64,000 nt of DNA from Halomonas huangheensis (GTDB taxonomy: Bacteria; Pseudomonadota; Gammaproteobacteria; Pseudomonadales; Halomonadaceae), in contig NZ_CP013106.1 in NCBI RefSeq assembly GCF_001431725.1, positions 3,596,001-3,660,000 on the forward strand, read 5' to 3'. Numbering within the stretch: the first letter of the stretch is position 1; each line of letters begins with the position of its first letter. The position numbers and the translations under genes are program-made. Positions 1 through 64,000 of this stretch are shown here, piece by piece. The notes below the pieces were generated by a model. That model ran no database searches, was not told the origin of the DNA, and worked only from the letters and a program-made list of their open reading frames with translations.

Positions 1-665
1 ATGCCGACCACGAAGTCGTTGCCGACTTCCTCACGTACGGCCTTGAGCACTTCCATGCCGAAGCGCATACGTTTCTCGAAGCTGCCGCCCCACTCGTCCT
101 CACGCTTGTTGACGCGCGGACTCCAGAACTGGTCAATCAGATGTTGGTGTACAGCGGACAGCTCGACGCCGTCGAGGCCGCCCTCCTTCGCCCGCCGCGC
201 GGCCTGGGCGAAGTCACCGATGATCCGCCAGATCTCCTCTTCCTCGATGGCCTTGCAGGTGGAGCGGTGGACCGGCTCGCGGATGCCGGAGGGCGACAGC
301 AGGGTCGACCAGTCGTAGCCGTCCCAGCGCGAACGACGCCCCATATGGGTGATCTGGATCATGATCTTGCCGCCATGCTTGTGCACGGCATCGGCCAGAT
401 TCTGGAAATGGGGGATGATGCGGTCAGTGGACAGGTTGACCGAGCTCCACCAGGCCTGAGGACTGTCGATGGAGACTACGGATGAACCGCCGCAGATGCA
501 CAGCCCGCAGCCACCCTTGGCCTTCTCCTCGTAGTACTTCACGTAGCGGTCGGTGGTCATGCCGCCATCGGTGGCATAGACCTCGGCATGAGCGGTACTT
601 ACCACTCGGTTGCGAATAGTCTGGCTGCCGATCTTGATCGGCTGGAAGATCGCGTCAAAGGCCAT
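1..665 (-). CDS. dgcA: Dimethylglycine demethylase subunit DgcA, N-terminal part (runs off left edge)
   Basis: The minus-strand frame opens at an ATG at 663-665 with an AGGAG ribosome site just upstream and stays open to the window edge (221 codons). It begins MAFDAIFQPIKIG and continues with an old-yellow-enzyme/NADH:flavin oxidoreductase barrel: an ICGGSSVVS stretch, QITHMGRRS, and HQHLIDQFWSPRVNKR near the FMN/active site, as in dimethylglycine and trimethylamine dehydrogenases. DgcA with DgcB converts dimethylglycine to sarcosine, releasing formaldehyde. The gene lies 24 bp after the DUF5943 gene, the order dipeptidase-DUF5943-dgcA known from Pseudomonas PA5396-PA5398. Seen: barrel motifs and synteny. 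Inferred: substrate. The C-terminal part is outside the window. Confidence 0.88.
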   Translation of the reverse strand, partial: MAFDAIFQPIKIGSQTIRNRVVSTAHAEVYATDGGMTTDRYVKYYEEKAKGGCGLCICGGSSVVSIDSPQAWWSSVNLSTDRIIPHFQNLADAVHKHGGKIMIQITHMGRRSRWDGYDWSTLLSPSGIREPVHRSTCKAIEEEEIWRIIGDFAQAARRAKEGGLDGVELSAVHQHLIDQFWSPRVNKREDEWGGSFEKRMRFGMEVLKAVREEVGNDFVVG

Positions 666-689
666 GATGAGACTCCTCGGTCCGGTGGA

Positions 690-1250
690 TCAGCCCTGAT
701 GAGGGGCGCTGCTGGACACAGATTGCGGGTGGACTTCGAAACGGCCCACATCGCAGCCTTCCTCGGCAGCACTCTGAACCTGCACGGCAACCGTGCGTAG
801 GTCTGTTCCGCGTGCGGAGAGAATCTGATCCATGGCTCCTGCAAACCAACCGGTGAACATATACTCGACCTTGCGTCCGACCTTGCCCAGTTGATAGACG
901 AAGGCGCTGTGTTCGAGGCGCACACTGGCGGTGCCGGCATCGAGGTCAATCGACTCGGTGATGAAGTGTCCCCAACCACGCTGAGACAGACGTTTCATGT
1001 AATGTTCGAACACTGCCTCACCTTCGAGCCCGTGGCACTCGGCCTCCTTCTCACACCAGTGCCAGGCACTCTTGTAGCCCGCGTGATAGAGAATGTCGGC
1101 ATAACGCTCGGCGCCCAGCGCCTCTTCGACGGCAACATGGTTATTGATGAAGAAGTGCCGTGGCACATACAGCATCGGCAGCGCATCGGTCGTCCAGACG
1201 CCAGTCTCAACGTCCACTTCGATCGGTAGTTCGGGGGCCATCTTGGTCAC
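690..1250 (-). CDS. DUF5943 / V4R-like protein of the betaine cluster (PA5397-like)
   Basis: This 186-residue soluble protein has no signal peptide or membrane segment. It matches the protein of unknown function found between the M19 dipeptidase and dgcA in Pseudomonas (PA5397). The C-terminal half (about residues 120-175: GWFAGAMDQIL, then VQSAAEEGCDVGRFEV) has the spacing of a 4-vinyl-reductase (V4R) fold, a small-molecule or metal binding domain, but keeps only one of the usual cysteines. The GTG at 1248-1250 is chosen as start because a GAGG lies 8 nt upstream; the ATG three codons later (1241) has no such site. A role in demethylation or its regulation is inferred from position only. Confidence 0.8.
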   Translation of the reverse strand: MTKMAPELPIEVDVETGVWTTDALPMLYVPRHFFINNHVAVEEALGAERYADILYHAGYKSAWHWCEKEAECHGLEGEAVFEHYMKRLSQRGWGHFITESIDLDAGTASVRLEHSAFVYQLGKVGRKVEYMFTGWFAGAMDQILSARGTDLRTVAVQVQSAAEEGCDVGRFEVHPQSVSSSAPHQG

Positions 1251-1352
1251 GGTTGGTACCTCGGAAACTTGTCGTTATTGCGGAATCGGTCCTGCCGGGC
1301 GCTTATAGTCGCGCCCAGCATGGAGCTTTCCGTGTCATAAGAGTGAGGGGGG

Positions 1353-2384
1353 TCAGGCTCCCCAGACGTCCTTGAGCACTCGCACCCAGTTCTCGCCCAT
1401 GATCTTGCGCACCTGCTGCTCGCTCAGGCCGCGCTTGAGCAATGCCTCAGTGAGGTTGCCGAACTCGCCGATGGTGCGAATGCCTCTGGGGTTGATGATC
1501 TCGCCGAAGGAGGTCAGGCGGCGTGCATAGCCCTTGTCATGGGTCAACCACTCGAAGAACTGCTGATCCTGGCCCTGAGTGAAGTCGGTGCCGATGCCGA
1601 TGGCATCCTCGCCGACGATATTCATCACGTACTCGATGGCCTCGACGTAGTCGTCGACGGTGGCGTTGACACCAGCACGCAGGAAGGGAGTGAACATGGT
1701 GACACCGACGAAGCCACCGTGGTCGGCGATGAACTTGAGTTCCTCGTCGGACTTGTTGCGTGGATGCTCCTTGAGTCCTGACGGCAGGCAGTGGGAGTAA
1801 CACACAGGCTTCTGCGACTCGAGAATCACCTCCTGAGAGGTGTTGCTGCCAACATGCGACAGGTCACACATCACTCCGACCCGGTTCATCTCGGCGACAA
1901 TCTCGCGACCGAAATCAGACAGGCCACCATCGCGCTCATAGCAACCGGTACCGACCAGGTTCTGGGTGTTGTAGCACATCTGAACAATACCCACGCCGAG
2001 CTGCTTGAAGATCTCGACATAGCCGATCTGATCCTCGAAGGCATGGGCATTCTGGAAACCGAAGATGATGCCGGTCTTGCCTTCCTGTTTCGCACGACGG
2101 ATATCCTCGGTCGTGCGTACCGGCAATACCAGATCGCCACACTCCTCCATCAAGTGGTTGGAGGCGACGATATTGTCGACCGTGGCCTGAAAGCCTTCCC
2201 AGACGGATACGGTACAATTGGCAGCGGTCAGGCCGCCGCGCTGCATATCCTCGAAGAGCTCGCGGTTCCATTTGGCAATGACCAGGCCATCAATCACCGT
2301 CGCTTCACGGTGAAGCGCGGAAGCATCCGTAGTGCTCGGCTCTTGATGAGGGGCACTGGGCGGATGGGTAAAGGGAGTGTTCAT
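1353..2384 (-). CDS. M19 membrane-dipeptidase-like protein of the betaine cluster (PA5396-like)
   Basis: A 343-residue member of the M19 (renal dipeptidase) amidohydrolase family by overall length and by the DLSHVG, YSHC and GIGTDF motifs. The start is the ATG at 2382-2384 with GAGG 10 nt upstream; the earlier GTG (2399) would place that site inside the gene. The family's N-terminal HxD metal pair is replaced (VIDGLVIAKWN, about residues 30-40), and the bridging glutamate position reads GFQNAHAF, with Gln. The two C-terminal histidines remain. It may therefore not be a binuclear zinc dipeptidase. It is conserved next to dgcA in Pseudomonas choline/betaine loci, where its job is unknown. The 102-bp gap to the DUF5943 gene holds a GGGCGC/GCGCCC hairpin (1297-1316). 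Confidence 0.85.
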   Translation of the reverse strand: MNTPFTHPPSAPHQEPSTTDASALHREATVIDGLVIAKWNRELFEDMQRGGLTAANCTVSVWEGFQATVDNIVASNHLMEECGDLVLPVRTTEDIRRAKQEGKTGIIFGFQNAHAFEDQIGYVEIFKQLGVGIVQMCYNTQNLVGTGCYERDGGLSDFGREIVAEMNRVGVMCDLSHVGSNTSQEVILESQKPVCYSHCLPSGLKEHPRNKSDEELKFIADHGGFVGVTMFTPFLRAGVNATVDDYVEAIEYVMNIVGEDAIGIGTDFTQGQDQQFFEWLTHDKGYARRLTSFGEIINPRGIRTIGEFGNLTEALLKRGLSEQQVRKIMGENWVRVLKDVWGA

Positions 2385-2687
2385 CGCGTCGATCCTCACC
2401 GGTAGCTGGACAGCACGCTCGAAAGCGCGTCATGCCGGCAGGATAGCGCTGCATCCATAGCGCCCGTCGCCTGATTACGACGACGAGAATTCCAAAAGCG
2501 TCATGCTCAGTCTGAATGCGACAGACAGGTATTCGGGGAGGAGCAAAGAGCAGTCTCACAACAACCTGAGTTCCATCGATAAAAGCCCGCAGGGTTTGGG
2601 GTTCAAGCTCGAGCATAGCGTTCTCGTCACTCGACGCTCACCATTGCGGGTACGTACAGCTTATAACTTACCGCTTACAGCTCATCG
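2385..2687. other. Intergenic region upstream of the M19 gene
   Basis: About 300 bp between the M19 gene start and the end of mtgA, with no credible gene on either strand. Just past the mtgA stop, at about 2655-2684, is a degenerate copy of the GTAAGC-type element seen elsewhere in the window: on the minus strand GAGCTGTAAGCGGTAAG then TTATAAGCTGTAC. The promoter of the M19-DUF5943-dgcA transcript and any GbdR operator should lie here, but no site could be assigned with confidence. Confidence 0.5.
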
Positions 2688-3386
2688 TTAAAGCCTATCC
2701 AGATACCTCACTCCGAGATTATTCATCTGTCGCTGTATCCATGCAGCGTGGCGGGCAGTGACAGGGCCTGGACTCGATGCACTGCGTTCCAGTGGATTGG
2801 GGAGGACCGCGGCAAGACGCGCAGCCTGGGCCTGGCTCAACTGATCAGCATCAACGCCAAAGTAGTGCTGGCTGGCCGCCTGGATACCGAAGACCCCACG
2901 ATCAAACTCGACGATATTGAGATACACCTCAAGAATTCGCTCCTTGGACCACAGAATTTCGATCAGCAGAGTGAACCAGGCTTCGAAGCCCTTGCGAATC
3001 CAGTCACGGCCAGTCCACAGAAACAGGTTCTTGGCGGTCTGCTGAGAGATGGTACTGGCGCCGCGCAAGGAGCCGCCATTCATGCTGCTCTCAATGGCTC
3101 GGCGCAATTCCACGAGATCAAAACCGCCATGGTCAGGAAAGCGCTGATCCTCGGCGGCGATCACCGCTAGCCGAGCATAGTCGGAAATCTCCCTGTCAGG
3201 ACGCCACTGCTGCTGGATGTTCAGCGGCTCGCCGGAGAACCACGAACTGATTTCGCGCTCCAGCATCACCATCGAGCCGAACACCGGTACCACGCGAAAT
3301 ATCAGCACCAGCAATACCGAGCCGAGAGCAAATGCCAGCGCCACGCGCAGCGCAATTCGTGAAGCGGGACGCCACCAATCAGCCAT
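2688..3386 (-). CDS. mtgA: Monofunctional biosynthetic peptidoglycan transglycosylase MtgA
   Basis: A 232-residue inner-membrane glycosyltransferase (GT51) that polymerises lipid II glycan strands. One transmembrane anchor at about residues 10-32 is followed by the GT51 hallmark AAEDQRFPDHGGFD, then GASTISQQTAKNL and KERILEVYLN, all in the usual order; there is no transpeptidase domain, and the length fits MtgA. The start is taken at the ATG 3384-3386; an upstream GTG at 3434 would add 16 residues before the anchor. It interrupts the betaine genes and is functionally unrelated to them. Its stop is followed by the degenerate GTAAGC repeat. Confidence 0.93.
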   Translation of the reverse strand: MADWWRPASRIALRVALAFALGSVLLVLIFRVVPVFGSMVMLEREISSWFSGEPLNIQQQWRPDREISDYARLAVIAAEDQRFPDHGGFDLVELRRAIESSMNGGSLRGASTISQQTAKNLFLWTGRDWIRKGFEAWFTLLIEILWSKERILEVYLNIVEFDRGVFGIQAASQHYFGVDADQLSQAQAARLAAVLPNPLERSASSPGPVTARHAAWIQRQMNNLGVRYLDRL

Positions 3387-3548
3387 GCCACAGATTCCAG
3401 ACGGGAAATATATCGATGCAGTATACCAATCCACAGACCGACTGCCTGCGATCCTGCATTCAAGCCATCACCGCAGCATAGCGACACCTCCCACTACCGT
3501 TATCGGTAGAGGAAGGTGATAGCAGGGTTTTTCTCTCAGAGGCGAGTC

Positions 3549-4697
3549 TCAGGGGCGCGGGGCGATACGCAAGCTCCCGTAGGTGGGTTCTCCCCGGGCA
3601 CGGTCAAGCGCTGCCATGGCTCGCGAGACCGGCTCCATGGTCAGACTGTCATCCAGTAGTGGCACAGGCCCAGGGGTGGGGGAAACCACTGGAGAAAAGC
3701 TACTCCAGCCGAGGCGTTCCTCCCGTGGAGGGATACCAAAACACTCGCGGTAGCACTTGGAGAAATGAGGCGTGGAGACGAAGCCACAGGCCGCCGCGAT
3801 GTCGATGATCGATAGCGAGGTCTGCTTGAGCAGTTGCCGTGCCCGGTTGAGGCGCAAGCGCATGTAGTAACGCGAGGGCGAGCAATGCAGATTACGCTGG
3901 AACAGGCGCTCAAGTTGTCGTCTGGAGAGACTAACGTAGCTCGCCAGTTCGTCGAGATCGATGGGCTCCTCGAGGTTGGCCTCCATCAGCGCGACGATCT
4001 CCTGTAGTCGCGGCTGGGTGGTGCCCAACACATGCTTGAGCGGCACCCGCTGCTGATCCTGCTCACCACGCACTCGATCGTAGATGAACATATCGGAGAT
4101 GCCGGCCGCCAGTTCACGTCCGTGATCACGACCGATCATGGTCAGGATCATGTCCATCGGCGCCGTACCACCGGAAGCCGTACAACGCTCCCGGTCAATG
4201 GCAAACAGCTTCGGGGTCAGACGGATACCCGGATAGGCTTCCTGGAGTGCCGCCTGACACTCCCAATGGGTGCTCACTTCATAGCCATTGAGCAAACCCG
4301 CTCGGGCCAACGCCCACGCACCGGTACACACCGCACCGAAACGCTTCACCTGGCGGCTCTGAGCTCGTAGCCAGCTGACATGGCCATTGGCGACTGTCTG
4401 TGTCGGCGCAATACCTCCGCAGACCACAATCATATCCAGCGACAAGGGCACCGTCGTCGAGGTGTCCGGTGTCACCGTGAGCCCGTCACTGGCCTGAACT
4501 TCCGAGCCATCCAGACTCAGCGTGAACCAGCGGTACAGCTCCTGGCCGGACAGCTGATTGGCCATACGCAACGGCTCGATAGTCGAGGCCAGGGAAATCA
4601 GGGTGAAATTATCAAGCAGCAGAAAACCTATAGTCTGGGGAGCGGTGCCGCCAGGCGTCACCGGAGGTTTCACGGTCATAGTCATGGTCATCTCCAT
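3549..4697 (-). CDS. gbdR: GbdR-type GATase1/AraC activator of glycine betaine catabolism
   Basis: A GlxA-family regulator of about 382 residues. The N-terminal DJ-1/GATase1-like domain (about 20-190: IGFLLLDNFTLISLASTIEP, CGGIAPTQTV, GAVCTGAWALA) is followed by an AraC-type double helix-turn-helix (about 235-330: DLDELASYVSLSRRQLERLF and SIIDIAAACGFVS). The N-terminal motif, the strong match to the Pseudomonas betaine sensor GbdR and the location beside dgcA and formaldehyde genes support the name. GbdR activates dgcA and gbcAB in response to betaine or dimethylglycine. The start is ambiguous (TTG/ATG cluster); ATG 4695-4697 opens MEMTMTM. An array of 15-bp repeats with a 12-bp inverted repeat lies about 185-270 bp upstream and could be its own control region. 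Confidence 0.85.
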   Translation of the reverse strand: MEMTMTMTVKPPVTPGGTAPQTIGFLLLDNFTLISLASTIEPLRMANQLSGQELYRWFTLSLDGSEVQASDGLTVTPDTSTTVPLSLDMIVVCGGIAPTQTVANGHVSWLRAQSRQVKRFGAVCTGAWALARAGLLNGYEVSTHWECQAALQEAYPGIRLTPKLFAIDRERCTASGGTAPMDMILTMIGRDHGRELAAGISDMFIYDRVRGEQDQQRVPLKHVLGTTQPRLQEIVALMEANLEEPIDLDELASYVSLSRRQLERLFQRNLHCSPSRYYMRLRLNRARQLLKQTSLSIIDIAAACGFVSTPHFSKCYRECFGIPPREERLGWSSFSPVVSPTPGPVPLLDDSLTMEPVSRAMAALDRARGEPTYGSLRIAPRP

Positions 4698-4880
4698 CGT
4701 GGTCGGTGCCGCTGCTGAACGCCGAACCGCGCGCCAGATCAAGTCCCGTGCCACCATGCTTGCTTTATTTTTGGCATTGCCTGGAGTAAGGAAGCGTTTC
4801 TTTCATCCTTGAGCTGCCACTTTATGACGCTGTTGCGAAACGCGCATTCAAATATTCTCTATCACCCCCCCCCTACATAG

Positions 4881-4970
4881 TTGTTTGCGACAATGATGTC
4901 GCAAACAACTATGTCACAAACAACCATGTCACAAACAACCATGTCGCAAACAACCATGTCGCAAACGACA
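4881..4970. repeat. Inverted repeat plus five 15-bp tandem repeats upstream of gbdR
   Basis: A perfect 12-bp inverted repeat, TTGTTTGCGACA (4881-4892) and TGTCGCAAACAA (4897-4908), merges into five head-to-tail 15-bp units, 4896-4970 (ATGTCRCAAACAACC with few changes). The TGTCGCAAACA core is therefore repeated several times in phase, once with an opposed copy. In one plus frame the repeat encodes MSQTT units, but that frame has no other coding signs. It lies in the 380-bp gap between gbdR and fghA. It is either a multi-site operator or a simple tandem expansion. Confidence 0.85.
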
Positions 4971-5019
4971 TTGCCACCCCGGCTTCCATTGCGTCGCCAG
5001 CGTACGCCAGATATGCAAC

Positions 5020-5047
5020 AGGCCAGTTCCGAGAACGGAACTGGCCT
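5020..5047 (-). terminator. Hairpin terminator downstream of fghA
   Basis: A perfect 11-bp stem, AGGCCAGTTCC/GGAACTGGCCT, with a 6-nt loop lies 31 bp past the fghA stop. No long T-run follows on the minus strand, so termination strength is uncertain. Confidence 0.55.
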
Positions 5048-5077
5048 GCCTGTCGACGCTTGTTTGCCGCACAGCTT

Positions 5078-5935
5078 TCAGCGTTTGGCGTAGAGCCGCT
5101 CGGCGTGATAACGAAGGTGATCCTCGATGAAGCTGGCGATGAAGTAGTAGCTGTGGTCATAGCCCGGCTGGCGACGCAGCGTCAGCGGGTGATCATGCTC
5201 GGCACAGACTGCCTCCAGGCGCTCGGGGCACAACTGCTCATCAAGGAAGTCATCGGCATCGCCCTGGTCGATGAACAATGGCTGACGAGATGCACCGCGC
5301 GCCACCAACTCACAGGCATCGTACTGCGTCCACGCGCTGACATCGTCCCCCAGGTAGGCGCCAAGAGCCTTGCGTCCCCAGGGGCACTGGGTTGGATTGA
5401 CGATCGGCGCAAATGCTGACACTGAGCGATAGTGTCCTGGGCGCCGCAGCGCCAGAATCAAGGCACCGTGACCGCCCATGGAGTGACCACTGATCGATTC
5501 ACGTCCGTTGAGCGGAAAATGCTGACGCACCACCGAGGGCAGTTCCTCGGTCACGTAGTCATACATCCGGTAGTGCGCCTTCCAGGGTTCGCGGGTGGCA
5601 TTGACGTAGAATCCCGCCCCGGAACCCAGATCATAACTGTCATGCTCACCAGGCAGATCAGTGCCACGCGGACTGGTGTCCGGACACAGGATGGCCACCC
5701 CCAGTTCTGCCGCCAGGCGGTGAGCACCGGCCTTTTGCATGAAGTTCTCGTCAGTACAGGTCAGGCCAGACAGCCACCACAACAGTGGAACCTTACCGAC
5801 CTCCGCCTGAGGTGGCAGAAAGATGGCAAAGGTCATTTCGCAATCCAGCGCACGCGAGCGATGGCGATAGCGTTTGTGCCAACCGCCATGGCTGCGATTG
5901 GCACTGACCAGTTCCAGCTGTTCAGACATACTCAT
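5078..5935 (-). CDS. fghA: S-formylglutathione hydrolase
   Basis: A 285-residue cytosolic serine esterase (esterase D family) that hydrolyses S-formylglutathione to formate and glutathione, the second step of glutathione-dependent formaldehyde oxidation. The nucleophile is in SGHSMGGHG (Ser152), the acid lies near DQGDADDF (about 226) and the catalytic His is in YDHSYYF (261). The WLSGLTCTDENF motif is typical of the family. The start MSMSEQ (5935) has GGGGAG 7 nt upstream; the open frame extends 46 codons further but through atypical sequence. It lies 37 bp after adhC in the same transcript and next to betaine demethylation genes that release formaldehyde. Confidence 0.95.
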   Translation of the reverse strand: MSMSEQLELVSANRSHGGWHKRYRHRSRALDCEMTFAIFLPPQAEVGKVPLLWWLSGLTCTDENFMQKAGAHRLAAELGVAILCPDTSPRGTDLPGEHDSYDLGSGAGFYVNATREPWKAHYRMYDYVTEELPSVVRQHFPLNGRESISGHSMGGHGALILALRRPGHYRSVSAFAPIVNPTQCPWGRKALGAYLGDDVSAWTQYDACELVARGASRQPLFIDQGDADDFLDEQLCPERLEAVCAEHDHPLTLRRQPGYDHSYYFIASFIEDHLRYHAERLYAKR

Positions 5936-5972
5936 GGGCGACTCCCCTGCGACTCTCGGCGATGACCTGTGG

Positions 5973-7413
<1,441 letters not shown>

Positions 7414-8316
7414 ATGCATCCCTGGGAAGGAATCGAGGCATTTATCGAGGTCGTGCGCCAGGGAAGCTTCGCCGGTGCCGCGCGACGGCTCGATGTATCC
7501 AGCTCGCATGTCAGCCGCCAGGTTGCGGCTTTGGAACGCCGCCTCAATACCACGCTGCTGTATCGCACCACCAGACGCATTCGGCTGACCGAAGCGGGGC
7601 GCCTCTATCATCAACAGTGCGATGCGCTGATTGACGGATTCCGGGATGCCGACTCGGCGGTAAGGGATCTCGAGGCCAAGCCCCGCGGCGAGATCGCACT
7701 GACCTGCGCCACTACCTTCGGTGAGCGCTTTGTGGCGCCGTTGATCAATGATCTACTGGCCCAGCACCCTCTACTCAGCCTGCGCCTGTATTTCACCAAC
7801 CGCCAGGCCGATCTGCTCGAGGAAGGCTTCGATATTGGTATCCGCATGGGAACGCTGGAAGACAGCTCCATGATTGCTCGACGGTTGGCTGACCGGCGCG
7901 AATATGTGGTCGGTTCGGTGGATTACTTCCAGCGCCACCCGCAGCCGCATACGCTATCGGAACTGCGCCACCATCGCTGCCTGCATGGGTCTCGTGATCG
8001 CTGGCGATTTGCCGTGAATGGGGTAGCACGCGAGGTGACCGTCAAGGGTCCCTGGCAGGGCAACTCGGGGCCGGCGCTGCTGGATGCGGCCCTCAAGGGG
8101 TTGGGGCTGGCCCAGTTACCGGATTACTACGTAGAACAACACCTGGCAACCGGCGAACTGATCTCGGTACTCGACAACCACCGTCACGGTGATACAGGTG
8201 TCTGGGCTGTCACCCCTCACCACCGACATCGTTCGCCTCGAGTCAGGCTGGTCATCGACTACCTCGCAGAGCATCTGGGATCGCGGCTTCCCCATCGAAC
8301 GCCGGATCGGCAGTAG
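7414..8316 (+). CDS. LysR-family regulator divergent from adhC-fghA
   Basis: A 300-residue LysR regulator of the CrgA-like subgroup. The N-terminal winged HTH (about residues 1-60: GSFAGAARRLDVSSSHVSRQ) is followed by a linker helix and a two-lobed substrate domain (from about 90: GEIALTCATTFGERFVAP). Divergence from adhC suggests it controls the formaldehyde operon; the effector is unknown. No terminator with a T-run follows; a 12-bp hairpin at 8478-8507 separates it from the convergent livM. Confidence 0.85.
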   Translation: MHPWEGIEAFIEVVRQGSFAGAARRLDVSSSHVSRQVAALERRLNTTLLYRTTRRIRLTEAGRLYHQQCDALIDGFRDADSAVRDLEAKPRGEIALTCATTFGERFVAPLINDLLAQHPLLSLRLYFTNRQADLLEEGFDIGIRMGTLEDSSMIARRLADRREYVVGSVDYFQRHPQPHTLSELRHHRCLHGSRDRWRFAVNGVAREVTVKGPWQGNSGPALLDAALKGLGLAQLPDYYVEQHLATGELISVLDNHRHGDTGVWAVTPHHRHRSPRVRLVIDYLAEHLGSRLPHRTPDRQ

Positions 8317-8477
8317 ACTCGCGGAGCCATACCGCTCATCCCGATACAACGGTCGAGCGCGGGACCACTGTCACCCACCAATGAGTGTGCGACACCACGG
8401 TCACTGGCAACAGCTGCGTCAGGCGAAAGAATGTCGTCCTGAGATGCCCGGCGGAAGACTCCAGACAGACGCAGCTA

Positions 8478-8507
8478 CGCCCGCTCGAGCATAATCTCGG
8501 GCGGGCG
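8478..8507. terminator. Hairpin between convergent lysR and livM
   Basis: A 12-bp stem, CGCCCGCTCGAG/CTCGGGCGGGCG (one G-T pair), with a 6-nt loop sits in the 235-bp convergent gap, where it could end transcripts from either side. There is no clear T-run. Confidence 0.5.
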
Positions 8508-8551
8508 CTGGTGTCACACGGAGCAAGGGCACAAAGCCGATCACGACTCGC

Positions 8552-9535
8552 TCACTTGAAGTTCTTGCGCACGATCAGACCTATCTCTCCGACGATACCA
8601 CTGCGGAAGCTCAGCACACAGATCACGAAGATTGCGCCAAGAATCACGCTAACCCAATTGCCCAATGGTGACTGCGCCAACTGTGTCTGCAGCCCGACCA
8701 CCAGACCGGCACCCACCAATGGGCCGAATAGGGTGCCCACCCCACCGAGCAGGGTCATCAGGATCACCTCGCCGGACATGTGCCAGTGAGCGTCGGTCAG
8801 CGAAGCGAGTTGAAAGACGACCGACTTGGTAGCACCAGCCAATCCTGCCAGGCCAGCGGAGATCACGAAGGCTACCAGCTTGTAGGCGTCAACGTTGTAG
8901 CCCAGCGACAACGCCCTGGGTTCGTTCTCACGGATGGCCTTGAGTACCTGACCAAAGGGTGAATGGACCGTACGCTGGATGATGGCAAAGCCGATCAGAA
9001 ACACCGCGAACACGAAGTAATACATGTTGAGGTTGTCACGCAGATTGATCAGTCCGAACAACTCTCCACGCGGCACCCCATGCAACCCATCCTCACCACC
9101 GGTGAACGGCGCCTGAACAAAGAAGAAGTACACCATCTGCGCCAGCGCCAAAGTCACCATGGCGAAGTAGATTCCCTGGCGACGAATCGCCAGGGCTCCG
9201 AACAGGATTCCCAGCACGACCGCCGCAACGGTGCCAAGCAGGATACCGAGCTCTGGAGTCAGTCCCGGATGGTTGGCCAGCAAAGTGCCCGTGACATAAC
9301 CACCGGTGGCCAGGAAAGCGGCGTGCCCGAAAGACAGCAAACCTGCAAAGCCAAGCAGCAGATTGAAGGCACATGCGAATAGTGCAAAACACAGCACCTT
9401 CATCAGGAATACCGGATAGGCAACGAACGGTGCCGCCAGGCCAATGGCAATCAGCACCATGTAGAGCGCGCAGCGACGCCGTTGCGCCTTGCGACGGCGC
9501 TGCATTGCTGGAGTCAAGGTTTGAGTTATTGCCAT
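8552..9535 (-). CDS. livM: Branched-chain-type ABC transporter permease LivM
   Basis: A 327-residue inner-membrane permease with about nine to ten hydrophobic segments after a basic N-terminus (RRRKAQRRR). It has the LivM signatures LLGFAGLLSFGHAAF and GGVGTLFGPLVGA. It is last in the livG-livF-livK-livH-livM operon, 4 bp after livH. The family imports branched-chain amino acids, but close relatives carry urea, amides and other small solutes, so the substrate is not fixed by sequence. Confidence 0.92.
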   Translation of the reverse strand: MAITQTLTPAMQRRRKAQRRRCALYMVLIAIGLAAPFVAYPVFLMKVLCFALFACAFNLLLGFAGLLSFGHAAFLATGGYVTGTLLANHPGLTPELGILLGTVAAVVLGILFGALAIRRQGIYFAMVTLALAQMVYFFFVQAPFTGGEDGLHGVPRGELFGLINLRDNLNMYYFVFAVFLIGFAIIQRTVHSPFGQVLKAIRENEPRALSLGYNVDAYKLVAFVISAGLAGLAGATKSVVFQLASLTDAHWHMSGEVILMTLLGGVGTLFGPLVGAGLVVGLQTQLAQSPLGNWVSVILGAIFVICVLSFRSGIVGEIGLIVRKNFK

Positions 9536-9539
9536 GATG

Positions 9540-10427
9540 TCATGCCTCCTTGCCGAAGAGTCCCGCAGGACGCAGCATCAAAACCACTACCATCACCAGG
9601 AAGATCACGGTATTGGCTGCCTCGGGGTAGTACACCTTGGTGAGCCCCTCAATCAGCCCCATGCCCAGGCCGGTGACAATCGCTCCCAGAATGGAACCCA
9701 TGCCGCCGATCACCACCACGGCAAAGACCACGATCAAAAGGCTCGACCCCATGGTGGGCGAGACCGGATAGAGCGGCGCGGCCAGCACACCAGCAAAGGC
9801 CGCCAGCGCCACACCGAAACCGTAGGTCAGCGTAATCAGTTGTGGCACGTTGACACCGAACGCCTGCATCAATGCTGGATTCTCGGTGCCGGCACGTAGG
9901 TAGGCACCGAGACGAGTCCGCTCGATGATGAACCAGGTCGCAAGGCAAACGCCGAGCGCCGCCACCAGCACCCAGCCACGATAGGTCGGCAGAAACATGA
10001 AGCCGAGCTGAAAGCCTCCCTGAAGTGACGCCGGAATCGGATAGCTGGAGCCCGAAACCCCGAGGAAATTGACCAGAACTCCCTCGAAGATCAGTGCCAA
10101 ACCGAAGGTGAGCAACAATCCATAGAGGTGGTCGAGATGGGCAATGCGCCTCAGAATGAGGCGTTCGATCAGCGCACCCAGACCACCAATCACCAGTGGT
10201 ACCAGCAACAACGCCACCCAGTAGTTGATGCCCAGATACTGCAGCCCCAGCAAGGCGGCAACAGCACCCAACATATATTGAGCACCGTGGGCGAAATTGA
10301 CGATCTTCAACAAACCGAAGATCACAGCCAGTCCCAGGCTCAGCAGGGCATAAAAGGCACCGTTGATCAGGCCCAGCATCAGTTGCCCGATGAATACCGC
10401 CAGCGGTACTCCGAATATCATCGTCAT
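9540..10427 (-). CDS. livH: Branched-chain-type ABC transporter permease LivH
   Basis: A 295-residue inner-membrane permease with about eight transmembrane segments and the LivH motifs NGAFYALLSLGLAVIFG, KIVNFAHG and GGMGSILGAIVTGL. The ATG at 10425-10427 has GGGGAG 9 nt upstream. It is preceded by a GC-rich hairpin that separates it from the binding-protein gene, and pairs with LivM to form the membrane channel. Confidence 0.92.
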   Translation of the reverse strand: MTMIFGVPLAVFIGQLMLGLINGAFYALLSLGLAVIFGLLKIVNFAHGAQYMLGAVAALLGLQYLGINYWVALLLVPLVIGGLGALIERLILRRIAHLDHLYGLLLTFGLALIFEGVLVNFLGVSGSSYPIPASLQGGFQLGFMFLPTYRGWVLVAALGVCLATWFIIERTRLGAYLRAGTENPALMQAFGVNVPQLITLTYGFGVALAAFAGVLAAPLYPVSPTMGSSLLIVVFAVVVIGGMGSILGAIVTGLGMGLIEGLTKVYYPEAANTVIFLVMVVVLMLRPAGLFGKEA

Positions 10428-10449
10428 AGCATGAAGCTCCCCTCAACTT

Positions 10450-10471
10450 GGCGGCGGCCGTGGCCGCCGCC
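10450..10471 (-). other. GC-rich hairpin between livK and livH
   Basis: A perfect 10-bp stem, GGCGGCGGCC/GGCCGCCGCC, with a 2-nt loop follows the binding-protein stop. Such intercistronic stems usually protect or partly terminate the message so that the binding protein is made in excess over the permease. Confidence 0.7.
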
Positions 10472-10479
10472 GGCTCCGC

Positions 10480-11697
10480 TCAGTTCTGCACCAGCTTGCA
10501 CTGGCTCTCGGAAAGCGGTCGGAACGCGTCCTCGGCGGGAATGGTGGAAAGGATCTCGTAGACGTCCCATTCACCTTCGGAGTCGGCCGGAGCCTTCACC
10601 TGGGCCAGGTACATGTCATGGATCATTCGGCCATCCTCACGAATACGGCCATTGCGAGAGAAGAAATCTTCTACCGGTGTCGCCATCATCTGTTCCTTGA
10701 CAGCCTCTGGGTCGTCGCTCCCTACCTCAGCCATGGCATTGAGGTAGTGCTGAGTGCTGGAATAAACGCCTGCCTGGACCATGGTTGGCATCCGCCCTAC
10801 CCGTTCGTAGTAGCGCTCTGCCCACTCACGGGACGCGTCATCCATGTCCCAGTACCACCCCGTGGTGAGCAGCAGCCCTTGGGTAGTATCGATCCCCATG
10901 GCATGAACGTCGTTGAGAAAGATCAGCAAGCCGGCGAGTTGCTGTCCAGATTGGGTCAGGCCGAACTGACTGGCCGTAGTGATGGCATTTACGGTATCCG
11001 AGCCAGCGTTCGCCAACCCTATGATCTTCGCCCCGGACCCCTGGGCCTGGAGGATATAGGAGGAGAAATCACTGGTCGGAAAAGGATGATGCACTCCGCC
11101 AACGATCTCGCCACCGTTGTCTTCCACCACCTTGGTGACATCCTCTTCCAGCGCGTGACCAAATGCATAGTCGGCGGTGAGCAGGAACCAACTATCGCCA
11201 CCCTGCTCCACTACCGCCCTGGCAGTTCCATTAGCCAGTGGATAGGTGTCATAGACCCAGTGAATATGGTTCGGTGTACAGTGTTCGTTGGTGATGCTGG
11301 ACGCCGCTGAGCCGGAGACAATCCCCAGGCCACCGGCTTCCTCGAGCACTTTGGTCACGGCAATGGTCACCGAGGACGCGACAAGGCCAGCCACCAGATC
11401 AACGTCCTGCACATCCAGCCACTCGCGCACGGTATTGGCGCCTACATCTGCGCTGTTGCGGTCGTCGGCGCTGATGATCTCGATCGGAGCACCGTTTACC
11501 TCACCACCAAAGTCTTCCACGGCCATTTCCAGAGCGGCCAACCCACCAGGCCCAGCGAGATCGCGATAGGTGCCTGACATATCCGCCAGGTAACCGATAC
11601 GTACTACATCATCACTCATCTGTGCCTGGCTTCCTGAAGCCATCAAGGCGGTAGTCAGCGCGATACTGCTGGCAAGGCTCTTGCGACAGAACGTCAT
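10480..11697 (-). CDS. livK: LivK-type ABC transporter periplasmic binding protein
   Basis: A 405-residue type I periplasmic binding protein. The signal peptide MTFCRKSLASSIAL...ASGSQA is probably cleaved before QMSDDVV. The mature part starts VRIGYLADMSGTYRDLAGPGG and has the Peripla_BP_6 layout. The ATG at 11695-11697 is preferred, since GGAG lies 6 nt upstream; the ATG at 11703 lacks a site. Extra cysteines (NEHCTPNHIHW and the C-terminal SQCKL) could form a disulphide. It is longer than classic LivK (about 370), resembling the amide/urea/unknown-substrate branch, so leucine uptake should not be assumed. Confidence 0.88.
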   Translation of the reverse strand: MTFCRKSLASSIALTTALMASGSQAQMSDDVVRIGYLADMSGTYRDLAGPGGLAALEMAVEDFGGEVNGAPIEIISADDRNSADVGANTVREWLDVQDVDLVAGLVASSVTIAVTKVLEEAGGLGIVSGSAASSITNEHCTPNHIHWVYDTYPLANGTARAVVEQGGDSWFLLTADYAFGHALEEDVTKVVEDNGGEIVGGVHHPFPTSDFSSYILQAQGSGAKIIGLANAGSDTVNAITTASQFGLTQSGQQLAGLLIFLNDVHAMGIDTTQGLLLTTGWYWDMDDASREWAERYYERVGRMPTMVQAGVYSSTQHYLNAMAEVGSDDPEAVKEQMMATPVEDFFSRNGRIREDGRMIHDMYLAQVKAPADSEGEWDVYEILSTIPAEDAFRPLSESQCKLVQN

Positions 11698-11778
11698 TGT
11701 CATCTCCGTTGCCCACAAGGGGCCGTTTGTTGTTGTCAGTACGGTTGCTGCCTGATACCGGGAGTAATATCTGGTTCG

Positions 11779-12525
11779 TCACACTCCCAGCCGTGCATTG
11801 AGATCCTCGCGCCGTGAAGGCAGCTCGGCGGCGCTGATCTCTTCGATGACGCGGCCATGTTCCATGACAAAGTGGCGGTCGGCGAGCGGGGCAGCAAAAC
11901 GAAAGTTCTGCTCCACCAGCACGATCGTCATGCCGCGCGATTTGAGCTTCTCCAGCACCTCGCCCAGCGCCTGAACAATCACCGGTGCCAATCCTTCGGT
12001 AATCTCATCGAGCAGCAGCAAGCGTGCGCCGGTACGCAGGATGCGTGCCATGGCCAGCATCTGCTGTTCACCTCCGGACAGTCGGGTCCCCTGGCTGCGG
12101 CGCCGCTCCCAGAGGTTGGGGAACATCTCGTAGATCTCGTCGATGGACATCCCGCCCGAGCGCACTGTCGGTGGCAGCAGCAGGTTTTCCTCAACATCGA
12201 GGCTGGCGAAGATGCCGCGCTCCTCAGGGCAGAAACCGATGCCAAGGCGCGGAATTCGATGCGGTTTCATGGCCAGGGTCTCGGTGCCGTTGACCACGAT
12301 CGAGCCGGTACGCCGACCTACCATGTTCATGATTGCCTTGAGCGTCGTACTACGACCGGCACCATTGCGCCCCAGCAGGGTGACCAGTTCACCGCGCCTT
12401 ACATCAAAATCAACGCCATGGAGAATATGCGACTCGCCATAGAAAGCGTGAAGGTCGCTGACCCGCAAGAACTCGCTGCCTTCCTGCCCTTGATATTCAG
12501 AGAGCGCTTCGGCTGTCTGGTTCAT
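11779..12525 (-). CDS. livF: LivF-type ABC ATPase with Arg in the Walker A motif
   Basis: A 248-residue ATP-binding subunit. Walker A reads GRNGAGRST (residues 52-60), so the invariant lysine is arginine (codon CGT). The signature LSGGEQQMLAMAR, Walker B RLLLLDEITEGLAP (Ile for the usual Pro) and the H-loop region LVEQN follow in order. The start overlaps the livG stop by 4 bp (ATGA), so translation is coupled. LivG keeps a normal Walker A, so one ATP site of the heterodimer may be weak or use an altered mechanism. Confidence 0.9.
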   Translation of the reverse strand: MNQTAEALSEYQGQEGSEFLRVSDLHAFYGESHILHGVDFDVRRGELVTLLGRNGAGRSTTLKAIMNMVGRRTGSIVVNGTETLAMKPHRIPRLGIGFCPEERGIFASLDVEENLLLPPTVRSGGMSIDEIYEMFPNLWERRRSQGTRLSGGEQQMLAMARILRTGARLLLLDEITEGLAPVIVQALGEVLEKLKSRGMTIVLVEQNFRFAAPLADRHFVMEHGRVIEEISAAELPSRREDLNARLGV

Positions 12526-13295
12526 GCGCCACCCTCCTCTACCACCGCCTCGCTCCCCATATAGGCTTCGCGGACCAGCGGGTCACGAGAGACACTCTCG
12601 TAATCGCCCTCGGCAAGCACACTGCCACGAGCCAATACGGTAATACGGTCGCACAGCCGACTGACCACACTGAGGTTATGTTCCACCATCAGCACAGTGC
12701 GCCCGGCAGAAACTCGACGAATCAGTTCAACGATGCGGTCCACGTCCTCGGCCCCCATACCCTGGGTGGGTTCGTCCAGCAGCATCAGCGGCGGCTCCAG
12801 TGCCATGGTGGTCGCCACTTCAAGTGCTCGTTTGCGGCCGTAGGGCATCTCCACTGTAAGCACATCGGCATAGCCGCGTAGTCCTACCTCTTCGAGCAGT
12901 GCCATCGCCTGCTCGTTGAGCGGTTCAAGAGAACGTTCGGACTTCCAGAAATGAAAGGAAGTGCCCAGCCGACGCTGTAGTGCCACTCGCACATTCTCCA
13001 ATGCCGTCATATGGCCGAACACTGCAGAAATCTGAAAGGAGCGCACCATCCCCAACCGGGCAATATCGCTGGCCTTTCTGCGGGTGATAGGCTTGCCTCG
13101 GAAGAGAATCTCGCCGCGGGTCGATGGCAGGAATCTGGTGAGCAGATTGAAGACCGTCGTCTTGCCGGCCCCGTTGGGGCCGATCAGGGCATGGATGTGT
13201 CCTTCACGGACCTTCAGGTTGATGTTGTCTACGGCAGTGAAGCCGCGAAACTCCTTGGTCAACCCACGAGTTTCCAGGATGTACTCTTCGGTCAT
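12522..13295 (-). CDS. livG: Branched-chain-type ABC transporter ATPase LivG
   Basis: A 257-residue ATP-binding subunit with Walker A IGPNGAGKTT, the LivG-type insert around HFWKSERSLEPLNEQA, the degenerate signature VEMPYGRKRALEVATTMA and Walker B LMLLDEPTQGMG. The start at ATG 13293-13295 (MTEEYILE) fits the family; the upstream frame adds 16 unconserved residues. It is first in the liv operon. A perfect 10-bp-arm palindrome about 180 bp upstream (13474-13495) is a candidate operator. Confidence 0.93.
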   Translation of the reverse strand: MTEEYILETRGLTKEFRGFTAVDNINLKVREGHIHALIGPNGAGKTTVFNLLTRFLPSTRGEILFRGKPITRRKASDIARLGMVRSFQISAVFGHMTALENVRVALQRRLGTSFHFWKSERSLEPLNEQAMALLEEVGLRGYADVLTVEMPYGRKRALEVATTMALEPPLMLLDEPTQGMGAEDVDRIVELIRRVSAGRTVLMVEHNLSVVSRLCDRITVLARGSVLAEGDYESVSRDPLVREAYMGSEAVVEEGGA

Positions 13296-13473
13296 GCGAT
13301 GTCCTCTCTGGATCACCGCCCGGGTGATCCACCTTTGGTACATTTATGCTTGTTATACGCCGCTGCTGTAGTGGCCCGATCAGCATTGGAGAGACCGAGG
13401 TGATAATCAGCGGCTTACATGACACTTTACGTAAACGTAAGCTAGAAGAGTGAGAGAGAGTCGGCAATAGCGG

Positions 13474-13495
13474 CATTGGTCGAACTCGACCAATG
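13474..13495. promoter_or_regulatory. Perfect palindrome, candidate operator of the liv operon
   Basis: Arms CATTGGTCGA and TCGACCAATG are perfect complements around a central AC. The TGGTC/GACCA core resembles GntR-family operators. It lies between the sdaA terminator and livG, so it most likely serves liv. The regulator is unknown. Confidence 0.55.
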
Positions 13496-13533
13496 GTGTA
13501 GATGCAGCATATTCAATAGCTTGCAAACGAAAC

Positions 13534-13558
13534 ATGCCGATTCAAACAGAATCGGCAT
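13534..13558 (-). terminator. sdaA terminator
   Basis: A perfect 9-bp stem, ATGCCGATT/AATCGGCAT, with a 7-nt loop. On the minus strand it is followed by GTTTCGTTTG, a loose T-rich tail. It lies about 80 bp past the sdaA stop. Confidence 0.6.
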
Positions 13559-13640
13559 CGCCATGTCTTGAAATATGCAGTCGCCATAACCTGCGGCGAA
13601 AAATCTCATGCAACGCGGAAGGAGAACAACACACCGGGGA

Positions 13641-15020
<1,380 letters not shown>

Positions 15021-15284
15021 GGGGTTTTGCCTCTTGCTGTCGGTCACTGCGGCCCGGGCCGCTATTGTCATGATCACGGCGACACGAATCGCACGCTCAT
15101 GACCTTGTTGTCTGTGTGGCCTGCGTCAGACCAGCTAAAGCCACAGCATCAAATGGATGCCTACGACACTATGCTGTCCCCCATGGACAGGCTAGACAAC
15201 GCAGAATATCTGTTTTTCACTATAGCTCAGCTAAACCATAAGCTCAGTTGAACCCTCCACCCTCCTGAACAGGTTGCCACCTCC

Positions 15285-16211
15285 ATGAGCCGACTGCTCA
15301 ACGCTCAGACCCACGCCTGGCTGAAGGGCTTCGCTGTCAGCGCTCGCCATCTCTCCTTTACTCGCGCCGCGGAGGAGCTTCATGTCACCACGGGAGCGGT
15401 CAGCCAACAGATCAAGCAGTTGGAGGACCGGCTCGGTTTCAAGCTGTTCCGACGCCTGCCTCGCCGTCTGGAACTGACCGAGGAAGGCAAGCGTCTTGCA
15501 GCAGTTGTCGATGATGCCTACCAGGCTGTAGGACTCGAGGTCCGACGCCTACGCAGCGGCGTCATGAGTGGTGTGATCCGTTTGCGCTCGGTACCTTCAT
15601 TTCTCAACAAGTGGTTGATGCCGCGCCTGCCCCGTCTACAGGCGAGATTTCCCGATATCGAGCTGCATATCACCGCCGAAGACAGCAACATATCGCTGCG
15701 CGATGGCGACTTCGATATCGCCATCGACCTCAATGATGGCCACTATCCAGGACTCATCATTACGCCATTGATGGAAGAGCGAATCTTTGCGGTGTGCTCA
15801 CCAAGCCTGCTCAAGGGCCGTCCCCCCTTGCGCCGCCCTGAGGATCTCGCCTGGTACCCGTTACTGCATGACATCACCGCCTGGCGCGGCAGCCAGGAGT
15901 ACGGCGAGTGGCGCCACTACCTGGCCGCTGTCGGAGCTCCGTCAATCAACCTCGAACGCGGCTATACCTTCAATCGTAATCACCTGACGATGGATGCCGC
16001 CATCGCCGGAATGGGCGTGGCGATTGCAAGGGAAACGCTGATCACCAGCGAACTGGATACTGGTGCATTGATTGCACCCTTTCGAGCCCGCGTCGATACC
16101 GGCAAACACTACGGCATTGTGTACGCTGGCGGGGCTCTCGATGATCGACGCGTCAAAGCGGTACACGACTGGATTGTCGAGGAGGTCAATCGGGCCACGC
16201 TGCCCACATAA
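15285..16211 (+). CDS. LysR-family (GcvA/AmpR-like) regulator divergent from sdaA
   Basis: A 308-residue LysR regulator. The HTH LSFTRAAEELHVTTGAVSQQIKQLE (residues 22-46) is of the GcvA/AmpR type, followed by GFKLFRRLPRRLELTEEG and a substrate domain with PRLQARFPDIELHI. GcvA relatives act in glycine/serine metabolism, and the divergent sdaA gene makes it a likely serine dehydratase regulator; this is inference. No operator was recognised in the shared 264-bp region. Confidence 0.85.
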   Translation: MSRLLNAQTHAWLKGFAVSARHLSFTRAAEELHVTTGAVSQQIKQLEDRLGFKLFRRLPRRLELTEEGKRLAAVVDDAYQAVGLEVRRLRSGVMSGVIRLRSVPSFLNKWLMPRLPRLQARFPDIELHITAEDSNISLRDGDFDIAIDLNDGHYPGLIITPLMEERIFAVCSPSLLKGRPPLRRPEDLAWYPLLHDITAWRGSQEYGEWRHYLAAVGAPSINLERGYTFNRNHLTMDAAIAGMGVAIARETLITSELDTGALIAPFRARVDTGKHYGIVYAGGALDDRRVKAVHDWIVEEVNRATLPT

Positions 16212-16327
16212 GCAGCAAATGACTCACAGAAATTGTGTAAATCTCCGTAGGAAACGTCGATAAAGAGACAGGAAAACGCCACTTTGGTATTATTCCGCGC
16301 TTCCTGTTTTACCGAGGAGATTACGGG

Positions 16328-17148
<821 letters not shown>

Positions 17149-17304
17149 AACGAGTATCGGGCTGCGAGCCACGAGCTGACAAGCGCCGCTCTGCGGTTCA
17201 TAGACAAGGCCCGGGACTCGGGGTTACTTACTTCTTACCTCTTGCTTCTCACCTCTCACAGCTTACCGCTCGAACTACTTACAGTTAGCTCATCAGCATA
17301 AACA
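17149..17304. other. Degenerate repeat-derived spacer
   Basis: The array is followed by CGGGCTGCGAGCCACGAGCT (17158-17177), a relative of the elements at 7319 and 23084. A pyrimidine-rich stretch (ACTTCTTACCTCTTGCTTCT) and reversed GTAAGC-like pieces follow at 17262-17292 (CAGCTTACCGCTC, CTTACAGTTAGCTC). No gene is visible. Confidence 0.6.
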
Positions 17305-17335
17305 AAAGCCCGCAGAGCTCAGCTCTGCGGGCTTT
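17305..17335. terminator. Strong bidirectional terminator between the membrane-protein gene and rpoD
   Basis: Arms AAAGCCCGCAGAGCT and AGCTCTGCGGGCTTT form a long GC-rich stem with A-rich sequence on one side and T-rich on the other. It lies 22 bp past the rpoD stop and serves both convergent genes. Confidence 0.9.
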
Positions 17336-17357
17336 CTGTTTGCAGCCGACGGGAGAG

Positions 17358-19202
17358 TTACTCGTCGAGGAAGGATCGCAACGGTTCGGAGCGCGTTGGA
17401 TGACGCAGCTTACGCAGCGCCTTGGCCTCGATCTGACGAATACGCTCACGGGTTACATCGAACTGCTTACCGACTTCCTCGAGGGTATGGTCGGTATTCA
17501 TGTCGATACCGAAGCGCATACGCAGCACCTTGGCCTCACGGGCGGTAAGGCCACCCAGCACGTTACGCGTTGCTTCGATCAGGCCTTCACCGGTGGCCGA
17601 GTCGATCGGCAATACCATGGTTGAGTCCTCGATGAAGTCACCCAGGTGTGAATCATCGTCATCACCGATGGGCGTCTCCATGGAGATCGGCTCCTTGGCG
17701 ATCTTCAGCACCTTACGCACCTTGTCCTCGGGCATTTCGAGGCGCTCACCCAACTCTTCCGGTGTCGGCTCACGGCCCATTTCCTGGAGCATCTGCCGTG
17801 ACACACGATTGAGCTTGTTGATGGTCTCGATCATGTGTACCGGAATACGGATAGTCCGGGCCTGGTCGGCGATAGAGCGCGTGATCGCCTGGCGAATCCA
17901 CCAGGTCGCATACGTCGAGAACTTGTAGCCACGACGGTACTCGAACTTGTCCACTGCCTTCATCAGACCAATGTTGCCTTCCTGAATCAGATCCAGGAAC
18001 TGCAGGCCGCGGTTGGTGTATTTCTTGGCGATGGAAATAACCAGTCGCAGGTTGGCCTCGACCATTTCCTTCTTGGCCCGGCGAGCCTTGGCTTCACCAA
18101 TGGAGAGCTTGCGATTGACTTCCTTGATCTCGCTGACCGGCAGACGAACCATCTCTTCTTCGAAGGAGATCTTGCGCTGGGCACGCTGTACGTCGCCACG
18201 CAGATCCTTCATGCGCTCGGCATAACGCTCGTTGGCGGCCATGAAGTCATCGAGCCAATCAAGGCGTGATTCGTTACCGGGGAACGCCTTGATGAAGGTC
18301 TTGCGGGGCACCTTGGCCTGCTTGACCAACAACTGCATCACAGATTTTTCCTGCGCCCGCACCTGCTCGACACTGATCCGGACCTGACCAACCAGGCGCT
18401 CGAAATGCTTGGGCACCAGTTTGATCGGCGAGAACAATTCGGCAAGACGCGCCAGCTCTTCCTGGGCCTGTGCAGACTTACGACCATTTGCCTCGATTGC
18501 CGCATCAGCAAGAGCGCTCTGCTCACGAATCTGCTCGAAACGAGCGCGCGCCTCTTCGGGATCGGGACCACCGCCGCTGTCATCTTCCTCTTCAGCGTCG
18601 TCATCCTCATCGCCTTCACTATCGGCGCTGGTGTCTTCCTCGACCTCGGGCACATCAGCCTCGGCGACGCCAGGAATGCCCTCATCAGGGTCTATAAAAC
18701 CGGAGAACAAATCAGACAAACGGCCCGGAGCCTCTTCATCCTGAGTCGCGTCATAAGCTGCGAGAATGGAATCGACGGCACCTGGCAGATAGGCAAGCGC
18801 TGACATCACCTCTCGGGTGCCTTCTTCGATGCGCTTGGCGATCTCGATCTCGCCTTCACGGGTCAGCAGTTCCACTGTTCCCATTTCGCGCATGTACATA
18901 CGCACCGGGTCCGTGGTACGCCCCACATCACTCTCGACCGCAGCCAGCGCAGCAACAGCTTCTTCTGCGGCGCTTTCATCGGTTGAGTGATCGGACATCA
19001 TCAGGGTATCTTCATCAGGAGCCTCTTCGACGACGCTGATACCCATGTCATTGATCATGCCGATGATATCTTCGACCTGATCGGGGTCGGCAATATCTTC
19101 GGGAAGGTGGTCGTTGACCTCGGCATAGGTCAGGTAACCCTGTTCCTTGCCGCGCGCGATCAACTCCTTCAGACGTGACTGCTGCTGCGCATTTCCAGCC
19201 AT
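17358..19202 (-). CDS. rpoD: RNA polymerase primary sigma factor RpoD (sigma-70)
   Basis: A 614-residue housekeeping sigma factor. It has region 1.1 (residues about 1-80), region 1.2 ([21 protein letters not shown], about 100), the acidic non-conserved insert ([20 protein letters not shown], about 195-215), regions 2.1-2.4 ([12 protein letters not shown] to [12 protein letters not shown]), region 3 and region 4.2 ([18 protein letters not shown]). Length and order match gammaproteobacterial RpoD. It is the last gene of the rpsU-dnaG-rpoD macromolecular synthesis block; a 318-bp gap and a candidate promoter suggest independent transcription as well. Confidence 0.98.
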
Positions 19203-19520
19203 AGAAACCCTATCTCGACGAAGAAGAATGAAGCACCTGTAGTACGAAGGCGGAGAAAACTCGGTAAGCCGAACAGTATAGCGGATTTTGTCACTATTCT
19301 GCCAGCCAGGAGTGTTTGCGCGGTCACTCAGGTGTGTTAGTTTGTCTGGTTACGCCTCTGGCAAGCGCATGACTCTTAAATGGTGATGGTAGGAGAAAAA
19401 TCAACCCCCTGCCCAGCGTTGCCTTTCCTTTAGTCGCCATTTCACTGCCAGACCTTACCGCCAGAGGCAACATCTGCCAGAGGCAACATCGCTGGCTGAA
19501 ATCATATTCCATTCTGATTC
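19203..19520 (-). promoter_or_regulatory. dnaG-rpoD intergenic region with candidate rpoD promoter
   Basis: On the minus strand TATACT (19275-19280), a near-consensus -10, lies about 73 bp before the rpoD start, with a weak -35 (GGCAGA, 19298-19303) 17 bp upstream. The region also has an exact 15-bp direct repeat, GCCAGAGGCAACATC, at about 19460-19490. No gene or clear terminator is seen. Confidence 0.45.
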
Positions 19521-21356
19521 CTATCCACGCACTTCGTTCAGTAGCGTCACCAGGCGGAGTTTCTCCTCGCTACTGAGGCGTTCGCCGCTACGATCCTTCT
19601 CCAGCAACGACTCGAGCTCTTCTTCGGGCGAACGCTGCCGCTGCCGCCGCCGGAAGTACTCGATCAAACCATCCAGCTCAGCGCCACGCGACGCCGGTGG
19701 AATCAACAGCTCACGCCGTGCCAGCGTGGCCAGCCGCTCGCCGTCCTGACTGCCGTGAAAGTGCATCAACAACACCTGAGCGCTGGTATAACCACCTGCA
19801 CGTAACAGGGCGATCACATCACAGCATAGGCGACTATCATCATCGACTGCCTGACACCAGCCGTCATCCTCGGGAAGACGCTCCGCTAGACGCGGCTCGT
19901 GCACCAGCAAGTGCAGCACTCGAGTCATCAGGCCAGATGATGCCGCCCGACGCGGTCGACCAGCATTCGAGCTCGATGGACTATCCTCATCAAACCCCGC
20001 CTCGCTCATGACCTCCGGAGGCATCAATGGAGGCTCTTCCACCACCGGCGCATGACGCGCCATCAGCGCCTCGAAACGCGACTGCTCGACACCGGTGCGC
20101 CGCGATAACTCGCTAAGCATCAACGACTTGAGCATTCCTTCCGGCAGCTTCTCGATCGCCGCCAGTATCTGACTGGCATAGCGCTCCCGGGCCTCCACCT
20201 GGGATAGATCACGCCCCTGGGCAGCATGGTCGAAGAGAAACTCCGATAATGGACTGGCACAGGTTACCCGGTCCTCGAAGGCCTCGGCCCCTTCCTTGCG
20301 CACCAGAGTATCGGGATCCTCTCCATCGGGCAGAAACAGGAACCGCGCCTGACGACCATCGATCATCTGCGGCAACACCGTTTCGAGCGCGCGAGCCGCC
20401 GCCTGACGACCGGCATTATCGCCGTCGAAACAGAACACCACTTCGCCCACCACGCGGAACAGGCGCTGCAGATGATCTTCGGTGGTCGCCGTGCCCAGGG
20501 TCGCTACCGCGTTACGGATACCGAACTGCGCCAGTGCCACGACATCCATGTAGCCTTCGACAATCAGCAGGCGTTCGAGTCGATGACTGGCCTGGCGCGC
20601 CTCATAGAGCCCGTAGAGTTCACGCCCCTTGTGAAATACCGGGGTTTCCGGCGAGTTCAGATACTTGGGCTTGGCATCACCAAGAACCCGACCACCGAAC
20701 CCAAGCGTCCGCCCTCGAATATCACGGATCGGGAACACCACACGATCGCGAAAGCGATCATAGGTGCGCCCGCTCTCCTCGTGCTGAACCAGCAGGCCAT
20801 ACTCCACTTGCACGGCTTCGGCGACGCCCTGACCTGTAAGGTGCTGCTTGAGCGCCTCCCACTGGCCCGGCGCATAACCGATACCAAAAGTCTTCTGGAC
20901 CTCCGGCGATAACCCCCGCCGCTCAAGATACTCGCGTGCCATCTGCGCTTCGGGCATTTTCAGCCGCTCGCGAAAGAAACTGGCAGACATCTCGAGAAGG
21001 TTGACCCCTTCCTTGCGCTTGCGCTCACGCGCCTGAGCCCGAGGATCATCCGCGCCTTCACGCGGCACCTCGACGCCGACACGAGAAGCAAGCTGCTCGA
21101 TCGCCTCGGGGAAGCGCAGCTTGTCATATTCCATCAGGAAACGTAGCGCGTTGCCGTGAGCACCGCAGCCGAAACAGTGATAGAACTGCTTGTCGGCGCT
21201 GACCGTGAACGACGGACTTTTTTCCTGATGAAACGGACAGAGTCCAGAATGATTGCGCCCGGACTTCTTCAGTTTGACCCGCTCGCCGACAATCTCGACA
21301 ACGTCGACACGGGCCAGAAGATCGTCGATAAAACTCTGAGGAATCTGACCGGCCAT
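19521..21356 (-). CDS. dnaG: DNA primase DnaG
   Basis: A 611-residue replication primase. The N-terminal CHC2 zinc finger has ligands Cys40, His43, Cys61 and Cys64 (LCPFHQEKSPSF, YHCFGCGAHG). The catalytic core carries the TOPRIM motifs LIVEGYMDVVALAQ and FCFDGDNAGRQAA, and a C-terminal DnaB-interacting helical domain (about 440-611) follows. It synthesises RNA primers at the replication fork. It lies downstream of rpsU beyond a terminator hairpin, the classic arrangement that lowers primase output relative to S21. Confidence 0.98.
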   Translation of the reverse strand: MAGQIPQSFIDDLLARVDVVEIVGERVKLKKSGRNHSGLCPFHQEKSPSFTVSADKQFYHCFGCGAHGNALRFLMEYDKLRFPEAIEQLASRVGVEVPREGADDPRAQARERKRKEGVNLLEMSASFFRERLKMPEAQMAREYLERRGLSPEVQKTFGIGYAPGQWEALKQHLTGQGVAEAVQVEYGLLVQHEESGRTYDRFRDRVVFPIRDIRGRTLGFGGRVLGDAKPKYLNSPETPVFHKGRELYGLYEARQASHRLERLLIVEGYMDVVALAQFGIRNAVATLGTATTEDHLQRLFRVVGEVVFCFDGDNAGRQAAARALETVLPQMIDGRQARFLFLPDGEDPDTLVRKEGAEAFEDRVTCASPLSEFLFDHAAQGRDLSQVEARERYASQILAAIEKLPEGMLKSLMLSELSRRTGVEQSRFEALMARHAPVVEEPPLMPPEVMSEAGFDEDSPSSSNAGRPRRAASSGLMTRVLHLLVHEPRLAERLPEDDGWCQAVDDDSRLCCDVIALLRAGGYTSAQVLLMHFHGSQDGERLATLARRELLIPPASRGAELDGLIEYFRRRQRQRSPEEELESLLEKDRSGERLSSEEKLRLVTLLNEVRG

Positions 21357-21456
21357 GCGCTACTCCTCACACGACTGGCAACGGACACGGCCACTGTTAC
21401 GGCCGAAGCGTCCCGACATGCTTCAGTGGTTGATGGCTGGCGTCATCACCCACATG

Positions 21457-21488
21457 AAAAAAACAAGCGGCCACCGAATGGCGGCCGC
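21457..21488 (-). terminator. rpsU-dnaG attenuating terminator
   Basis: On the minus strand a 9-bp stem (GCGGCCGCC/GGTGGCCGC, one wobble) with a 4-nt loop is followed by TTGTTTTTTT. It lies 55 bp past the rpsU stop. A leaky terminator at this position is known in the enterobacterial operon. Confidence 0.9.
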
Positions 21489-21542
21489 CTGACGTCCTCC
21501 TGAATCGACAACGGCAATCACCGTTACCGACTCAAGTACGGA

Positions 21543-21758
21543 TCAATAGAGCCGTTCGAAACGCTTACGCTCACGCTGCAGCTTCTTGGCGTGACGCTTC
21601 ACAGCAGCAGCAGCCTTGCGCTTACGCTCGGCAGTCGGCTTCTCGTACTGCTCACGACGACGAACTTCGGACAGAACGCCGGCTTTTTCACAGGAACGCT
21701 TGAAGCGACGGAGAGCAACGTCAAACGGCTCGTTATCACGTACTTTGACAGAAGGCAT
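21543..21758 (-). CDS. rpsU: 30S ribosomal protein S21
   Basis: A 71-residue basic protein, [20 protein letters not shown] with a Lys/Arg-rich C-terminus, identical in layout to gammaproteobacterial S21. It binds the small subunit near the anti-Shine-Dalgarno region during initiation. It is first gene of the rpsU-dnaG-rpoD block and divergent from tsaD across 280 bp. An AAGGTAGGTGAG ribosome site precedes the ATG. Confidence 0.98.
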
Positions 21759-22038
21759 TAAGCACTCACCTACCTTAGGTAACTAGAGTTCGGTTAGTAC
21801 GTACACCTTACAAGGCCAAAACGACCCTCGTTATTTCTACTGTGTATTGCTACACAGCAGCAGAAAACGCGGGGATATCGAACCCTGGATGCACGACCCA
21901 GTCTTACAGCGGACGGTATTTTAGACCCACATTGGCCGCCATGCAAATCTTCACCGGCCGGATCAGCGCAAACACCTGCCAACAGCTGCCAAAACAGCGT
22001 AAAATATAGCGCCCTGTCGCCTTACCGAGCCTCATTCC

Positions 22039-23079
22039 ATGCGTGTACTTGGCATCGAAACTTCCTGTGACGAAACCGGCGTCGCACTCTATGACACCAC
22101 ACAGGGCCTGCTGGCCGACGCCCTGCATAGCCAGATTGCCATGCATGCAGAATATGGTGGAGTGGTTCCTGAACTTGCATCCCGCGATCACACCCGACGC
22201 CTGTTGCCGCTGATCGATAACGTACTCGAACAGGCAAGTGTCGGTCGTGCACAGCTTGATGCCATCGCCTATACCGCAGGACCCGGGTTGGTCGGTGCGT
22301 TGATGGTCGGCGCCAGCACTGCTCATGGCATGGCGCGTGCCCTGGGTATCCCGGTGCTCGGCGTCCATCACATGGAAGGCCATCTGCTGGCCCCGATGCT
22401 CGAGGACGACGCTCCCGACTTCCCCTTTGTCGCGCTGCTGGTTTCCGGCGGACACACCCAACTGGTGCGTGTCGATGGCATCGGCCGCTACCAGTTGCTT
22501 GGCGAGTCAGTAGATGACGCCGCCGGAGAGGCTTTCGACAAGGCCGCCAAGATGCTCGGCCTCGACTATCCCGGTGGCCCGCGAGTGGCCGCACTGGCCG
22601 AACATGGCGATCCGGGAAGGTGGCGCTTTCCCCGTCCGATGACCGACCGTCCCGGCCTCGATTTCAGTTTCTCCGGACTCAAGACTCACACCCTGACCAC
22701 GATTCGCGGGCTGGAAAGCAACGCTCAGCTGGATGACCAGGCGCGTGCGGACGTGGCACGCGCCTTCGAGGAGGCCGTGGCCGACACTCTGGCCATCAAG
22801 TGTCGGCGAGCCCTGGAACAAACCGGACTCAAACGCCTGGTGGTGGCCGGTGGTGTCAGCGCCAATGTGCGCCTGCGCGCAAGGCTCGAGGACGCTACCC
22901 AGAAACGCGGCGCACGCGTCTATTACCCTCGCGGCCGTTTCTGCACAGACAACGGGGCAATGATTGCCTACGCCGGTGCTCAGCGCTTGCTGGCGGGGGA
23001 GCGCGACCAGGTCGGTCTGATGAAAGCGGTACCACGCTGGCCAATGGATCAGTTGTTGGCGCCAGCCGTAAAGCCGTAA
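22039..23079 (+). CDS. tsaD: tRNA N6-adenosine threonylcarbamoyltransferase TsaD
   Basis: A 346-residue Kae1/Qri7-family protein that transfers threonylcarbamoyl to A37 of ANN-decoding tRNAs, with TsaB/TsaE. It begins [19 protein letters not shown] and has metal-site HxxxH (VHHMEGH), the ASNK-fold motifs LVSGGHTQL and [10 protein letters not shown], and [10 protein letters not shown] near the end. Divergence from rpsU is the standard gammaproteobacterial context. The last residues, AVKP and the stop, are read from GCCGTAAAGCCGTAAG, a sequence related to the GTAAGCC repeat. A CCAAAACAGCGTAAAAT stretch upstream could be its promoter. Confidence 0.97.
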
Positions 23080-23105
23080 GACTCGGCTGCAGGCGGCGAG
23101 CTGTC
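23065..23105. repeat. Degenerate GTAAGC element fused to the tsaD 3-prime end
   Basis: GCCGTAAAGCCGTAAG (23065-23080) encodes the TsaD C-terminus and stop. It is followed by CGGCTGCAGGCGGCGAGCTG (23084-23103), nearly identical to the element at 7319-7341 and related to 17158-17180. Confidence 0.7.
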
Positions 23106-23195
23106 CAGCCTACAGATCTACCCACGTATGCGGTCAATTGATTGCGGCGGCGCCAGCACCTTCCTCTACCAGACCGATACTTCCTGACTCGCGTC

Positions 23196-23232
23196 AGCCC
23201 CGTGGTGCTTACCCGGCAAACACCACGGGGCT
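23196..23232 (+). terminator. Terminator hairpin downstream of tsaD
   Basis: A perfect 12-bp stem, AGCCCCGTGGTG/CACCACGGGGCT, with a 13-nt loop lies about 117 bp past the tsaD stop. There is no T-run. It lies in a 291-bp gap that otherwise holds only the repeat element and the promoter region of the next operon. Confidence 0.6.
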
Positions 23233-23370
23233 GTCTGAAGCGCCAATCCTGCATGATTCGATATACAGATGCTCTGCATCCATATATTTAATTGGATAAC
23301 AGTTATCACCATCCCCTATCGTTGAGTCACACCCCCGCAAGGTCCAGCCCTTCATCATGCGAGGTCCCAT

Positions 23371-24579
23371 GTGACTGAACGCCTCTTTGTCAATGCCCTC
23401 GCTGCCGACGGCAGCAGGATCCACATCTCGGTCAACAACGGCTACATTGTCGATATAAGCTCCACACGGCCCGAACACCTTCCCCCTGATATCATCGACC
23501 TCCAGCATCGCTTGGTGATTCCCGGCTTCGTCGACGGCCATATTCACCTCGACAAGAGCTTCGTCGGCGACCGCTGGCAACCTCATCAACCCGCTCATGA
23601 CCTCAGACAACGCCTGGCTATCGAGAAGCGCCAACTGGCCCAGGCCAGTCCCATTGCCGAACGCGCCAGCGCATTGATTCAACAGGCAGCATCGTTCGGT
23701 ACCGTCGCCATGCGTAGCCATGTCGATATTGATGCCACGACCGGCCTGAGCCACCTCCATGCAGTCATCGAGGCTCGCGAGAAATGGCGCGATAGCGTCG
23801 ATATCGAGCTTGTCGCCTTCCCTCAGGCTGGAGTCATCTCCTGCCCAGGGACCGCGGATATTCTCGATGCCGCGATTCAGGAGGGTGTCGAGGTAGTGGG
23901 TGGTATCGACCCGACAACGCTGGATGGCGCCGCCGACAGTCAACTCGATGTTGTCTTTGGCATTGCCGAGCGGCGTGGCGTCAAGGTCGATATTCATCTG
24001 CATGAGCCTGGCCAGCAGGGCATCCAGCAGCTGTACCGCATCGCGGAACGTACCCGAGCTCTGGGTCTGGCCGGACGAGTGGCCGTCAGTCATGCCTACA
24101 GCCTGGGCGATGTATCAGTCGCATGTCTGGAGGGTATTGCACGGGCACTGGCCGATGCCGGGATCGCCATCATGACCAACGCACCAGGCGACCGAGCCTT
24201 CCCCCCAGTGCTGACTCTGCGCAATGCCGGGGTCAATGTCTTTGCCGGCAATGACAATATTCGTGACTCATGGTGGCCATATGGCAATGGTGACATGCTG
24301 CAACGTGCCATGCTGATCGCCTACCGTTCCGGCTTCAACACCGATGAGGAGCTGAATGCCGCATTCGACATGGTGACGCGGGCCGGAGCTCGGGTCATGG
24401 GGCAGGAGGGGTATGGTCTTCAAGTCGGCCATGAAGCGACGTTCCTCGTCCTTGACGCTGCCAATGTCGCTGCTGCGGTGGCAGAGGTCACGCCACAACG
24501 GGAGATTGTCCGCAAGGGGCAGTTCAAGACACCAGCGGCATGGGGCTCGGATAACAGACAAGTATCGGTAACAGCATGA
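23371..24579 (+). CDS. Cytosine-deaminase-like amidohydrolase
   Basis: A 402-residue metal-dependent amidohydrolase of the CodA group. Ligand motifs appear in order: GHIHLDKS (His57, His59), HLHE (about 210), SHAYS (about 240) and GNDNIRDSW (Asp, about 300), as in cytosine/isocytosine/creatinine-type deaminases. The start is GTG at 23371 with GAGG 6 nt upstream; the overlapping ATG runs into a stop. It overlaps the MFS gene by 4 bp and is followed by a LysR gene, a self-contained uptake-deamination operon. The substrate (pyrimidine, triazine or other N-heterocycle) cannot be read from the sequence. Confidence 0.85.
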   Translation: MTERLFVNALAADGSRIHISVNNGYIVDISSTRPEHLPPDIIDLQHRLVIPGFVDGHIHLDKSFVGDRWQPHQPAHDLRQRLAIEKRQLAQASPIAERASALIQQAASFGTVAMRSHVDIDATTGLSHLHAVIEAREKWRDSVDIELVAFPQAGVISCPGTADILDAAIQEGVEVVGGIDPTTLDGAADSQLDVVFGIAERRGVKVDIHLHEPGQQGIQQLYRIAERTRALGLAGRVAVSHAYSLGDVSVACLEGIARALADAGIAIMTNAPGDRAFPPVLTLRNAGVNVFAGNDNIRDSWWPYGNGDMLQRAMLIAYRSGFNTDEELNAAFDMVTRAGARVMGQEGYGLQVGHEATFLVLDAANVAAAVAEVTPQREIVRKGQFKTPAAWGSDNRQVSVTA

Positions 24580-25784
24580 ACCAACAGGTCTGCAAGGAAC
24601 TGCGCAATGAGCTGCAGCTCCCGCTGCTCATCCTCGTCATTTTCGTCGCTGTCAATCTCCGGCCGTTTCTGACCTCCCCGGGGCCGATCATAGAGACCAT
24701 ACGTGCCAGCACGGGGCTGACCTACACCGGGACCGCATTGCTGACGTTGATTCCGACCGTGGTCATGGGACTCGGAGCCTTTCTTTCCCCGACCATTCAG
24801 GCCTGGGTTGGAACACGACGTGGACTCCTGGGAGCGTTGCTCATCCTGACCGCCGGGTCATTACTGCGGCTCATTGTACCAGGTGGTAACACCTTGCTGC
24901 TCACCGCACTGCTGTGTGGCATCGGCGTGGCGTTTATCCAATCCGCGTTTCCAGGGGTCATCAAGGAGCACTTCCCCACTAGAGTCGCCATCATCACCGG
25001 CGTCTACTCCGCCACCATCATGATTGGCGGTGCATTCGGCGCCCAGATCACCCCGATGCTGATCAGCCATGGATACGGTTGGCGCGAGGCTCTCGCCTGG
25101 CTGGCCCTGCCCGGCGTGATTGCCGTGCTGTTCGCCTATCACACACTCGAAGACCACCCCAGCGAACGACCCGACGCCTCGATTACCCGCAAGCTGATAC
25201 GCCTCCCCAGAACCTGGCTGCTGATTCTGACATTCGGCCTCGTCAATGCTGGCTACTCATCGACAGTCACCTGGCTCGCCCCCTTCTATCAGCACCTTGG
25301 CCTGAACGTAGCCGAAAGCGCCAACCTGGTTTCGGTCATGGCGATATGTCAGGCCTTGTCGGCCGTTGGCATCAGCTATCTAGCCTCCTTCAGCAAGGAT
25401 CGGCGCTTGTTTTTATGCATTACGGCCGTTCTGCAGATACTGAGTTATCTGGGGCTGATCCTTGCTCCTCTGGCCTCTCCCGTCAGTTGGGCAGCCATCT
25501 GCGGCGTGGGCCTGGGAGGCAGTTTCGCCATTTCGCTGGTGACCGCTCTCGACCACCTGCCCTCTCCCCAGCAGGCCGGAGCCCTGACTGCCCTGATGCA
25601 GGGAGGCGGTTTCCTGATTGCTGCCCTTGGTCCGCTGGCGGTCGCCACCCTGTTGAACTGGAGTGGCAGCTACCAGCCGGGCTGGATCATGCACCTGTGT
25701 CTGGCGCTGATAGCCCTCATCCTGTATCTCAAGCTCGACCCAACCCGCTATCATCTAGCGATGAGACTCCGAGGCCGCGAGTAG
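24576..25784 (+). CDS. CynX/NimT-family MFS transporter
   Basis: A 402-residue inner-membrane carrier with about 12 hydrophobic segments. NLRPFLTSPGPIIETIRAST near the N-terminus is characteristic of the CynX/YeaN (cyanate/2-nitroimidazole transporter-like) family. The start overlaps the stop of the amidohydrolase (ATGA), so the two are translationally coupled and the carrier probably moves that enzyme's substrate or product. A long hydrophobic region ends in a basic tail (RLRGRE). Confidence 0.87.
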   Translation: MNQQVCKELRNELQLPLLILVIFVAVNLRPFLTSPGPIIETIRASTGLTYTGTALLTLIPTVVMGLGAFLSPTIQAWVGTRRGLLGALLILTAGSLLRLIVPGGNTLLLTALLCGIGVAFIQSAFPGVIKEHFPTRVAIITGVYSATIMIGGAFGAQITPMLISHGYGWREALAWLALPGVIAVLFAYHTLEDHPSERPDASITRKLIRLPRTWLLILTFGLVNAGYSSTVTWLAPFYQHLGLNVAESANLVSVMAICQALSAVGISYLASFSKDRRLFLCITAVLQILSYLGLILAPLASPVSWAAICGVGLGGSFAISLVTALDHLPSPQQAGALTALMQGGGFLIAALGPLAVATLLNWSGSYQPGWIMHLCLALIALILYLKLDPTRYHLAMRLRGRE

Positions 25785-25788
25785 CAAT

Positions 25789-26637
25789 ATGAATCCCCGG
25801 CTGTTTGACCTGGACCTTCTCCGAACCATCGTCATGGTTGCCGACAGCGGTAGTTTCACCGCGGCGGCAACACGCCTGCACTCGACCCAATCGACGATCA
25901 GTCAGAAGATACGCCGCCTGGAAGAGATCGCGGGGCACCGGCTCCTCGATCGCAGCCATCGCGAAGTGAAACCGACCGACGAGGGGGAAACCGTACTCGG
26001 ATATGCCCGACGCATGCTGGCCCTGAATGAGGAGTTGCTCGACGTACTGGCGGGAGAAATAGACAGCACAATCAGATTGGGGCTACCCGATGACTTTGTC
26101 AGCGGCCCTACCACTCGGGTGCTTTCCTTATTCAGCCGACAGTACCCACAGATAAAGCTGGAAGTCACCAGCGGACTGAGCCGCGACCTATGTCAGAGCT
26201 ACGATCAGGGCGAACTCGATCTGGTGATCATCAAGCAGCGCAGATACAGCCGCGCGGGTGTGGCATGCAGCTCCGAGACGCTCCGCTGGATAGACGGCCA
26301 CAATGCGGCATCCTTGTTTCGGGATCCGGTGCCCATCGTGACCTTTCCTCCCAGAGGTCTTTATCGAGAAGAGATGATCAACGCCCTGGAAATGCTCGGT
26401 CGCCGTTGGCAAATCAGCTTCACCAGTTCGAGCCTGAGCGGTATACAGGCGGCAGTCGCCGAAGGCATGGGGTTGGGTTTACTCCCTGCACGCGCCGTCA
26501 CCGACCAACATGTAGTATTGGATAACATCTGCGGCCTGGCCCCCGTCAACAGCATGGAAGTTGTGATACTGCACCGCCCGACGGCAGATGCCAGGATCCG
26601 GGAACTGTCCGAGTTGCTGGAGGGAATGTTGGAGTGA
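25789..26637 (+). CDS. LysR-family regulator of the amidohydrolase-MFS operon
   Basis: A 282-residue LysR regulator: HTH GSFTAAATRLHSTQSTISQKIRRLE (about 20-45), then HRLLDRSHREVKPTDEG and an effector domain. The start codon is 5 bp after the MFS stop, so it is co-transcribed with its presumed targets, which is less common than divergence for LysR genes. The effector is unknown. Confidence 0.87.
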   Translation: MNPRLFDLDLLRTIVMVADSGSFTAAATRLHSTQSTISQKIRRLEEIAGHRLLDRSHREVKPTDEGETVLGYARRMLALNEELLDVLAGEIDSTIRLGLPDDFVSGPTTRVLSLFSRQYPQIKLEVTSGLSRDLCQSYDQGELDLVIIKQRRYSRAGVACSSETLRWIDGHNAASLFRDPVPIVTFPPRGLYREEMINALEMLGRRWQISFTSSSLSGIQAAVAEGMGLGLLPARAVTDQHVVLDNICGLAPVNSMEVVILHRPTADARIRELSELLEGMLE

Positions 26638-26663
26638 ATCCAACGTCCGAGGCCGGCAGGCAT

Positions 26664-26689
26664 AAAAAAAATCCGGCCAGAGGCCGGAT
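26664..26689 (-). terminator. eda operon terminator
   Basis: On the minus strand the stem ATCCGGCC/GGCCGGAT with a 3-nt loop is followed by eight T residues, a textbook intrinsic terminator about 100 bp past the eda stop. Confidence 0.92.
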
Positions 26690-26786
26690 CAAGGACAGCA
26701 CCAGCTGTCGAGAGAGCACATGGAGTGGCATGAAGCCGTTCCGTGCAGAGAGCTCGGTTAGCGGGGGTGGTCACACACCCCGTGAA

Positions 26787-27449
26787 TCAGTGATGGAAGC
26801 GGTCAGCCGCTTCCTTTGCCAGTAGGCGGATGCCATCCCAGTCACCGGCATCGACCAGTGACGATGGCGTCAACCAGGAGCCGCCTACGCACATGACATT
26901 GGGCAGCGCCAGATAATCGGCAGCGTTATTGAGGCTGATACCGCCAGTCGGACAGAAGCGGGCTTCACCGATCGGACCAGCAAAGGCCTTGAGGGCCTTG
27001 ACGCCACCACTAGCCTCGGCGGGGAAGAACTTGAAGCGGCGGTAACCATACTGCCAGCCGGTCATCAGCTCGGAGATGGTGGCAACGCCAGGCAGCATCG
27101 GTACCGGACTTTCAACGCCATAGCGGTACAACGCCTCCGTGGCACCCGGCGTGACAATGAAGTCGGCACCGGCCTGCTCGACCAGCCGATACTGCGCCGG
27201 TGTCAGCACCGTACCCGCAGCGATGCTGGCGTGGGGCAGCTCCTTCTTGAGGCGTGCAATGGCTTCGATCGCGCAGTCTGTACGCAACGTTACCTCGAGT
27301 ACGCTGAGGCCGCCCTCGACCAGTGCACGCCCCATCGGCACCGCATCCTCGATACGGTTGATGGTAATCACCGGGATTACTTCGGCCTTGAGGCAGATAC
27401 TGTCGAGTTCCGTGGTGCGAGTGGATGGCAGCTGTTTTTCGATGGTCAT
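26787..27449 (-). CDS. eda: 2-dehydro-3-deoxy-6-phosphogluconate (KDPG) aldolase
   Basis: A 220-residue class I aldolase cleaving KDPG to pyruvate and glyceraldehyde-3-phosphate. It shows EVTLRTDCAIEAI, AGTVLTPAQ, the Schiff-base lysine in YRRFKFFPAEASGG and the C-terminal FCPTGGISLNNA. The start MTIEKQL (27449) is used; the open frame upstream is unrelated to the family. It is last gene of zwf-pgl-eda (19-bp gap to pgl). It also receives KDG-derived KDPG from the hexuronate/gulonate genes at 39-47 kb. edd and a KDG kinase are not in the window. Confidence 0.96.
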   Translation of the reverse strand: MTIEKQLPSTRTTELDSICLKAEVIPVITINRIEDAVPMGRALVEGGLSVLEVTLRTDCAIEAIARLKKELPHASIAAGTVLTPAQYRLVEQAGADFIVTPGATEALYRYGVESPVPMLPGVATISELMTGWQYGYRRFKFFPAEASGGVKALKAFAGPIGEARFCPTGGISLNNAADYLALPNVMCVGGSWLTPSSLVDAGDWDGIRLLAKEAADRFHH

Positions 27450-27468
27450 GAGCTTTGCTCCAGAGAAT

Positions 27469-28146
27469 TCAGGGGGCCCAATAAATGGCCAGCGGGCAAC
27501 TGAGGAAGGCACGAATGGGTAGCTCGCGGACATCATCGCCGGACATCGCGCGCCCCAGCACCGTGCGTTTGTCGTCACCGGTGATATGCAGTACGTGACG
27601 CAGAGCATGATGCAGTCGCTCGGCGCTCAGCGTGATACGCGCCTGAGGCTGGCTGGGCGTACGCACAGCGACAACCGGTGCATCTGTGGCCAGTGCCAGA
27701 TCCAATTCTCGGCTGTCGGGAAACAGTGAGGCGGTATGGCCATCACCGCCCATGCCCAGAATCACCACACTGGCTGGCCAAGTGAGTTGCAGGAGACGTT
27801 CAGTCACCCGCTCGACGCCTTGTTCAGGCGTGGCATGGTCGGTGGTCAGCGGCACGAAACGTGCCTGCTGAGCCTTGCCAACCAACAGATGCTCCCGCAC
27901 CAGGCGTGCATTGGAGTCATCGGCCTCCTCCGACACCCAGCGCTCGTCGGCCAGAGTGATATCGACACGATCCCAGGCAAGCTCCTGACTGGCCAGCGCC
28001 GCGAAGAACGCGATCGGTGTCGAGCCACCGGAGACAACCAGCAGTGCGCGGGCCTGGCTGGCCAGATCTGCACGCAGCGCCTCGGCGACTGCTTCGGCCA
28101 GTTGGCGAGCCAGATGCTCGCGCGGCGTGGCAGCGTATTCGCTCAT
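27469..28146 (-). CDS. pgl: 6-phosphogluconolactonase
   Basis: A 225-residue hydrolase of the NagB/Pgl fold that opens 6-phosphogluconolactone to 6-phosphogluconate. The typical motifs LLVVSGGSTPIAFFAAL, VDITLADERWV and ILGMGGDGHTASLFP occur in order. The start at ATG 28144-28146 lies 1 nt after the zwf stop; the frame extends 10 codons upstream into zwf. It is the middle gene of zwf-pgl-eda. Confidence 0.96.
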   Translation of the reverse strand: MSEYAATPREHLARQLAEAVAEALRADLASQARALLVVSGGSTPIAFFAALASQELAWDRVDITLADERWVSEEADDSNARLVREHLLVGKAQQARFVPLTTDHATPEQGVERVTERLLQLTWPASVVILGMGGDGHTASLFPDSRELDLALATDAPVVAVRTPSQPQARITLSAERLHHALRHVLHITGDDKRTVLGRAMSGDDVRELPIRAFLSCPLAIYWAP

Positions 28147-28147
28147 A

Positions 28148-29647
28148 TCAATAATCCTCGTACCAGCTGCGTCCATCCTGGGTGATCATGGCAATCGAGG
28201 CCACGGGCCCCCAGGAGCCTGCCGGATAGCGACGCGGCGGCTCATTGCGGTCCTTCCAGGCAGCAATCAAGTCATCACACCACTTCCATGCGTGCTCCAC
28301 TTCGTCACGGCGTACGAACAGGTACTGCTGACCCTTCATGACCTCAAGCAACAGACGCTCGTAGGCATCCGGGATACGCACCTGCGGGAAGGCACTGTTG
28401 AAGTCCAGTTGCAACGGACCACGGCGCAGGCGCATACCCTTGTCGAGCCCGCTGTCCTTGGTCAGCACCTCCAGGCGCATGCCTTCATCCGGCTGTAGGC
28501 GAATGATCAGCTTGTTGGCGGCCAACGCACGCTGATCAGGGTCGAAGATGTAATGCGGCTGCTGCCGGAAGTGAATGATGATCTGCGACAGCTTCTCGGG
28601 CATGCGCTTGCCGGTGCGTAGATAGAACGGCACCCCGGCCCAGCGCCAGTTGGCGACTTCGGTCTTCATCGCCACAAAGGTTTCAGTGTGGCTGGATACG
28701 TTGGCGTCGTCTTCCTCGAGATAGCCAGGTGCGCTCTGACCATCACTGGTACCAGCGGTATACTGGCCACGCACCACATCACGCCCGATCATGTCATCGG
28801 TGAACGGTTTGAGTGCCTTGAGGACCTTGACCTTCTCGTCGCGGATCGCATCGGCATCGAGGTTGGCAGGCGGGTCCATGGCGATCAGACATACCAGTTG
28901 CAGCAGGTGATTCTGTACCATGTCACGTAACTGACCGGCTTCATCGAAGTATCCCCAGCGTCCTTCAATCCCGACCTTCTCGGCCACAGTGACCTCAACG
29001 TGGGAGATATGGTTCTGGTTCCACTGGGTGCCGAACAACGGATTGGCAAAACGCAGAGCAATCAGGTTCTGAACGGTTTCCTTGCCGAGGTAGTGATCGA
29101 TGCGGTAGACCCGTGACTCGGGGAAGACCTCGCCGATCGCATCGTTGATCACCTTCGATGACTCGAGGTCATAACCGATCGGCTTCTCTACCACTACACG
29201 GCTTTCCTCATCGAGGCTGCCACTTTCCTGTAGGTAACGGCAGATATCGCCGTAGAGGCTGGCACCTACCGCCAGATACACCACCAACGGCCGCTCATGA
29301 TCAGCGGTCTCGCGCCATTCGCGAACACCGGCATAGCCATCGACGGTCTTGAAATCCACGCTCAGAAACGACAGGCGGTTCATGAAGCGCGTCAATGCGA
29401 CCTCGACCAACTCGTCGGGCTTGACGTACTTCTTCAAAGCCCCTTCGATCTGCGCCTTGAACTCGTCCACAGAGATATCTTGACGCGCCAGACCAAGGAT
29501 CCGGCAATCTTCATCCAGCAACCCTTCCCGATCGAGATGGAAAAGCGCCGGAAACAGCTTGCGCCGGGACAGATCGCCCAACGCGCCGAAAAGCGCCAGA
29601 TCAATGTCGGTGCGCTCCGAGCTACCGGATCGGGTGTGTTGTGTCAT
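28148..29647 (-). CDS. zwf: Glucose-6-phosphate dehydrogenase
   Basis: A 499-residue NAD(P)-dependent enzyme with [17 protein letters not shown] (nucleotide site), the active-site peptide [14 protein letters not shown] and RTGKRMPEK. It feeds the Entner-Doudoroff and pentose phosphate routes and supplies NADPH. It is first gene of zwf-pgl-eda, divergent from hexR, and its promoter is bracketed by a 13-bp inverted repeat (29710-29770). Confidence 0.97.
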
Positions 29648-29709
29648 AACGTCCTCGCATCCTCAAGGGAAGCACCTGGTTGGCAACGTTCCGCCTGACC
29701 ATGAGTTCC

Positions 29710-29770
29710 TAAGTTTACAAAAAAATAGTGGAAAACTGACGTTCAAGGCAACCGTTATTTTGTAAACTTA
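29710..29770 (-). promoter_or_regulatory. zwf promoter bracketed by a 13-bp inverted repeat
   Basis: TAAGTTTACAAAA (29710-29722) and TTTTGTAAACTTA (29758-29770) are perfect complements. Between them, on the minus strand, are -35 TTGCCT (29746-29751) and -10 TATTTT (29722-29727) with an 18-bp spacer. The TTGTAAA half-sites resemble HexR half-sites (TTGT/ACAA type). Binding at both arms would cover both promoter elements. Inference from position beside hexR. Confidence 0.6.
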
Positions 29771-29841
29771 CATAAATACCGGCCATTTCGCGCTTATACA
29801 TTGGCCGTAGTCGCCCGGCATGGCAGGATAGCCAACACCAC

Positions 29842-29869
29842 GTAGTTAAATCACTACATACTGATTACA
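29842..29869. promoter_or_regulatory. HexR-like half-sites near the hexR promoter
   Basis: GTAGT (29842-29846) and ACTAC (29853-29857) form an inverted pair with a 6-bp spacer; ATTACA follows at 29864-29869. The half-sites match the HexR consensus (TGTARTT/AYTACA), but the spacing is 3 bp too wide for a standard box. Possible autoregulation site about 70-95 bp upstream of hexR. Confidence 0.4.
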
Positions 29870-29938
29870 TCATCACCTCATGGATGTCGCCCTCCTCGTT
29901 GCGGCGACTCCAGGCCTCGCAAGGGAGCGCCCACGACC

Positions 29939-30796
29939 ATGGCCCGTCACGACCTTATCCAACGCATCCGCGACCGACTTGAAGAGCTCAATCGTTCCGA
30001 GCGCAAGGTCGCCGATGTCATCCTCGCCGACCCTTCAGCCGCTACCGGGATGAGCATTGCCAGCCTGGCCCAGGCGGCATCGGTCAGCGAGCCGACCGTC
30101 AACCGTTTCTGCCGCAACTTCGATGCCAAGGGTTATCCCGATTTCAAGATCCAACTGGCACAAAGTCTGGCAGGCGGTACGCCCTATGTCAGCCAGGCAG
30201 TAGAACCCGACGATAGCGCCGAAGCCTATACCGGCAAGATCTTCGGTGCGACCATTGCTGCCCTGGATCTGGCACGCCGCGAAGTTTCCCCCGCAAGAGT
30301 CGAGCGCATGGTCGACTACTTGATCCAGGCCAGACAAATCCACTTCTTCGGTCTCGGGGCTTCGGGCGCAGTCGCCCAGGACGCCCAACACAAGTTCTTC
30401 CGCTTCAATCTGCCGGTAACCGCCTATGTCGATGTTCTGATGCAGCGTATGGTGGCATCGGTCTGCCATACTGGTGATGTCGTGGTCATGCTGTCCTATA
30501 CCGGACGCACTCGCGAGCTGGTGGATATCGCCGCACTCGCCCGTGAGAATGGTGCAGTGGTACTGGGAATCACCGCTCCCGACTCGCCTTTGTCGCGACA
30601 ATGCACTGAAACCCTCGATATCAGCGCTCCGGAAGATACCGAACACTACATGCCGATGACCTCGCGCATGATCCAGCTGGCACTGATCGATGTACTCGCC
30701 ACCGGTGTGACTCTGAGGCGCGGTGAGGACTTCCTGCACCACCTCAAGAAGATAAAGGATAGTCTGCGCGATACTCGTTACCCAATCGAGCACTGA
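29939..30796 (+). CDS. hexR: HexR, RpiR-family regulator of central carbon metabolism
   Basis: A 285-residue regulator: N-terminal HTH_6 domain (residues 1-77: [32 protein letters not shown]) and C-terminal SIS sugar-phosphate domain (about 120-260: [32 protein letters not shown]). HexR represses zwf-pgl-eda and related genes and is released by KDPG. It is divergent from zwf over 291 bp. A consensus HexR box also lies upstream of pyk at 51256-51270. Confidence 0.94.
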
Positions 30797-30936
30797 CTCC
30801 TCCATCCTCGAACTGCCGCGCCATGCTACTGGCTGCGGCAGGCCTTGCCAGTCCAACGTTCTGCAACAGGAAAGTCGCCGCTATAATGCTGACCAGCGAC
30901 ATCAATGCCGCCCAACGACTTCATACGGATATCCTC

Positions 30937-31803
30937 ATGCGCCATACCCTGCCTGTTCTGGGCCTGATCCTTGTCACCGGACCTCTCGCTGCTACCTCAG
31001 CGCTGGCCGATACCTTCCGTTTTACGGCGATACCGGATGAGGATGAGTCACGCCTCGTCGAACGTTTCTCCAAGGTAGCCGATTATCTCGAAGGCGAGCT
31101 GGGTGTCGATGTCGAGTATGTCCCCGTCAAATCCTATGGCGCGGCCGTCACTGCGTTCCGCAACGACCAGGTGCAGCTCGCCTGGTTCGGCGGTCTGTCA
31201 GGAGTTCAGGCAAGGCGCCTTGTGCCCGGATCCGAGGCATTGGCGCAAGGTGCCGAGGATGCCGAATTCACCAGCTACTTCATCGCCAATCAGAGCACCG
31301 GGCTGGAACCCGGCGAAGAGCTTCCTGATGCGGCAGAGGACATGACCTTCACCTTCGGCGCCAAGACGTCCACGTCCGGCCGTTTAATGCCCGAGCATTA
31401 TCTGCGCCAGCGCTTCGATGAAGCGCCGGAGGGCACTTTCTCCCGCGTCGGTTTCTCTGGCGATCACTCACGCACCATCGCATTGGTCGAGGCCGGCACC
31501 TATGACATCGGCGCGGTGAATTTCAGCGTCTGGGATGCCGCCGTCGAAGAAGGACGTGTTGATACCGACAAGGTCCAGGTCATCTGGACTACGCCCAGCT
31601 ACCCGGACTACCAATGGACGCTGCGCGGTGATGCTGATGAGCGCTTCGGTGACGGCTTTACCGATCAGGTTCGCCAGGCACTGCTGGAGATGACCGATCC
31701 AGATTTGCTGGAGAGCTTCCCACGCTCCGGGTTCATTCCTGCCGACAACAGCATGTACGCTCCGATCGAGGAAGTGGCTGAGAATCTTGGCCTGATCCGC
31801 TGA
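30937..31803 (+). CDS. PhnD-family ABC transporter binding protein
   Basis: A 288-residue periplasmic protein. Its signal peptide is MRHTLPVLGLILVTG...ALA, probably cleaved before DTFRF. The mature part (AIPDEDESRLVERFSKVADYLEGELGV; AWFGGLSGVQARRLVPGS) is of the PhnD/phosphite/putative selenate binding family. The start at 30937 fits the signal peptide; the open frame extends 38 codons upstream. It overlaps the ATPase gene by 1 nt. The substrate is uncertain: some relatives next to selenium genes are annotated as selenate transporters, but no sel or phn genes are nearby. Confidence 0.82.
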   Translation: MRHTLPVLGLILVTGPLAATSALADTFRFTAIPDEDESRLVERFSKVADYLEGELGVDVEYVPVKSYGAAVTAFRNDQVQLAWFGGLSGVQARRLVPGSEALAQGAEDAEFTSYFIANQSTGLEPGEELPDAAEDMTFTFGAKTSTSGRLMPEHYLRQRFDEAPEGTFSRVGFSGDHSRTIALVEAGTYDIGAVNFSVWDAAVEEGRVDTDKVQVIWTTPSYPDYQWTLRGDADERFGDGFTDQVRQALLEMTDPDLLESFPRSGFIPADNSMYAPIEEVAENLGLIR

Positions 31804-32570
31804 TGAAATCCGAGGTGCTGGTCGAGTTTGAACGTGAGTCTCTGGGTCATGGCGATCGAATCGTCCTCAGCGACCTCAGCCTGACGCTGCGTGCCGGCGA
31901 GCGAATCGCGCTGCTCGGCGAAAGTGGCGCAGGCAAGTCCACGCTGCTTGGCGTCCTGCGCCAGCGGCTGGGCCGCCAGGCAGCCTGGTGCCCTCAGCAC
32001 CACGGTCTGGTGGGCCCGCTGTCGGTGTATCTCAATATCTACATGGCGCGTCTCGATCAGCACTCGGCATTGGCCAACCTGTGGAACCTGGCTCGCCCTC
32101 TGCCACGTGCCTGGCAAGAGGTTGCCGAGCTGTGCAAACCGCTGGGGCTCGAAGGACTGATGAAGCGTTCGGTATCGCAACTCTCCGGCGGCCAGCGCCA
32201 GCGCGTGGCGATTGGCCGCGCGCTCTACCAGCAACGTGACATTTTCCTCGGTGACGAGCCTGTGGCCAGTGTCGACCCCCACCAGGCGCTATCGCTGCTG
32301 GAACTTATCGAGCAACGCCACCAGGGTAGCGTGATCGCACTGCATCAACGCGAACTGGCACTGACACACTTCGATCGAGTATGGGGCATCGCCGAGGGCC
32401 GCATGGTCATCGACGCTCCCAGCGCCAGCCTGAGCCTCGCTGACCTCGATACGCTCTATCCCAGCGCCACCCCGTCGTTTGCTGACGCGTCTTCCATTGC
32501 CGAGCAAGAGCATGCCGGTGACCAGGATGCTCCTGAAGTCGCTCTCCCCTGTCATCGAGGACGCCAGTGA
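31803..32570 (+). CDS. PhnC-type ABC transporter ATPase
   Basis: A 255-residue ATP-binding subunit with Walker A LLGESGAGKST, signature LSGGQRQRVAIGRAL, Walker B DIFLGDEPVASVDP and H-loop IALHQRE. The order and spacing are typical of phosphonate-type importers. The C-terminal tail (about 225-255, acidic and Ser-rich) is not part of the ATPase fold. It overlaps its neighbours by 1 and 4 bp. Confidence 0.88.
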   Translation: MKSEVLVEFERESLGHGDRIVLSDLSLTLRAGERIALLGESGAGKSTLLGVLRQRLGRQAAWCPQHHGLVGPLSVYLNIYMARLDQHSALANLWNLARPLPRAWQEVAELCKPLGLEGLMKRSVSQLSGGQRQRVAIGRALYQQRDIFLGDEPVASVDPHQALSLLELIEQRHQGSVIALHQRELALTHFDRVWGIAEGRMVIDAPSASLSLADLDTLYPSATPSFADASSIAEQEHAGDQDAPEVALPCHRGRQ

Positions 32571-34078
32571 GTCTGCAACACACCGATAGTCATCCTGGAT
32601 TGTTACAAGGCAAGGGGATCGGTGCACGACTGGCTCGCCATAGTCTGACGCTGCTCGCCATTGCTCTGCTGCTTACGCCCTTCGCCGATCTGCACGTACT
32701 CAGTCGGGACCCCTGGGCGGAACTGGGGCGCATTGCTCATGGCATGTTGGTGCCGGATTTCGGCAGTGTCGATGCGCCACTCAAGGCGATCGGCCTGACC
32801 GTCGCCGTTGCTCTCTGGGGCACCCTTGCAGGTGTGGTGCTTGGCCTTCCCCTGGCGTTGGTGTTCTCGCGTTCACGTCTGGTCAGAGCCGGCTGCGCCT
32901 TCGTCCGCGCCATCCACGAGCTGTTCTGGGCGCTGCTGTTTCTACAGATTTTCGGCCTTTCAGCACTGACCGCGTTGGCAGCATTGGCCATTCCCTATGC
33001 CGGCATTTTTGCCAAGGTCTATGCCGAGATCCTTGAGAACACACCTTCTGCCGCTGGTGACGCCCTGCCACAAGGCACCGGCCGCCTGTCACGTTTCGTC
33101 TACTGCGAACTACCCCTGGCGTTCAGCCAGTTGGCAGCCTATACCCGCTACCGTTTCGAGTGCGGGCTGCGGGCCAGCGTATTGCTGGGCTTCGTCGGCC
33201 TGCCAACACTAGGTTTCCAGCTCGAAAGCGCCTTCCGTGAGGGGCGCTATTTCGAAGCCGGAGCGGTGATGTGGTTGTTCTATATCTTGATCGCCGCGCT
33301 GCCCTGGTGGGCGCATCGGCGCCTACTGATTGTACTGGCACTGGGCAGCCTGCTGTTGCTTGGCCCCTGGCCCGATATCAACGGCGCGCTGGTGTGGCGC
33401 TTCCTTTCCACCGACATCTGGCCTGCTCCTCTGTTGAATGGAGATCTGCCTGGGCTGGTTGACTGGGCGCGGGATATCCCCGAACTGCTGCCCGCCATAG
33501 GCAATACGCTACTGCTCGGGTTATTGGGGACGGCAGGCGCGCTGGTCGTTGCCATGTTGCTGTGGCCGCTGGCATCACGACACTTCGGGAATCGTTTCAG
33601 CCGTGCCGCCGGCGCAGGCCTGTTGATCTTCCTGCGCTCAACACCGGAGATGATGCTGGCATTTGTGTTTCTGCTGCTGCTCGGGCCGTCACTATTGCCG
33701 GCCTGGCTCGCCCTGGCGTTGCACAACGGTGCACTGATCGCCTTTCTGGTCGCCCAATACTCCAACACTCAGCAGCCGGGTATGCCCGATCTGCCTGCCA
33801 GTGGGCGCTTTGCCTATGAGCTATTGCCACGGGTCTATCCCAGTCTACTGGCGCTGCTCTACTATCGGGCCGAGGTGATCCTGAGGGAGAGTGCCATCCT
33901 CGGCATGCTGGGTGTCGCCACACTCGGCTATGTCATCGATGACTACTTCCAGACATTGATGTTCGATGTGGCCTTCGTGCTATTGCTGATTACCGCCACT
34001 CTCAACGTCCTTGTCGACGCACTGTCACGACGCCTGCGCCCCCGAGAAGCGACACAGGACGATCCGTGCCTGAGATAA
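32567..34078 (+). CDS. Fused double permease of the PhnD-type ABC transporter
   Basis: A 503-residue protein made of two PhnE-like permease domains in tandem, about residues 15-255 and 265-500, each with around six membrane segments. The EAA-loop regions are AEILENTPSAAGDALPQGTG in the first and AEVILRESAILGMLG in the second. The start is GTG, overlapping the ATPase stop by 4 bp. Most PhnE permeases are homodimers of one domain, so the fusion gives a built-in heterodimer. Confidence 0.85.
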   Translation: MSLQHTDSHPGLLQGKGIGARLARHSLTLLAIALLLTPFADLHVLSRDPWAELGRIAHGMLVPDFGSVDAPLKAIGLTVAVALWGTLAGVVLGLPLALVFSRSRLVRAGCAFVRAIHELFWALLFLQIFGLSALTALAALAIPYAGIFAKVYAEILENTPSAAGDALPQGTGRLSRFVYCELPLAFSQLAAYTRYRFECGLRASVLLGFVGLPTLGFQLESAFREGRYFEAGAVMWLFYILIAALPWWAHRRLLIVLALGSLLLLGPWPDINGALVWRFLSTDIWPAPLLNGDLPGLVDWARDIPELLPAIGNTLLLGLLGTAGALVVAMLLWPLASRHFGNRFSRAAGAGLLIFLRSTPEMMLAFVFLLLLGPSLLPAWLALALHNGALIAFLVAQYSNTQQPGMPDLPASGRFAYELLPRVYPSLLALLYYRAEVILRESAILGMLGVATLGYVIDDYFQTLMFDVAFVLLLITATLNVLVDALSRRLRPREATQDDPCLR

Positions 34079-34282
34079 AGAGACCGAAAAAGGGAAAGAA
34101 AAGAAGGAAGAAGTGCTATGCCCCCGATCCTGTCGACATCATCCCTGGTTCACAGATAAAAATCCGGGGGGTAGCAACCTCTGGTCGCCTGGAATCTACA
34201 GCTTACAGTTGGGTTGCTCGTTGCTCCTCGCCAGGACTGCTATTCTATGCGGCTTGCTTACCCCTGATCTCAAGGACGCTCC

Positions 34283-35140
34283 GTGCCACTTCGTGACCTG
34301 CTGCCAGGCCTGTTCGCCATTGCCCTCTGGGCGCTGAACATTATCGTCATCAAGGTTGGTGTCACCGAGATGCCGCCGCTGCTGTTGACGACCCTGCGCT
34401 TCACGCTGGTCGCTCTGCTGTTGGTGCCCTTCTATCCGGTATCACGCCACCAACTGCCGTTTCTGCTGTTGCTGTCGTTGACCTTTGGTGCCATGCATTT
34501 CGCGCTGATGATCATTGGCCTGGAACAGGCGGAAGCCGGTACCGGCGCTCTGCTGGTGCAGATGGGCACGCCCTTTGCCACTCTGCTGGCGGTGATCTTT
34601 CTCCGCGAACGTATGGGGCTCAAGCGCCTGGTGGGCCTGCTGTTGTCCTTCTCGGGAATCATCGTGCTCGCGGGGGGACCATCATTGCCGGCTCCTCTCC
34701 CTACCACCTTATTGTTGACCAGTGCGCTGGGCTGGGCCATCTCGCAACTGCTGATCAAGCGCGGACCCAATATCGCCCCCATGGCATTGGCTGGTTGGGT
34801 GGCATTGTTTACCGTGCCTCAGGTGGCACTGGGCTCCTGGTGGTTCGAGGACCACCAGTGGCAGATCATTCAGCAAGCAGGGGTGAAGGGCTGGGGTGCA
34901 GTGGTCTACACCGCAGTGATGTCATCGATTGTCGCCTACGGACTGTGGTTCAGTCTGTTGCGCCGTCACGATGTCAATCGTGTCGTTCCCATGACACTAC
35001 TGGTACCAGTGCTGGCGGTGATACTCGGCATCCTGCTGCTCGGCGACAGCACCGATATCTACAAACTCGGCGGCGGTGGTCTGGTCGTCGCAGGCGTCGG
35101 CTTGATCGTGATTCGCTGGCGCCGCCGACGCCTAGTGTGA
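34283..35140 (+). CDS. EamA/DMT-family transporter
   Basis: A 285-residue inner-membrane protein with about ten hydrophobic segments in two EamA repeats (about 5-135 and 145-280); motifs ALWALNIIVIKVG and LGWAISQLLIKRGPNIAPMA. The start is GTG with AAGGA upstream. It is monocistronic; the 204-bp region before it contains a purine-rich tract (34079-34115) and one GTAAGC-type fragment. These exporters usually handle amino acids or metabolites; the substrate is unknown. Confidence 0.87.
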   Translation: MPLRDLLPGLFAIALWALNIIVIKVGVTEMPPLLLTTLRFTLVALLLVPFYPVSRHQLPFLLLLSLTFGAMHFALMIIGLEQAEAGTGALLVQMGTPFATLLAVIFLRERMGLKRLVGLLLSFSGIIVLAGGPSLPAPLPTTLLLTSALGWAISQLLIKRGPNIAPMALAGWVALFTVPQVALGSWWFEDHQWQIIQQAGVKGWGAVVYTAVMSSIVAYGLWFSLLRRHDVNRVVPMTLLVPVLAVILGILLLGDSTDIYKLGGGGLVVAGVGLIVIRWRRRRLV

Positions 35141-35154
35141 ACGCAGCTCGTAGC

Positions 35155-35697
35155 TTACCCACACTGCCCATTACTACCCGGCCAGCTGACACAGTCCCCC
35201 ACCCGAACACCGAGCTTCTCCAGCGTGCCGGCGTTGACCTCCAGCGCTGCATGATAGGCCTGCGCAGGTTGAGTCGCCGGGCAACTGGACGCCTCAACCT
35301 TACAGGGTTGCATCTGCTGGATATCGACAATACGCCCATCTGCACCGATAAAGGCGATGTCCAGCGGGATCAAGGTGCGATACATCCAGAATCCGTTTTC
35401 CACTCCCAGCGGCGCGTCGTACAGAAACAGCATGCCATGATCCGCCGGCATTGATTCGCGTTCCATCAAGCCGAAGTTACGCTCCTGGGGATCATCCGCG
35501 ATCTCGACATCGAAGCGGGTTGGACCCTGTTCGCCGTGAATCACCAGGGGAGCGGTCTGACTCGGCGATGCCGAGGCTGAGGCCGTACGCCACACTGTCG
35601 CCAACGGCGTAATCACCAATGGTGACAGGGCTAGCGGTGACAGGGCCAGCGGTGACAGGCAAAGTGTCTTGAGCAGTCGTCGACGACTCATTGTCAT
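35155..35697 (-). CDS. DUF192 secreted protein with tandemly repeated signal peptide
   Basis: A 180-residue DUF192 (YraQ/ACR-type) protein. The N-terminus MTMSRRRLLKTL has a twin-arginine-like motif, and the hydrophobic core is built from repeats (LSPLALSPLALSPLVITPLA) encoded by 15-bp DNA repeats. The DUF192 domain (about 50-180) has ERNFGLMERESMP, GMLFLYD and WMYRTLIPLDIAFIG. The ATG 35697 has AGGAG 8 nt upstream and follows the modC stop by 2 nt, so it is co-expressed with the molybdate transporter. Function unknown. Confidence 0.85.
   Translation of the reverse strand: MTMSRRRLLKTLCLSPLALSPLALSPLVITPLATVWRTASASASPSQTAPLVIHGEQGPTRFDVEIADDPQERNFGLMERESMPADHGMLFLYDAPLGVENGFWMYRTLIPLDIAFIGADGRIVDIQQMQPCKVEASSCPATQPAQAYHAALEVNAGTLEKLGVRVGDCVSWPGSNGQCG
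35621..35665. repeat. 15-bp tandem repeats in the DUF192 signal sequence
   Basis: Three units starting GGTGACAGG at 35621, 35636 and 35651 (15-bp period), with a degenerate unit before. Being in frame, they add or remove five-residue LSPLA steps in the hydrophobic core. Confidence 0.85.
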
Positions 35698-35699
35698 GA

Positions 35700-36824
35700 T
35701 CAAATCTCCTGGTGGGGAATCGCGTCCTGCGACGCCGTTCCCATGATATGAATACCCGCCGCAAGCAGCGATACTTCCACTTGCTGATGACGCTCCAGCC
35801 CACCACGCCGCACGACATGCGTGGCGATATCGAAGCGCATGGTCTGACTCTCGTGCGCAAAGGCCAGCGTCATGCTGCTCATGCCGCCCAACACCACCAA
35901 CTGCTCGATACGCGCGTGAACACGGTTCTCGTAGTGCCCCCGGGATGATTGCTCGGAGCGCTGCAATACAATATCCGACTCCGGAAGATACCAGCTCAGT
36001 CGATCACCCTCGGCGTAGTCCGCCAGCCCCTCGGCAACCTCCAGTTGCCACTCGCCCCACGCCAGGCGCCGCCCCTCCGGGGTATCCACCACATGGCCGC
36101 TGAACACATTGGGACGATCGATCAGTCGGGCTACCTCGGCACTGGCTGGGCGCCGGAAGATCTCGCCTGGTGCTCCCTGCTGCAATGAGCGTCCGCCATG
36201 CAACACACAGATGCGATCGGCAAGTGCACTGGCCTCATTGAGGTCATGGGTGACCATGATAATGGGAATGTTGAGACGCTCACGCAACAGAGCCAGTTCG
36301 CACTGCAGACGACGGCGCGTCACCTGGTCCACCGCGGAGAATGGCTCGTCGAGCAGCAATGCCTGGGGTTCACGGGCCAGGGCTCGTGCCAGCGCCACGC
36401 GCTGACGCTGGCCTCCGGAAAGCTGATGCGGATAACGTCGCTCGAAGCCCTCGAGGTGCACCAGCGTCAGCCAGTCTTCAGCACGCTGGTGACGCTGATC
36501 GCGCGGCAGGTGGCCCAGTGCCGTGGCGATATTGTCGCGTGCGTTGAGATGCGGAAACAGCGCATAGTCCTGAAAGACCATGCCGACACGCCTCCGCTGT
36601 GGCGACCAGCAGTGACTGCCTGCCGCATACCACAGCTCATCCCCACAGCGGATCGAGCCTGCCTCAGGCCGATAGAGTCCGGCGATGCTACGCAGCAGGG
36701 TGGTCTTGCCACTGCCGGAGGGGCCAACCAGTGCCAGCAATTCTCCGGGCCCACAGCTGAAGGTCGCGGCCAGCGGAATCGGTGCCGACTGCGTCAGGCT
36801 CACCTGTAGCGTATTGGTTGCCAT
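35700..36824 (-). CDS. modC: Molybdate ABC transporter ATPase ModC
   Basis: A 374-residue ATPase with Walker A LVGPSGSGKTTLLRSIAGL, signature LSGGQRQRVALARALA and Walker B ALLLDEPFSAVD. The C-terminal region (about 235-374: WYLPESDIVLQRSEQ, NRVHARIEQLVVLG) is the ModC-type MOP/TOBE regulatory domain. Its start overlaps the modB stop by 1 nt. Third gene of the GntR-modA-modB-modC-DUF192 unit. Confidence 0.93.
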   Translation of the reverse strand: MATNTLQVSLTQSAPIPLAATFSCGPGELLALVGPSGSGKTTLLRSIAGLYRPEAGSIRCGDELWYAAGSHCWSPQRRRVGMVFQDYALFPHLNARDNIATALGHLPRDQRHQRAEDWLTLVHLEGFERRYPHQLSGGQRQRVALARALAREPQALLLDEPFSAVDQVTRRRLQCELALLRERLNIPIIMVTHDLNEASALADRICVLHGGRSLQQGAPGEIFRRPASAEVARLIDRPNVFSGHVVDTPEGRRLAWGEWQLEVAEGLADYAEGDRLSWYLPESDIVLQRSEQSSRGHYENRVHARIEQLVVLGGMSSMTLAFAHESQTMRFDIATHVVRRGGLERHQQVEVSLLAAGIHIMGTASQDAIPHQEI

Positions 36825-37495
36825 CAGACGTGCCTCTTCCAGCGTTGTCGTGCCGCCAGACCATAGACCACACCAATAGTCAGGAAAGACACCAGCAGCA
36901 GCATCGCCGACATGATGCCCGCGCCACTTTCATCGAAGGCCTGCATGCGATCGTAGATGGAAATTGCCAGGGTTCGGGTCTCACCGTCGATGGAGCCGCC
37001 CACCATCAGGATGACGCCGAACTCGCCAAGAGTGTGGGCAAAAGTCAGCGCCAGCGCAGAGATGATGCCAGGAAGAGCCAGGGGCAGCTCGATGCGCCAT
37101 AGCGTCTGCCAGTGCGAGAGTCCGGAACACCAGGCGGCCTCGCGCAAATGAGCCGGGACCGCCTCGAAAGCGCGCTGTACTGGCTGAACCGCGAACGGCA
37201 GATTGACCACCAGAGATGCCAGCAGGATACCGCTGAAGCTGAAGTTGAGACTGCTGCCGAACAGCTGCTGCCATGCTGCGCCCAGTGGCGCATCACTACT
37301 GAAGCCCTGCATCAGATAGAAGCCCAGTACCGTCGGCGGCATAACCAGCGGTAAAGCCACCAGTGCTTCAGGAAGCACCTTCCAGCGCCCCTTCGCCTGG
37401 GCCAGGCGACGCCCCAACAGGACACCCAGCGGCACCAGCAACACACTGGTCAGCAGGGCCAACTTGAGGGAAACAAACAGCGCCGCTCCATCCAT
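36824..37495 (-). CDS. modB: Molybdate ABC transporter permease ModB
   Basis: A 223-residue permease with five to six membrane segments and ModB motifs LPLVMPPTVLGFYLM and ALPLALPGIISALALTFAHTLGEFGV. It lies 10 bp after modA and overlaps modC by 1 nt. It forms the membrane channel with ModC as ATPase. Confidence 0.93.
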   Translation of the reverse strand: MDGAALFVSLKLALLTSVLLVPLGVLLGRRLAQAKGRWKVLPEALVALPLVMPPTVLGFYLMQGFSSDAPLGAAWQQLFGSSLNFSFSGILLASLVVNLPFAVQPVQRAFEAVPAHLREAAWCSGLSHWQTLWRIELPLALPGIISALALTFAHTLGEFGVILMVGGSIDGETRTLAISIYDRMQAFDESGAGIMSAMLLLVSFLTIGVVYGLAARQRWKRHV

Positions 37496-37505
37496 GGCAG
37501 GGCGC

Positions 37506-38315
37506 CTACGGGGTATCGGGTATCGAGAAACCGAAGCGGTTCAGAATCTCTCCCGCCTCAGGTGACTGCATGAAGTCGAAGAAAGACCTCGCCCCCTCTC
37601 CGGCATCCTTGACCAGTACCATCCTCTGCACCAGCGGCGCATGCCACTGTTCGGGAATCAGACGCCAGGCGGCACGCTCCTCGAGTTCGGGCGCGGTTAC
37701 CAGCGAATAGGCCGAGAAGCCGCCAATCGCCTCCGCTGACAGGGAAAACTGCGCTGCCTGAGCAACATTCTCACCCACGATGCGCAGGTCCTGACTGTCC
37801 TGCCACAGCCCTTCCCGCTCAAGTACCTCACGGGCCGCCATGCCATAGGGAGCATGCTCGGGGTTGGCCAACGCAAAGCGTTGACGCGTGCCACTCTTCT
37901 GTGCCTGAGCGATGGCCTGACGCACCGCCTGTAGCGGGTCGCCCTCATCGGGCAACGGGTGCTCTTTTGATTGCAGCCACACCAACCGACCCAACGCATA
38001 GGTCAGGCCTTCGCCATCACTCAGCCCCTGCTGCTCCAGAGTACGCGCGCGGGCTTCATCGGCGGACAGGAAAATCTCGAAGGGGGCGCCCTGCTGAATC
38101 TGGCGCAGCAAGTTGCCGGAGGCGCCGAAGGTCACCCGAACGTCATCGTCGTGCTCAGCTTCGAAGCGCTCGACCAGCTCGGGCATGGCAAACTGCAGCG
38201 ACGAAGCCGCGGCGACGGTAATGGTCTCGGCATGCGCCGCTACGCTTGCAGACAAGGTCATCGCCAGCAACAACGGAGCCTGGAACAACGGAGCCTGGAA
38301 CAGCTTTCGCATCAT
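37506..38315 (-). CDS. modA: Molybdate-binding periplasmic protein ModA
   Basis: A 269-residue type II binding protein. The signal peptide MMRKLFQAPLFQAPLLLAMT...AHA contains an in-frame FQAPL duplication encoded by two exact 15-bp repeats (38269-38298). The mature part starts ETITVAAASSLQFAMPEL and has RVTFGASGNLLRQIQQGAPFEIFLSAD, the oxyanion-binding segments of ModA. The start is the double ATG at 38315/38312; the longer open frame is not family-like. It lies 28 bp after the gntR stop. Confidence 0.92.
   Translation of the reverse strand: MMRKLFQAPLFQAPLLLAMTLSASVAAHAETITVAAASSLQFAMPELVERFEAEHDDDVRVTFGASGNLLRQIQQGAPFEIFLSADEARARTLEQQGLSDGEGLTYALGRLVWLQSKEHPLPDEGDPLQAVRQAIAQAQKSGTRQRFALANPEHAPYGMAAREVLEREGLWQDSQDLRIVGENVAQAAQFSLSAEAIGGFSAYSLVTAPELEERAAWRLIPEQWHAPLVQRMVLVKDAGEGARSFFDFMQSPEAGEILNRFGFSIPDTP
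38269..38298. repeat. Two exact 15-bp repeats in the modA signal sequence
   Basis: AACAACGGAGCCTGG occurs twice head to tail (38269-38283 and 38284-38298), duplicating five residues (FQAPL) of the signal peptide in frame. Confidence 0.9.
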
Positions 38316-38343
38316 GGTTGACACGCCTTGGTGAAATCGGATG

Positions 38344-39069
38344 TCAGGCCCGGCTGCCGGACAGAATCGCCTTGAGATCGATGCTGCTCTCACGTGGCCC
38401 CAGATCCAGCAGCCCCTGCAGGCTGGACAGATGGTTTTCGATATCGGCACGTGCTGCATCACCATCGCCGCTACGCAGATGCTTGATCAAGGTAGGATGA
38501 TCGCCTTCGAGATAACAACTGCCCAGTCCCTGACGCTTGTAGAGAGCAATGACGATCGAAGTGCGCAGTATCAGATCGGTCAGCATCGCGCCGAGAACAC
38601 GGTTGGGCGAGTGTTCGGCCAGCAGATGATGGAAGGCCAGCGAGTGCTCGATACGCGTCGGTTCGTCACTGGCGAGAAAGGCCTCGCGCTCACGCTCGGC
38701 ACGATCCTCCAGTTGCACCAGCACCCGATCTTCCAGGCGCCCGGCGGTCAGCGCCGCCACCTCGCCCTCGACCAGGTTGCGTGCAGCAAAGGTTTCCCGC
38801 GTCTCGTCCACATCCGGAGCCCGTACCCGCGCTACCTGGTTGGGGCGCTGATCGACCACATGCTCCGAGGCCAGGCGTGTCAGCGCCTTGCGCACCACCG
38901 AACGGCTCACGCCAAACACCTCGCCGAGCGTCACTTCCGGCAGCCGCGAGCCCGGCGGCAAGCGCTGCATCAACACGGCTCGCCTGACCTGGCGGACGAT
39001 ATCGCCATCACTGACACGTCCTCCGGCGCCAATTTCTGCCATCACTTCCTGCTGCCAGGTGCTGCTCAT
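38344..39069 (-). CDS. GntR/FadR-family regulator heading the molybdate operon
   Basis: A 241-residue regulator: winged HTH (about 20-85: LPPGSRLPEVTLGEVFGVSRSVVRKALTRLA) and an FCD ligand domain (about 95-220; EHSLAFHHLLAE, DHPTLIKHLRSGD) with the histidines that usually bind a metal. It lies 28 bp upstream of modA on the same strand, so it is probably co-transcribed. There is no ModE in the window. The TGTATACA site about 80 bp upstream (39150-39157) is a candidate autoregulatory operator. FCD regulators generally sense organic acids, so its link to molybdate is unexplained. Confidence 0.87.
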   Translation of the reverse strand: MSSTWQQEVMAEIGAGGRVSDGDIVRQVRRAVLMQRLPPGSRLPEVTLGEVFGVSRSVVRKALTRLASEHVVDQRPNQVARVRAPDVDETRETFAARNLVEGEVAALTAGRLEDRVLVQLEDRAEREREAFLASDEPTRIEHSLAFHHLLAEHSPNRVLGAMLTDLILRTSIVIALYKRQGLGSCYLEGDHPTLIKHLRSGDGDAARADIENHLSSLQGLLDLGPRESSIDLKAILSGSRA

Positions 39070-39149
39070 TGTCTACTCGCCTTTATTCACTTGGCCAATC
39101 AATGACCTTCGCACGTTTTCGTCAATTGCACCACAGAATCCAATTAACG

Positions 39150-39157
39150 TGTATACA
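39150..39157. promoter_or_regulatory. GntR-type TGTATACA site upstream of the mod operon
   Basis: The palindrome TGTATACA matches the GT-n-n-AC core of FadR-subfamily operators and lies 80 bp before the gntR start. Short, so only suggestive. Confidence 0.4.
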
Positions 39158-39234
39158 ACTGTCGAGGGGCGTGCAGTGAATCATGATCCATGACAACAGT
39201 CAGCGGCGAGAAAATGGCGACGGATACCCCTTTA

Positions 39235-40413
39235 TCAGTAGCTCAGGCAACGCACCGCCTGCTCGACACCTCGCAGTTCAGCCAATCCCTTGAGGCGGCC
39301 GTAGAGCGGATAACCGGGCACCGTGTTGCGCTGCTGGTCGTCGAGAATATGATGGCCGTGATCGGGCCTCAGCGGTAAACGCGCGCCGCCTTCCTGCTCA
39401 CGCCTGCGCTCCTCGGCGACCAGTGCCTGAATCACAGCGACCATATCCACGTCACCTGCAAGGTGCGCCGCTTCATGGAAAGAGCGCGGATCAGGTTGCT
39501 CGCGCTGCGTGGCTCGCAGGTGCACGAAGTGGATATACGGCCCGAAGTTCTGCGCCATCGCCACCAGGTCGTTATCGGCGTTGACACCGTAGGACCCCGT
39601 ACACAGCGTGAGTCCATTGGCCGTCGATGGCACGGCGTCGAGAATCCAGCGCGCATCCTGCTCTCCAGACACGACTCTGGGCAAGCCAAGCAATGGACGC
39701 GGCGGGTCATCAGGGTGAATCGCCATGCGTACCCCGACCTCCTCGGCTACCGGGATTACCGCACGCAGGAAATAGCCCAGATTGTCACGCAGTCGCTCGG
39801 CATCGATCTCGGCATATTCCGCGATGACCTCGCGGAAACGCGCCAGGGTGTAATGCTCTTCGGCGCCAGGCAGTCCGGCGATGATAGTGTTCACCAACCG
39901 CTCGCGTCCGGCCTGATCCAAAGCATCAAGCCAGCCTCGCGCCTCATGCTTCTCGGCCTCGGAGTACTCCTGTTCAGCACCGGTTCTCGCCAGCAGGTAG
40001 AGATCAAAAGCGGCGAAAGCCGTTTGATCGAAGCGCAGCGCGGTCCCGCCATCAGGCAGAGGCCATGCAAGGTCGGTGCGTGTCCAATCGAGCACCGGCA
40101 TGAAGTTGTAGCAGACGACATCGATACCACAGAGCGCAAGGTTGCGCAGCGTCTGCTGATAGTTGCCAATCCAGACATCACGAGCGGCGCGCGCCTGCTT
40201 GATGTCCTCATGCACCGGTACGCTTTCCACCACTGACCAACGCAACCCTGCCGCTTCGATCATCCGCTGGCGAGCCTGAATGGCCTCCAGCGGCCAGACG
40301 TCCCCATTGGGAATATCGTGGAGTGCAGTAACGATCCCGGTGGCACCGGTCTGCCGAATTTCTGCCAGTGAAATGGGGTCATCAGGGCCGAACCATCGCC
40401 AGGTGTGTTCCAT
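39235..40413 (-). CDS. uxuA: D-mannonate dehydratase UxuA
   Basis: A 392-residue TIM-barrel enzyme converting D-mannonate to 2-keto-3-deoxygluconate (KDG). It begins [21 protein letters not shown] and has [25 protein letters not shown] and [15 protein letters not shown], the metal and substrate regions of UxuA. The start at 40413 fits the family; upstream frame is spurious. It is the last gene of the uxuB/TRAP/gulonate operon, which also contains the unrelated ManD dehydratase for the same reaction. Confidence 0.94.
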
Positions 40414-40469
40414 GAGTCCATCCTGTGTCAGATTGCAGGTATTGAAGATAGCGAAAAGTGAAAGCGTGG

Positions 40470-41987
40470 CTACAGGACCGGTTGCAGGAAACGTACGAGT
40501 GTCGCGGAGACGCCCGCTTTCTGCAGCGAGCACCAGGCATCTACCACCGTCTTGACGAAATGCGGGTACCCGGCCAGTTCGCTCGGGAATACGTCTTCCT
40601 GCGCAAGGAAGGCCATCACCAATGACTCGGGATCGCGGTGCGCGGCATGCAACGCGGCCAGGCGCTCGGCAATCGGGTCATCCACGCCATGGGCATTGCC
40701 ATGCAGATCACTGCCGGCGGTATAGCGCATCCATCCGGCGACCCCCAGCGCGGTACATGTTGCGTCCCTACCCGCCTGTAGATTGATCAGCGCACCCTGC
40801 AACCAGCGTTGTGGCAGCTTCTGAGAGCCGTCCATGGCGATCTGATGCAGACGGTGACGAAGACTGTCATTGGCGAAGCGCACCACCAGGCTATCGGCAT
40901 AGGCTGTCGCGTCGGCCCCCGCTGGCAAGGTCAAGGTGGCAGCGGCTTCAGTGTGCATGTAGCGCTGCAACAGGGCGGTGAACGCTTGCTGTTGCATGGC
41001 ATCGCTGACGGTGTGAATACCGGCCAACGAGCCCAGATAGGCCAGTAGCGAATGACTGCCATTCAGCATGCGCAGCTTCATGGTCTCGAAGGGTGCCACA
41101 TCGGCAACCATCTGCACGCCGTCATGCTCCCAGTCGGGCCGCCCCTGGGGGAAGTGGTCCTCGACCACCCACTGGCTGAATGCCTCACACACCACTGCGC
41201 CAGGATCGTCGACGCCCAGCTCGGCGAGACGCTGGAAATCCGCCGCGGTCATGGCCGGGACAATACGATCGACCATGCTGCATGGAAAAGCGACGTGCTG
41301 GGCGATCCACTCGGCCAGTTGCGCATCCCGGTGACCGGCCAGTTCGACCACCGCCTGCCGCGTGCGCTTGCCGTTGTCCGGCATATTGTCGCAACACAGC
41401 ACCGTGAACGGCGCGATGCCCGCCTCCCGACGCCGAGACAGCGCCTCCACCAGCATCCCCGGTGCAGTCTGCGGGCGTTGAGGATGTTGAATGTCATGAG
41501 CAATGGCTGCTGCATCAACCAACAACGCACCACTGCCAAGGCTGGATTTGAGCTCGAAGTGGAGCTGTAGAGAGAAGTTGGGTTTTAAATAGTAGCCCTT
41601 CTCGGTCACCGTCAGAGTGACGATACGCACACCGGGATCACTCATGCGCTCGAGCAATGCCTCGAGGTCCGGGCCATCGGGCCCGGCGTACAACGCCTCG
41701 CGGATCGCCGTTACCTCTCTCAGCGTGACATCGCGACTGTCACGGTACTCGGCCACGTGGTAGCGCATACCACCATCACGCAGTTGGCTGACCAGTTGCT
41801 GATTGGAGCGGATATTGGCACTGCATATGCCCCAGCTTCCGCCCTCGTGGCGAGACAGGTTGCGCTCGACATAGACGGCCTGATGAGCGCGATGAAAGGC
41901 GCCGAGCCCGAGATGCACAATACCGATATCGGCACCGGAATGGCAGCTGGCGATGTGTTCAACGTTCACTGGTTCCGTACACAACAT
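40470..41987 (-). CDS. uxuB: Mannitol-dehydrogenase-family oxidoreductase, probably D-mannonate oxidoreductase (fructuronate reductase) UxuB
   Basis: A 505-residue long-chain polyol dehydrogenase interconverting D-fructuronate and D-mannonate with NAD(H). The Rossmann start [20 protein letters not shown] and the catalytic region [16 protein letters not shown] are those of the UxuB/mannitol dehydrogenase family. ATG 41985-41987 has GGGAGAG 8 nt upstream, 5 nt after the dctM stop. Context (uxuA, manD) favours mannonate over mannitol or altronate. Confidence 0.9.
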
Positions 41988-41992
41988 GCTGA

Positions 41993-43273
41993 TCACTCTC
42001 CCATCAACAGATTGGGTAGCCATAGCGAGATTGCCGGGACGAATGACACCAGCATCAGTACCACCAGGTTACAGATCAGGAAGGGAATAATGGCCCGCGC
42101 TACCTGCAGCATCGGTAGTTTACCGATACTCGAGACCACAAACAGGCACACCCCTACAGGTGGAGTGGTCAGGCCGATCATCAGATTAAGTACCGCCATC
42201 ACGCCAAAGTGGATCGGGTCCATACCGATACCGGTCGCCACTCCCAGCAGTGCAGGGAACAGGATAATCAGGGCGGCGATGGTCTCCATGAAGGCGCCGA
42301 CGAACAGCAGGATCAGATTGAGGATCAGGATCACCACAATCGGGTTGTCGCTGAAGCCCAGAATGGCATCCGCCAGCAACTGGGGAATCTGTTGACTGGT
42401 CAATATCCAGCCGAACAGGTTGGCCAGCCCCACCAACAGCATCAAGGATGCCGAGGTCAGGACGGTATCGGAGAGGATGCCGCGCAGATTGCTCCAGTTG
42501 ATGCCCTTATAGACGAAGGTGCCAATCAGCAGCGCGTAGAGGCTGGCGACAATCGATGCCTCGGTGGGAGTAAACAGGCCACCGATGATGCCGTAGAGAA
42601 TAATGAACGTCATCAGCAGCGCCCAGAAGGCACTACGCCCTTCCGTCAGCAGCTCCTTGAACGTGGCGCGTTTTTCTCTGGGGTAACCACGCCGCATGGC
42701 CAGCCAATAAACGGTGATCATCATCGCCACGCCCAGCAACAGGCCCGGTATTGCTCCGGCGAGGAACATGCGTCCCACGGAGATCCCCGACAGAGAACCG
42801 ACAATGATCATCGGCACACTGGGCGGAATTATCGGTCCAATGGTTGAGGATGCCGCTGTCACCGCTGCAGCAAACGGCTTGTCATAACCTGAGCGAGCCA
42901 TGCCGGGAATCATCACCGAACCAATGCTCGCCGCGTCCGCCACGGCGGTACCGGAAATACCGCTGAAAATCATCGAACCGCCGACATTGGCCAATCCGAG
43001 GCCACCACGAATATGGCCGACCAAAGCATTGGAGAAGCGCACGATATGCTGGGTGATATTCCCCACATTCATCAGATTGCCGGCCATGACGAAACCGGGA
43101 ATGCACAGCAACACAAAGACATCGATTCCCGAGAACATGCGCTGGGGAATGATGGTCAGGGAAATATCGCTCAACAGCAGGTAGGCCAGTGAGGCGATCC
43201 CCAGACAAAAGGCAATCGGCAGGCCGATCAACAGCAGCACCAGAAAGGTGATGAAGAGTACCGCGATTTCCAT
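41993..43273 (-). CDS. dctM: TRAP transporter large membrane subunit (DctM) of the hexuronate/gulonate locus
   Basis: A 426-residue inner-membrane protein with about 12 membrane segments and DctM motifs GSMIFSGISGTAVADAASIG, IIPPSVPMIIVG and GLFTPTEAS. It forms the Na-coupled channel with DctQ, fed by the periplasmic DctP. It overlaps dctQ by 1 nt. Flanking uxuB, uxuA and manD imply a sugar-acid substrate such as L-gulonate, mannonate or fructuronate. Confidence 0.93.
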   Translation of the reverse strand: MEIAVLFITFLVLLLIGLPIAFCLGIASLAYLLLSDISLTIIPQRMFSGIDVFVLLCIPGFVMAGNLMNVGNITQHIVRFSNALVGHIRGGLGLANVGGSMIFSGISGTAVADAASIGSVMIPGMARSGYDKPFAAAVTAASSTIGPIIPPSVPMIIVGSLSGISVGRMFLAGAIPGLLLGVAMMITVYWLAMRRGYPREKRATFKELLTEGRSAFWALLMTFIILYGIIGGLFTPTEASIVASLYALLIGTFVYKGINWSNLRGILSDTVLTSASLMLLVGLANLFGWILTSQQIPQLLADAILGFSDNPIVVILILNLILLFVGAFMETIAALIILFPALLGVATGIGMDPIHFGVMAVLNLMIGLTTPPVGVCLFVVSSIGKLPMLQVARAIIPFLICNLVVLMLVSFVPAISLWLPNLLMGE

Positions 43274-43842
43274 TACCGCACCTCATTGGCTGTCTGTTCG
43301 CCGCGCACCAGAGCAATGATGCCTTCCAGCGTACAGATGACGCTGTAGAACAGCAGAGAGCCGAAAAGCACAACCGAAGACAGGAAGATATAGATCATCG
43401 GCACACGCATGGAGGGCGAGGTCTGGAAGGCACCGATCTGGGCGAACTTCCATGCCTCGGGCAGCACGATCAACGCGAATCCACCGGTCAACAGCGAGAT
43501 CAGGGTGAGATAGGCAGCACGACCGCGAAACCCCAGCGCGCCATGAAACAGTTCAACATTGACGTTGCGGTGACGATGCAGGACCACACCGGCTCCCAGT
43601 GAAACCATGTAGATGAACAGATAGCGAGTCAGCTCTTCCGTCCAGGCCACAGTAAACGGCAGCAACAGCCGCGATACCACCTGCAGCAGAACCGTCAGCG
43701 ATAGACCCACCAGCGCGATGACGGCGAGGGTCAACAACGTCCTGTCCAGCACATCGGCCAGCCGGCCGAGCGGTCCCTTGAGCCTAGGGATGGTGTTCAG
43801 TACCTCCAGCGACTCCGGTATCTCCTGAGCGAGATCCGACAT
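43273..43842 (-). CDS. dctQ: TRAP transporter small membrane subunit (DctQ)
   Basis: A 189-residue protein with four membrane segments and the DctQ motif VAWTEELTRYLFIYMVSLGA. The start MSDLAQEI (43842) is chosen because GGAG lies 6 nt upstream inside the longer frame; the ATG at 43854 has no site. It lies between dctM and dctP; a hairpin (43874-43894) separates it from dctP. Confidence 0.9.
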   Translation of the reverse strand: MSDLAQEIPESLEVLNTIPRLKGPLGRLADVLDRTLLTLAVIALVGLSLTVLLQVVSRLLLPFTVAWTEELTRYLFIYMVSLGAGVVLHRHRNVNVELFHGALGFRGRAAYLTLISLLTGGFALIVLPEAWKFAQIGAFQTSPSMRVPMIYIFLSSVVLFGSLLFYSVICTLEGIIALVRGEQTANEVR

Positions 43843-43873
43843 GGGCTTCTCCATACGTGAAGGTCGACGGAAA

Positions 43874-43894
43874 CCGAGGCGGTGGCCGCCCCGG
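43874..43894 (-). other. Hairpin between dctP and dctQ
   Basis: CCG-a-GGCGG / CCGCC-c-CGG with a 3-nt loop (8 pairs with one mismatch) in the dctP-dctQ gap. Confidence 0.55.
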
Positions 43895-43916
43895 CAAATG
43901 ATCCGAAGTATGAGAC

Positions 43917-44897
43917 TTACAGTGCCTGGATGGCCTCGTAGAGTTCGACCTGCTCTTCACTGAGGGACTCGAGCACTGCCGGACGCGCCTTCTCGGCAAA
44001 GGCCTGCTGATCGACCTCGACAAACTCCATTCCCTTGTCGGTCAGCGCCTGCTGGAGGCGCTGCTGATCTTCGCCAAACAGCTGCTGTTCGTAGGCCTGC
44101 ATTTCCAAAGCGGCATCACGTACCACCTGCTGCAGGTCCTCAGGCATGGACTGTAGCTTGCTCTGGCCGATCACCACGTAGATCCAGCTGCGCACGTGGT
44201 CGGTCATGTTCACGTACTGCTGTACCTCGTTGAAACTGGCACTCTCGATCAGGCTGAGCGGGTTTTCCTGAGCCTCGATGGTGTTCTGCTGCAAAGAAGT
44301 GAACACCTCGGAGAACGCCATCGGTGTGGGTCGGGCATCAAGGGCTTCCCAGCTATCGACAAACAGCGGCACGTTGGGCACGCGCAGACGCAGACCATCG
44401 AGATCATCCGGAGTAGTGATCGGACGGTTGGAGGTCAGCTCACGCGGGCCACGCTCGAACCAGGCCAGCGGTACCAGGCCGGTACGCTCGGTGATCTGCG
44501 CTTCGATCTGTTTGCCGATATCGCTTTCGACGGTCTGACGCAGATGCTCCTCGTCGCGGAACAGGTAGGGCACTGCCATCATCGCGGCCGCCGGCGCCCA
44601 GTTCTGCAGGCTCTCTCCGGTGATGGTCATGTCCGCGGTACCCAGTTGGATGCTGTTGATGACATCCATCTCGCTACCCAGTTGCTCATTCGGATAGACC
44701 TGAACCTCGATACGCCCATCGGAATTGGCTTCGACCAATTCCTTGAACTTGAGCGCAGCCTTGTTCCAGATGTTCTGTTCATTGGCGAGGTGGCCGAACT
44801 TGAGAGTGAAATCAGCCGCCAGCAATGACTGGCTACCGAGAATTGCAGCACCCAGCAGGGCACCTGTTACCAGCCGCTTGAAGGTTGTTGTTGACAT
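43917..44897 (-). CDS. dctP: TRAP transporter binding protein (DctP) of the hexuronate/gulonate locus
   Basis: A 326-residue periplasmic binding protein. Its signal peptide MSTTTFKRLVTGALLGAAIL...LLAA is followed by ADFTLKFGHLANEQN. The DctP core has FPNEQLGSEMDVI-like EVQVYPNEQLGSEMDV and the conserved Arg in LDGLRLRVPNVPLFVD. ATG 44895-44897 has AAGGAG 8 nt upstream. Relatives bind uronates and aldonates. Confidence 0.92.
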   Translation of the reverse strand: MSTTTFKRLVTGALLGAAILGSQSLLAADFTLKFGHLANEQNIWNKAALKFKELVEANSDGRIEVQVYPNEQLGSEMDVINSIQLGTADMTITGESLQNWAPAAAMMAVPYLFRDEEHLRQTVESDIGKQIEAQITERTGLVPLAWFERGPRELTSNRPITTPDDLDGLRLRVPNVPLFVDSWEALDARPTPMAFSEVFTSLQQNTIEAQENPLSLIESASFNEVQQYVNMTDHVRSWIYVVIGQSKLQSMPEDLQQVVRDAALEMQAYEQQLFGEDQQRLQQALTDKGMEFVEVDQQAFAEKARPAVLESLSEEQVELYEAIQAL

Positions 44898-44929
44898 GGC
44901 GTGGGCTCCTTTCTCTTTTCTGGTCTGTG

Positions 44930-44953
44930 ACAATTGCCGGGTCTGGCAATTGT
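44930..44953 (-). other. Hairpin between lgoD and dctP
   Basis: A perfect 9-bp stem, ACAATTGCC/GGCAATTGT, with a 6-nt loop. It could act as a processing signal or weak terminator ahead of dctP. Confidence 0.6.
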
Positions 44954-44978
44954 GTGGCCTTGCGGTGGACCGAGCGCC

Positions 44979-46001
44979 TCAAGAGGCGATGTCGACGAGG
45001 ACCTTGCGGGCCTTTTCGGGGGTGGTGTCGAGCATATGGATCGCCCCGGGCATATCGCGCAGTGCCACGCGATGACTGATCAGTGCTCGGGGATCAAGGC
45101 GGCCCGCATCGATATGCGCGAGCACCTCGGGAAACTTGCGATTGTTGAGGCGTGAGCCAATCAGCGTCAGCTCCTTCTTGATCACCTCGAGTTGAATCAG
45201 ATCGCTGGGCGCCGGACTGAAGCCCAGCAGACCGATGCGTCCCGCCGGACAGGCGATGCGCAGCATGGTCGGCAGCATCGCCGGGATGCAGGCCGCATCG
45301 GCAATCAAGGGCACGCCCTCGCCCGCCGTCAGTTGCTGTACGGTCTGCTCCAGGTCCTGCTCAGCGCCATGAATGACATGGCGGGCGCCCAGTTCGAGAG
45401 CCGTATCCAGCCGCTCCGCAAGAATATCGGTGACGATGATCTCCTCGATGCCCATGGCCTGTGCCATCTGCACGATGGTCAGGCCAATCACGCCGGCACC
45501 GATGACCAGTAGACGATCTCCCGGCAGCGGCTCCATGTGCGAGAGCACATTGGCGGCAATCGAGTAGGGCTCGACCAACGCCGCCGCATCCAGCTCCAGT
45601 GAATCGGGAATCGGGTAGGCATTGGCCGCTGGTACATTGACCTGCTCGGCAAAACCACCGTGACGATGAACACCGATGACCTGCATCGCACTGCAGACAT
45701 TGGGTCGCCCGATGCGACACGGATAGCACTCACCGCAGCTGACCACCGGGTCGATGCAGACACGTTCGCCGACACGCCCGGCATCAACGCCCTCGCCTAC
45801 CGCACGGATGACTCCGGCGAACTCGTGGCCGGTGATACGCGGAAAGCGTACGAAAGCATTGTCACCATGGATGATGTGCATGTCCGAGCCACAGATGCCG
45901 GCATAGGCCACACCCACCAGCACCTCCCCCGCTTCCAGCTGCGGAGCCGGTTGCTCGCTGACGTCATAATCGTGCGGGGCCTTGACCTGAAACGCTTGCA
46001 T
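44979..46001 (-). CDS. lgoD: Zinc alcohol dehydrogenase RspB-like, probable L-gulonate 5-dehydrogenase
   Basis: A 340-residue medium-chain dehydrogenase: catalytic zinc CGSDMHIIHG and GHEFAGVI, structural zinc CGECYPCRIGRPNVC, Rossmann VIGAGVIGLTIVQMAQAMG. It is paired with the ManD/RspA gene as in E. coli rspAB. In Halomonas and Chromohalobacter such enzymes oxidise L-gulonate to D-fructuronate (EC 1.1.1.380), which UxuB reduces to D-mannonate. Substrate is inferred from context; L-idonate or L-galactonate are alternatives. The gene symbol is provisional. Confidence 0.8.
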   Translation of the reverse strand: MQAFQVKAPHDYDVSEQPAPQLEAGEVLVGVAYAGICGSDMHIIHGDNAFVRFPRITGHEFAGVIRAVGEGVDAGRVGERVCIDPVVSCGECYPCRIGRPNVCSAMQVIGVHRHGGFAEQVNVPAANAYPIPDSLELDAAALVEPYSIAANVLSHMEPLPGDRLLVIGAGVIGLTIVQMAQAMGIEEIIVTDILAERLDTALELGARHVIHGAEQDLEQTVQQLTAGEGVPLIADAACIPAMLPTMLRIACPAGRIGLLGFSPAPSDLIQLEVIKKELTLIGSRLNNRKFPEVLAHIDAGRLDPRALISHRVALRDMPGAIHMLDTTPEKARKVLVDIAS

Positions 46002-46026
46002 GAAACCGCTCCTCGAGCTTGAAAAC

Positions 46027-46065
46027 TCACACCGGAAAAAGTCACACCAGGAAAAAAATCACACC
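46027..46065. repeat. Three spaced TCACACC repeats between lgoD and manD
   Basis: TCACACC starts at 46027, 46042 and 46059, separated by A/G-rich runs (GGAAAAAG, AGGAAAAAAA). Roughly 16-bp period. Confidence 0.7.
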
Positions 46066-46073
46066 GACGATGG

Positions 46074-47285
46074 CTACCAATGCCAGAGCGTGCCGTCCTC
46101 GAGACGGTTGACCGGCAGGCTCGCCCGCTTCCAGGGGTATTGCGCCGCCAGCGATTCATCGATATCGACGCCATGTCCCGGTGCTTCACCGACGATGAAG
46201 TGACCGTCCTCGAAGCGAAAATCGTGGGAGAAGACCTGCAGCGTCAGATCGTCATGCGGCATGTATTCCTGAATGCCGAAATTGGGCACCCAGCTATCGA
46301 AATGAATCGCCGCGCCGAGACACACCGGGGACAGATCGGTGGGGCCATGGAAGCCGGTGCGGATGTGATAGAGCGCAGCGAAGTCGGCGACCCGACGCAT
46401 ATGAGTGATGCCGCCACCGTGGCTCAGCGGCGTGCGGATGTAATCGATCCACTGGTTCTGGATCATCTCGCGGTAATCGTGAATCGAGTTGAAGACCTCA
46501 CCGATCGCCAGCGGTGTGGTGGTGTGTTCGCGAATCAGGCGCAGGCTCTCCTGGTTCTCGGCGGGCACACAGTCTTCCAGCCAGAACAGGTGATAGGGTT
46601 CCACCGCCTTGCCCAGCCGCGCCGCCTCGATCGGCGTCAGGCGGTGGTGCACGTCATGCAGCAGATGCAGGTCATGACCGAACTGCTCACGCACCGCGGC
46701 GAACAGCTGCGGCACGTGGTTGAGGTATTTCTCGGTGCTCCACACATGCTCGGCAGGCAGCTCGGAATCCGCCGGCTCGTAGCGCTCGCCCTCACGTTTG
46801 GCAACGCCGTAGATGGTCGGTATTCCGGGGATCCCAGCCTGCACACGCACCGCCCGATAGCCCTGGGCCACATGACGTTCGACTTCCTGCAGACAGCCAT
46901 CGATGTCCTTGCCGGTGCAGTGGGCATAGGTCATGACACGCTCGCGACTGCGGCCGCCCAGCAACTGGTAGAGCGGCATGTTTGCGACCTTGGCCTTGAT
47001 GTCCCAAAGAGCCACATCGACAGCACCGATGGCCGCCATGGTCACCGGCCCACGGCGCCAGTAGGCACCGCGATAGAGATACTGCCAGATGTCTTCGATA
47101 CAGCTGGCATCCCTGCCGATCAGCGCCGGAAGCACATGTTCCTCGAGGTAGGCCACCACGGCCATCTCTCGGCCATTGAGCGTGGCATCGCCGATGCCGT
47201 ACACCCCGTCCTCGGTAACGATCTTGAGGGTGACGAAATTGCGCCCGGGCGCACAGACGATGGTGTAGGCCTGCTCGATCTTCAT
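46074..47285 (-). CDS. manD: Enolase-superfamily D-mannonate dehydratase ManD (RspA)
   Basis: A 403-residue mandelate racemase/enolase-family enzyme. The ManD-specific catalytic residues Arg147 (YRAVRVQAG) and Tyr159 (TIYG) fall at their known positions; Asp211 and His213 (LLHDVHH) and the ligands in [10 protein letters not shown] and IGEVFN follow, then FHGPTDLSP. ManD dehydrates D-mannonate to KDG; low-efficiency members also act on D-gluconate. UxuA in the same operon performs the same reaction with an unrelated fold. It overlaps the gntR stop by 4 bp. Confidence 0.93.
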
Positions 47286-48019
47286 CGGCTTGCTTCCTCG
47301 ATAAGTGATTGGGTCTGTTGATCATCGAACATGTCGGGAAAGCGCTGCACCAGGTCAGGCAGCGAGATCAGCACCTCACGCAGGTGGATCTGCATGGCCT
47401 GTTCGGCGGCCTCGACATCACGCGCCTCGATGGCAGCAAGGATCTGTACATGCTGCTCGATCAGCTTGCCGATCGGCGTGCTGTCGGGGACGCTGAGATA
47501 GCGCACCCGGTCGAAATGCGCCCGGACCTCCTCGACCACCTTCCATGCCGCCTGCTGGTGAACGCCGAGAATCAGTGCACGGTGGAAGAGTTCGTCGAGA
47601 TGATAGAAACGGTCGTGATCACGCGGATCGGTACAACGCCTCTGGCGTTCGACCAGATCCTGCAACTCCGACAGTGCCTCTGGTGCCAGCCCTCGGCTCG
47701 CCGCCAACCGCACCACAGCGACTTCAATGGCTTCACGAACGAAGCGGGCCTCAAGCACCGCCTGCTGCGAGATCTTGACCACGAAAGTGCCTCGCTGCGG
47801 CCGCACCTCGACCAACCCTGCTTCCGAAAGGCGAATAAAAGCTTCGCGGACGGGCTGCCGGCTCACCGAGAAAGTGTCGGCCAGTTCCTTTTCCGACAGC
47901 CCCTGCCCCGGCACCAGCACCATCCTGATGATCGACTCGCGCAGTACCTGATACAGCCGCTGGCGCACCGGGTCGCTGATCCTTGTCTCCTGCCATAGCG
48001 ATTGCAGCGTTGTCTTCAT
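47282..48019 (-). CDS. GntR/FadR-family regulator of the gulonate/mannonate operon
   Basis: A 245-residue regulator: [36 protein letters not shown] (about 35-70) and an FCD domain ([25 protein letters not shown]). It is first gene of the operon leading to manD-lgoD-TRAP-uxuB-uxuA, with a 4-bp overlap to manD. ATG 48019 has AAGG 8 nt upstream; a GTG at 48028 is possible. Repeated GTATGGTA (48083-48100) in the divergent region may be its operator. Confidence 0.88.
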
Positions 48020-48130
48020 GCGCTCCACCTTGACTGAGCCCGTTGCGGTTCGAGGCGCGTCGACCCCGTTCTGATATGACTAGTATGGTAGTATGGTAAG
48101 AAAACACAAAGCCTCTTTTTCTTAGACTTT

Positions 48131-48194
48131 GGTTCTACGAAAACCCGGTTCTACAAAAACCCGGTTCTACAACAATCTGGTGTTACAACAGTCG
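48131..48194. repeat. Four 16-bp tandem repeats just upstream of the lldD-like gene
   Basis: Units GGTTCTACRAAAACCC at 48131 and 48147, then GGTTCTACAACAATCT (48163) and GGTGTTACAACAGTCG (48179). The array ends 13 bp before the start codon, so it is in the 5-prime leader or ribosome-loading region; the usual GGAG comes from GCCTGGAGACC after the array. Confidence 0.85.
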
Positions 48195-48207
48195 CCTGGA
48201 GACCACC

Positions 48208-49392
48208 GTGAAACGTCGCTCGTATACCGGAACCGATTACCGCAAGGCCCTCAACATCCAGGACCTGGAGCGCATCGCACAGCGTCGTCTGCCCAATATG
48301 GTCTTCGAATATCTTCAAGGGGGCGCCGATGATGAACGCACCCTGCAGCGCAACAGGAGCATCTTCCATGACTACCTGTTCGAGCCTCGCACCCTGACTC
48401 GAGTAGGCCCCCGCGACCTGAGCACCACACTGCTGGGCCAGCAGTATTCCCTGCCACTGGCCATCGGCCCCACCGGCTACAACGGCATGCTGACCCGTGA
48501 TGGCGACCTCAAGCTGGCCCGTGCGGCACGCGACGCCGGCATTCCCTTTGTGTTGAGCAATGTCGCCACCACATCGCTGGAGGAGATCGCCGCGGTGGAG
48601 GGACTCAGTGCCTGGATGCAGATCTACTTCTATCGCGACCGGGATTACGTCAGAAAACTGGTCGAGCGCTGCCGCACAGCAGGCTACGAGACCATCGTGG
48701 TCACCACCGACAGCGCCATCTATGGCAATCGCGAATGGGACCTGCGCAACTTCCGCAAGCCCATGCAGCCGACCCTGCTCAATCTGCTGCACATGCTGAC
48801 GCGCCCACGCTGGATCACCGATGTACTGATTCCCGACGGCATGCCGACCTTCAAGAACCTCGGTGACCTGCTGCCTCCGGGCAAGCAGAGCGTCCAGGGC
48901 GCCTCGGCAGTCATCGGCCAGCAGCTCGACCCCACCCTCAACTGGGACGATATTGCCTGGCTACGCGACCTCTGGCCGAAGCGACTGGTGATCAAGGGAA
49001 TCCTGTCCGCCGCCGAAGCACAGCGCGCAGCAGAGTTGGGAGTCGATGCGGTGGTGTTGTCCAATCATGGCGGCCGCCAGCTCGATCAGGCCTGCTCGCC
49101 CCTCGAGATACTGCCGGAAGCCCGGCGAAGCGTCGGGGATCGTTGCCAACTGTTCATCGACAGCGGCTTCCGACGGGGCACGGATATCGTCAAGGCACTG
49201 GCCCTGGGAGCCGATGCGGTATGGCTGGGGCGCACAACCCTGTATGGACTGGCCGCAGGAGGCCAGCCCGGGGTTGCCCATGCACTGGGCATTCTGCAAC
49301 GGGAAATCGACCGCACCATCGGTCTGCTGGGCGTCGAGCGCATCGCCGACCTCGACGCCAGCAAGCTGAGGCCCGCAGGACGCAGTTCATAG
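48208..49392 (+). CDS. FMN-dependent alpha-hydroxyacid dehydrogenase (LldD/mandelate dehydrogenase family)
   Basis: A 394-residue flavoenzyme with barrel motifs MVFEYLQGGADDE, LAIGPTGYNGML, YFYRDRDYVRKLVERC and the catalytic His/Arg in VVLSNHGGRQLDQ; DSGFRRGTDIVKAL binds FMN phosphate. It oxidises an L-2-hydroxyacid to the 2-ketoacid. The start is GTG at 48208. It is divergent from the gulonate gntR across 188 bp and may share its control. Lactate, glycolate, mandelate or a sugar acid are all possible substrates; a membrane-anchor loop could not be judged. Confidence 0.87.
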   Translation: MKRRSYTGTDYRKALNIQDLERIAQRRLPNMVFEYLQGGADDERTLQRNRSIFHDYLFEPRTLTRVGPRDLSTTLLGQQYSLPLAIGPTGYNGMLTRDGDLKLARAARDAGIPFVLSNVATTSLEEIAAVEGLSAWMQIYFYRDRDYVRKLVERCRTAGYETIVVTTDSAIYGNREWDLRNFRKPMQPTLLNLLHMLTRPRWITDVLIPDGMPTFKNLGDLLPPGKQSVQGASAVIGQQLDPTLNWDDIAWLRDLWPKRLVIKGILSAAEAQRAAELGVDAVVLSNHGGRQLDQACSPLEILPEARRSVGDRCQLFIDSGFRRGTDIVKALALGADAVWLGRTTLYGLAAGGQPGVAHALGILQREIDRTIGLLGVERIADLDASKLRPAGRSS

Positions 49393-49459
49393 CCTCCGGC
49401 CCGGCACTCTCATCGACAAGGGAAACTCATCAACAGCAAAGCCCATCAACAGCAAACGA

Positions 49460-49491
49460 AAGCAGGCCACCTCGGGAGAGATGGCCTGCTT
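49460..49491. terminator. Terminator between the lldD-like gene and pyk
   Basis: A perfect 10-bp stem, AAGCAGGCCA/TGGCCTGCTT, with a 12-nt loop in the convergent gap. An exact 13-bp repeat, CATCAACAGCAAA (49428 and 49444), lies just before it. Confidence 0.75.
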
Positions 49492-49544
49492 GTCGGCTTG
49501 TGGATCAGCGCTTGTCGCTATCGAGCCTTGCTCAATTCACAGCA

Positions 49545-51020
49545 TCACTTGCTGACATGACGCTCGTTGACATCGATGATCTTCAGGGTGTTGGTACCGC
49601 CATGGGCATTCATGTGATCACCACGGGTCAGGATCACGAAGTCACCGACGCTCGCGACACCATGGGCGACGACGCGCTCGAGTGCACGATCATTGAGTTC
49701 CTCGGCGCTCATGCCACTGGTATCGAAGGGTAGCGAAATCACGCCGCGATACAGCGCCATGCGCCGCTGAGCCACCGGGTTGTGCGCCAGGCCAATGATC
49801 GGCAGGCCAGAGCGAATGCGCGAGGCAATCAGCGGCGTGTAACCGGTCGAGGTCATGCAGGCGATGGCCGCCATGCCGGACAGGTGGTTGGCGGCATACA
49901 TGGCCGACAGGGCGATGGTCTCGTCGATGCGCTCGAAACCCTCGTGAATACGGTGGCCGGATTCCTGAGCGATACGCTCACGCTCCGCTCCCAGACAGAC
50001 ACGGTTCATGGCTTCGACGGTTTCCACCGGGAAATCACCAGCAGCGGTTTCTGCCGACAACATGACCGCATCGGTGGCATCCAGCACCGCATTGGCCACG
50101 TCGAACACCTCGGCACGGGTCGGCAGCGGCGATTCGATCATCGACTCCATCATCTGAGTCGCGGTGATCACCGCACGATTATGGCTACGCGCATGCTTGA
50201 TGATGCGCTTCTGGGTACCGATCAGCTTCTCGTCACCGATCTCGACACCCAGGTCACCACGCGCCACCATTACCGCTTCACTGGCTTCGATGATGCCATC
50301 CAGCGTCTCGTCATTGGCAACCGCCTCGGCACGCTCAAGCTTGGCAACCAGACCAATCTCCTTACCGGCCTCGCCCAGCAGACGACGCGCCTCGAGCATA
50401 TCCTCAGCAGTACGCGGGAAAGACACCGCAAGGTAGTCAACGCCGATATCCATCGCCGTCTTGAGGTCCTGCTTGTCCTTGTCGGTCAGTGCAGGGGCCG
50501 AAAGGCCACCGCCCTGCTTGTTGATACCCTTGTTGTTGGACAACTTGCCACCCACCACCACGCGGGTATGGATTTCGGCTCCAGCAACGCGATCCACGTC
50601 GAGCACGACTCGGCCATCATCCAGCAACAGGCGGTCGCCAGCGGTCACATCGTCGGCCAGTTCGCGGTAATCACAACCGACACGCGTGGCGTCACCCGCT
50701 TCCTTGTCCAGCGACACATCGATAACGAAAGCATCGCCTTCCTTGAGGTGTACAGCACTCTCGGAAAAACGGGCAATACGAATCTTCGGGCCCTGAAGAT
50801 CACCCAGCGCGGCGACACTACGCCCCAAACGATCTGCAATTTCGCGCACCTCGCTGAGGCGACGTCGGTGGTCGTCGGCACTGCCGTGGGAGAAGTTGAG
50901 GCGCACCACATCAACACCTGCATTGATCATCTTCTCGAGGACGCCCTCGCGATCACTGGCAGGCCCGAGAGTGGCTACGATCTTGGTACGGCGAATTGGG
51001 GGATGTGGCAGTCGGCTCAT
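49545..51020 (-). CDS. pykA: Pyruvate kinase
   Basis: A 491-residue glycolytic enzyme converting PEP and ADP to pyruvate and ATP. It shows TKIVATLGPASDREG, RLNFSHGSADDHRRR, MVARGDLGVEIG, the K/metal signature LVAKLERAEAV and a C-terminal regulatory domain with TRGDHMNAHGGTNTLKI. The start MSRLPHPP (51020) has GAGG 5 nt upstream; the 46-codon upstream extension is not family-like. It lies 715 bp downstream of glxR on the same strand, the pyk position of Pseudomonas gcl-hyi-glxR-ttuD-pykF clusters. A HexR box lies about 236 bp upstream. Confidence 0.96.
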   Translation of the reverse strand: MSRLPHPPIRRTKIVATLGPASDREGVLEKMINAGVDVVRLNFSHGSADDHRRRLSEVREIADRLGRSVAALGDLQGPKIRIARFSESAVHLKEGDAFVIDVSLDKEAGDATRVGCDYRELADDVTAGDRLLLDDGRVVLDVDRVAGAEIHTRVVVGGKLSNNKGINKQGGGLSAPALTDKDKQDLKTAMDIGVDYLAVSFPRTAEDMLEARRLLGEAGKEIGLVAKLERAEAVANDETLDGIIEASEAVMVARGDLGVEIGDEKLIGTQKRIIKHARSHNRAVITATQMMESMIESPLPTRAEVFDVANAVLDATDAVMLSAETAAGDFPVETVEAMNRVCLGAERERIAQESGHRIHEGFERIDETIALSAMYAANHLSGMAAIACMTSTGYTPLIASRIRSGLPIIGLAHNPVAQRRMALYRGVISLPFDTSGMSAEELNDRALERVVAHGVASVGDFVILTRGDHMNAHGGTNTLKIIDVNERHVSK

Positions 51021-51161
51021 GCTGTCCTCGATAGTGGTTCGAGATGGTGGCTCGAATATGACTTCTGGAAACCCCTGATGCACTGCCCTGCTGCGCCCAC
51101 CGCGCCCTGGAATACTCACGCCAATGATAGGAGTCATGGCGATACGGATGAGATGCATCAG

Positions 51162-51226
51162 CGATCTCTTGCGACGATCTTTTACAACGATCCTTTACAG
51201 CGATCTTTTACAGCGATTTTTTACAA
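51162..51226. repeat. 13-bp tandem repeats in the pyk leader
   Basis: Units CGATCTTTTACAA (51175), CGATCCTTTACAG (51188), CGATCTTTTACAG (51201) and CGATTTTTTACAA (51214), with a degenerate unit at 51162. About 140-210 bp upstream of the pyk start. Confidence 0.88.
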
Positions 51227-51255
51227 CCGGGAGTCGCCTACTGGGCAACTTATTG

Positions 51256-51270
51256 TGTAATTTTACTACA
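51256..51270. promoter_or_regulatory. Consensus HexR operator upstream of pyk
   Basis: TGTAATTTTACTACA fits the 15-bp HexR motif (TGTARTTWWAYTACA) at every position. On the minus strand it overlaps a TAAAAT that could be the pyk -10. HexR is encoded at 29939-30796 and is known to control pyk genes in other gammaproteobacteria. Confidence 0.7.
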
Positions 51271-51448
51271 CATCCAGCCATCAACGCGAACGCCAGCGTT
51301 ACAAGAGTCATATTGGTAGAAATTTCTCTTTCCAACAATAGCTTGAATGGCGTTATCTCAATTCAGCAAAGGATCGAAGAAATCCTCACATTCGCCTGGA
51401 AACGACACGCCAACAACGTTTTTGTAAATAAACTACACAGCGAACATG

Positions 51449-51479
51449 ACAGGCGAATGGCGCCGCCAGCTTCGCCTGT
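51449..51479. repeat. Near-perfect palindrome of 31 bp
   Basis: ACAGGCGAA (51449-51457) and TTCGCCTGT (51471-51479) enclose TGGCG-C-CGCCA, giving a nearly continuous 14-bp stem. There is no T-run, so it is not a typical terminator. Confidence 0.7.
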
Positions 51480-51675
51480 TGCCACAAACACCGAACGTCC
51501 AGCTCGAGCTGCTCGTAGCTCGATCCGGTCAAAAAAGCCCGCCGACCAGCAGGAACAGGGGGGAAGCAAGCCGGCGAGCAAGGGCCATCCGATCCACAAG
51601 AGAAACGGACGGCCCCAGCAGGCGACGACCCGACGCCTGCACTCAGGGAGCAGTCATCTCCCCTGTCCGCCATCT

Positions 51676-51708
51676 CCCCGGGCTGTCATCTCTCGAAGCC
51701 GCCCGGGG
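51676..51708 (-). terminator. Possible terminator after glxR
   Basis: CCCCGGGC/GCCCGGGG, an 8-bp perfect stem with a 17-nt loop, 28 bp past the glxR stop. There is no T-run. Confidence 0.4.
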
Positions 51709-51735
51709 CGATAGCTGACACAGCAACGGGTTACC

Positions 51736-52626
51736 TCAATCCTGCTGGCCAACTTCGTGGTCCGACAGAGCTTCGAGGGCACGCAGGATACCGGCATGAT
51801 CCCAGTCACTGCCGCCCTGTGCGGCGCAAGCCTGGAACAGCTGCTGGGCATTGGCAGTACCCGGCAGTGCCAGATTGAGACTGCGCGCCCCTTCCAGCGC
51901 CAGATTGAGGTCCTTCTGGTGCAGGCGAATACGGAAGCCTGGCTCGAAAGTCCGCTTGATCATGCGCTCACCATGTACATCGAGAATCTTCGACTGAGCC
52001 AGGCCGCCCAGCAACGATTCACGGACCTTGGCAACATCAGCGCCTGCACGCGAGGCGAACAGCAGACCTTCCGCCACCGCCTCGATGGTCAGTGCAACCA
52101 CGATCTGGTTGGCGACCTTGCAGGTCTGTCCTGCGCCAGGACCACCGATGTGAGTGACGGTCTTGCCCATCACTTCGAGTATCGGCAGTGCACGCTGGAA
52201 GCCTTCTTCAGTCGCGCCGACCATGATCGTCAGTGCCGCATTGATGGCCCCCCCCTCGCCACCAGACACCGGTGCATCGACATACTCACCACCCGCCTGA
52301 TGGACACGCTCAGCGAACTGCTGGGTGGTCATGGGCGCAATCGAGCTCATGTCGATCACTAGGGTGCCCGGCTTGAGGCCTTCGATCACTCCCCCCTCTC
52401 CGAACAGCACCTCTTCAACATCAGGGGTGTCAGGAACGATGGTGATGATGACATCCGAGGCCTCAGCCACGGCCTTGAGTGAGTCCGCCTCCTTCATGCC
52501 CTTGTCGGCGAGGGTCGCATCCAGACTGCCACGCTTGACGGTGGTCAGTTGATGACCGGCATCCAACAGATGTCCTGCCATCGGGCGCCCCATGATTCCC
52601 AGACCGATAAAACCGATATTGTTCAT
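51736..52626 (-). CDS. glxR: Tartronate semialdehyde reductase
   Basis: A 296-residue beta-hydroxyacid dehydrogenase reducing tartronate semialdehyde to D-glycerate. It has dinucleotide motif IGFIGLGIMGRPMAGHLL, substrate motif DAPVSGGEGGA and the catalytic Lys in GAGQTCKVANQIVV. Third gene of gcl-hyi-glxR. The glycerate product needs a glycerate kinase, which is not present in the cluster. Confidence 0.95.
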   Translation of the reverse strand: MNNIGFIGLGIMGRPMAGHLLDAGHQLTTVKRGSLDATLADKGMKEADSLKAVAEASDVIITIVPDTPDVEEVLFGEGGVIEGLKPGTLVIDMSSIAPMTTQQFAERVHQAGGEYVDAPVSGGEGGAINAALTIMVGATEEGFQRALPILEVMGKTVTHIGGPGAGQTCKVANQIVVALTIEAVAEGLLFASRAGADVAKVRESLLGGLAQSKILDVHGERMIKRTFEPGFRIRLHQKDLNLALEGARSLNLALPGTANAQQLFQACAAQGGSDWDHAGILRALEALSDHEVGQQD

Positions 52627-52711
52627 GATGTTACTCCTGAATTCCGTAGATCGTCGTGCAACAAATTCCGGTGAATACGATAGTCAAAAGCGCCAGTGGC
52701 TAGCGCCGCGC

Positions 52712-53491
52712 TCAACCGCGTGCCGAATCCAGCCAGCCCAGACCTTCCTGCGTAGTGGTCGCCGGCTTGTACTCACAACCAATCCAACCGTCATAACCAA
52801 GACGTTCCAGGTGAGCGAACAGGAACGGATAATTGATCTCGCCGGTGCCGGGCTCATGGCGTCCGGGATTGTCGGCCAGTTGTACATGGGCAATTCGCGC
52901 CAGGTGACGTTCGATGGTCGGCGCCAGATCGCCTTCCATGATCTGCATATGGTAGATGTCATACTGCAGCTTGAGGTTATCGCTGCCGACTTCGTCGAAC
53001 AACGCCAACGCCTGCTCGGTGCGATTGAGGAAGAATCCCGGGATATCACGCGTATTGATCGGCTCGGCCAACAGCAGAATACCCGCCTGGCCCAGCCGCT
53101 CGGCGGCATAACGCAGATTGTCCACCAGAGTCCGGTGGGCCTGCTCCTGACTCACCCCCTCGGGCACGATGCCGGCCAGGCAGTTGAGCTGGCGACAACC
53201 CAGCGTGGTGGCGTACTCAATCGCGGTATCGACACCGGCGCGAAACTCCTCGACACGATCGGGGTGGCAGGCAATACCGCGTTCTCCCGCTGCCCAGTCA
53301 CCGGCAGGCAGATTGTGCAGCACCTGCTCGAGGCCATTGGCTTCGAGACGTTGCTTGATTTCAGTTGCGGAGTGGTCGTAGGGAAAAAGGTACTCGACGC
53401 CCTTGAAGCCAGCCCTGGCGGCGGCTTCAAAGCGCTCTAGAAAGTCCACCTCGGTGAACAGCATGCTGAGATTTGCAGCAAATCGAGCCAT
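52712..53491 (-). CDS. hyi: Hydroxypyruvate isomerase
   Basis: A 259-residue TIM-barrel (AP endonuclease 2-like) enzyme interconverting hydroxypyruvate and tartronate semialdehyde. It has MLFTEVDFLERFEAAARAGF, the metal ligand region LLLAEPINTRDIPGFFL and YDIYHMQIMEGDLA. It is the middle gene of gcl-hyi-glxR, with a 13-bp hairpin in the gap to gcl. Confidence 0.95.
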   Translation of the reverse strand: MARFAANLSMLFTEVDFLERFEAAARAGFKGVEYLFPYDHSATEIKQRLEANGLEQVLHNLPAGDWAAGERGIACHPDRVEEFRAGVDTAIEYATTLGCRQLNCLAGIVPEGVSQEQAHRTLVDNLRYAAERLGQAGILLLAEPINTRDIPGFFLNRTEQALALFDEVGSDNLKLQYDIYHMQIMEGDLAPTIERHLARIAHVQLADNPGRHEPGTGEINYPFLFAHLERLGYDGWIGCEYKPATTTQEGLGWLDSARG

Positions 53492-53522
53492 TGTGGGTCT
53501 CCCTGTTTTATGGGTTGTAGAC

Positions 53523-53552
53523 CCGGTCGTGCCATCCCCATGGCACGACCGG
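53523..53552 (-). other. Perfect hairpin between gcl and hyi
   Basis: A 13-bp perfect stem, CCGGTCGTGCCAT/ATGGCACGACCGG, with a CCCC loop. Located right after the gcl stop; probably lowers or stabilises downstream expression. Confidence 0.75.
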
Positions 53553-53560
53553 AAAAAGGA

Positions 53561-55336
<1,776 letters not shown>

Positions 55337-55747
55337 GATGTATCTCCTGATATTTGATTATGATTTTTGTATACAAAAAGTTTCGACAATGATGCCAAAA
55401 CAAGTTTTGTGGAAATTCTTTTCATTATTTGTAGCAGTCACAAAAGCTCTTTGCCAGAAAAATTGGAAAAAATTTCCACAAAATTGTCGACAGTCATTGC
55501 CAATCATAAATAGATCATTGTTTTTACTTGTAAATAAGCAAAAATATATACTTCATTCATCTTCGACATGATGCAATCAAGTGGAGCAGGAAGCTGCGAT
55601 ATGGACGAGATCAAACCGTGCAAGGCGCAAGATCGATATACCTGTACGAACCAGGCAAGCATCCTTTTCCCACGAACAAGCGTTTGATAACGTATACAGA
55701 AAGTCGTATTCGGAAGAACGCCAGCCAACGCAGTCATTGGCTATACG
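55337..55747. promoter_or_regulatory. gcl control region, homologous to 59820-60242
   Basis: AT-rich sequence with, from the gcl start outward: a perfect palindrome TTTTTGTATACAAAAA (55364-55379, GntR-type core); TGGAAATTCTTTTCA (55410-55424) and TGGAAAAAATTTCCA (55464-55478), matching the IclR consensus TGGAAATNATTTCCA at 13 and 14 of 15 positions; and a second GTATAC (55692-55697). All four elements recur at nearly the same spacing before the gene at 59082-59819. No credible gene is seen here. Confidence 0.7.
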
Positions 55748-55797
55748 CAGACACGACGAATGCCCCCGGAACAGAATGCTCCGAGGGCGACGGGTTA
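55748..55797. repeat. 50-bp exact repeat (copy 1) with hairpin
   Basis: Identical over 50 bp to 60243-60292. It contains the stem GCCCCCGGA (55762-55770) / TCCGAGGGC (55780-55788), probably the terminator of the lost hydantoinase gene and now of the first TRAP operon (minus strand). Confidence 0.95.
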
Positions 55798-55866
55798 CCA
55801 GCCTGAAAGACAGCGACGAAACCTGAGGTCGGCCTTCAGTCCAGCGTCGGCAGTTTCATGTACCGT

Positions 55867-55905
55867 TCAGAATGCCTTGCTCATGCCTCGCGGGCGCGCC
55901 GGCGA
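55867..55905 (-). pseudogene. Relic of a hydantoinase C-terminus (12 codons and stop)
   Basis: On the minus strand the frame reads SPARPRGMSKAF then TGA, matching the intact hydantoinase end QPARPRGMSKGF. The DNA around it also aligns with 60361-60445, and the 50-bp repeat follows at the same distance. The rest of the gene is absent: upstream sequence changes abruptly (about 55905-55962) into the end of dctM. This is a deletion remnant. Confidence 0.85.
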
Positions 55906-55962
55906 TTGTAAATACAATCATGGTGATCGACTCCCCCCCGGCGTCACCCGCAAGACATCGTT

Positions 55963-57264
55963 CTATCCCACAGCGCCGGGCAGCCACAGGACCAGCCCAG
56001 GCCAGAGGATGATCAACCCGACGAACAGCAGCATGATGGCGAGGAACGGCAGACTGCCGAGCATGACATCACCAATCGAGCCACGCCCACGCACGCCCTG
56101 TACCACGTAGAGGTTCATACCGATGGGCGGAGTGATCAGCGAGATTTCCATCATGATCACCAGGAAGATACCGAACCACACCGGGTCGAAGCCGAACTGC
56201 ACCACCATGGGCACCACGATGGGTACGGTGGCAATCATCATCGACAGCGTCTCGAGGAAGCAGCCCAGTACCAGATAGAAGATCACCAGCGCGAGGATCA
56301 AGCCCAATGGCGACAACCCCAGATCGGCGACCCATTGGGTCAGGGTATGGGGGATGCCGAGGATACCCACGATGTAGTTGAGGAAGAAGGCTGCCACGAT
56401 GATCAGCATGATCATCGCCGTGGTACGCGCCATCGACAGGAAGCACTCATGGAGCATGGCGAGGCTCAACTTGCGATTGATCGCCGCCAGTACCAGCGCC
56501 GCCACCACACCCAGTGCCGCCGCCTCGGTGGGCGTTGCCCAGCCGCTGTAGATGCTACCCATGACAATGGCGAAGACAAAAGCTGGTGGCAGCAGGTCCA
56601 CCAGTGATACCAGCCGCTCGCGGAGCGAGGCCCGAGGTTCGGCCTCCCCGGCTACGTCCGGGCGCAACAGGCTGAAAGCAATGATGGCCAGCATGAAGGC
56701 CCCAGCCAATGCCAGACCGGGAAGTATCCCGGCAATGAACAGCTTGCCGATTGAGGTGTTGGTGATTGCCCCATAGATGATCATGTTGATGCTGGGAGGG
56801 ATCAATATCCCCAGCGTCGCTCCGGCAGCCAGCGTCCCCAGCGCCAGGCGCTCGTTGTAGCCACGTTCGGCGAATGCTGGAAGCGCTACGGTTCCGATGG
56901 TAGCCGCGGTCGCCACCGAGGAACCCGACATGGCAGCAAATACCGAGGAGGCACCGATGTTGGTGTGCAACAGCCCGCCAGGCATACGGTTGAGCCAGAC
57001 AGACAACGCACTATACATCCGTTCGGTGATGCCACTACGCAGCAACAGCTCCCCCAGCAGGATGAACAGCGGAATCGATGTCAGAATGAAGTCATTGAGC
57101 GTGCCCCAGAGGACATCGCCGAAGGAATACAGCAGCGGCGTACCCAGGTACATCAAGGTGCCGAGAGCAGCCACTGTAAAGATGGCCACCGACACGTGGA
57201 TACCAGCCCCCATCAGGCCCAGCATGATGAGAAAGCCGACCAGGACCTCGATTGCGGTGATCAT
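55963..57264 (-). CDS. dctM: TRAP transporter large membrane subunit (DctM), first paralog
   Basis: A 433-residue inner-membrane protein with about 12 segments; motifs GSSVATAATIGTVALPAF, GILIPPSINMIIYGAIT and GWATPTEAAALG. It shares long identical blocks with the protein at 61930-63231 (same length), differing mainly near residues 15-45 and 195-225. It overlaps dctQ by 4 bp (ATGA). The gene after it in the second copy (hydantoinase) is reduced to a relic here. Confidence 0.94.
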   Translation of the reverse strand: MITAIEVLVGFLIMLGLMGAGIHVSVAIFTVAALGTLMYLGTPLLYSFGDVLWGTLNDFILTSIPLFILLGELLLRSGITERMYSALSVWLNRMPGGLLHTNIGASSVFAAMSGSSVATAATIGTVALPAFAERGYNERLALGTLAAGATLGILIPPSINMIIYGAITNTSIGKLFIAGILPGLALAGAFMLAIIAFSLLRPDVAGEAEPRASLRERLVSLVDLLPPAFVFAIVMGSIYSGWATPTEAAALGVVAALVLAAINRKLSLAMLHECFLSMARTTAMIMLIIVAAFFLNYIVGILGIPHTLTQWVADLGLSPLGLILALVIFYLVLGCFLETLSMMIATVPIVVPMVVQFGFDPVWFGIFLVIMMEISLITPPIGMNLYVVQGVRGRGSIGDVMLGSLPFLAIMLLFVGLIILWPGLVLWLPGAVG

Positions 57265-57887
57265 GACGCTTTCCTCTGCGGCGTGGTGGTCAAGTCGTCG
57301 GCCTGATCCTGCAGCGCATAGTCATGCCGAGCTTCGTCCAACTCATCCTGGGTATTGCGGGGTCCGTAGTCGCTGTTGAGCGCGAGGAACCGACCGCTGA
57401 ACAACTGCCTCAGGGCATGCAGAGCAAGCAGGCTGGTCAGCACAGCGAAGACTCCCAGCCCCAGAACCCAGAGGCTCTGCGGGAGCCATAGCGGGGTCTG
57501 CAGCGGGGTGCTGGCGAGACTGCCGAACTCCAGTGTCTCGATCAGCGTCTCGACGGCCCGCCACAGCATGAACAGTGAGAAGCCGGCCAGCATCAACATG
57601 GCCAGGGCATTGAGTGGTGCCTGCGCCTTGCCCGGCAGTCTGGCCAGCAGCACGTCGACCCGGGTATGGGCGCGATGCAACAGGGCGTATGCAAAACTGA
57701 ACGAGACACCGATCGCCAGCACATAACCGCCGATCTCATCCACACCCTGCAACGAAAAGCTGAACAGCTTGCGTGCGATCACCTCGAAGGTGATCAGCAG
57801 TGACAGGACCAGCACGGCGTAGCCGGCAGCCACGGCTGCACCATGCGCCAGACTACGAGCTAACCAGTAGGGACTTCGGGATTCCAT
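57261..57887 (-). CDS. dctQ: TRAP transporter small membrane subunit (DctQ), first paralog
   Basis: A 208-residue protein with four membrane segments; QGVDEIGGYVLAIGVSFSFAYALLHRAHTRVDVLL is the DctQ core. The long C-terminal tail (about 165-208) is acidic and hydrophilic (NSDYGPRNTQDELDEARHD). It is clearly paralogous to the protein at 63228-63854. Confidence 0.92.
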   Translation of the reverse strand: MESRSPYWLARSLAHGAAVAAGYAVLVLSLLITFEVIARKLFSFSLQGVDEIGGYVLAIGVSFSFAYALLHRAHTRVDVLLARLPGKAQAPLNALAMLMLAGFSLFMLWRAVETLIETLEFGSLASTPLQTPLWLPQSLWVLGLGVFAVLTSLLALHALRQLFSGRFLALNSDYGPRNTQDELDEARHDYALQDQADDLTTTPQRKAS

Positions 57888-57902
57888 CGGAAACCTCCAC
57901 GG

Positions 57903-57926
57903 GAGCCCCGGCCACGGCCGGGGCTC
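57903..57926 (-). other. Hairpin between dctP and dctQ, first paralog
   Basis: A perfect 10-bp stem, GAGCCCCGGC/GCCGGGGCTC, with a 4-nt loop in the 52-bp gap. The second copy has a different stem at the same place. Confidence 0.75.
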
Positions 57927-57939
57927 GGGTTGACGAGAC

Positions 57940-58995
57940 TTACTGGATGCTCAGGCCGGTAACCTCACCGACGGTGGCATTCCAGTCCTCAACGCAGGCT
58001 GCGTACTGCTTGCTGCAGGTCTCGGCCCACACCGGCAGCACTGCCTCGCTGGCAATCGACTCGACCAACCTGCGGGAATCCGGATCGATCTCCACCAGCT
58101 GCATATCGTAGGCCTCATGGCCTGAGCAGCTCTGCTGGCCGGTGTTGCAGGCAATGGCGTCGTCGTTGACATCGTGGGCCAACTGCCACAGCTGATCGTC
58201 CAGGCGTGAGAATGCCTCGCTGAGTTCCTGCTGCTGCGTCTCATCAAGGCCATTCCAGGTATCCAGATTCATGAAATGTCCCTGCACCGAATACGCCAGC
58301 GGCAACGGCACGAAGCGATCGGTGACTTCCGGCCATTTGCCGTTGTTGCCGGCGGATGGTGCCGTCACACCGCAATCGGCAACGCCTCGTTGCAAGGCCA
58401 GGTAGACCTCGCTGAACTGCAGCGTCACAGGGATCGCCCCGAGGCCTTCCACCAGCCGCGACATGGAGGGAGTGAACACACGGACCTTCTTGCCGGCGAG
58501 ATCATCGACACTCTCGATATCACCATTGCAGAACATCATTTGAGGCCCAAAGGGCCAAAGCGTCATTACCTTGGCGTTGAAGCGCTCCTGCAGGCGCTCG
58601 TCAAACTTCTCGCGTACCGCGTTCACCACCTCTCGCTGAGTCTCCAGATCGGCGGCTACCCCGGCCAGATCGATTCCTTCGAAAAAGGGCTCATCGCGTG
58701 AGGCCATACCGATCTGTACCGACATGACATCAAAGGCGCCAGAGCGAAGCAGACGCAAGGCGTCGGCGGCCTCGACACCAATCGCGTCCATCGGGTTGTA
58801 GACGACCTTCAGACCGTCCATGGCATCGAGCTCGGTGAAGAAGGGCCGCTCGACCTCCTCGACATGCAGCTTGTTGCCGGAGAAGTTGCCGACCGTGCGC
58901 AACAGGGTGTCGCTGGCCTGTGTCAGCCCTGTTACCAGCATGCCAGCGGCAAGTGTTCCGCCGAGCGCAATTGTCCTGGGAGTCATGATTGGCAT
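57940..58995 (-). CDS. dctP: TRAP transporter binding protein (DctP), first paralog
   Basis: A 351-residue periplasmic protein: signal peptide MPIMTPRTIALGGTLAAGML...TQA, mature SDTLLRTVGNFSGNKLHVEE. The DctP signature region is DDLAGKKVRVFTPSMSRLVEGLGAIPV. It contains several cysteines (FCNGD, DCGV, ACNTGQQSC, ETCSKQYAAC), unusual for DctP and likely disulphides. ATG 58993-58995 has GAGGTG upstream. The C-terminus matches the partial paralog at the right edge (LPxWAExC...QYxxC). Confidence 0.92.
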   Translation of the reverse strand: MPIMTPRTIALGGTLAAGMLVTGLTQASDTLLRTVGNFSGNKLHVEEVERPFFTELDAMDGLKVVYNPMDAIGVEAADALRLLRSGAFDVMSVQIGMASRDEPFFEGIDLAGVAADLETQREVVNAVREKFDERLQERFNAKVMTLWPFGPQMMFCNGDIESVDDLAGKKVRVFTPSMSRLVEGLGAIPVTLQFSEVYLALQRGVADCGVTAPSAGNNGKWPEVTDRFVPLPLAYSVQGHFMNLDTWNGLDETQQQELSEAFSRLDDQLWQLAHDVNDDAIACNTGQQSCSGHEAYDMQLVEIDPDSRRLVESIASEAVLPVWAETCSKQYAACVEDWNATVGEVTGLSIQ

Positions 58996-59081
58996 CAGTT
59001 CACCTCGTGATTGGGATTGTTGGTGGTGGTCTTGCCCTTGCGTCGTGCCGGTCAGGAAGCGCCTGACCGAGCCTCCGGACC

Positions 59082-59819
59082 TCACGCCGTCAGGCGCGGG
59101 TCCTGGAACAGCCCTCCCCAGCCACGGACCCTTGCCGGGTCAACATTGGCCATGATCAGTGCCTTCCACACTGTCACGCTGACGGAGTCGTAGATGGGAA
59201 TTCCGATATCCTTCTCCAGGGCCTCGACAATTCCTGCACCACGCAGATTGGTGCACAGAATCGTGATTGCCTGAGGCCGGGCTCTGGCCACATCACGGAC
59301 CATGTCGACGAGAATGTCCTCGTGGTACTCCGAGAAGGAAAAGTTGCCGCGATCGTTCAGGTGACGCTCAGCGATCACCTCGACGCCAGCCTTGTGGTAA
59401 TGGCCGATGATCTCGGCCTGGATCTCGTCGAGATAAGGTGTCACCAGTCCCAGACGCTCCACACCGGTCCGCGCCAGGATCTCATTCAATGCGAGTACGC
59501 TGCTCGTTGCAGGCACCCCTGTCGTTTCGGCAATCGCAGCACATAAGTGGCGGTCTCTCTCGAAACCCAGCCAACTGGCCGAGGTACCGTTCCAGGCAAT
59601 GACATCCATGTGGGCATCACCCAGCAGTGCGGCGGCTTCCAACTGTGCTGTCGGATCGAACTGCGCAAGGGCGGCAGCATCCAGGGCGATTTCCTTGACC
59701 CTGAAACGCTGGAAGTGAGCGGTCACATCAGGTGCCAATTCCTGCAACATTGCCGACGTGTAGGGTTCCAGCACGGTATTGGATGACGGTGTCAGCATTC
59801 CGATGAGCTTGCGCTGCAT
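59082..59819 (-). CDS. Maleate isomerase / arylmalonate decarboxylase-like protein with one catalytic cysteine
   Basis: A 245-residue protein of the Asp/Glu racemase superfamily, maleate isomerase branch: MLTPSSNTVLEPYTSAML at the N-terminus, first loop VIAWNGTSASWLG (Gly78 where isomerases have Cys in ACTS) and second loop ILCTNLRG (Cys189 kept). A single cysteine at the second site with Gly at the first is the arylmalonate decarboxylase pattern (Gly74/Cys188). It could decarboxylate or isomerise a dicarboxylate from the hydantoinase pathway. Its control region is homologous to that of gcl. SD GAGG is 8 nt upstream of ATG 59819. Confidence 0.82.
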   Translation of the reverse strand: MQRKLIGMLTPSSNTVLEPYTSAMLQELAPDVTAHFQRFRVKEIALDAAALAQFDPTAQLEAAALLGDAHMDVIAWNGTSASWLGFERDRHLCAAIAETTGVPATSSVLALNEILARTGVERLGLVTPYLDEIQAEIIGHYHKAGVEVIAERHLNDRGNFSFSEYHEDILVDMVRDVARARPQAITILCTNLRGAGIVEALEKDIGIPIYDSVSVTVWKALIMANVDPARVRGWGGLFQDPRLTA

Positions 59820-60242
59820 GGCTCGGACCTCAGGTGTCTATGCATTTTCTTATGCATCTAGCTTTGTGTACAAAAAAATGCAGATTCTTATTTTATTTCT
59901 TTATGTGGAAATTCTTTTCATTAGTTGTATCAGCTGTAAAGCAACGTTACCAGATAATTGGAAAAAAATTCCACAAGCCTTTCTCATACCAGCACAGACG
60001 CAAATCAACTAATTGTTTTAATTAAAAAAATTACAAGAAACTATCTCTCGTCATTCTTCGAAATGAAGCGACGAAACACTGAAAAAGAAAGGGGAAGGAA
60101 CAGAGAAAGACCCTGGAGAGCCCTCGCTGAGGATGTCTTGAGGCGTTGAAAAATAAGTTCCGGATACGAGAAGGTCGCTGTGCATTGTATACATGACCAA
60201 CGCCCCTAAAGGTCGATGATCAATCTCGCCAATGACCGCTTA
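59820..60242. promoter_or_regulatory. Control region of the decarboxylase-like gene, homologous to the gcl control region
   Basis: TTTGTGTACAAA (59863-59874); IclR-type boxes TGGAAATTCTTTTCA (59906-59920, identical to the gcl copy) and TGGAAAAAAATTCCA (59959-59973); GTATAC (60187-60192). GTRTAC-to-GTATAC distance is 321 bp against 323 bp at gcl, and box-to-box distance 53 against 54 bp. Two ATGCAT motifs (59840-59857) lie near the start. A purine-rich stretch (60060-60120) has no counterpart in the gcl copy. No gene is visible. Confidence 0.7.
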
Positions 60243-60292
60243 CAGACACGACGAATGCCCCCGGAACAGAATGCTCCGAGGGCGACGGGTTA
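60243..60292. repeat. 50-bp exact repeat (copy 2), terminator of the hydantoinase gene
   Basis: Identical to 55748-55797; stem GCCCCCGGA (60257-60265) / TCCGAGGGC (60275-60283). On the minus strand it lies about 120 bp past the hydantoinase stop. Confidence 0.95.
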
Positions 60293-60412
60293 TAACCCTG
60301 AAAAACCAGCGTTTCGTCAGAGGATTGTTTCGACAGATAGCCGTTTCTACAGACAATAATATCGAAATCTGAGGTCAACTATCTGTTCAGTGTCGGCAAT
60401 TCCAGGTGGCGC

Positions 60413-61843
60413 TCAGAAGCCCTTACTCATGCCCCGCGGACGTGCCGGTTGTGGTCGCTCGCATTCGAGGAACTGTCCATAGCCCGGGCTCCCTGCCGGG
60501 GCGCCGTCGCGGGATACCACCGTGCCACGGCAAAGGGTCAACACCGGCCTGCCGATCAACTCCAGCCCTTCGTAGGGTGTGTAGTCAACCGCATGATGCA
60601 GGTCCTGATTACGCACGGTAGAGCGTGCTCGAGGATCCCACAGGGTGATGTCGGCATCACTGCCGATAGCAATTGTGCCCTTGCGGGGATAGAGCCCATA
60701 GATCTTCGCCGGATTGGTCGCCGTCAAGGCCACAAAGCGAGTGGCATCGATGCGTTCCTTGATCACTCCTTCGGAGAACAGGATCGATAGTCGTGTCTCC
60801 AGTCCCGGGATCCCGTTGGGGATATGAGTGAAGCTTGCCGACTCACCATTGAGCTTCTTGCCCTTCGGGTCGTCATAGCGAAATGGCGCGTGGTCCGATG
60901 AGAACACCTGAAAGACCCCTGTCTCGAGCGCTTGCCAGACAGCTTCCTGGGCAGCGGGATCTCGGGGTGGCGGGCTACATACACACATGGCGCCATCGAA
61001 TCCTGGTTGATCCAGGTCATCCGCCGTCAACATCAGATACTGGGGACAGGTTTCACCGTAGACCCTCAAGCCACGCCCCTGGGCCCAGCGAATCTGCTCG
61101 ATGGCCTCCGGGCCTGAGACATGCACAATCAACACAGGAACATCGATCAACTCGGCCAACGAAATAGCACGATGAGTGGCCTCACGTTCAGCGATGGATG
61201 AGTGAGCCTCAGCATGAAAGTATGGAGCGGTTTTTCCCTGTTCCTCAAGCAGTTCGGTGAGATAGGCAATGCAGTCAGCATTCTCTGCATGCACCATCAC
61301 CATGCCGCCCTCACGGCGCGCCAGCGCCAGCACGTTGAGTACCTCACGATCATTGAGTTTGAGATCGTCATAGGTCAGATAGATCTTGAACGAGCTGTAC
61401 CCCTCTTCAATCAATGCGGGGAGTTCCTCCTTCAGCACCTTCTCGGTGGGATCCGTGACGATCATGTGGAAGGCATAGTCGACCCAGGCCTTGCCTTCGC
61501 TACGCTGGTGGTAATCCGCCACAGCAGCCCTCAAACTCTGGCCCTTGAACTGGGCCGCAAAGGGAATCACTGTGGTCGTCCCGCCGCATGCTGCTGAACG
61601 CGTCCCGGTATCGAAGTCGTCGGCCATCACCGCTCCATCCCCCAGCGGCTGGTCAAGATGACAGTGCGCATCAATCCCACCAGGCATCACCCAAAGCCCG
61701 TCAGCGTCGATCGTCTCGTCCGCCTCACCGGGCTCCTGACCCAAAGCAACAATACGGCCATCTCGAATACCAATATCCGCGGTGTAGCGATCGGCAGCCG
61801 TAATGATCAGCCCATTCTTGATCAGGGTATCGAACCTTTTCAT
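60413..61843 (-). CDS. hydA: Dihydropyrimidinase / hydantoinase family amidohydrolase
   Basis: A 476-residue cyclic-amidase with a binuclear zinc site: His60 and His62 (DAHCHLDQP), carboxylated Lys153 (SSFKIYLTYDD), His185 (VHAEN), His241 (VHVSG) and Asp317 (SSDHAPF), all at normal spacing. It opens hydantoin, dihydropyrimidine or related cyclic ureide rings to N-carbamoyl acids. It lies 86 bp downstream of the second TRAP set. No N-carbamoylase is in the window, so the pathway beyond ring opening is unknown. A paralogous gene once lay after the first TRAP set. Confidence 0.93.
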   Translation of the reverse strand: MKRFDTLIKNGLIITAADRYTADIGIRDGRIVALGQEPGEADETIDADGLWVMPGGIDAHCHLDQPLGDGAVMADDFDTGTRSAACGGTTTVIPFAAQFKGQSLRAAVADYHQRSEGKAWVDYAFHMIVTDPTEKVLKEELPALIEEGYSSFKIYLTYDDLKLNDREVLNVLALARREGGMVMVHAENADCIAYLTELLEEQGKTAPYFHAEAHSSIAEREATHRAISLAELIDVPVLIVHVSGPEAIEQIRWAQGRGLRVYGETCPQYLMLTADDLDQPGFDGAMCVCSPPPRDPAAQEAVWQALETGVFQVFSSDHAPFRYDDPKGKKLNGESASFTHIPNGIPGLETRLSILFSEGVIKERIDATRFVALTATNPAKIYGLYPRKGTIAIGSDADITLWDPRARSTVRNQDLHHAVDYTPYEGLELIGRPVLTLCRGTVVSRDGAPAGSPGYGQFLECERPQPARPRGMSKGF

Positions 61844-61929
61844 TTCAGCACCGCCTCATTAGTTGTCATTGTCATGGTAAAAATTCATGGCGATTCTTCT
61901 CCCGTGCAGTCTGCTTTAAACCGAGGCCG

Positions 61930-63231
61930 TCAGCCCATGGCCTCCGGTAGCCACAAGACAAGTCCTGGCCACAATATAATCAGTCCAACGAACAGCAGCA
62001 TGATCGCCAGGAATGGCAGACTACCGAGCATCACATCAGAAATGGAGCCCCGACCACGCACCCCTTGCACCACATAAAGGTTCATTCCAATGGGTGGCGT
62101 TATCAGAGAGATTTCCATCATGATGACAAGGAATATTCCGAACCATACCGGATCAAAACCGAACTGCACTACCATCGGCACAACGATGGGAACTGTGGCA
62201 ATCATCATCGACAGGGTCTCAAGGAAACAGCCCAGCACCAGGTAAAAGACCACCAATGCCAGAATGAGACCAATAGGAGAAAGTCCCAACTCCGCCACCC
62301 ATTGGGTCAAGGCATGAGGAATACCGAGAATACCAACGATGTAGTTGAGGAAGAATGCCGCCACGATAATCAGCATGATCATCGCCGTGGTACGCGCCAT
62401 CGACAGAAAACACTCATGCAGCATCGGCCAGCTGAGCTTACGGTTGATCACCGACAGCGCCAGCGCCGCCACTACCCCAAGCGCTGCAGCTTCAGTAGGC
62501 GTCGCCCAACCGCTATAGATGCTGCCCATGACGATGGCAAAGACACAGGCCGGGGGAAGCAGATCCAGCAATGCGGCAAGGCGCGCCCGAAACGGTATGC
62601 GCTCCTCAGCCCTGCCGGCCACTCCCGGTCGTAACACACTGATCGCCATGATGATCAGCATGAAGGCCCCCGCAAGCGCCATGCCCGGCAGAATACCGGC
62701 AATGAACAGCTTACCTATGGAAGTATTGGTAATCGCCCCATAGATGATCATGTTGATGCTGGGTGGGATCAGGATTCCCAGCGTTGCCCCGGCGGCAAGG
62801 GTACCCAGCGCCAGACGCTCACTGTAACCTCGTTCCGAAAATGCCGGTAATGCCACCGTGCCGATCGTCGCTGCGGTAGCTACGGACGATCCTGACATCG
62901 CAGCAAAGACCGACGATGCACCAATATTGGTATGCAACAGCCCACCAGGCAAACGATTCAACCAGACTGACAGAGCATGGTACATGCGATCGGTTATGCC
63001 ACTTCGCAGCAGCAGTTCTCCCAACAGGATGAAAAGTGGAATCGATGTCAGGATGAAGTCATTGAGTGTTCCCCAGAGGGTATCGCCAAACGAATACAAC
63101 AATGGCATCCCCAGATACGTCAGCGTGCCGATCAGGGCTACCGAAAATATCGCCACCGCCACGTGCACACCAATTGCCATCATGCCGAGCATGATCAAGA
63201 AGCCGACCAGAACTTCGAATGCTCCCATCAT
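61930..63231 (-). CDS. dctM: TRAP transporter large membrane subunit (DctM), second paralog
   Basis: A 433-residue paralog of the protein at 55963-57264 with the same motifs and length. Codon use is visibly more A/T-rich at third positions than in the first copy, so the copies have diverged for some time or one came by transfer. It overlaps dctQ by 4 bp. Likely importer of the hydantoinase substrate. Confidence 0.94.
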   Translation of the reverse strand: MMGAFEVLVGFLIMLGMMAIGVHVAVAIFSVALIGTLTYLGMPLLYSFGDTLWGTLNDFILTSIPLFILLGELLLRSGITDRMYHALSVWLNRLPGGLLHTNIGASSVFAAMSGSSVATAATIGTVALPAFSERGYSERLALGTLAAGATLGILIPPSINMIIYGAITNTSIGKLFIAGILPGMALAGAFMLIIMAISVLRPGVAGRAEERIPFRARLAALLDLLPPACVFAIVMGSIYSGWATPTEAAALGVVAALALSVINRKLSWPMLHECFLSMARTTAMIMLIIVAAFFLNYIVGILGIPHALTQWVAELGLSPIGLILALVVFYLVLGCFLETLSMMIATVPIVVPMVVQFGFDPVWFGIFLVIMMEISLITPPIGMNLYVVQGVRGRGSISDVMLGSLPFLAIMLLFVGLIILWPGLVLWLPEAMG

Positions 63232-63854
63232 GTCTGCTGACTCCCGGGAGACGTGACGGATGTGGAGTCACCCTCGTCCCCTCGATAATCCTGCTGTGCC
63301 TGGTTCAACTCGTCCTGCGCCGAACGCGGCCCGAACTCGGTATTGAGCTGAGTTACCTGCCCTCTTGCCAGCAGAACCACTGCTCTCACCGCCAGCAGAG
63401 TGCTCAAGGCCGCGAATACGCCAAGCCCAGCAACCCACAACCCCTGCGGAATCCACAATGGTGTCTGCAAGGGCGTACTGGCCAGGCTACCAAACTCAAG
63501 CGTCTCGGCCAGGGTCTCAGCAGCTCTCCACAACATGAACAGCGAAAAGGCGGCCAACAGCGCCATGGCCAGCGCATTCAGCCCTCCCTGCACTACAACC
63601 GGAAAACGTCCCAACAGAACATCCACCCGGGTATGAGCGCGTTCCAACAAGGTGTAAGCGAGGCTGAATGAGACTCCTGTCGCCAGCACATATCCACCAA
63701 TCTCGTCAGCCCCCTGGAGGGAAAAGGAAAAGACCTTGCGCGCCACCACCTCAAATGTGATCAATATCGCCAGGCCTAATGTGGCATAACCTGCAATTAC
63801 CGCAGCGCCACCTGCCAACCGTTTCGGCAGATAATCAGCGTCATTCTTTCTCAT
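63228..63854 (-). CDS. dctQ: TRAP transporter small membrane subunit (DctQ), second paralog
   Basis: A 208-residue protein with four membrane segments; QGADEIGGYVLATGVSFSLAYTLLERAHTRVDVLL corresponds to the first paralog almost residue for residue, and the acidic tail (NTEFGPRSAQDELNQAQQD) is also conserved. GAGGAC-type ribosome site precedes ATG 63854. Confidence 0.92.
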   Translation of the reverse strand: MRKNDADYLPKRLAGGAAVIAGYATLGLAILITFEVVARKVFSFSLQGADEIGGYVLATGVSFSLAYTLLERAHTRVDVLLGRFPVVVQGGLNALAMALLAAFSLFMLWRAAETLAETLEFGSLASTPLQTPLWIPQGLWVAGLGVFAALSTLLAVRAVVLLARGQVTQLNTEFGPRSAQDELNQAQQDYRGDEGDSTSVTSPGSQQT

Positions 63855-63865
63855 CAGGGTCCTCC

Positions 63866-63894
63866 TGTCTCCTGGAGTCTTGCTCCAGGAGACA
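63866..63894 (-). other. Hairpin between dctP and dctQ, second paralog
   Basis: A perfect 12-bp stem, TGTCTCCTGGAG/CTCCAGGAGACA, with a 5-nt loop. It contains an AGGAG that would be sequestered; it sits just before dctQ. Confidence 0.8.
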
Positions 63895-63899
63895 AGTTC

Positions 63900-64000
63900 C
63901 TACTGGATGGTCAGGTCGGTAGCGGCACCTACGGTCTGGTTCCAGACTGCGGCGCAATCAGGATATTGCCTACCACAATCCTCAGCCCATTTCGGCAACA
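63900..64000 (-). CDS. dctP: TRAP transporter binding protein (DctP), second paralog, C-terminal part
   Basis: The minus-strand frame from the right edge reads LPKWAEDCGRQYPDC, then AAVWNQTVGAATDLTIQ and a TAG at 63900-63902. This matches the C-terminus of the first paralog (LPVWAETCSKQYAAC, ending GLSIQ), including the paired cysteines. Only 33 codons are in the window. Confidence 0.9.
   Translation of the reverse strand, partial: LPKWAEDCGRQYPDCAAVWNQTVGAATDLTIQ

Follow-up and report, generated by a model that had tools for sequence, protein, structure and literature searches.

In Escherichia coli, gcl, encoding glyoxylate carboligase, is preceded by one IclR-type box (≤2 mismatches), TGGAAAAATTTTCCA, located 36 bp 5' of the gene, and the same type of box, TGGAAAAATATTCCA, is present in the allS-allA intergenic region. 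There AllR controls gcl and allS-allA, and IclR the glyoxylate bypass. Binding of AllR is reduced by glyoxylate (PMC11323563). In Pseudomonas aeruginosa, gcl and the allantoin cluster are repressed by the GntR-family protein UgmR (PA1520), and this repression is relieved by uric acid (PMC12694930, citing Xu 2022). The sections of PMC12694930 dealing with gcl discuss no IclR-type regulator, and how allantoin derepresses gcl is described there as open. Regulators of both kinds are known for C2 metabolism in Paracoccus denitrificans: BhcR, a glyoxylate-responsive relative of IclR, and GlcR, a GntR repressor (PMC11323563).

The gcl locus described here lies in a window of 64,000 nucleotides of the salt-loving bacterium Halomonas huangheensis (NZ_CP013106.1, positions 3,596,001 to 3,660,000). 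Its boxes are of the same type as those of E. coli; unlike E. coli gcl, where no GTRTAC was found in the searched stretch, this gcl has GTRTAC sites and two boxes flanking the likely promoter, and the predicted box regulon extends to glcB and aceE. The GTRTAC sites have gcl and the puuE cluster as common targets with UgmR, a comparison made by target set and purine-island location only. The pairing of an IclR relative with a GntR repressor is like that in P. denitrificans, whereas there, as described in PMC11323563, BhcR activates the β-hydroxyaspartate cycle genes and GlcR works at another promoter. Halomonas gcl would have a two-input design, with E. coli-like and Pseudomonas-like control appearing at one promoter. 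The kinds of regulators are known; their combination, together with promoter capture through rearrangement, appears to be new.

Sites in the two control regions

Two 5' regions were analyzed, herein referred to as control A (gcl) and control B (Amd1) (Table 1). Paired IclR-type boxes and GTRTAC sites, reported for both regions in the initial annotation, were confirmed at the positions claimed: box starts are 54 bp apart in control A and 53 bp in control B, and GTRTAC sites 323 and 321 bp apart, respectively. All four boxes have 0 or 1 mismatch to TGGAAANNNTTTCCA and contain the AllR/IclR-type palindrome TGGAAATNATTTCCA or KTTGGAAWAWTWTTCCAAC (AllR and IclR motifs: PMC8222616, Table 1). With ≤1 mismatch, TGGAAANNNTTTCCA was found in 22 places in the 4.76-Mb genome, versus 3 for the reversed pattern, so the IclR-type boxes are above chance; their earlier assignment to this type is supported. 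All but 4 of the 22 places were inspected, several of the inspected ones lying within reading frames. In the genome, TTGGAAAAAATTTCCA matches control A best (0 mismatches) and control B next (1 mismatch).

The GTRTAC sites had been compared to FadR-type GntR operators. This likeness holds for both proximal sites, TTGTATACAA and TTGTGTACAA, which follow the FadR-subfamily pattern of an A/T-rich palindrome with TKGT/ACMA boxes (consensus in PMC4494728), and partial for the distal site of control A, ACGTATACAG, which fits on one side only. With ≤2 mismatches, TTTGTATACAAA is not enriched genome-wide (43 places vs. 52 for the reversed pattern). Support for the GTRTAC/TTTGTATACAAA sites is weaker than for the boxes and rests on conserved position. 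Control A is 81% identical to H. cupida over 151 bp, and its distal GTATAC is located inside a 28-bp block 96% identical in that species. In the global alignment of controls A and B, the two distal sites are out of register, so the near-equal GTRTAC spacing does not establish their homology. Consensus promoter matches in both regions are about as frequent as in shuffled sequence. The only match in an Rfam scan of 55300-60500, to mir-3747 (34.4 bits vs. a gathering score of 63), was attributed to chance in a palindromic A/T-rich stretch.

Table 1. Features of the gcl locus (positions in the window)
Feature	Position	Strand	Evidence or remark
gcl, glyoxylate carboligase, 591 aa	53561-55336	-	NCBIfam TIGR01504, 1182.7 bits vs. 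cut-off 711.2
Control A, gcl control region	55337-55816	-	Aligns to control B; kept in H. cupida
Control A, proximal GTATAC, in TTTGTATACAAA (55366-55377)	55369-55374		Genome's sole exact TTTGTATACAAA match
Control A, IclR-type box TGGAAATTCTTTTCA	55410-55424		
Control A, IclR-type box TGGAAAAAATTTCCA	55464-55478		0 mismatches
Control A, distal GTATAC	55692-55697		Kept at -362 in H. cupida
Hairpin-containing block	55748-55815		93% identical to 60243-60311; alignment, hairpin by eye
Remnant: hydantoinase 3' end and piece resembling ureidoglycine aminohydrolase gene 3' end	55817-55902	-	77% to 60363-60448
DctM1, TRAP large membrane subunit	55963-57264	-	PF06808
DctQ1, TRAP small membrane subunit	57261-57887	-	Position and homology to DctQ2
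DctP1, TRAP solute-binding protein	57940-59085	-	PF03480; true start probably internal
Amd1, Asp/Glu-racemase/arylmalonate decarboxylase-fold protein	59082-59819	-	PF17645, 69.7 bits; PF01177, 35.1 bits
Control B, probable copy of gcl control region	59820-60312	-	Self-BLAST and alignment to control A
Control B, proximal GTGTAC, in TTTGTGTACAAA	59866-59871		
Control B, IclR-type box TGGAAATTCTTTTCA	59906-59920		
Control B, IclR-type box TGGAAAAAAATTCCA	59959-59973		
Control B, distal GTATAC	60187-60192		Candidate counterpart of control A distal site by spacing alone
Hydantoinase/dihydropyrimidinase-like gene, upstream unit	60413-61843	-	NCBIfam NF009941, 767.1 bits vs. cut-off 647
DctM2, upstream unit	61930-63231	-	PF06808
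DctQ2, upstream unit	63228-63854	-	65% to DctQ1

Conservation of the sites and predicted regulons

Among 38 gcl upstream regions (that of H. huangheensis included), the box was found in all 38, the pair in 30, and GTRTAC in 31, against resampled expectations of 0.1, 0.0, and 1.45; in another count, covering 20 gcl upstream regions, the strict GTRTAC form was found in only 7. The design with boxes and GTRTAC at gcl is apparently ancestral in this Halomonas group. Orthologous promoters keep the boxes at gcl and lack them at the Amdase gene: IclR-type boxes are absent from all 12 other Amdase promoters (that of Amd1 excluded), so control at the Amdase operon is probably derived. The GTRTAC hexamer is present in 9 of these 12, mostly in a different context.

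IclR-type boxes also precede the malate synthase G gene glcB (22/24) and aceE (22/23), with 0 for the reversed pattern; in outgroup genera, no boxes were found before glcB (0/6) or aceE (0/7). The GTRTAC sites precede puuE (56/65), the racemase gene race2 (50/57), and the xanthine permease gene (14/14). The initial annotation had proposed one dual-regulator regulon connected with allantoin and glyoxylate. The metabolic connection is supported; in place of the single regulon, the two kinds of sites appear to mark two regulons overlapping at gcl, an IclR-type one with gcl, malate synthase G, and aceE, and a GntR-type one with gcl, puuE, racemase, and xanthine permease. Control of gcl, malate synthase G, and pyruvate dehydrogenase would be connected by one type of box.

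Candidate regulators

As had been anticipated, an IclR-type regulator is encoded in the genome, in which nine IclR-family proteins were found, and the best candidates for both regulators lie outside the window. The candidate for the boxes is L002, a protein of the AllR/IclR/BhcR clade encoded elsewhere on the chromosome (G000:C1:98169-99026, minus strand). Its AllR, IclR, and BhcR scores are the highest among the nine, all under the NCBIfam equivalog cut-offs (222.6 vs. 406, 256.1 vs. 380, and 336.6 vs. 350 bits, respectively), with BhcR as the best model. L002 shares 42-43% identity with AllR and IclR; the best-matching PDB entry is 1tf1, the effector domain of AllR. Four of the five oxygen-contacting pocket residues are as in IclR/AllR (residue list in PMC11323563); in the pocket, Gly160, Asp212, Ser239, Ser241, Met146, and Leu220 match IclR, Met at position 143 matches AllR, and Val at 161 and Ala at 154 differ. 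Among the nine, the distribution was counted for L002, which was found in 36 of 37 same-genus genomes. A box is located 5' of 10 of 30 L002 orthologues, and no box was found upstream of the L002 gene in this genome. The candidate for the GTRTAC sites is a GntR-FCD protein encoded in the purine island near urate oxidase (L010:18430-19170), which resembles Pseudomonas UgmR in target set.

Two adjoining units and the origin of control B

The initial annotation had linked gcl to a TRAP/hydantoinase locus. This link is plausible for Amd1-DctP1-DctQ1-DctM1, an operon that control B can drive, and falls for the hydantoinase gene, since control B is located 3' of that gene in an orientation that excludes driving it. 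Amd1 scores under the NCBIfam cut-offs for EutA and arylmalonate decarboxylase. The upstream unit extends past the window with DctP2 and Amd2 (L010). Besides the 93% and 77% segments in Table 1, self-BLAST aligned 55405-55481 with 59900-59976 (82%) and 55979-57796 with 61946-63763 (76%). Chance likeness of the two control regions was ruled out by self-BLAST, box counts, and gcl upstream counts, and independent recruitment by the self-BLAST segments. The shared control region claimed earlier is real as a likeness, which exists because two related Amdase-TRAP units adjoin; homology of the distal sites does not follow. Part of the remnant's aminohydrolase-like piece (55836-55869) is 91% identical over 35 bp to L010:8944-8978. 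Neither the gcl loci of 20 relatives nor 22 named genomes showed more than one unit. Control B, used as a DNA query against 97 genomes, matched its own copies and one 25-base stretch (E 8e-4) in another family. Sites, conservation, adjacency, and gene relationships are direct observations.

We infer the binders, effectors, expression, and order of events as follows. Control A is probably the ancestral gcl switch under two repressors, and control B its copy, rearranged before Amd1-DctP1-DctQ1-DctM1. The AllR/IclR/BhcR-clade repressor would occupy the two boxes, which flank the likely core promoter, and be released as glyoxylate builds up; the purine-island GntR-FCD repressor would occupy the GTRTAC near the gene start and be released by a purine-derived signal. 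gcl would be the overlap of a glyoxylate regulon and a purine regulon. Next to gcl, two Amdase-TRAP-hydantoinase units would have come together as a tandem, one of their hydantoinase genes would have decayed to the remnant, TRAP genes would have been exchanged or acquired, and the copied switch would have ended up before the Amd1 operon. The boxes and proximal GTRTAC are kept although, from there to the hairpin block, much of the intergenic DNA has diverged; this operon therefore probably shares the control of gcl, and control B offers a specific case in which an operon may have acquired a ready-made switch by rearrangement. A broader scheme is proposed tentatively, at somewhat less than even confidence: a genus-wide Halomonas glyoxylate regulon, in which one AllR/BhcR-like repressor joins the gcl-glycerate and malate synthase G-malic enzyme-pyruvate dehydrogenase sinks, the purine-responsive GntR repressor also gates gcl, and rearrangement here brought a TRAP uptake operon under the full two-input switch.

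A plain tandem duplication of the entire unit was rejected: sister placement would be expected of every paralogous pair and holds for Amd1 and Amd2 (support 98/97), but a clade uniting the two TRAP copies is rejected (p-AU 0.0023). The history of the units is mosaic. It is possible, with about one chance in three, that a second unit came from another Halomonas, bringing its own control region, and recombined beside the first, with no duplication in this lineage. This agrees with the rejected TRAP clade, with the clustering of TRAP copy 1 with H. beimenensis and H. stenophila (100/99), and with the absence of the Amdase gene from the nearest relative, H. cupida, but not with the sister position of Amd1 and Amd2, nor with the hydantoinase-end/aminohydrolase-end junction and 93% block shared by both units, since a search for the aminohydrolase 3' piece and hairpin block in the stretches separating hydantoinase from gcl at seven single-unit loci gave short matches only. 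It is unlikely that control B is a passive relic of rearrangement, its sites persisting only through the youth of the copy. In favour of a relic, conservation is higher in the hairpin block (93%), for which no regulatory role is known, than in the box region (82%). However, the alignment is poor from the boxes to the hairpin block, and the coding copies have diverged at 18-24% of nucleotide positions, so this is no very recent arrangement; both boxes and the proximal GTRTAC remain despite this divergence.

The assignment of regulators also has alternatives. Another IclR-family protein could bind the boxes: the genome encodes nine, and one of them, KdgR-like L001, scores above the KdgR cut-off (376.4 vs. 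275 bits). KdgR has a different published motif, however (PMC8222616, Table 1), and L002 has the top AllR, IclR, and BhcR scores; another binder is considered very improbable. Rather doubtful, too, is reading of the GTRTAC sites by the other GntR-FCD protein, beside a third TRAP set (L010:8155-8901), instead of the one near urate oxidase. Its gene is closer to the units, has GTATAC before it, and neighbours the racemase gene race1, preceded by GTRTAC in 9 of 15 loci; but it was not found in some loci (e.g., L087, L092) that keep TTTGTATACAAA at puuE, and a different extended form, GTATACCGAATAC-like, is seen at the sites surrounding it and ahead of Amd2.

Sites and proposed regulons in the purine island

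Controls A and B, the gcl control region and its copy before the Amdase gene Amd1, lie with their two units within an allantoin/purine catabolic island of the single-contig, 4.76-Mb genome of Halomonas huangheensis, of which the window covers G000:C1:3596001-3660000. The stretch past the right edge of the window contains DctP2, Amd2, a divergent third TRAP set, a racemase, and a GntR-FCD gene near the units. It also contains genes for ureidoglycine aminohydrolase, ureidoglycolate lyase, allantoinase PuuE, two NCS1 permeases, and a DcuC-type carrier, as well as more racemases, a second GntR-FCD gene, and a urate oxidase fragment frame.

The initial annotation had described paired IclR-type boxes and GTRTAC sites in both control regions; all eight sites, with spacings of 54/53 and 323/321 bp, were confirmed. 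Global alignment of the two regions gives 399 identities over 497 ungapped columns, although its many gaps make this value look better than it is. With at most one mismatch, TGGAAANNNTTTCCA was found at 22 places in the genome, versus 3 for the reversed pattern. TTTGTATACAAA, at up to two mismatches, is not enriched genome-wide (43 versus 52 for the reversed pattern); the support for it lies in conserved position.

The boxes and the GTRTAC sites are read, from their distribution upstream of genes, as marking two regulons. In this and same-genus genomes, boxes precede glcB (malate synthase G) in 22/24 and aceE in 22/23 loci, with no reversed pattern; the misses are L180, L181, and L196. No boxes at two mismatches were found before glcB (0/6) or aceE (0/7) among outgroup matches with a stored locus. 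A malic enzyme-like frame of this genome is also preceded by a box. A Kornberg-type route leads from malate synthase through malic enzyme to pyruvate dehydrogenase. The island was surveyed in 80 named loci, for genes whose upstream sequence reached 250 bp or more. Boxes were found before gcl (19/20), dcuC (10/19), allA (7/49), allE (4/54), and puuE (0/65). GTRTAC was found before puuE (56/65) and the racemase gene race2 (50/57), which share one divergent promoter, before race1 (9/15), gcl (7/20, strict form), and in the GntR gene family row (12/87). It is rare before allE (1/54) and the NCS1 genes (1/61 and 0/44) and was not found before the urate oxidase fragment (0/78) or allA (0/49). Reversed patterns were absent from every row with at least 10 genes. 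Among xanthine permease upstreams (450 bp; eight matches of 41-43% identity left out), the GTRTAC hexamer is present in 14/14, versus 3/24 for glcB and 3/23 for aceE, and an IclR box in 2/14.

Candidate regulators and proposed promoter architecture

Nine IclR-family proteins are encoded in the genome. One of them, L002, encoded elsewhere on the chromosome, has the highest scores of all nine for BhcR (336.6 bits), IclR (256.1), and AllR (222.6), all below the cut-offs. It is 43% identical to E. coli IclR and 42% to AllR, and its pocket keeps Gly160, Asp212, Ser239, and Ser241 of the residue list in PMC11323563. L002 was found in 36/37 same-genus genomes, the sole miss being an 87%-complete genome, and in all six that have no gcl match. 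Among these six, a box was found before glcB in G004, G011, and G017 but not in G002 or G003 (five read), and before aceE in 4/4 read.

The GntR-FCD protein encoded near the urate oxidase fragment was found in 12/20 relatives' stretches; several stretches stop short of its position. The target set of Pseudomonas aeruginosa UgmR, as described in PMC12694930, matches the putative one of this candidate. The literature drawn on also includes PMC8222616, PMC1173109, and PMC4494728. Partial literature coverage yielded no paper on an allantoin or glyoxylate regulon of the IclR/GntR kind in Halomonas.

Many relatives have TTGAC-like and TA-rich hexamers 17 bp apart between the two boxes (by eye, from the alignment), and GTATAC abuts box 2; in controls A and B, GTRTAC is nearer the gene. 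With this layout, the promoter would be sandwiched by a pair of repressors. A consensus scan of the whole stretch gave 4 promoter-like sites versus 2.2 expected and thus adds no support of its own for the promoter.

Origin of the two control regions

Control A is read as the ancestral arrangement at gcl. All 38 gcl upstreams (250 bp, own included, none dropped) contain a box, 30 the pair (not L068, L069, L071, L341-L345), and 31 GTRTAC in the last 150 bp (not L048, L056, L057, L068, L341-L343); first-order resampling predicts 0.1, 0.0, and 1.45, respectively. By comparison of the purine-island GntR protein, the closest named relative in the searched records, from which very near kin of this genome may be missing, is Halomonas cupida DSM 4740 (90%). 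Its gcl is 97% identical to that of H. huangheensis; the boxes lie at -143 and -89, and GTATAC sites occur at -38, -362, and -430. The H. cupida gcl upstream shares with control A 151 bp at 81% and a 28-bp block at 96% around the -362 GTATAC. A 45-bp stretch matches the aminohydrolase-end piece of control A at 89%, and no Amdase match was found in H. cupida; the aminohydrolase gene was therefore probably the neighbor of gcl before the units came between. Repeated copying of the ureidoglycine aminohydrolase 3' end within the group is evident from one relative, in which a second piece of the gene, 120 bp long, lies downstream of the intact copy. Two relatives, both with a window-like gcl promoter, have a 684-687-aa open frame on the opposite strand between the aminohydrolase gene and gcl.

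The minus-strand order is Amd2-DctP2-DctQ2-DctM2-hydantoinase-control B-Amd1-DctP1-DctQ1-DctM1-[hydantoinase remnant]-control A-gcl. Related segments follow in the same order (control region, hairpin-containing block, hydantoinase 3' end, DctM-DctQ, DctP, Amdase), which accounts for the likeness of the two controls. Near gcl (17-18 kb read), one full unit lies upstream in 5/20 relatives' stretches, Amdase and hydantoinase with no related TRAP genes separating them in 1/20, and no unit in 14/20. Among 22 named genomes, overlapping this set by at least three, a single Amdase match was found at 73-77% in 7 and at 51% in 1, none at E 1e-30 in 14, and two in none. In trees of 12 rows, Amd1 and Amd2 are sisters (support 98/97), and TRAP copy 1 groups with H. 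beimenensis and H. stenophila (100/99); a joint clade of the TRAP copies was rejected (p-AU 0.0023). This mixed history is read as duplication plus recombination, although the second unit may possibly have been acquired instead. The 68-bp hairpin-containing block is 93% identical between copies, while the coding copies differ more; it was not found upstream of H. cupida gcl or in seven single-unit gaps.

Among 13 Amdase promoters (330 bp, two mismatches), boxes were found only before Amd1 and not before Amd2 or 11 relatives' genes; GTRTAC alone occurs in 9 of the 12 box-less promoters, mostly in other contexts. Box control of the Amdase gene would be a derived state at control B. This region lies 3' of the hydantoinase gene and thus cannot drive it.

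Further box places and a repeat

Locus reading covered 13 of the 22 box places; five others comprise the finding itself and the allA/dcuC promoter, and four lie outside this reading. Several of the 13 sit within reading frames and could be chance matches. Close to the start of a Tsx-like nucleoside channel gene lie TGTATACA and a box. A perfect box in the gap separating a glyoxalase-fold gene from one for a small ABM-domain monooxygenase represents a possible further target. Elsewhere in the window, 26 exact copies of the 7-base unit CGTAAGC lie at the end of a 216-aa frame that has no Pfam match, and their number may vary between cells.

Coordinates of the features (window positions unless a genome or locus is named)
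Feature	Position	Strand
Control A	55337..55816	-
Control B	59820..60312	-
Hairpin-containing block, control A copy	55748-55815	
Hairpin-containing block, control B copy	60243-60311	
CGTAAGC repeat	16967-17148	
Second aminohydrolase piece	L088:6098-6217	
684-687-aa frame	L078:12162-14225	
684-687-aa frame	L088:3968-6022	
Tsx-like gene site (L109)	G000:C1:3553797-3553811	
Perfect box (L127)	G000:C1:122952-122966
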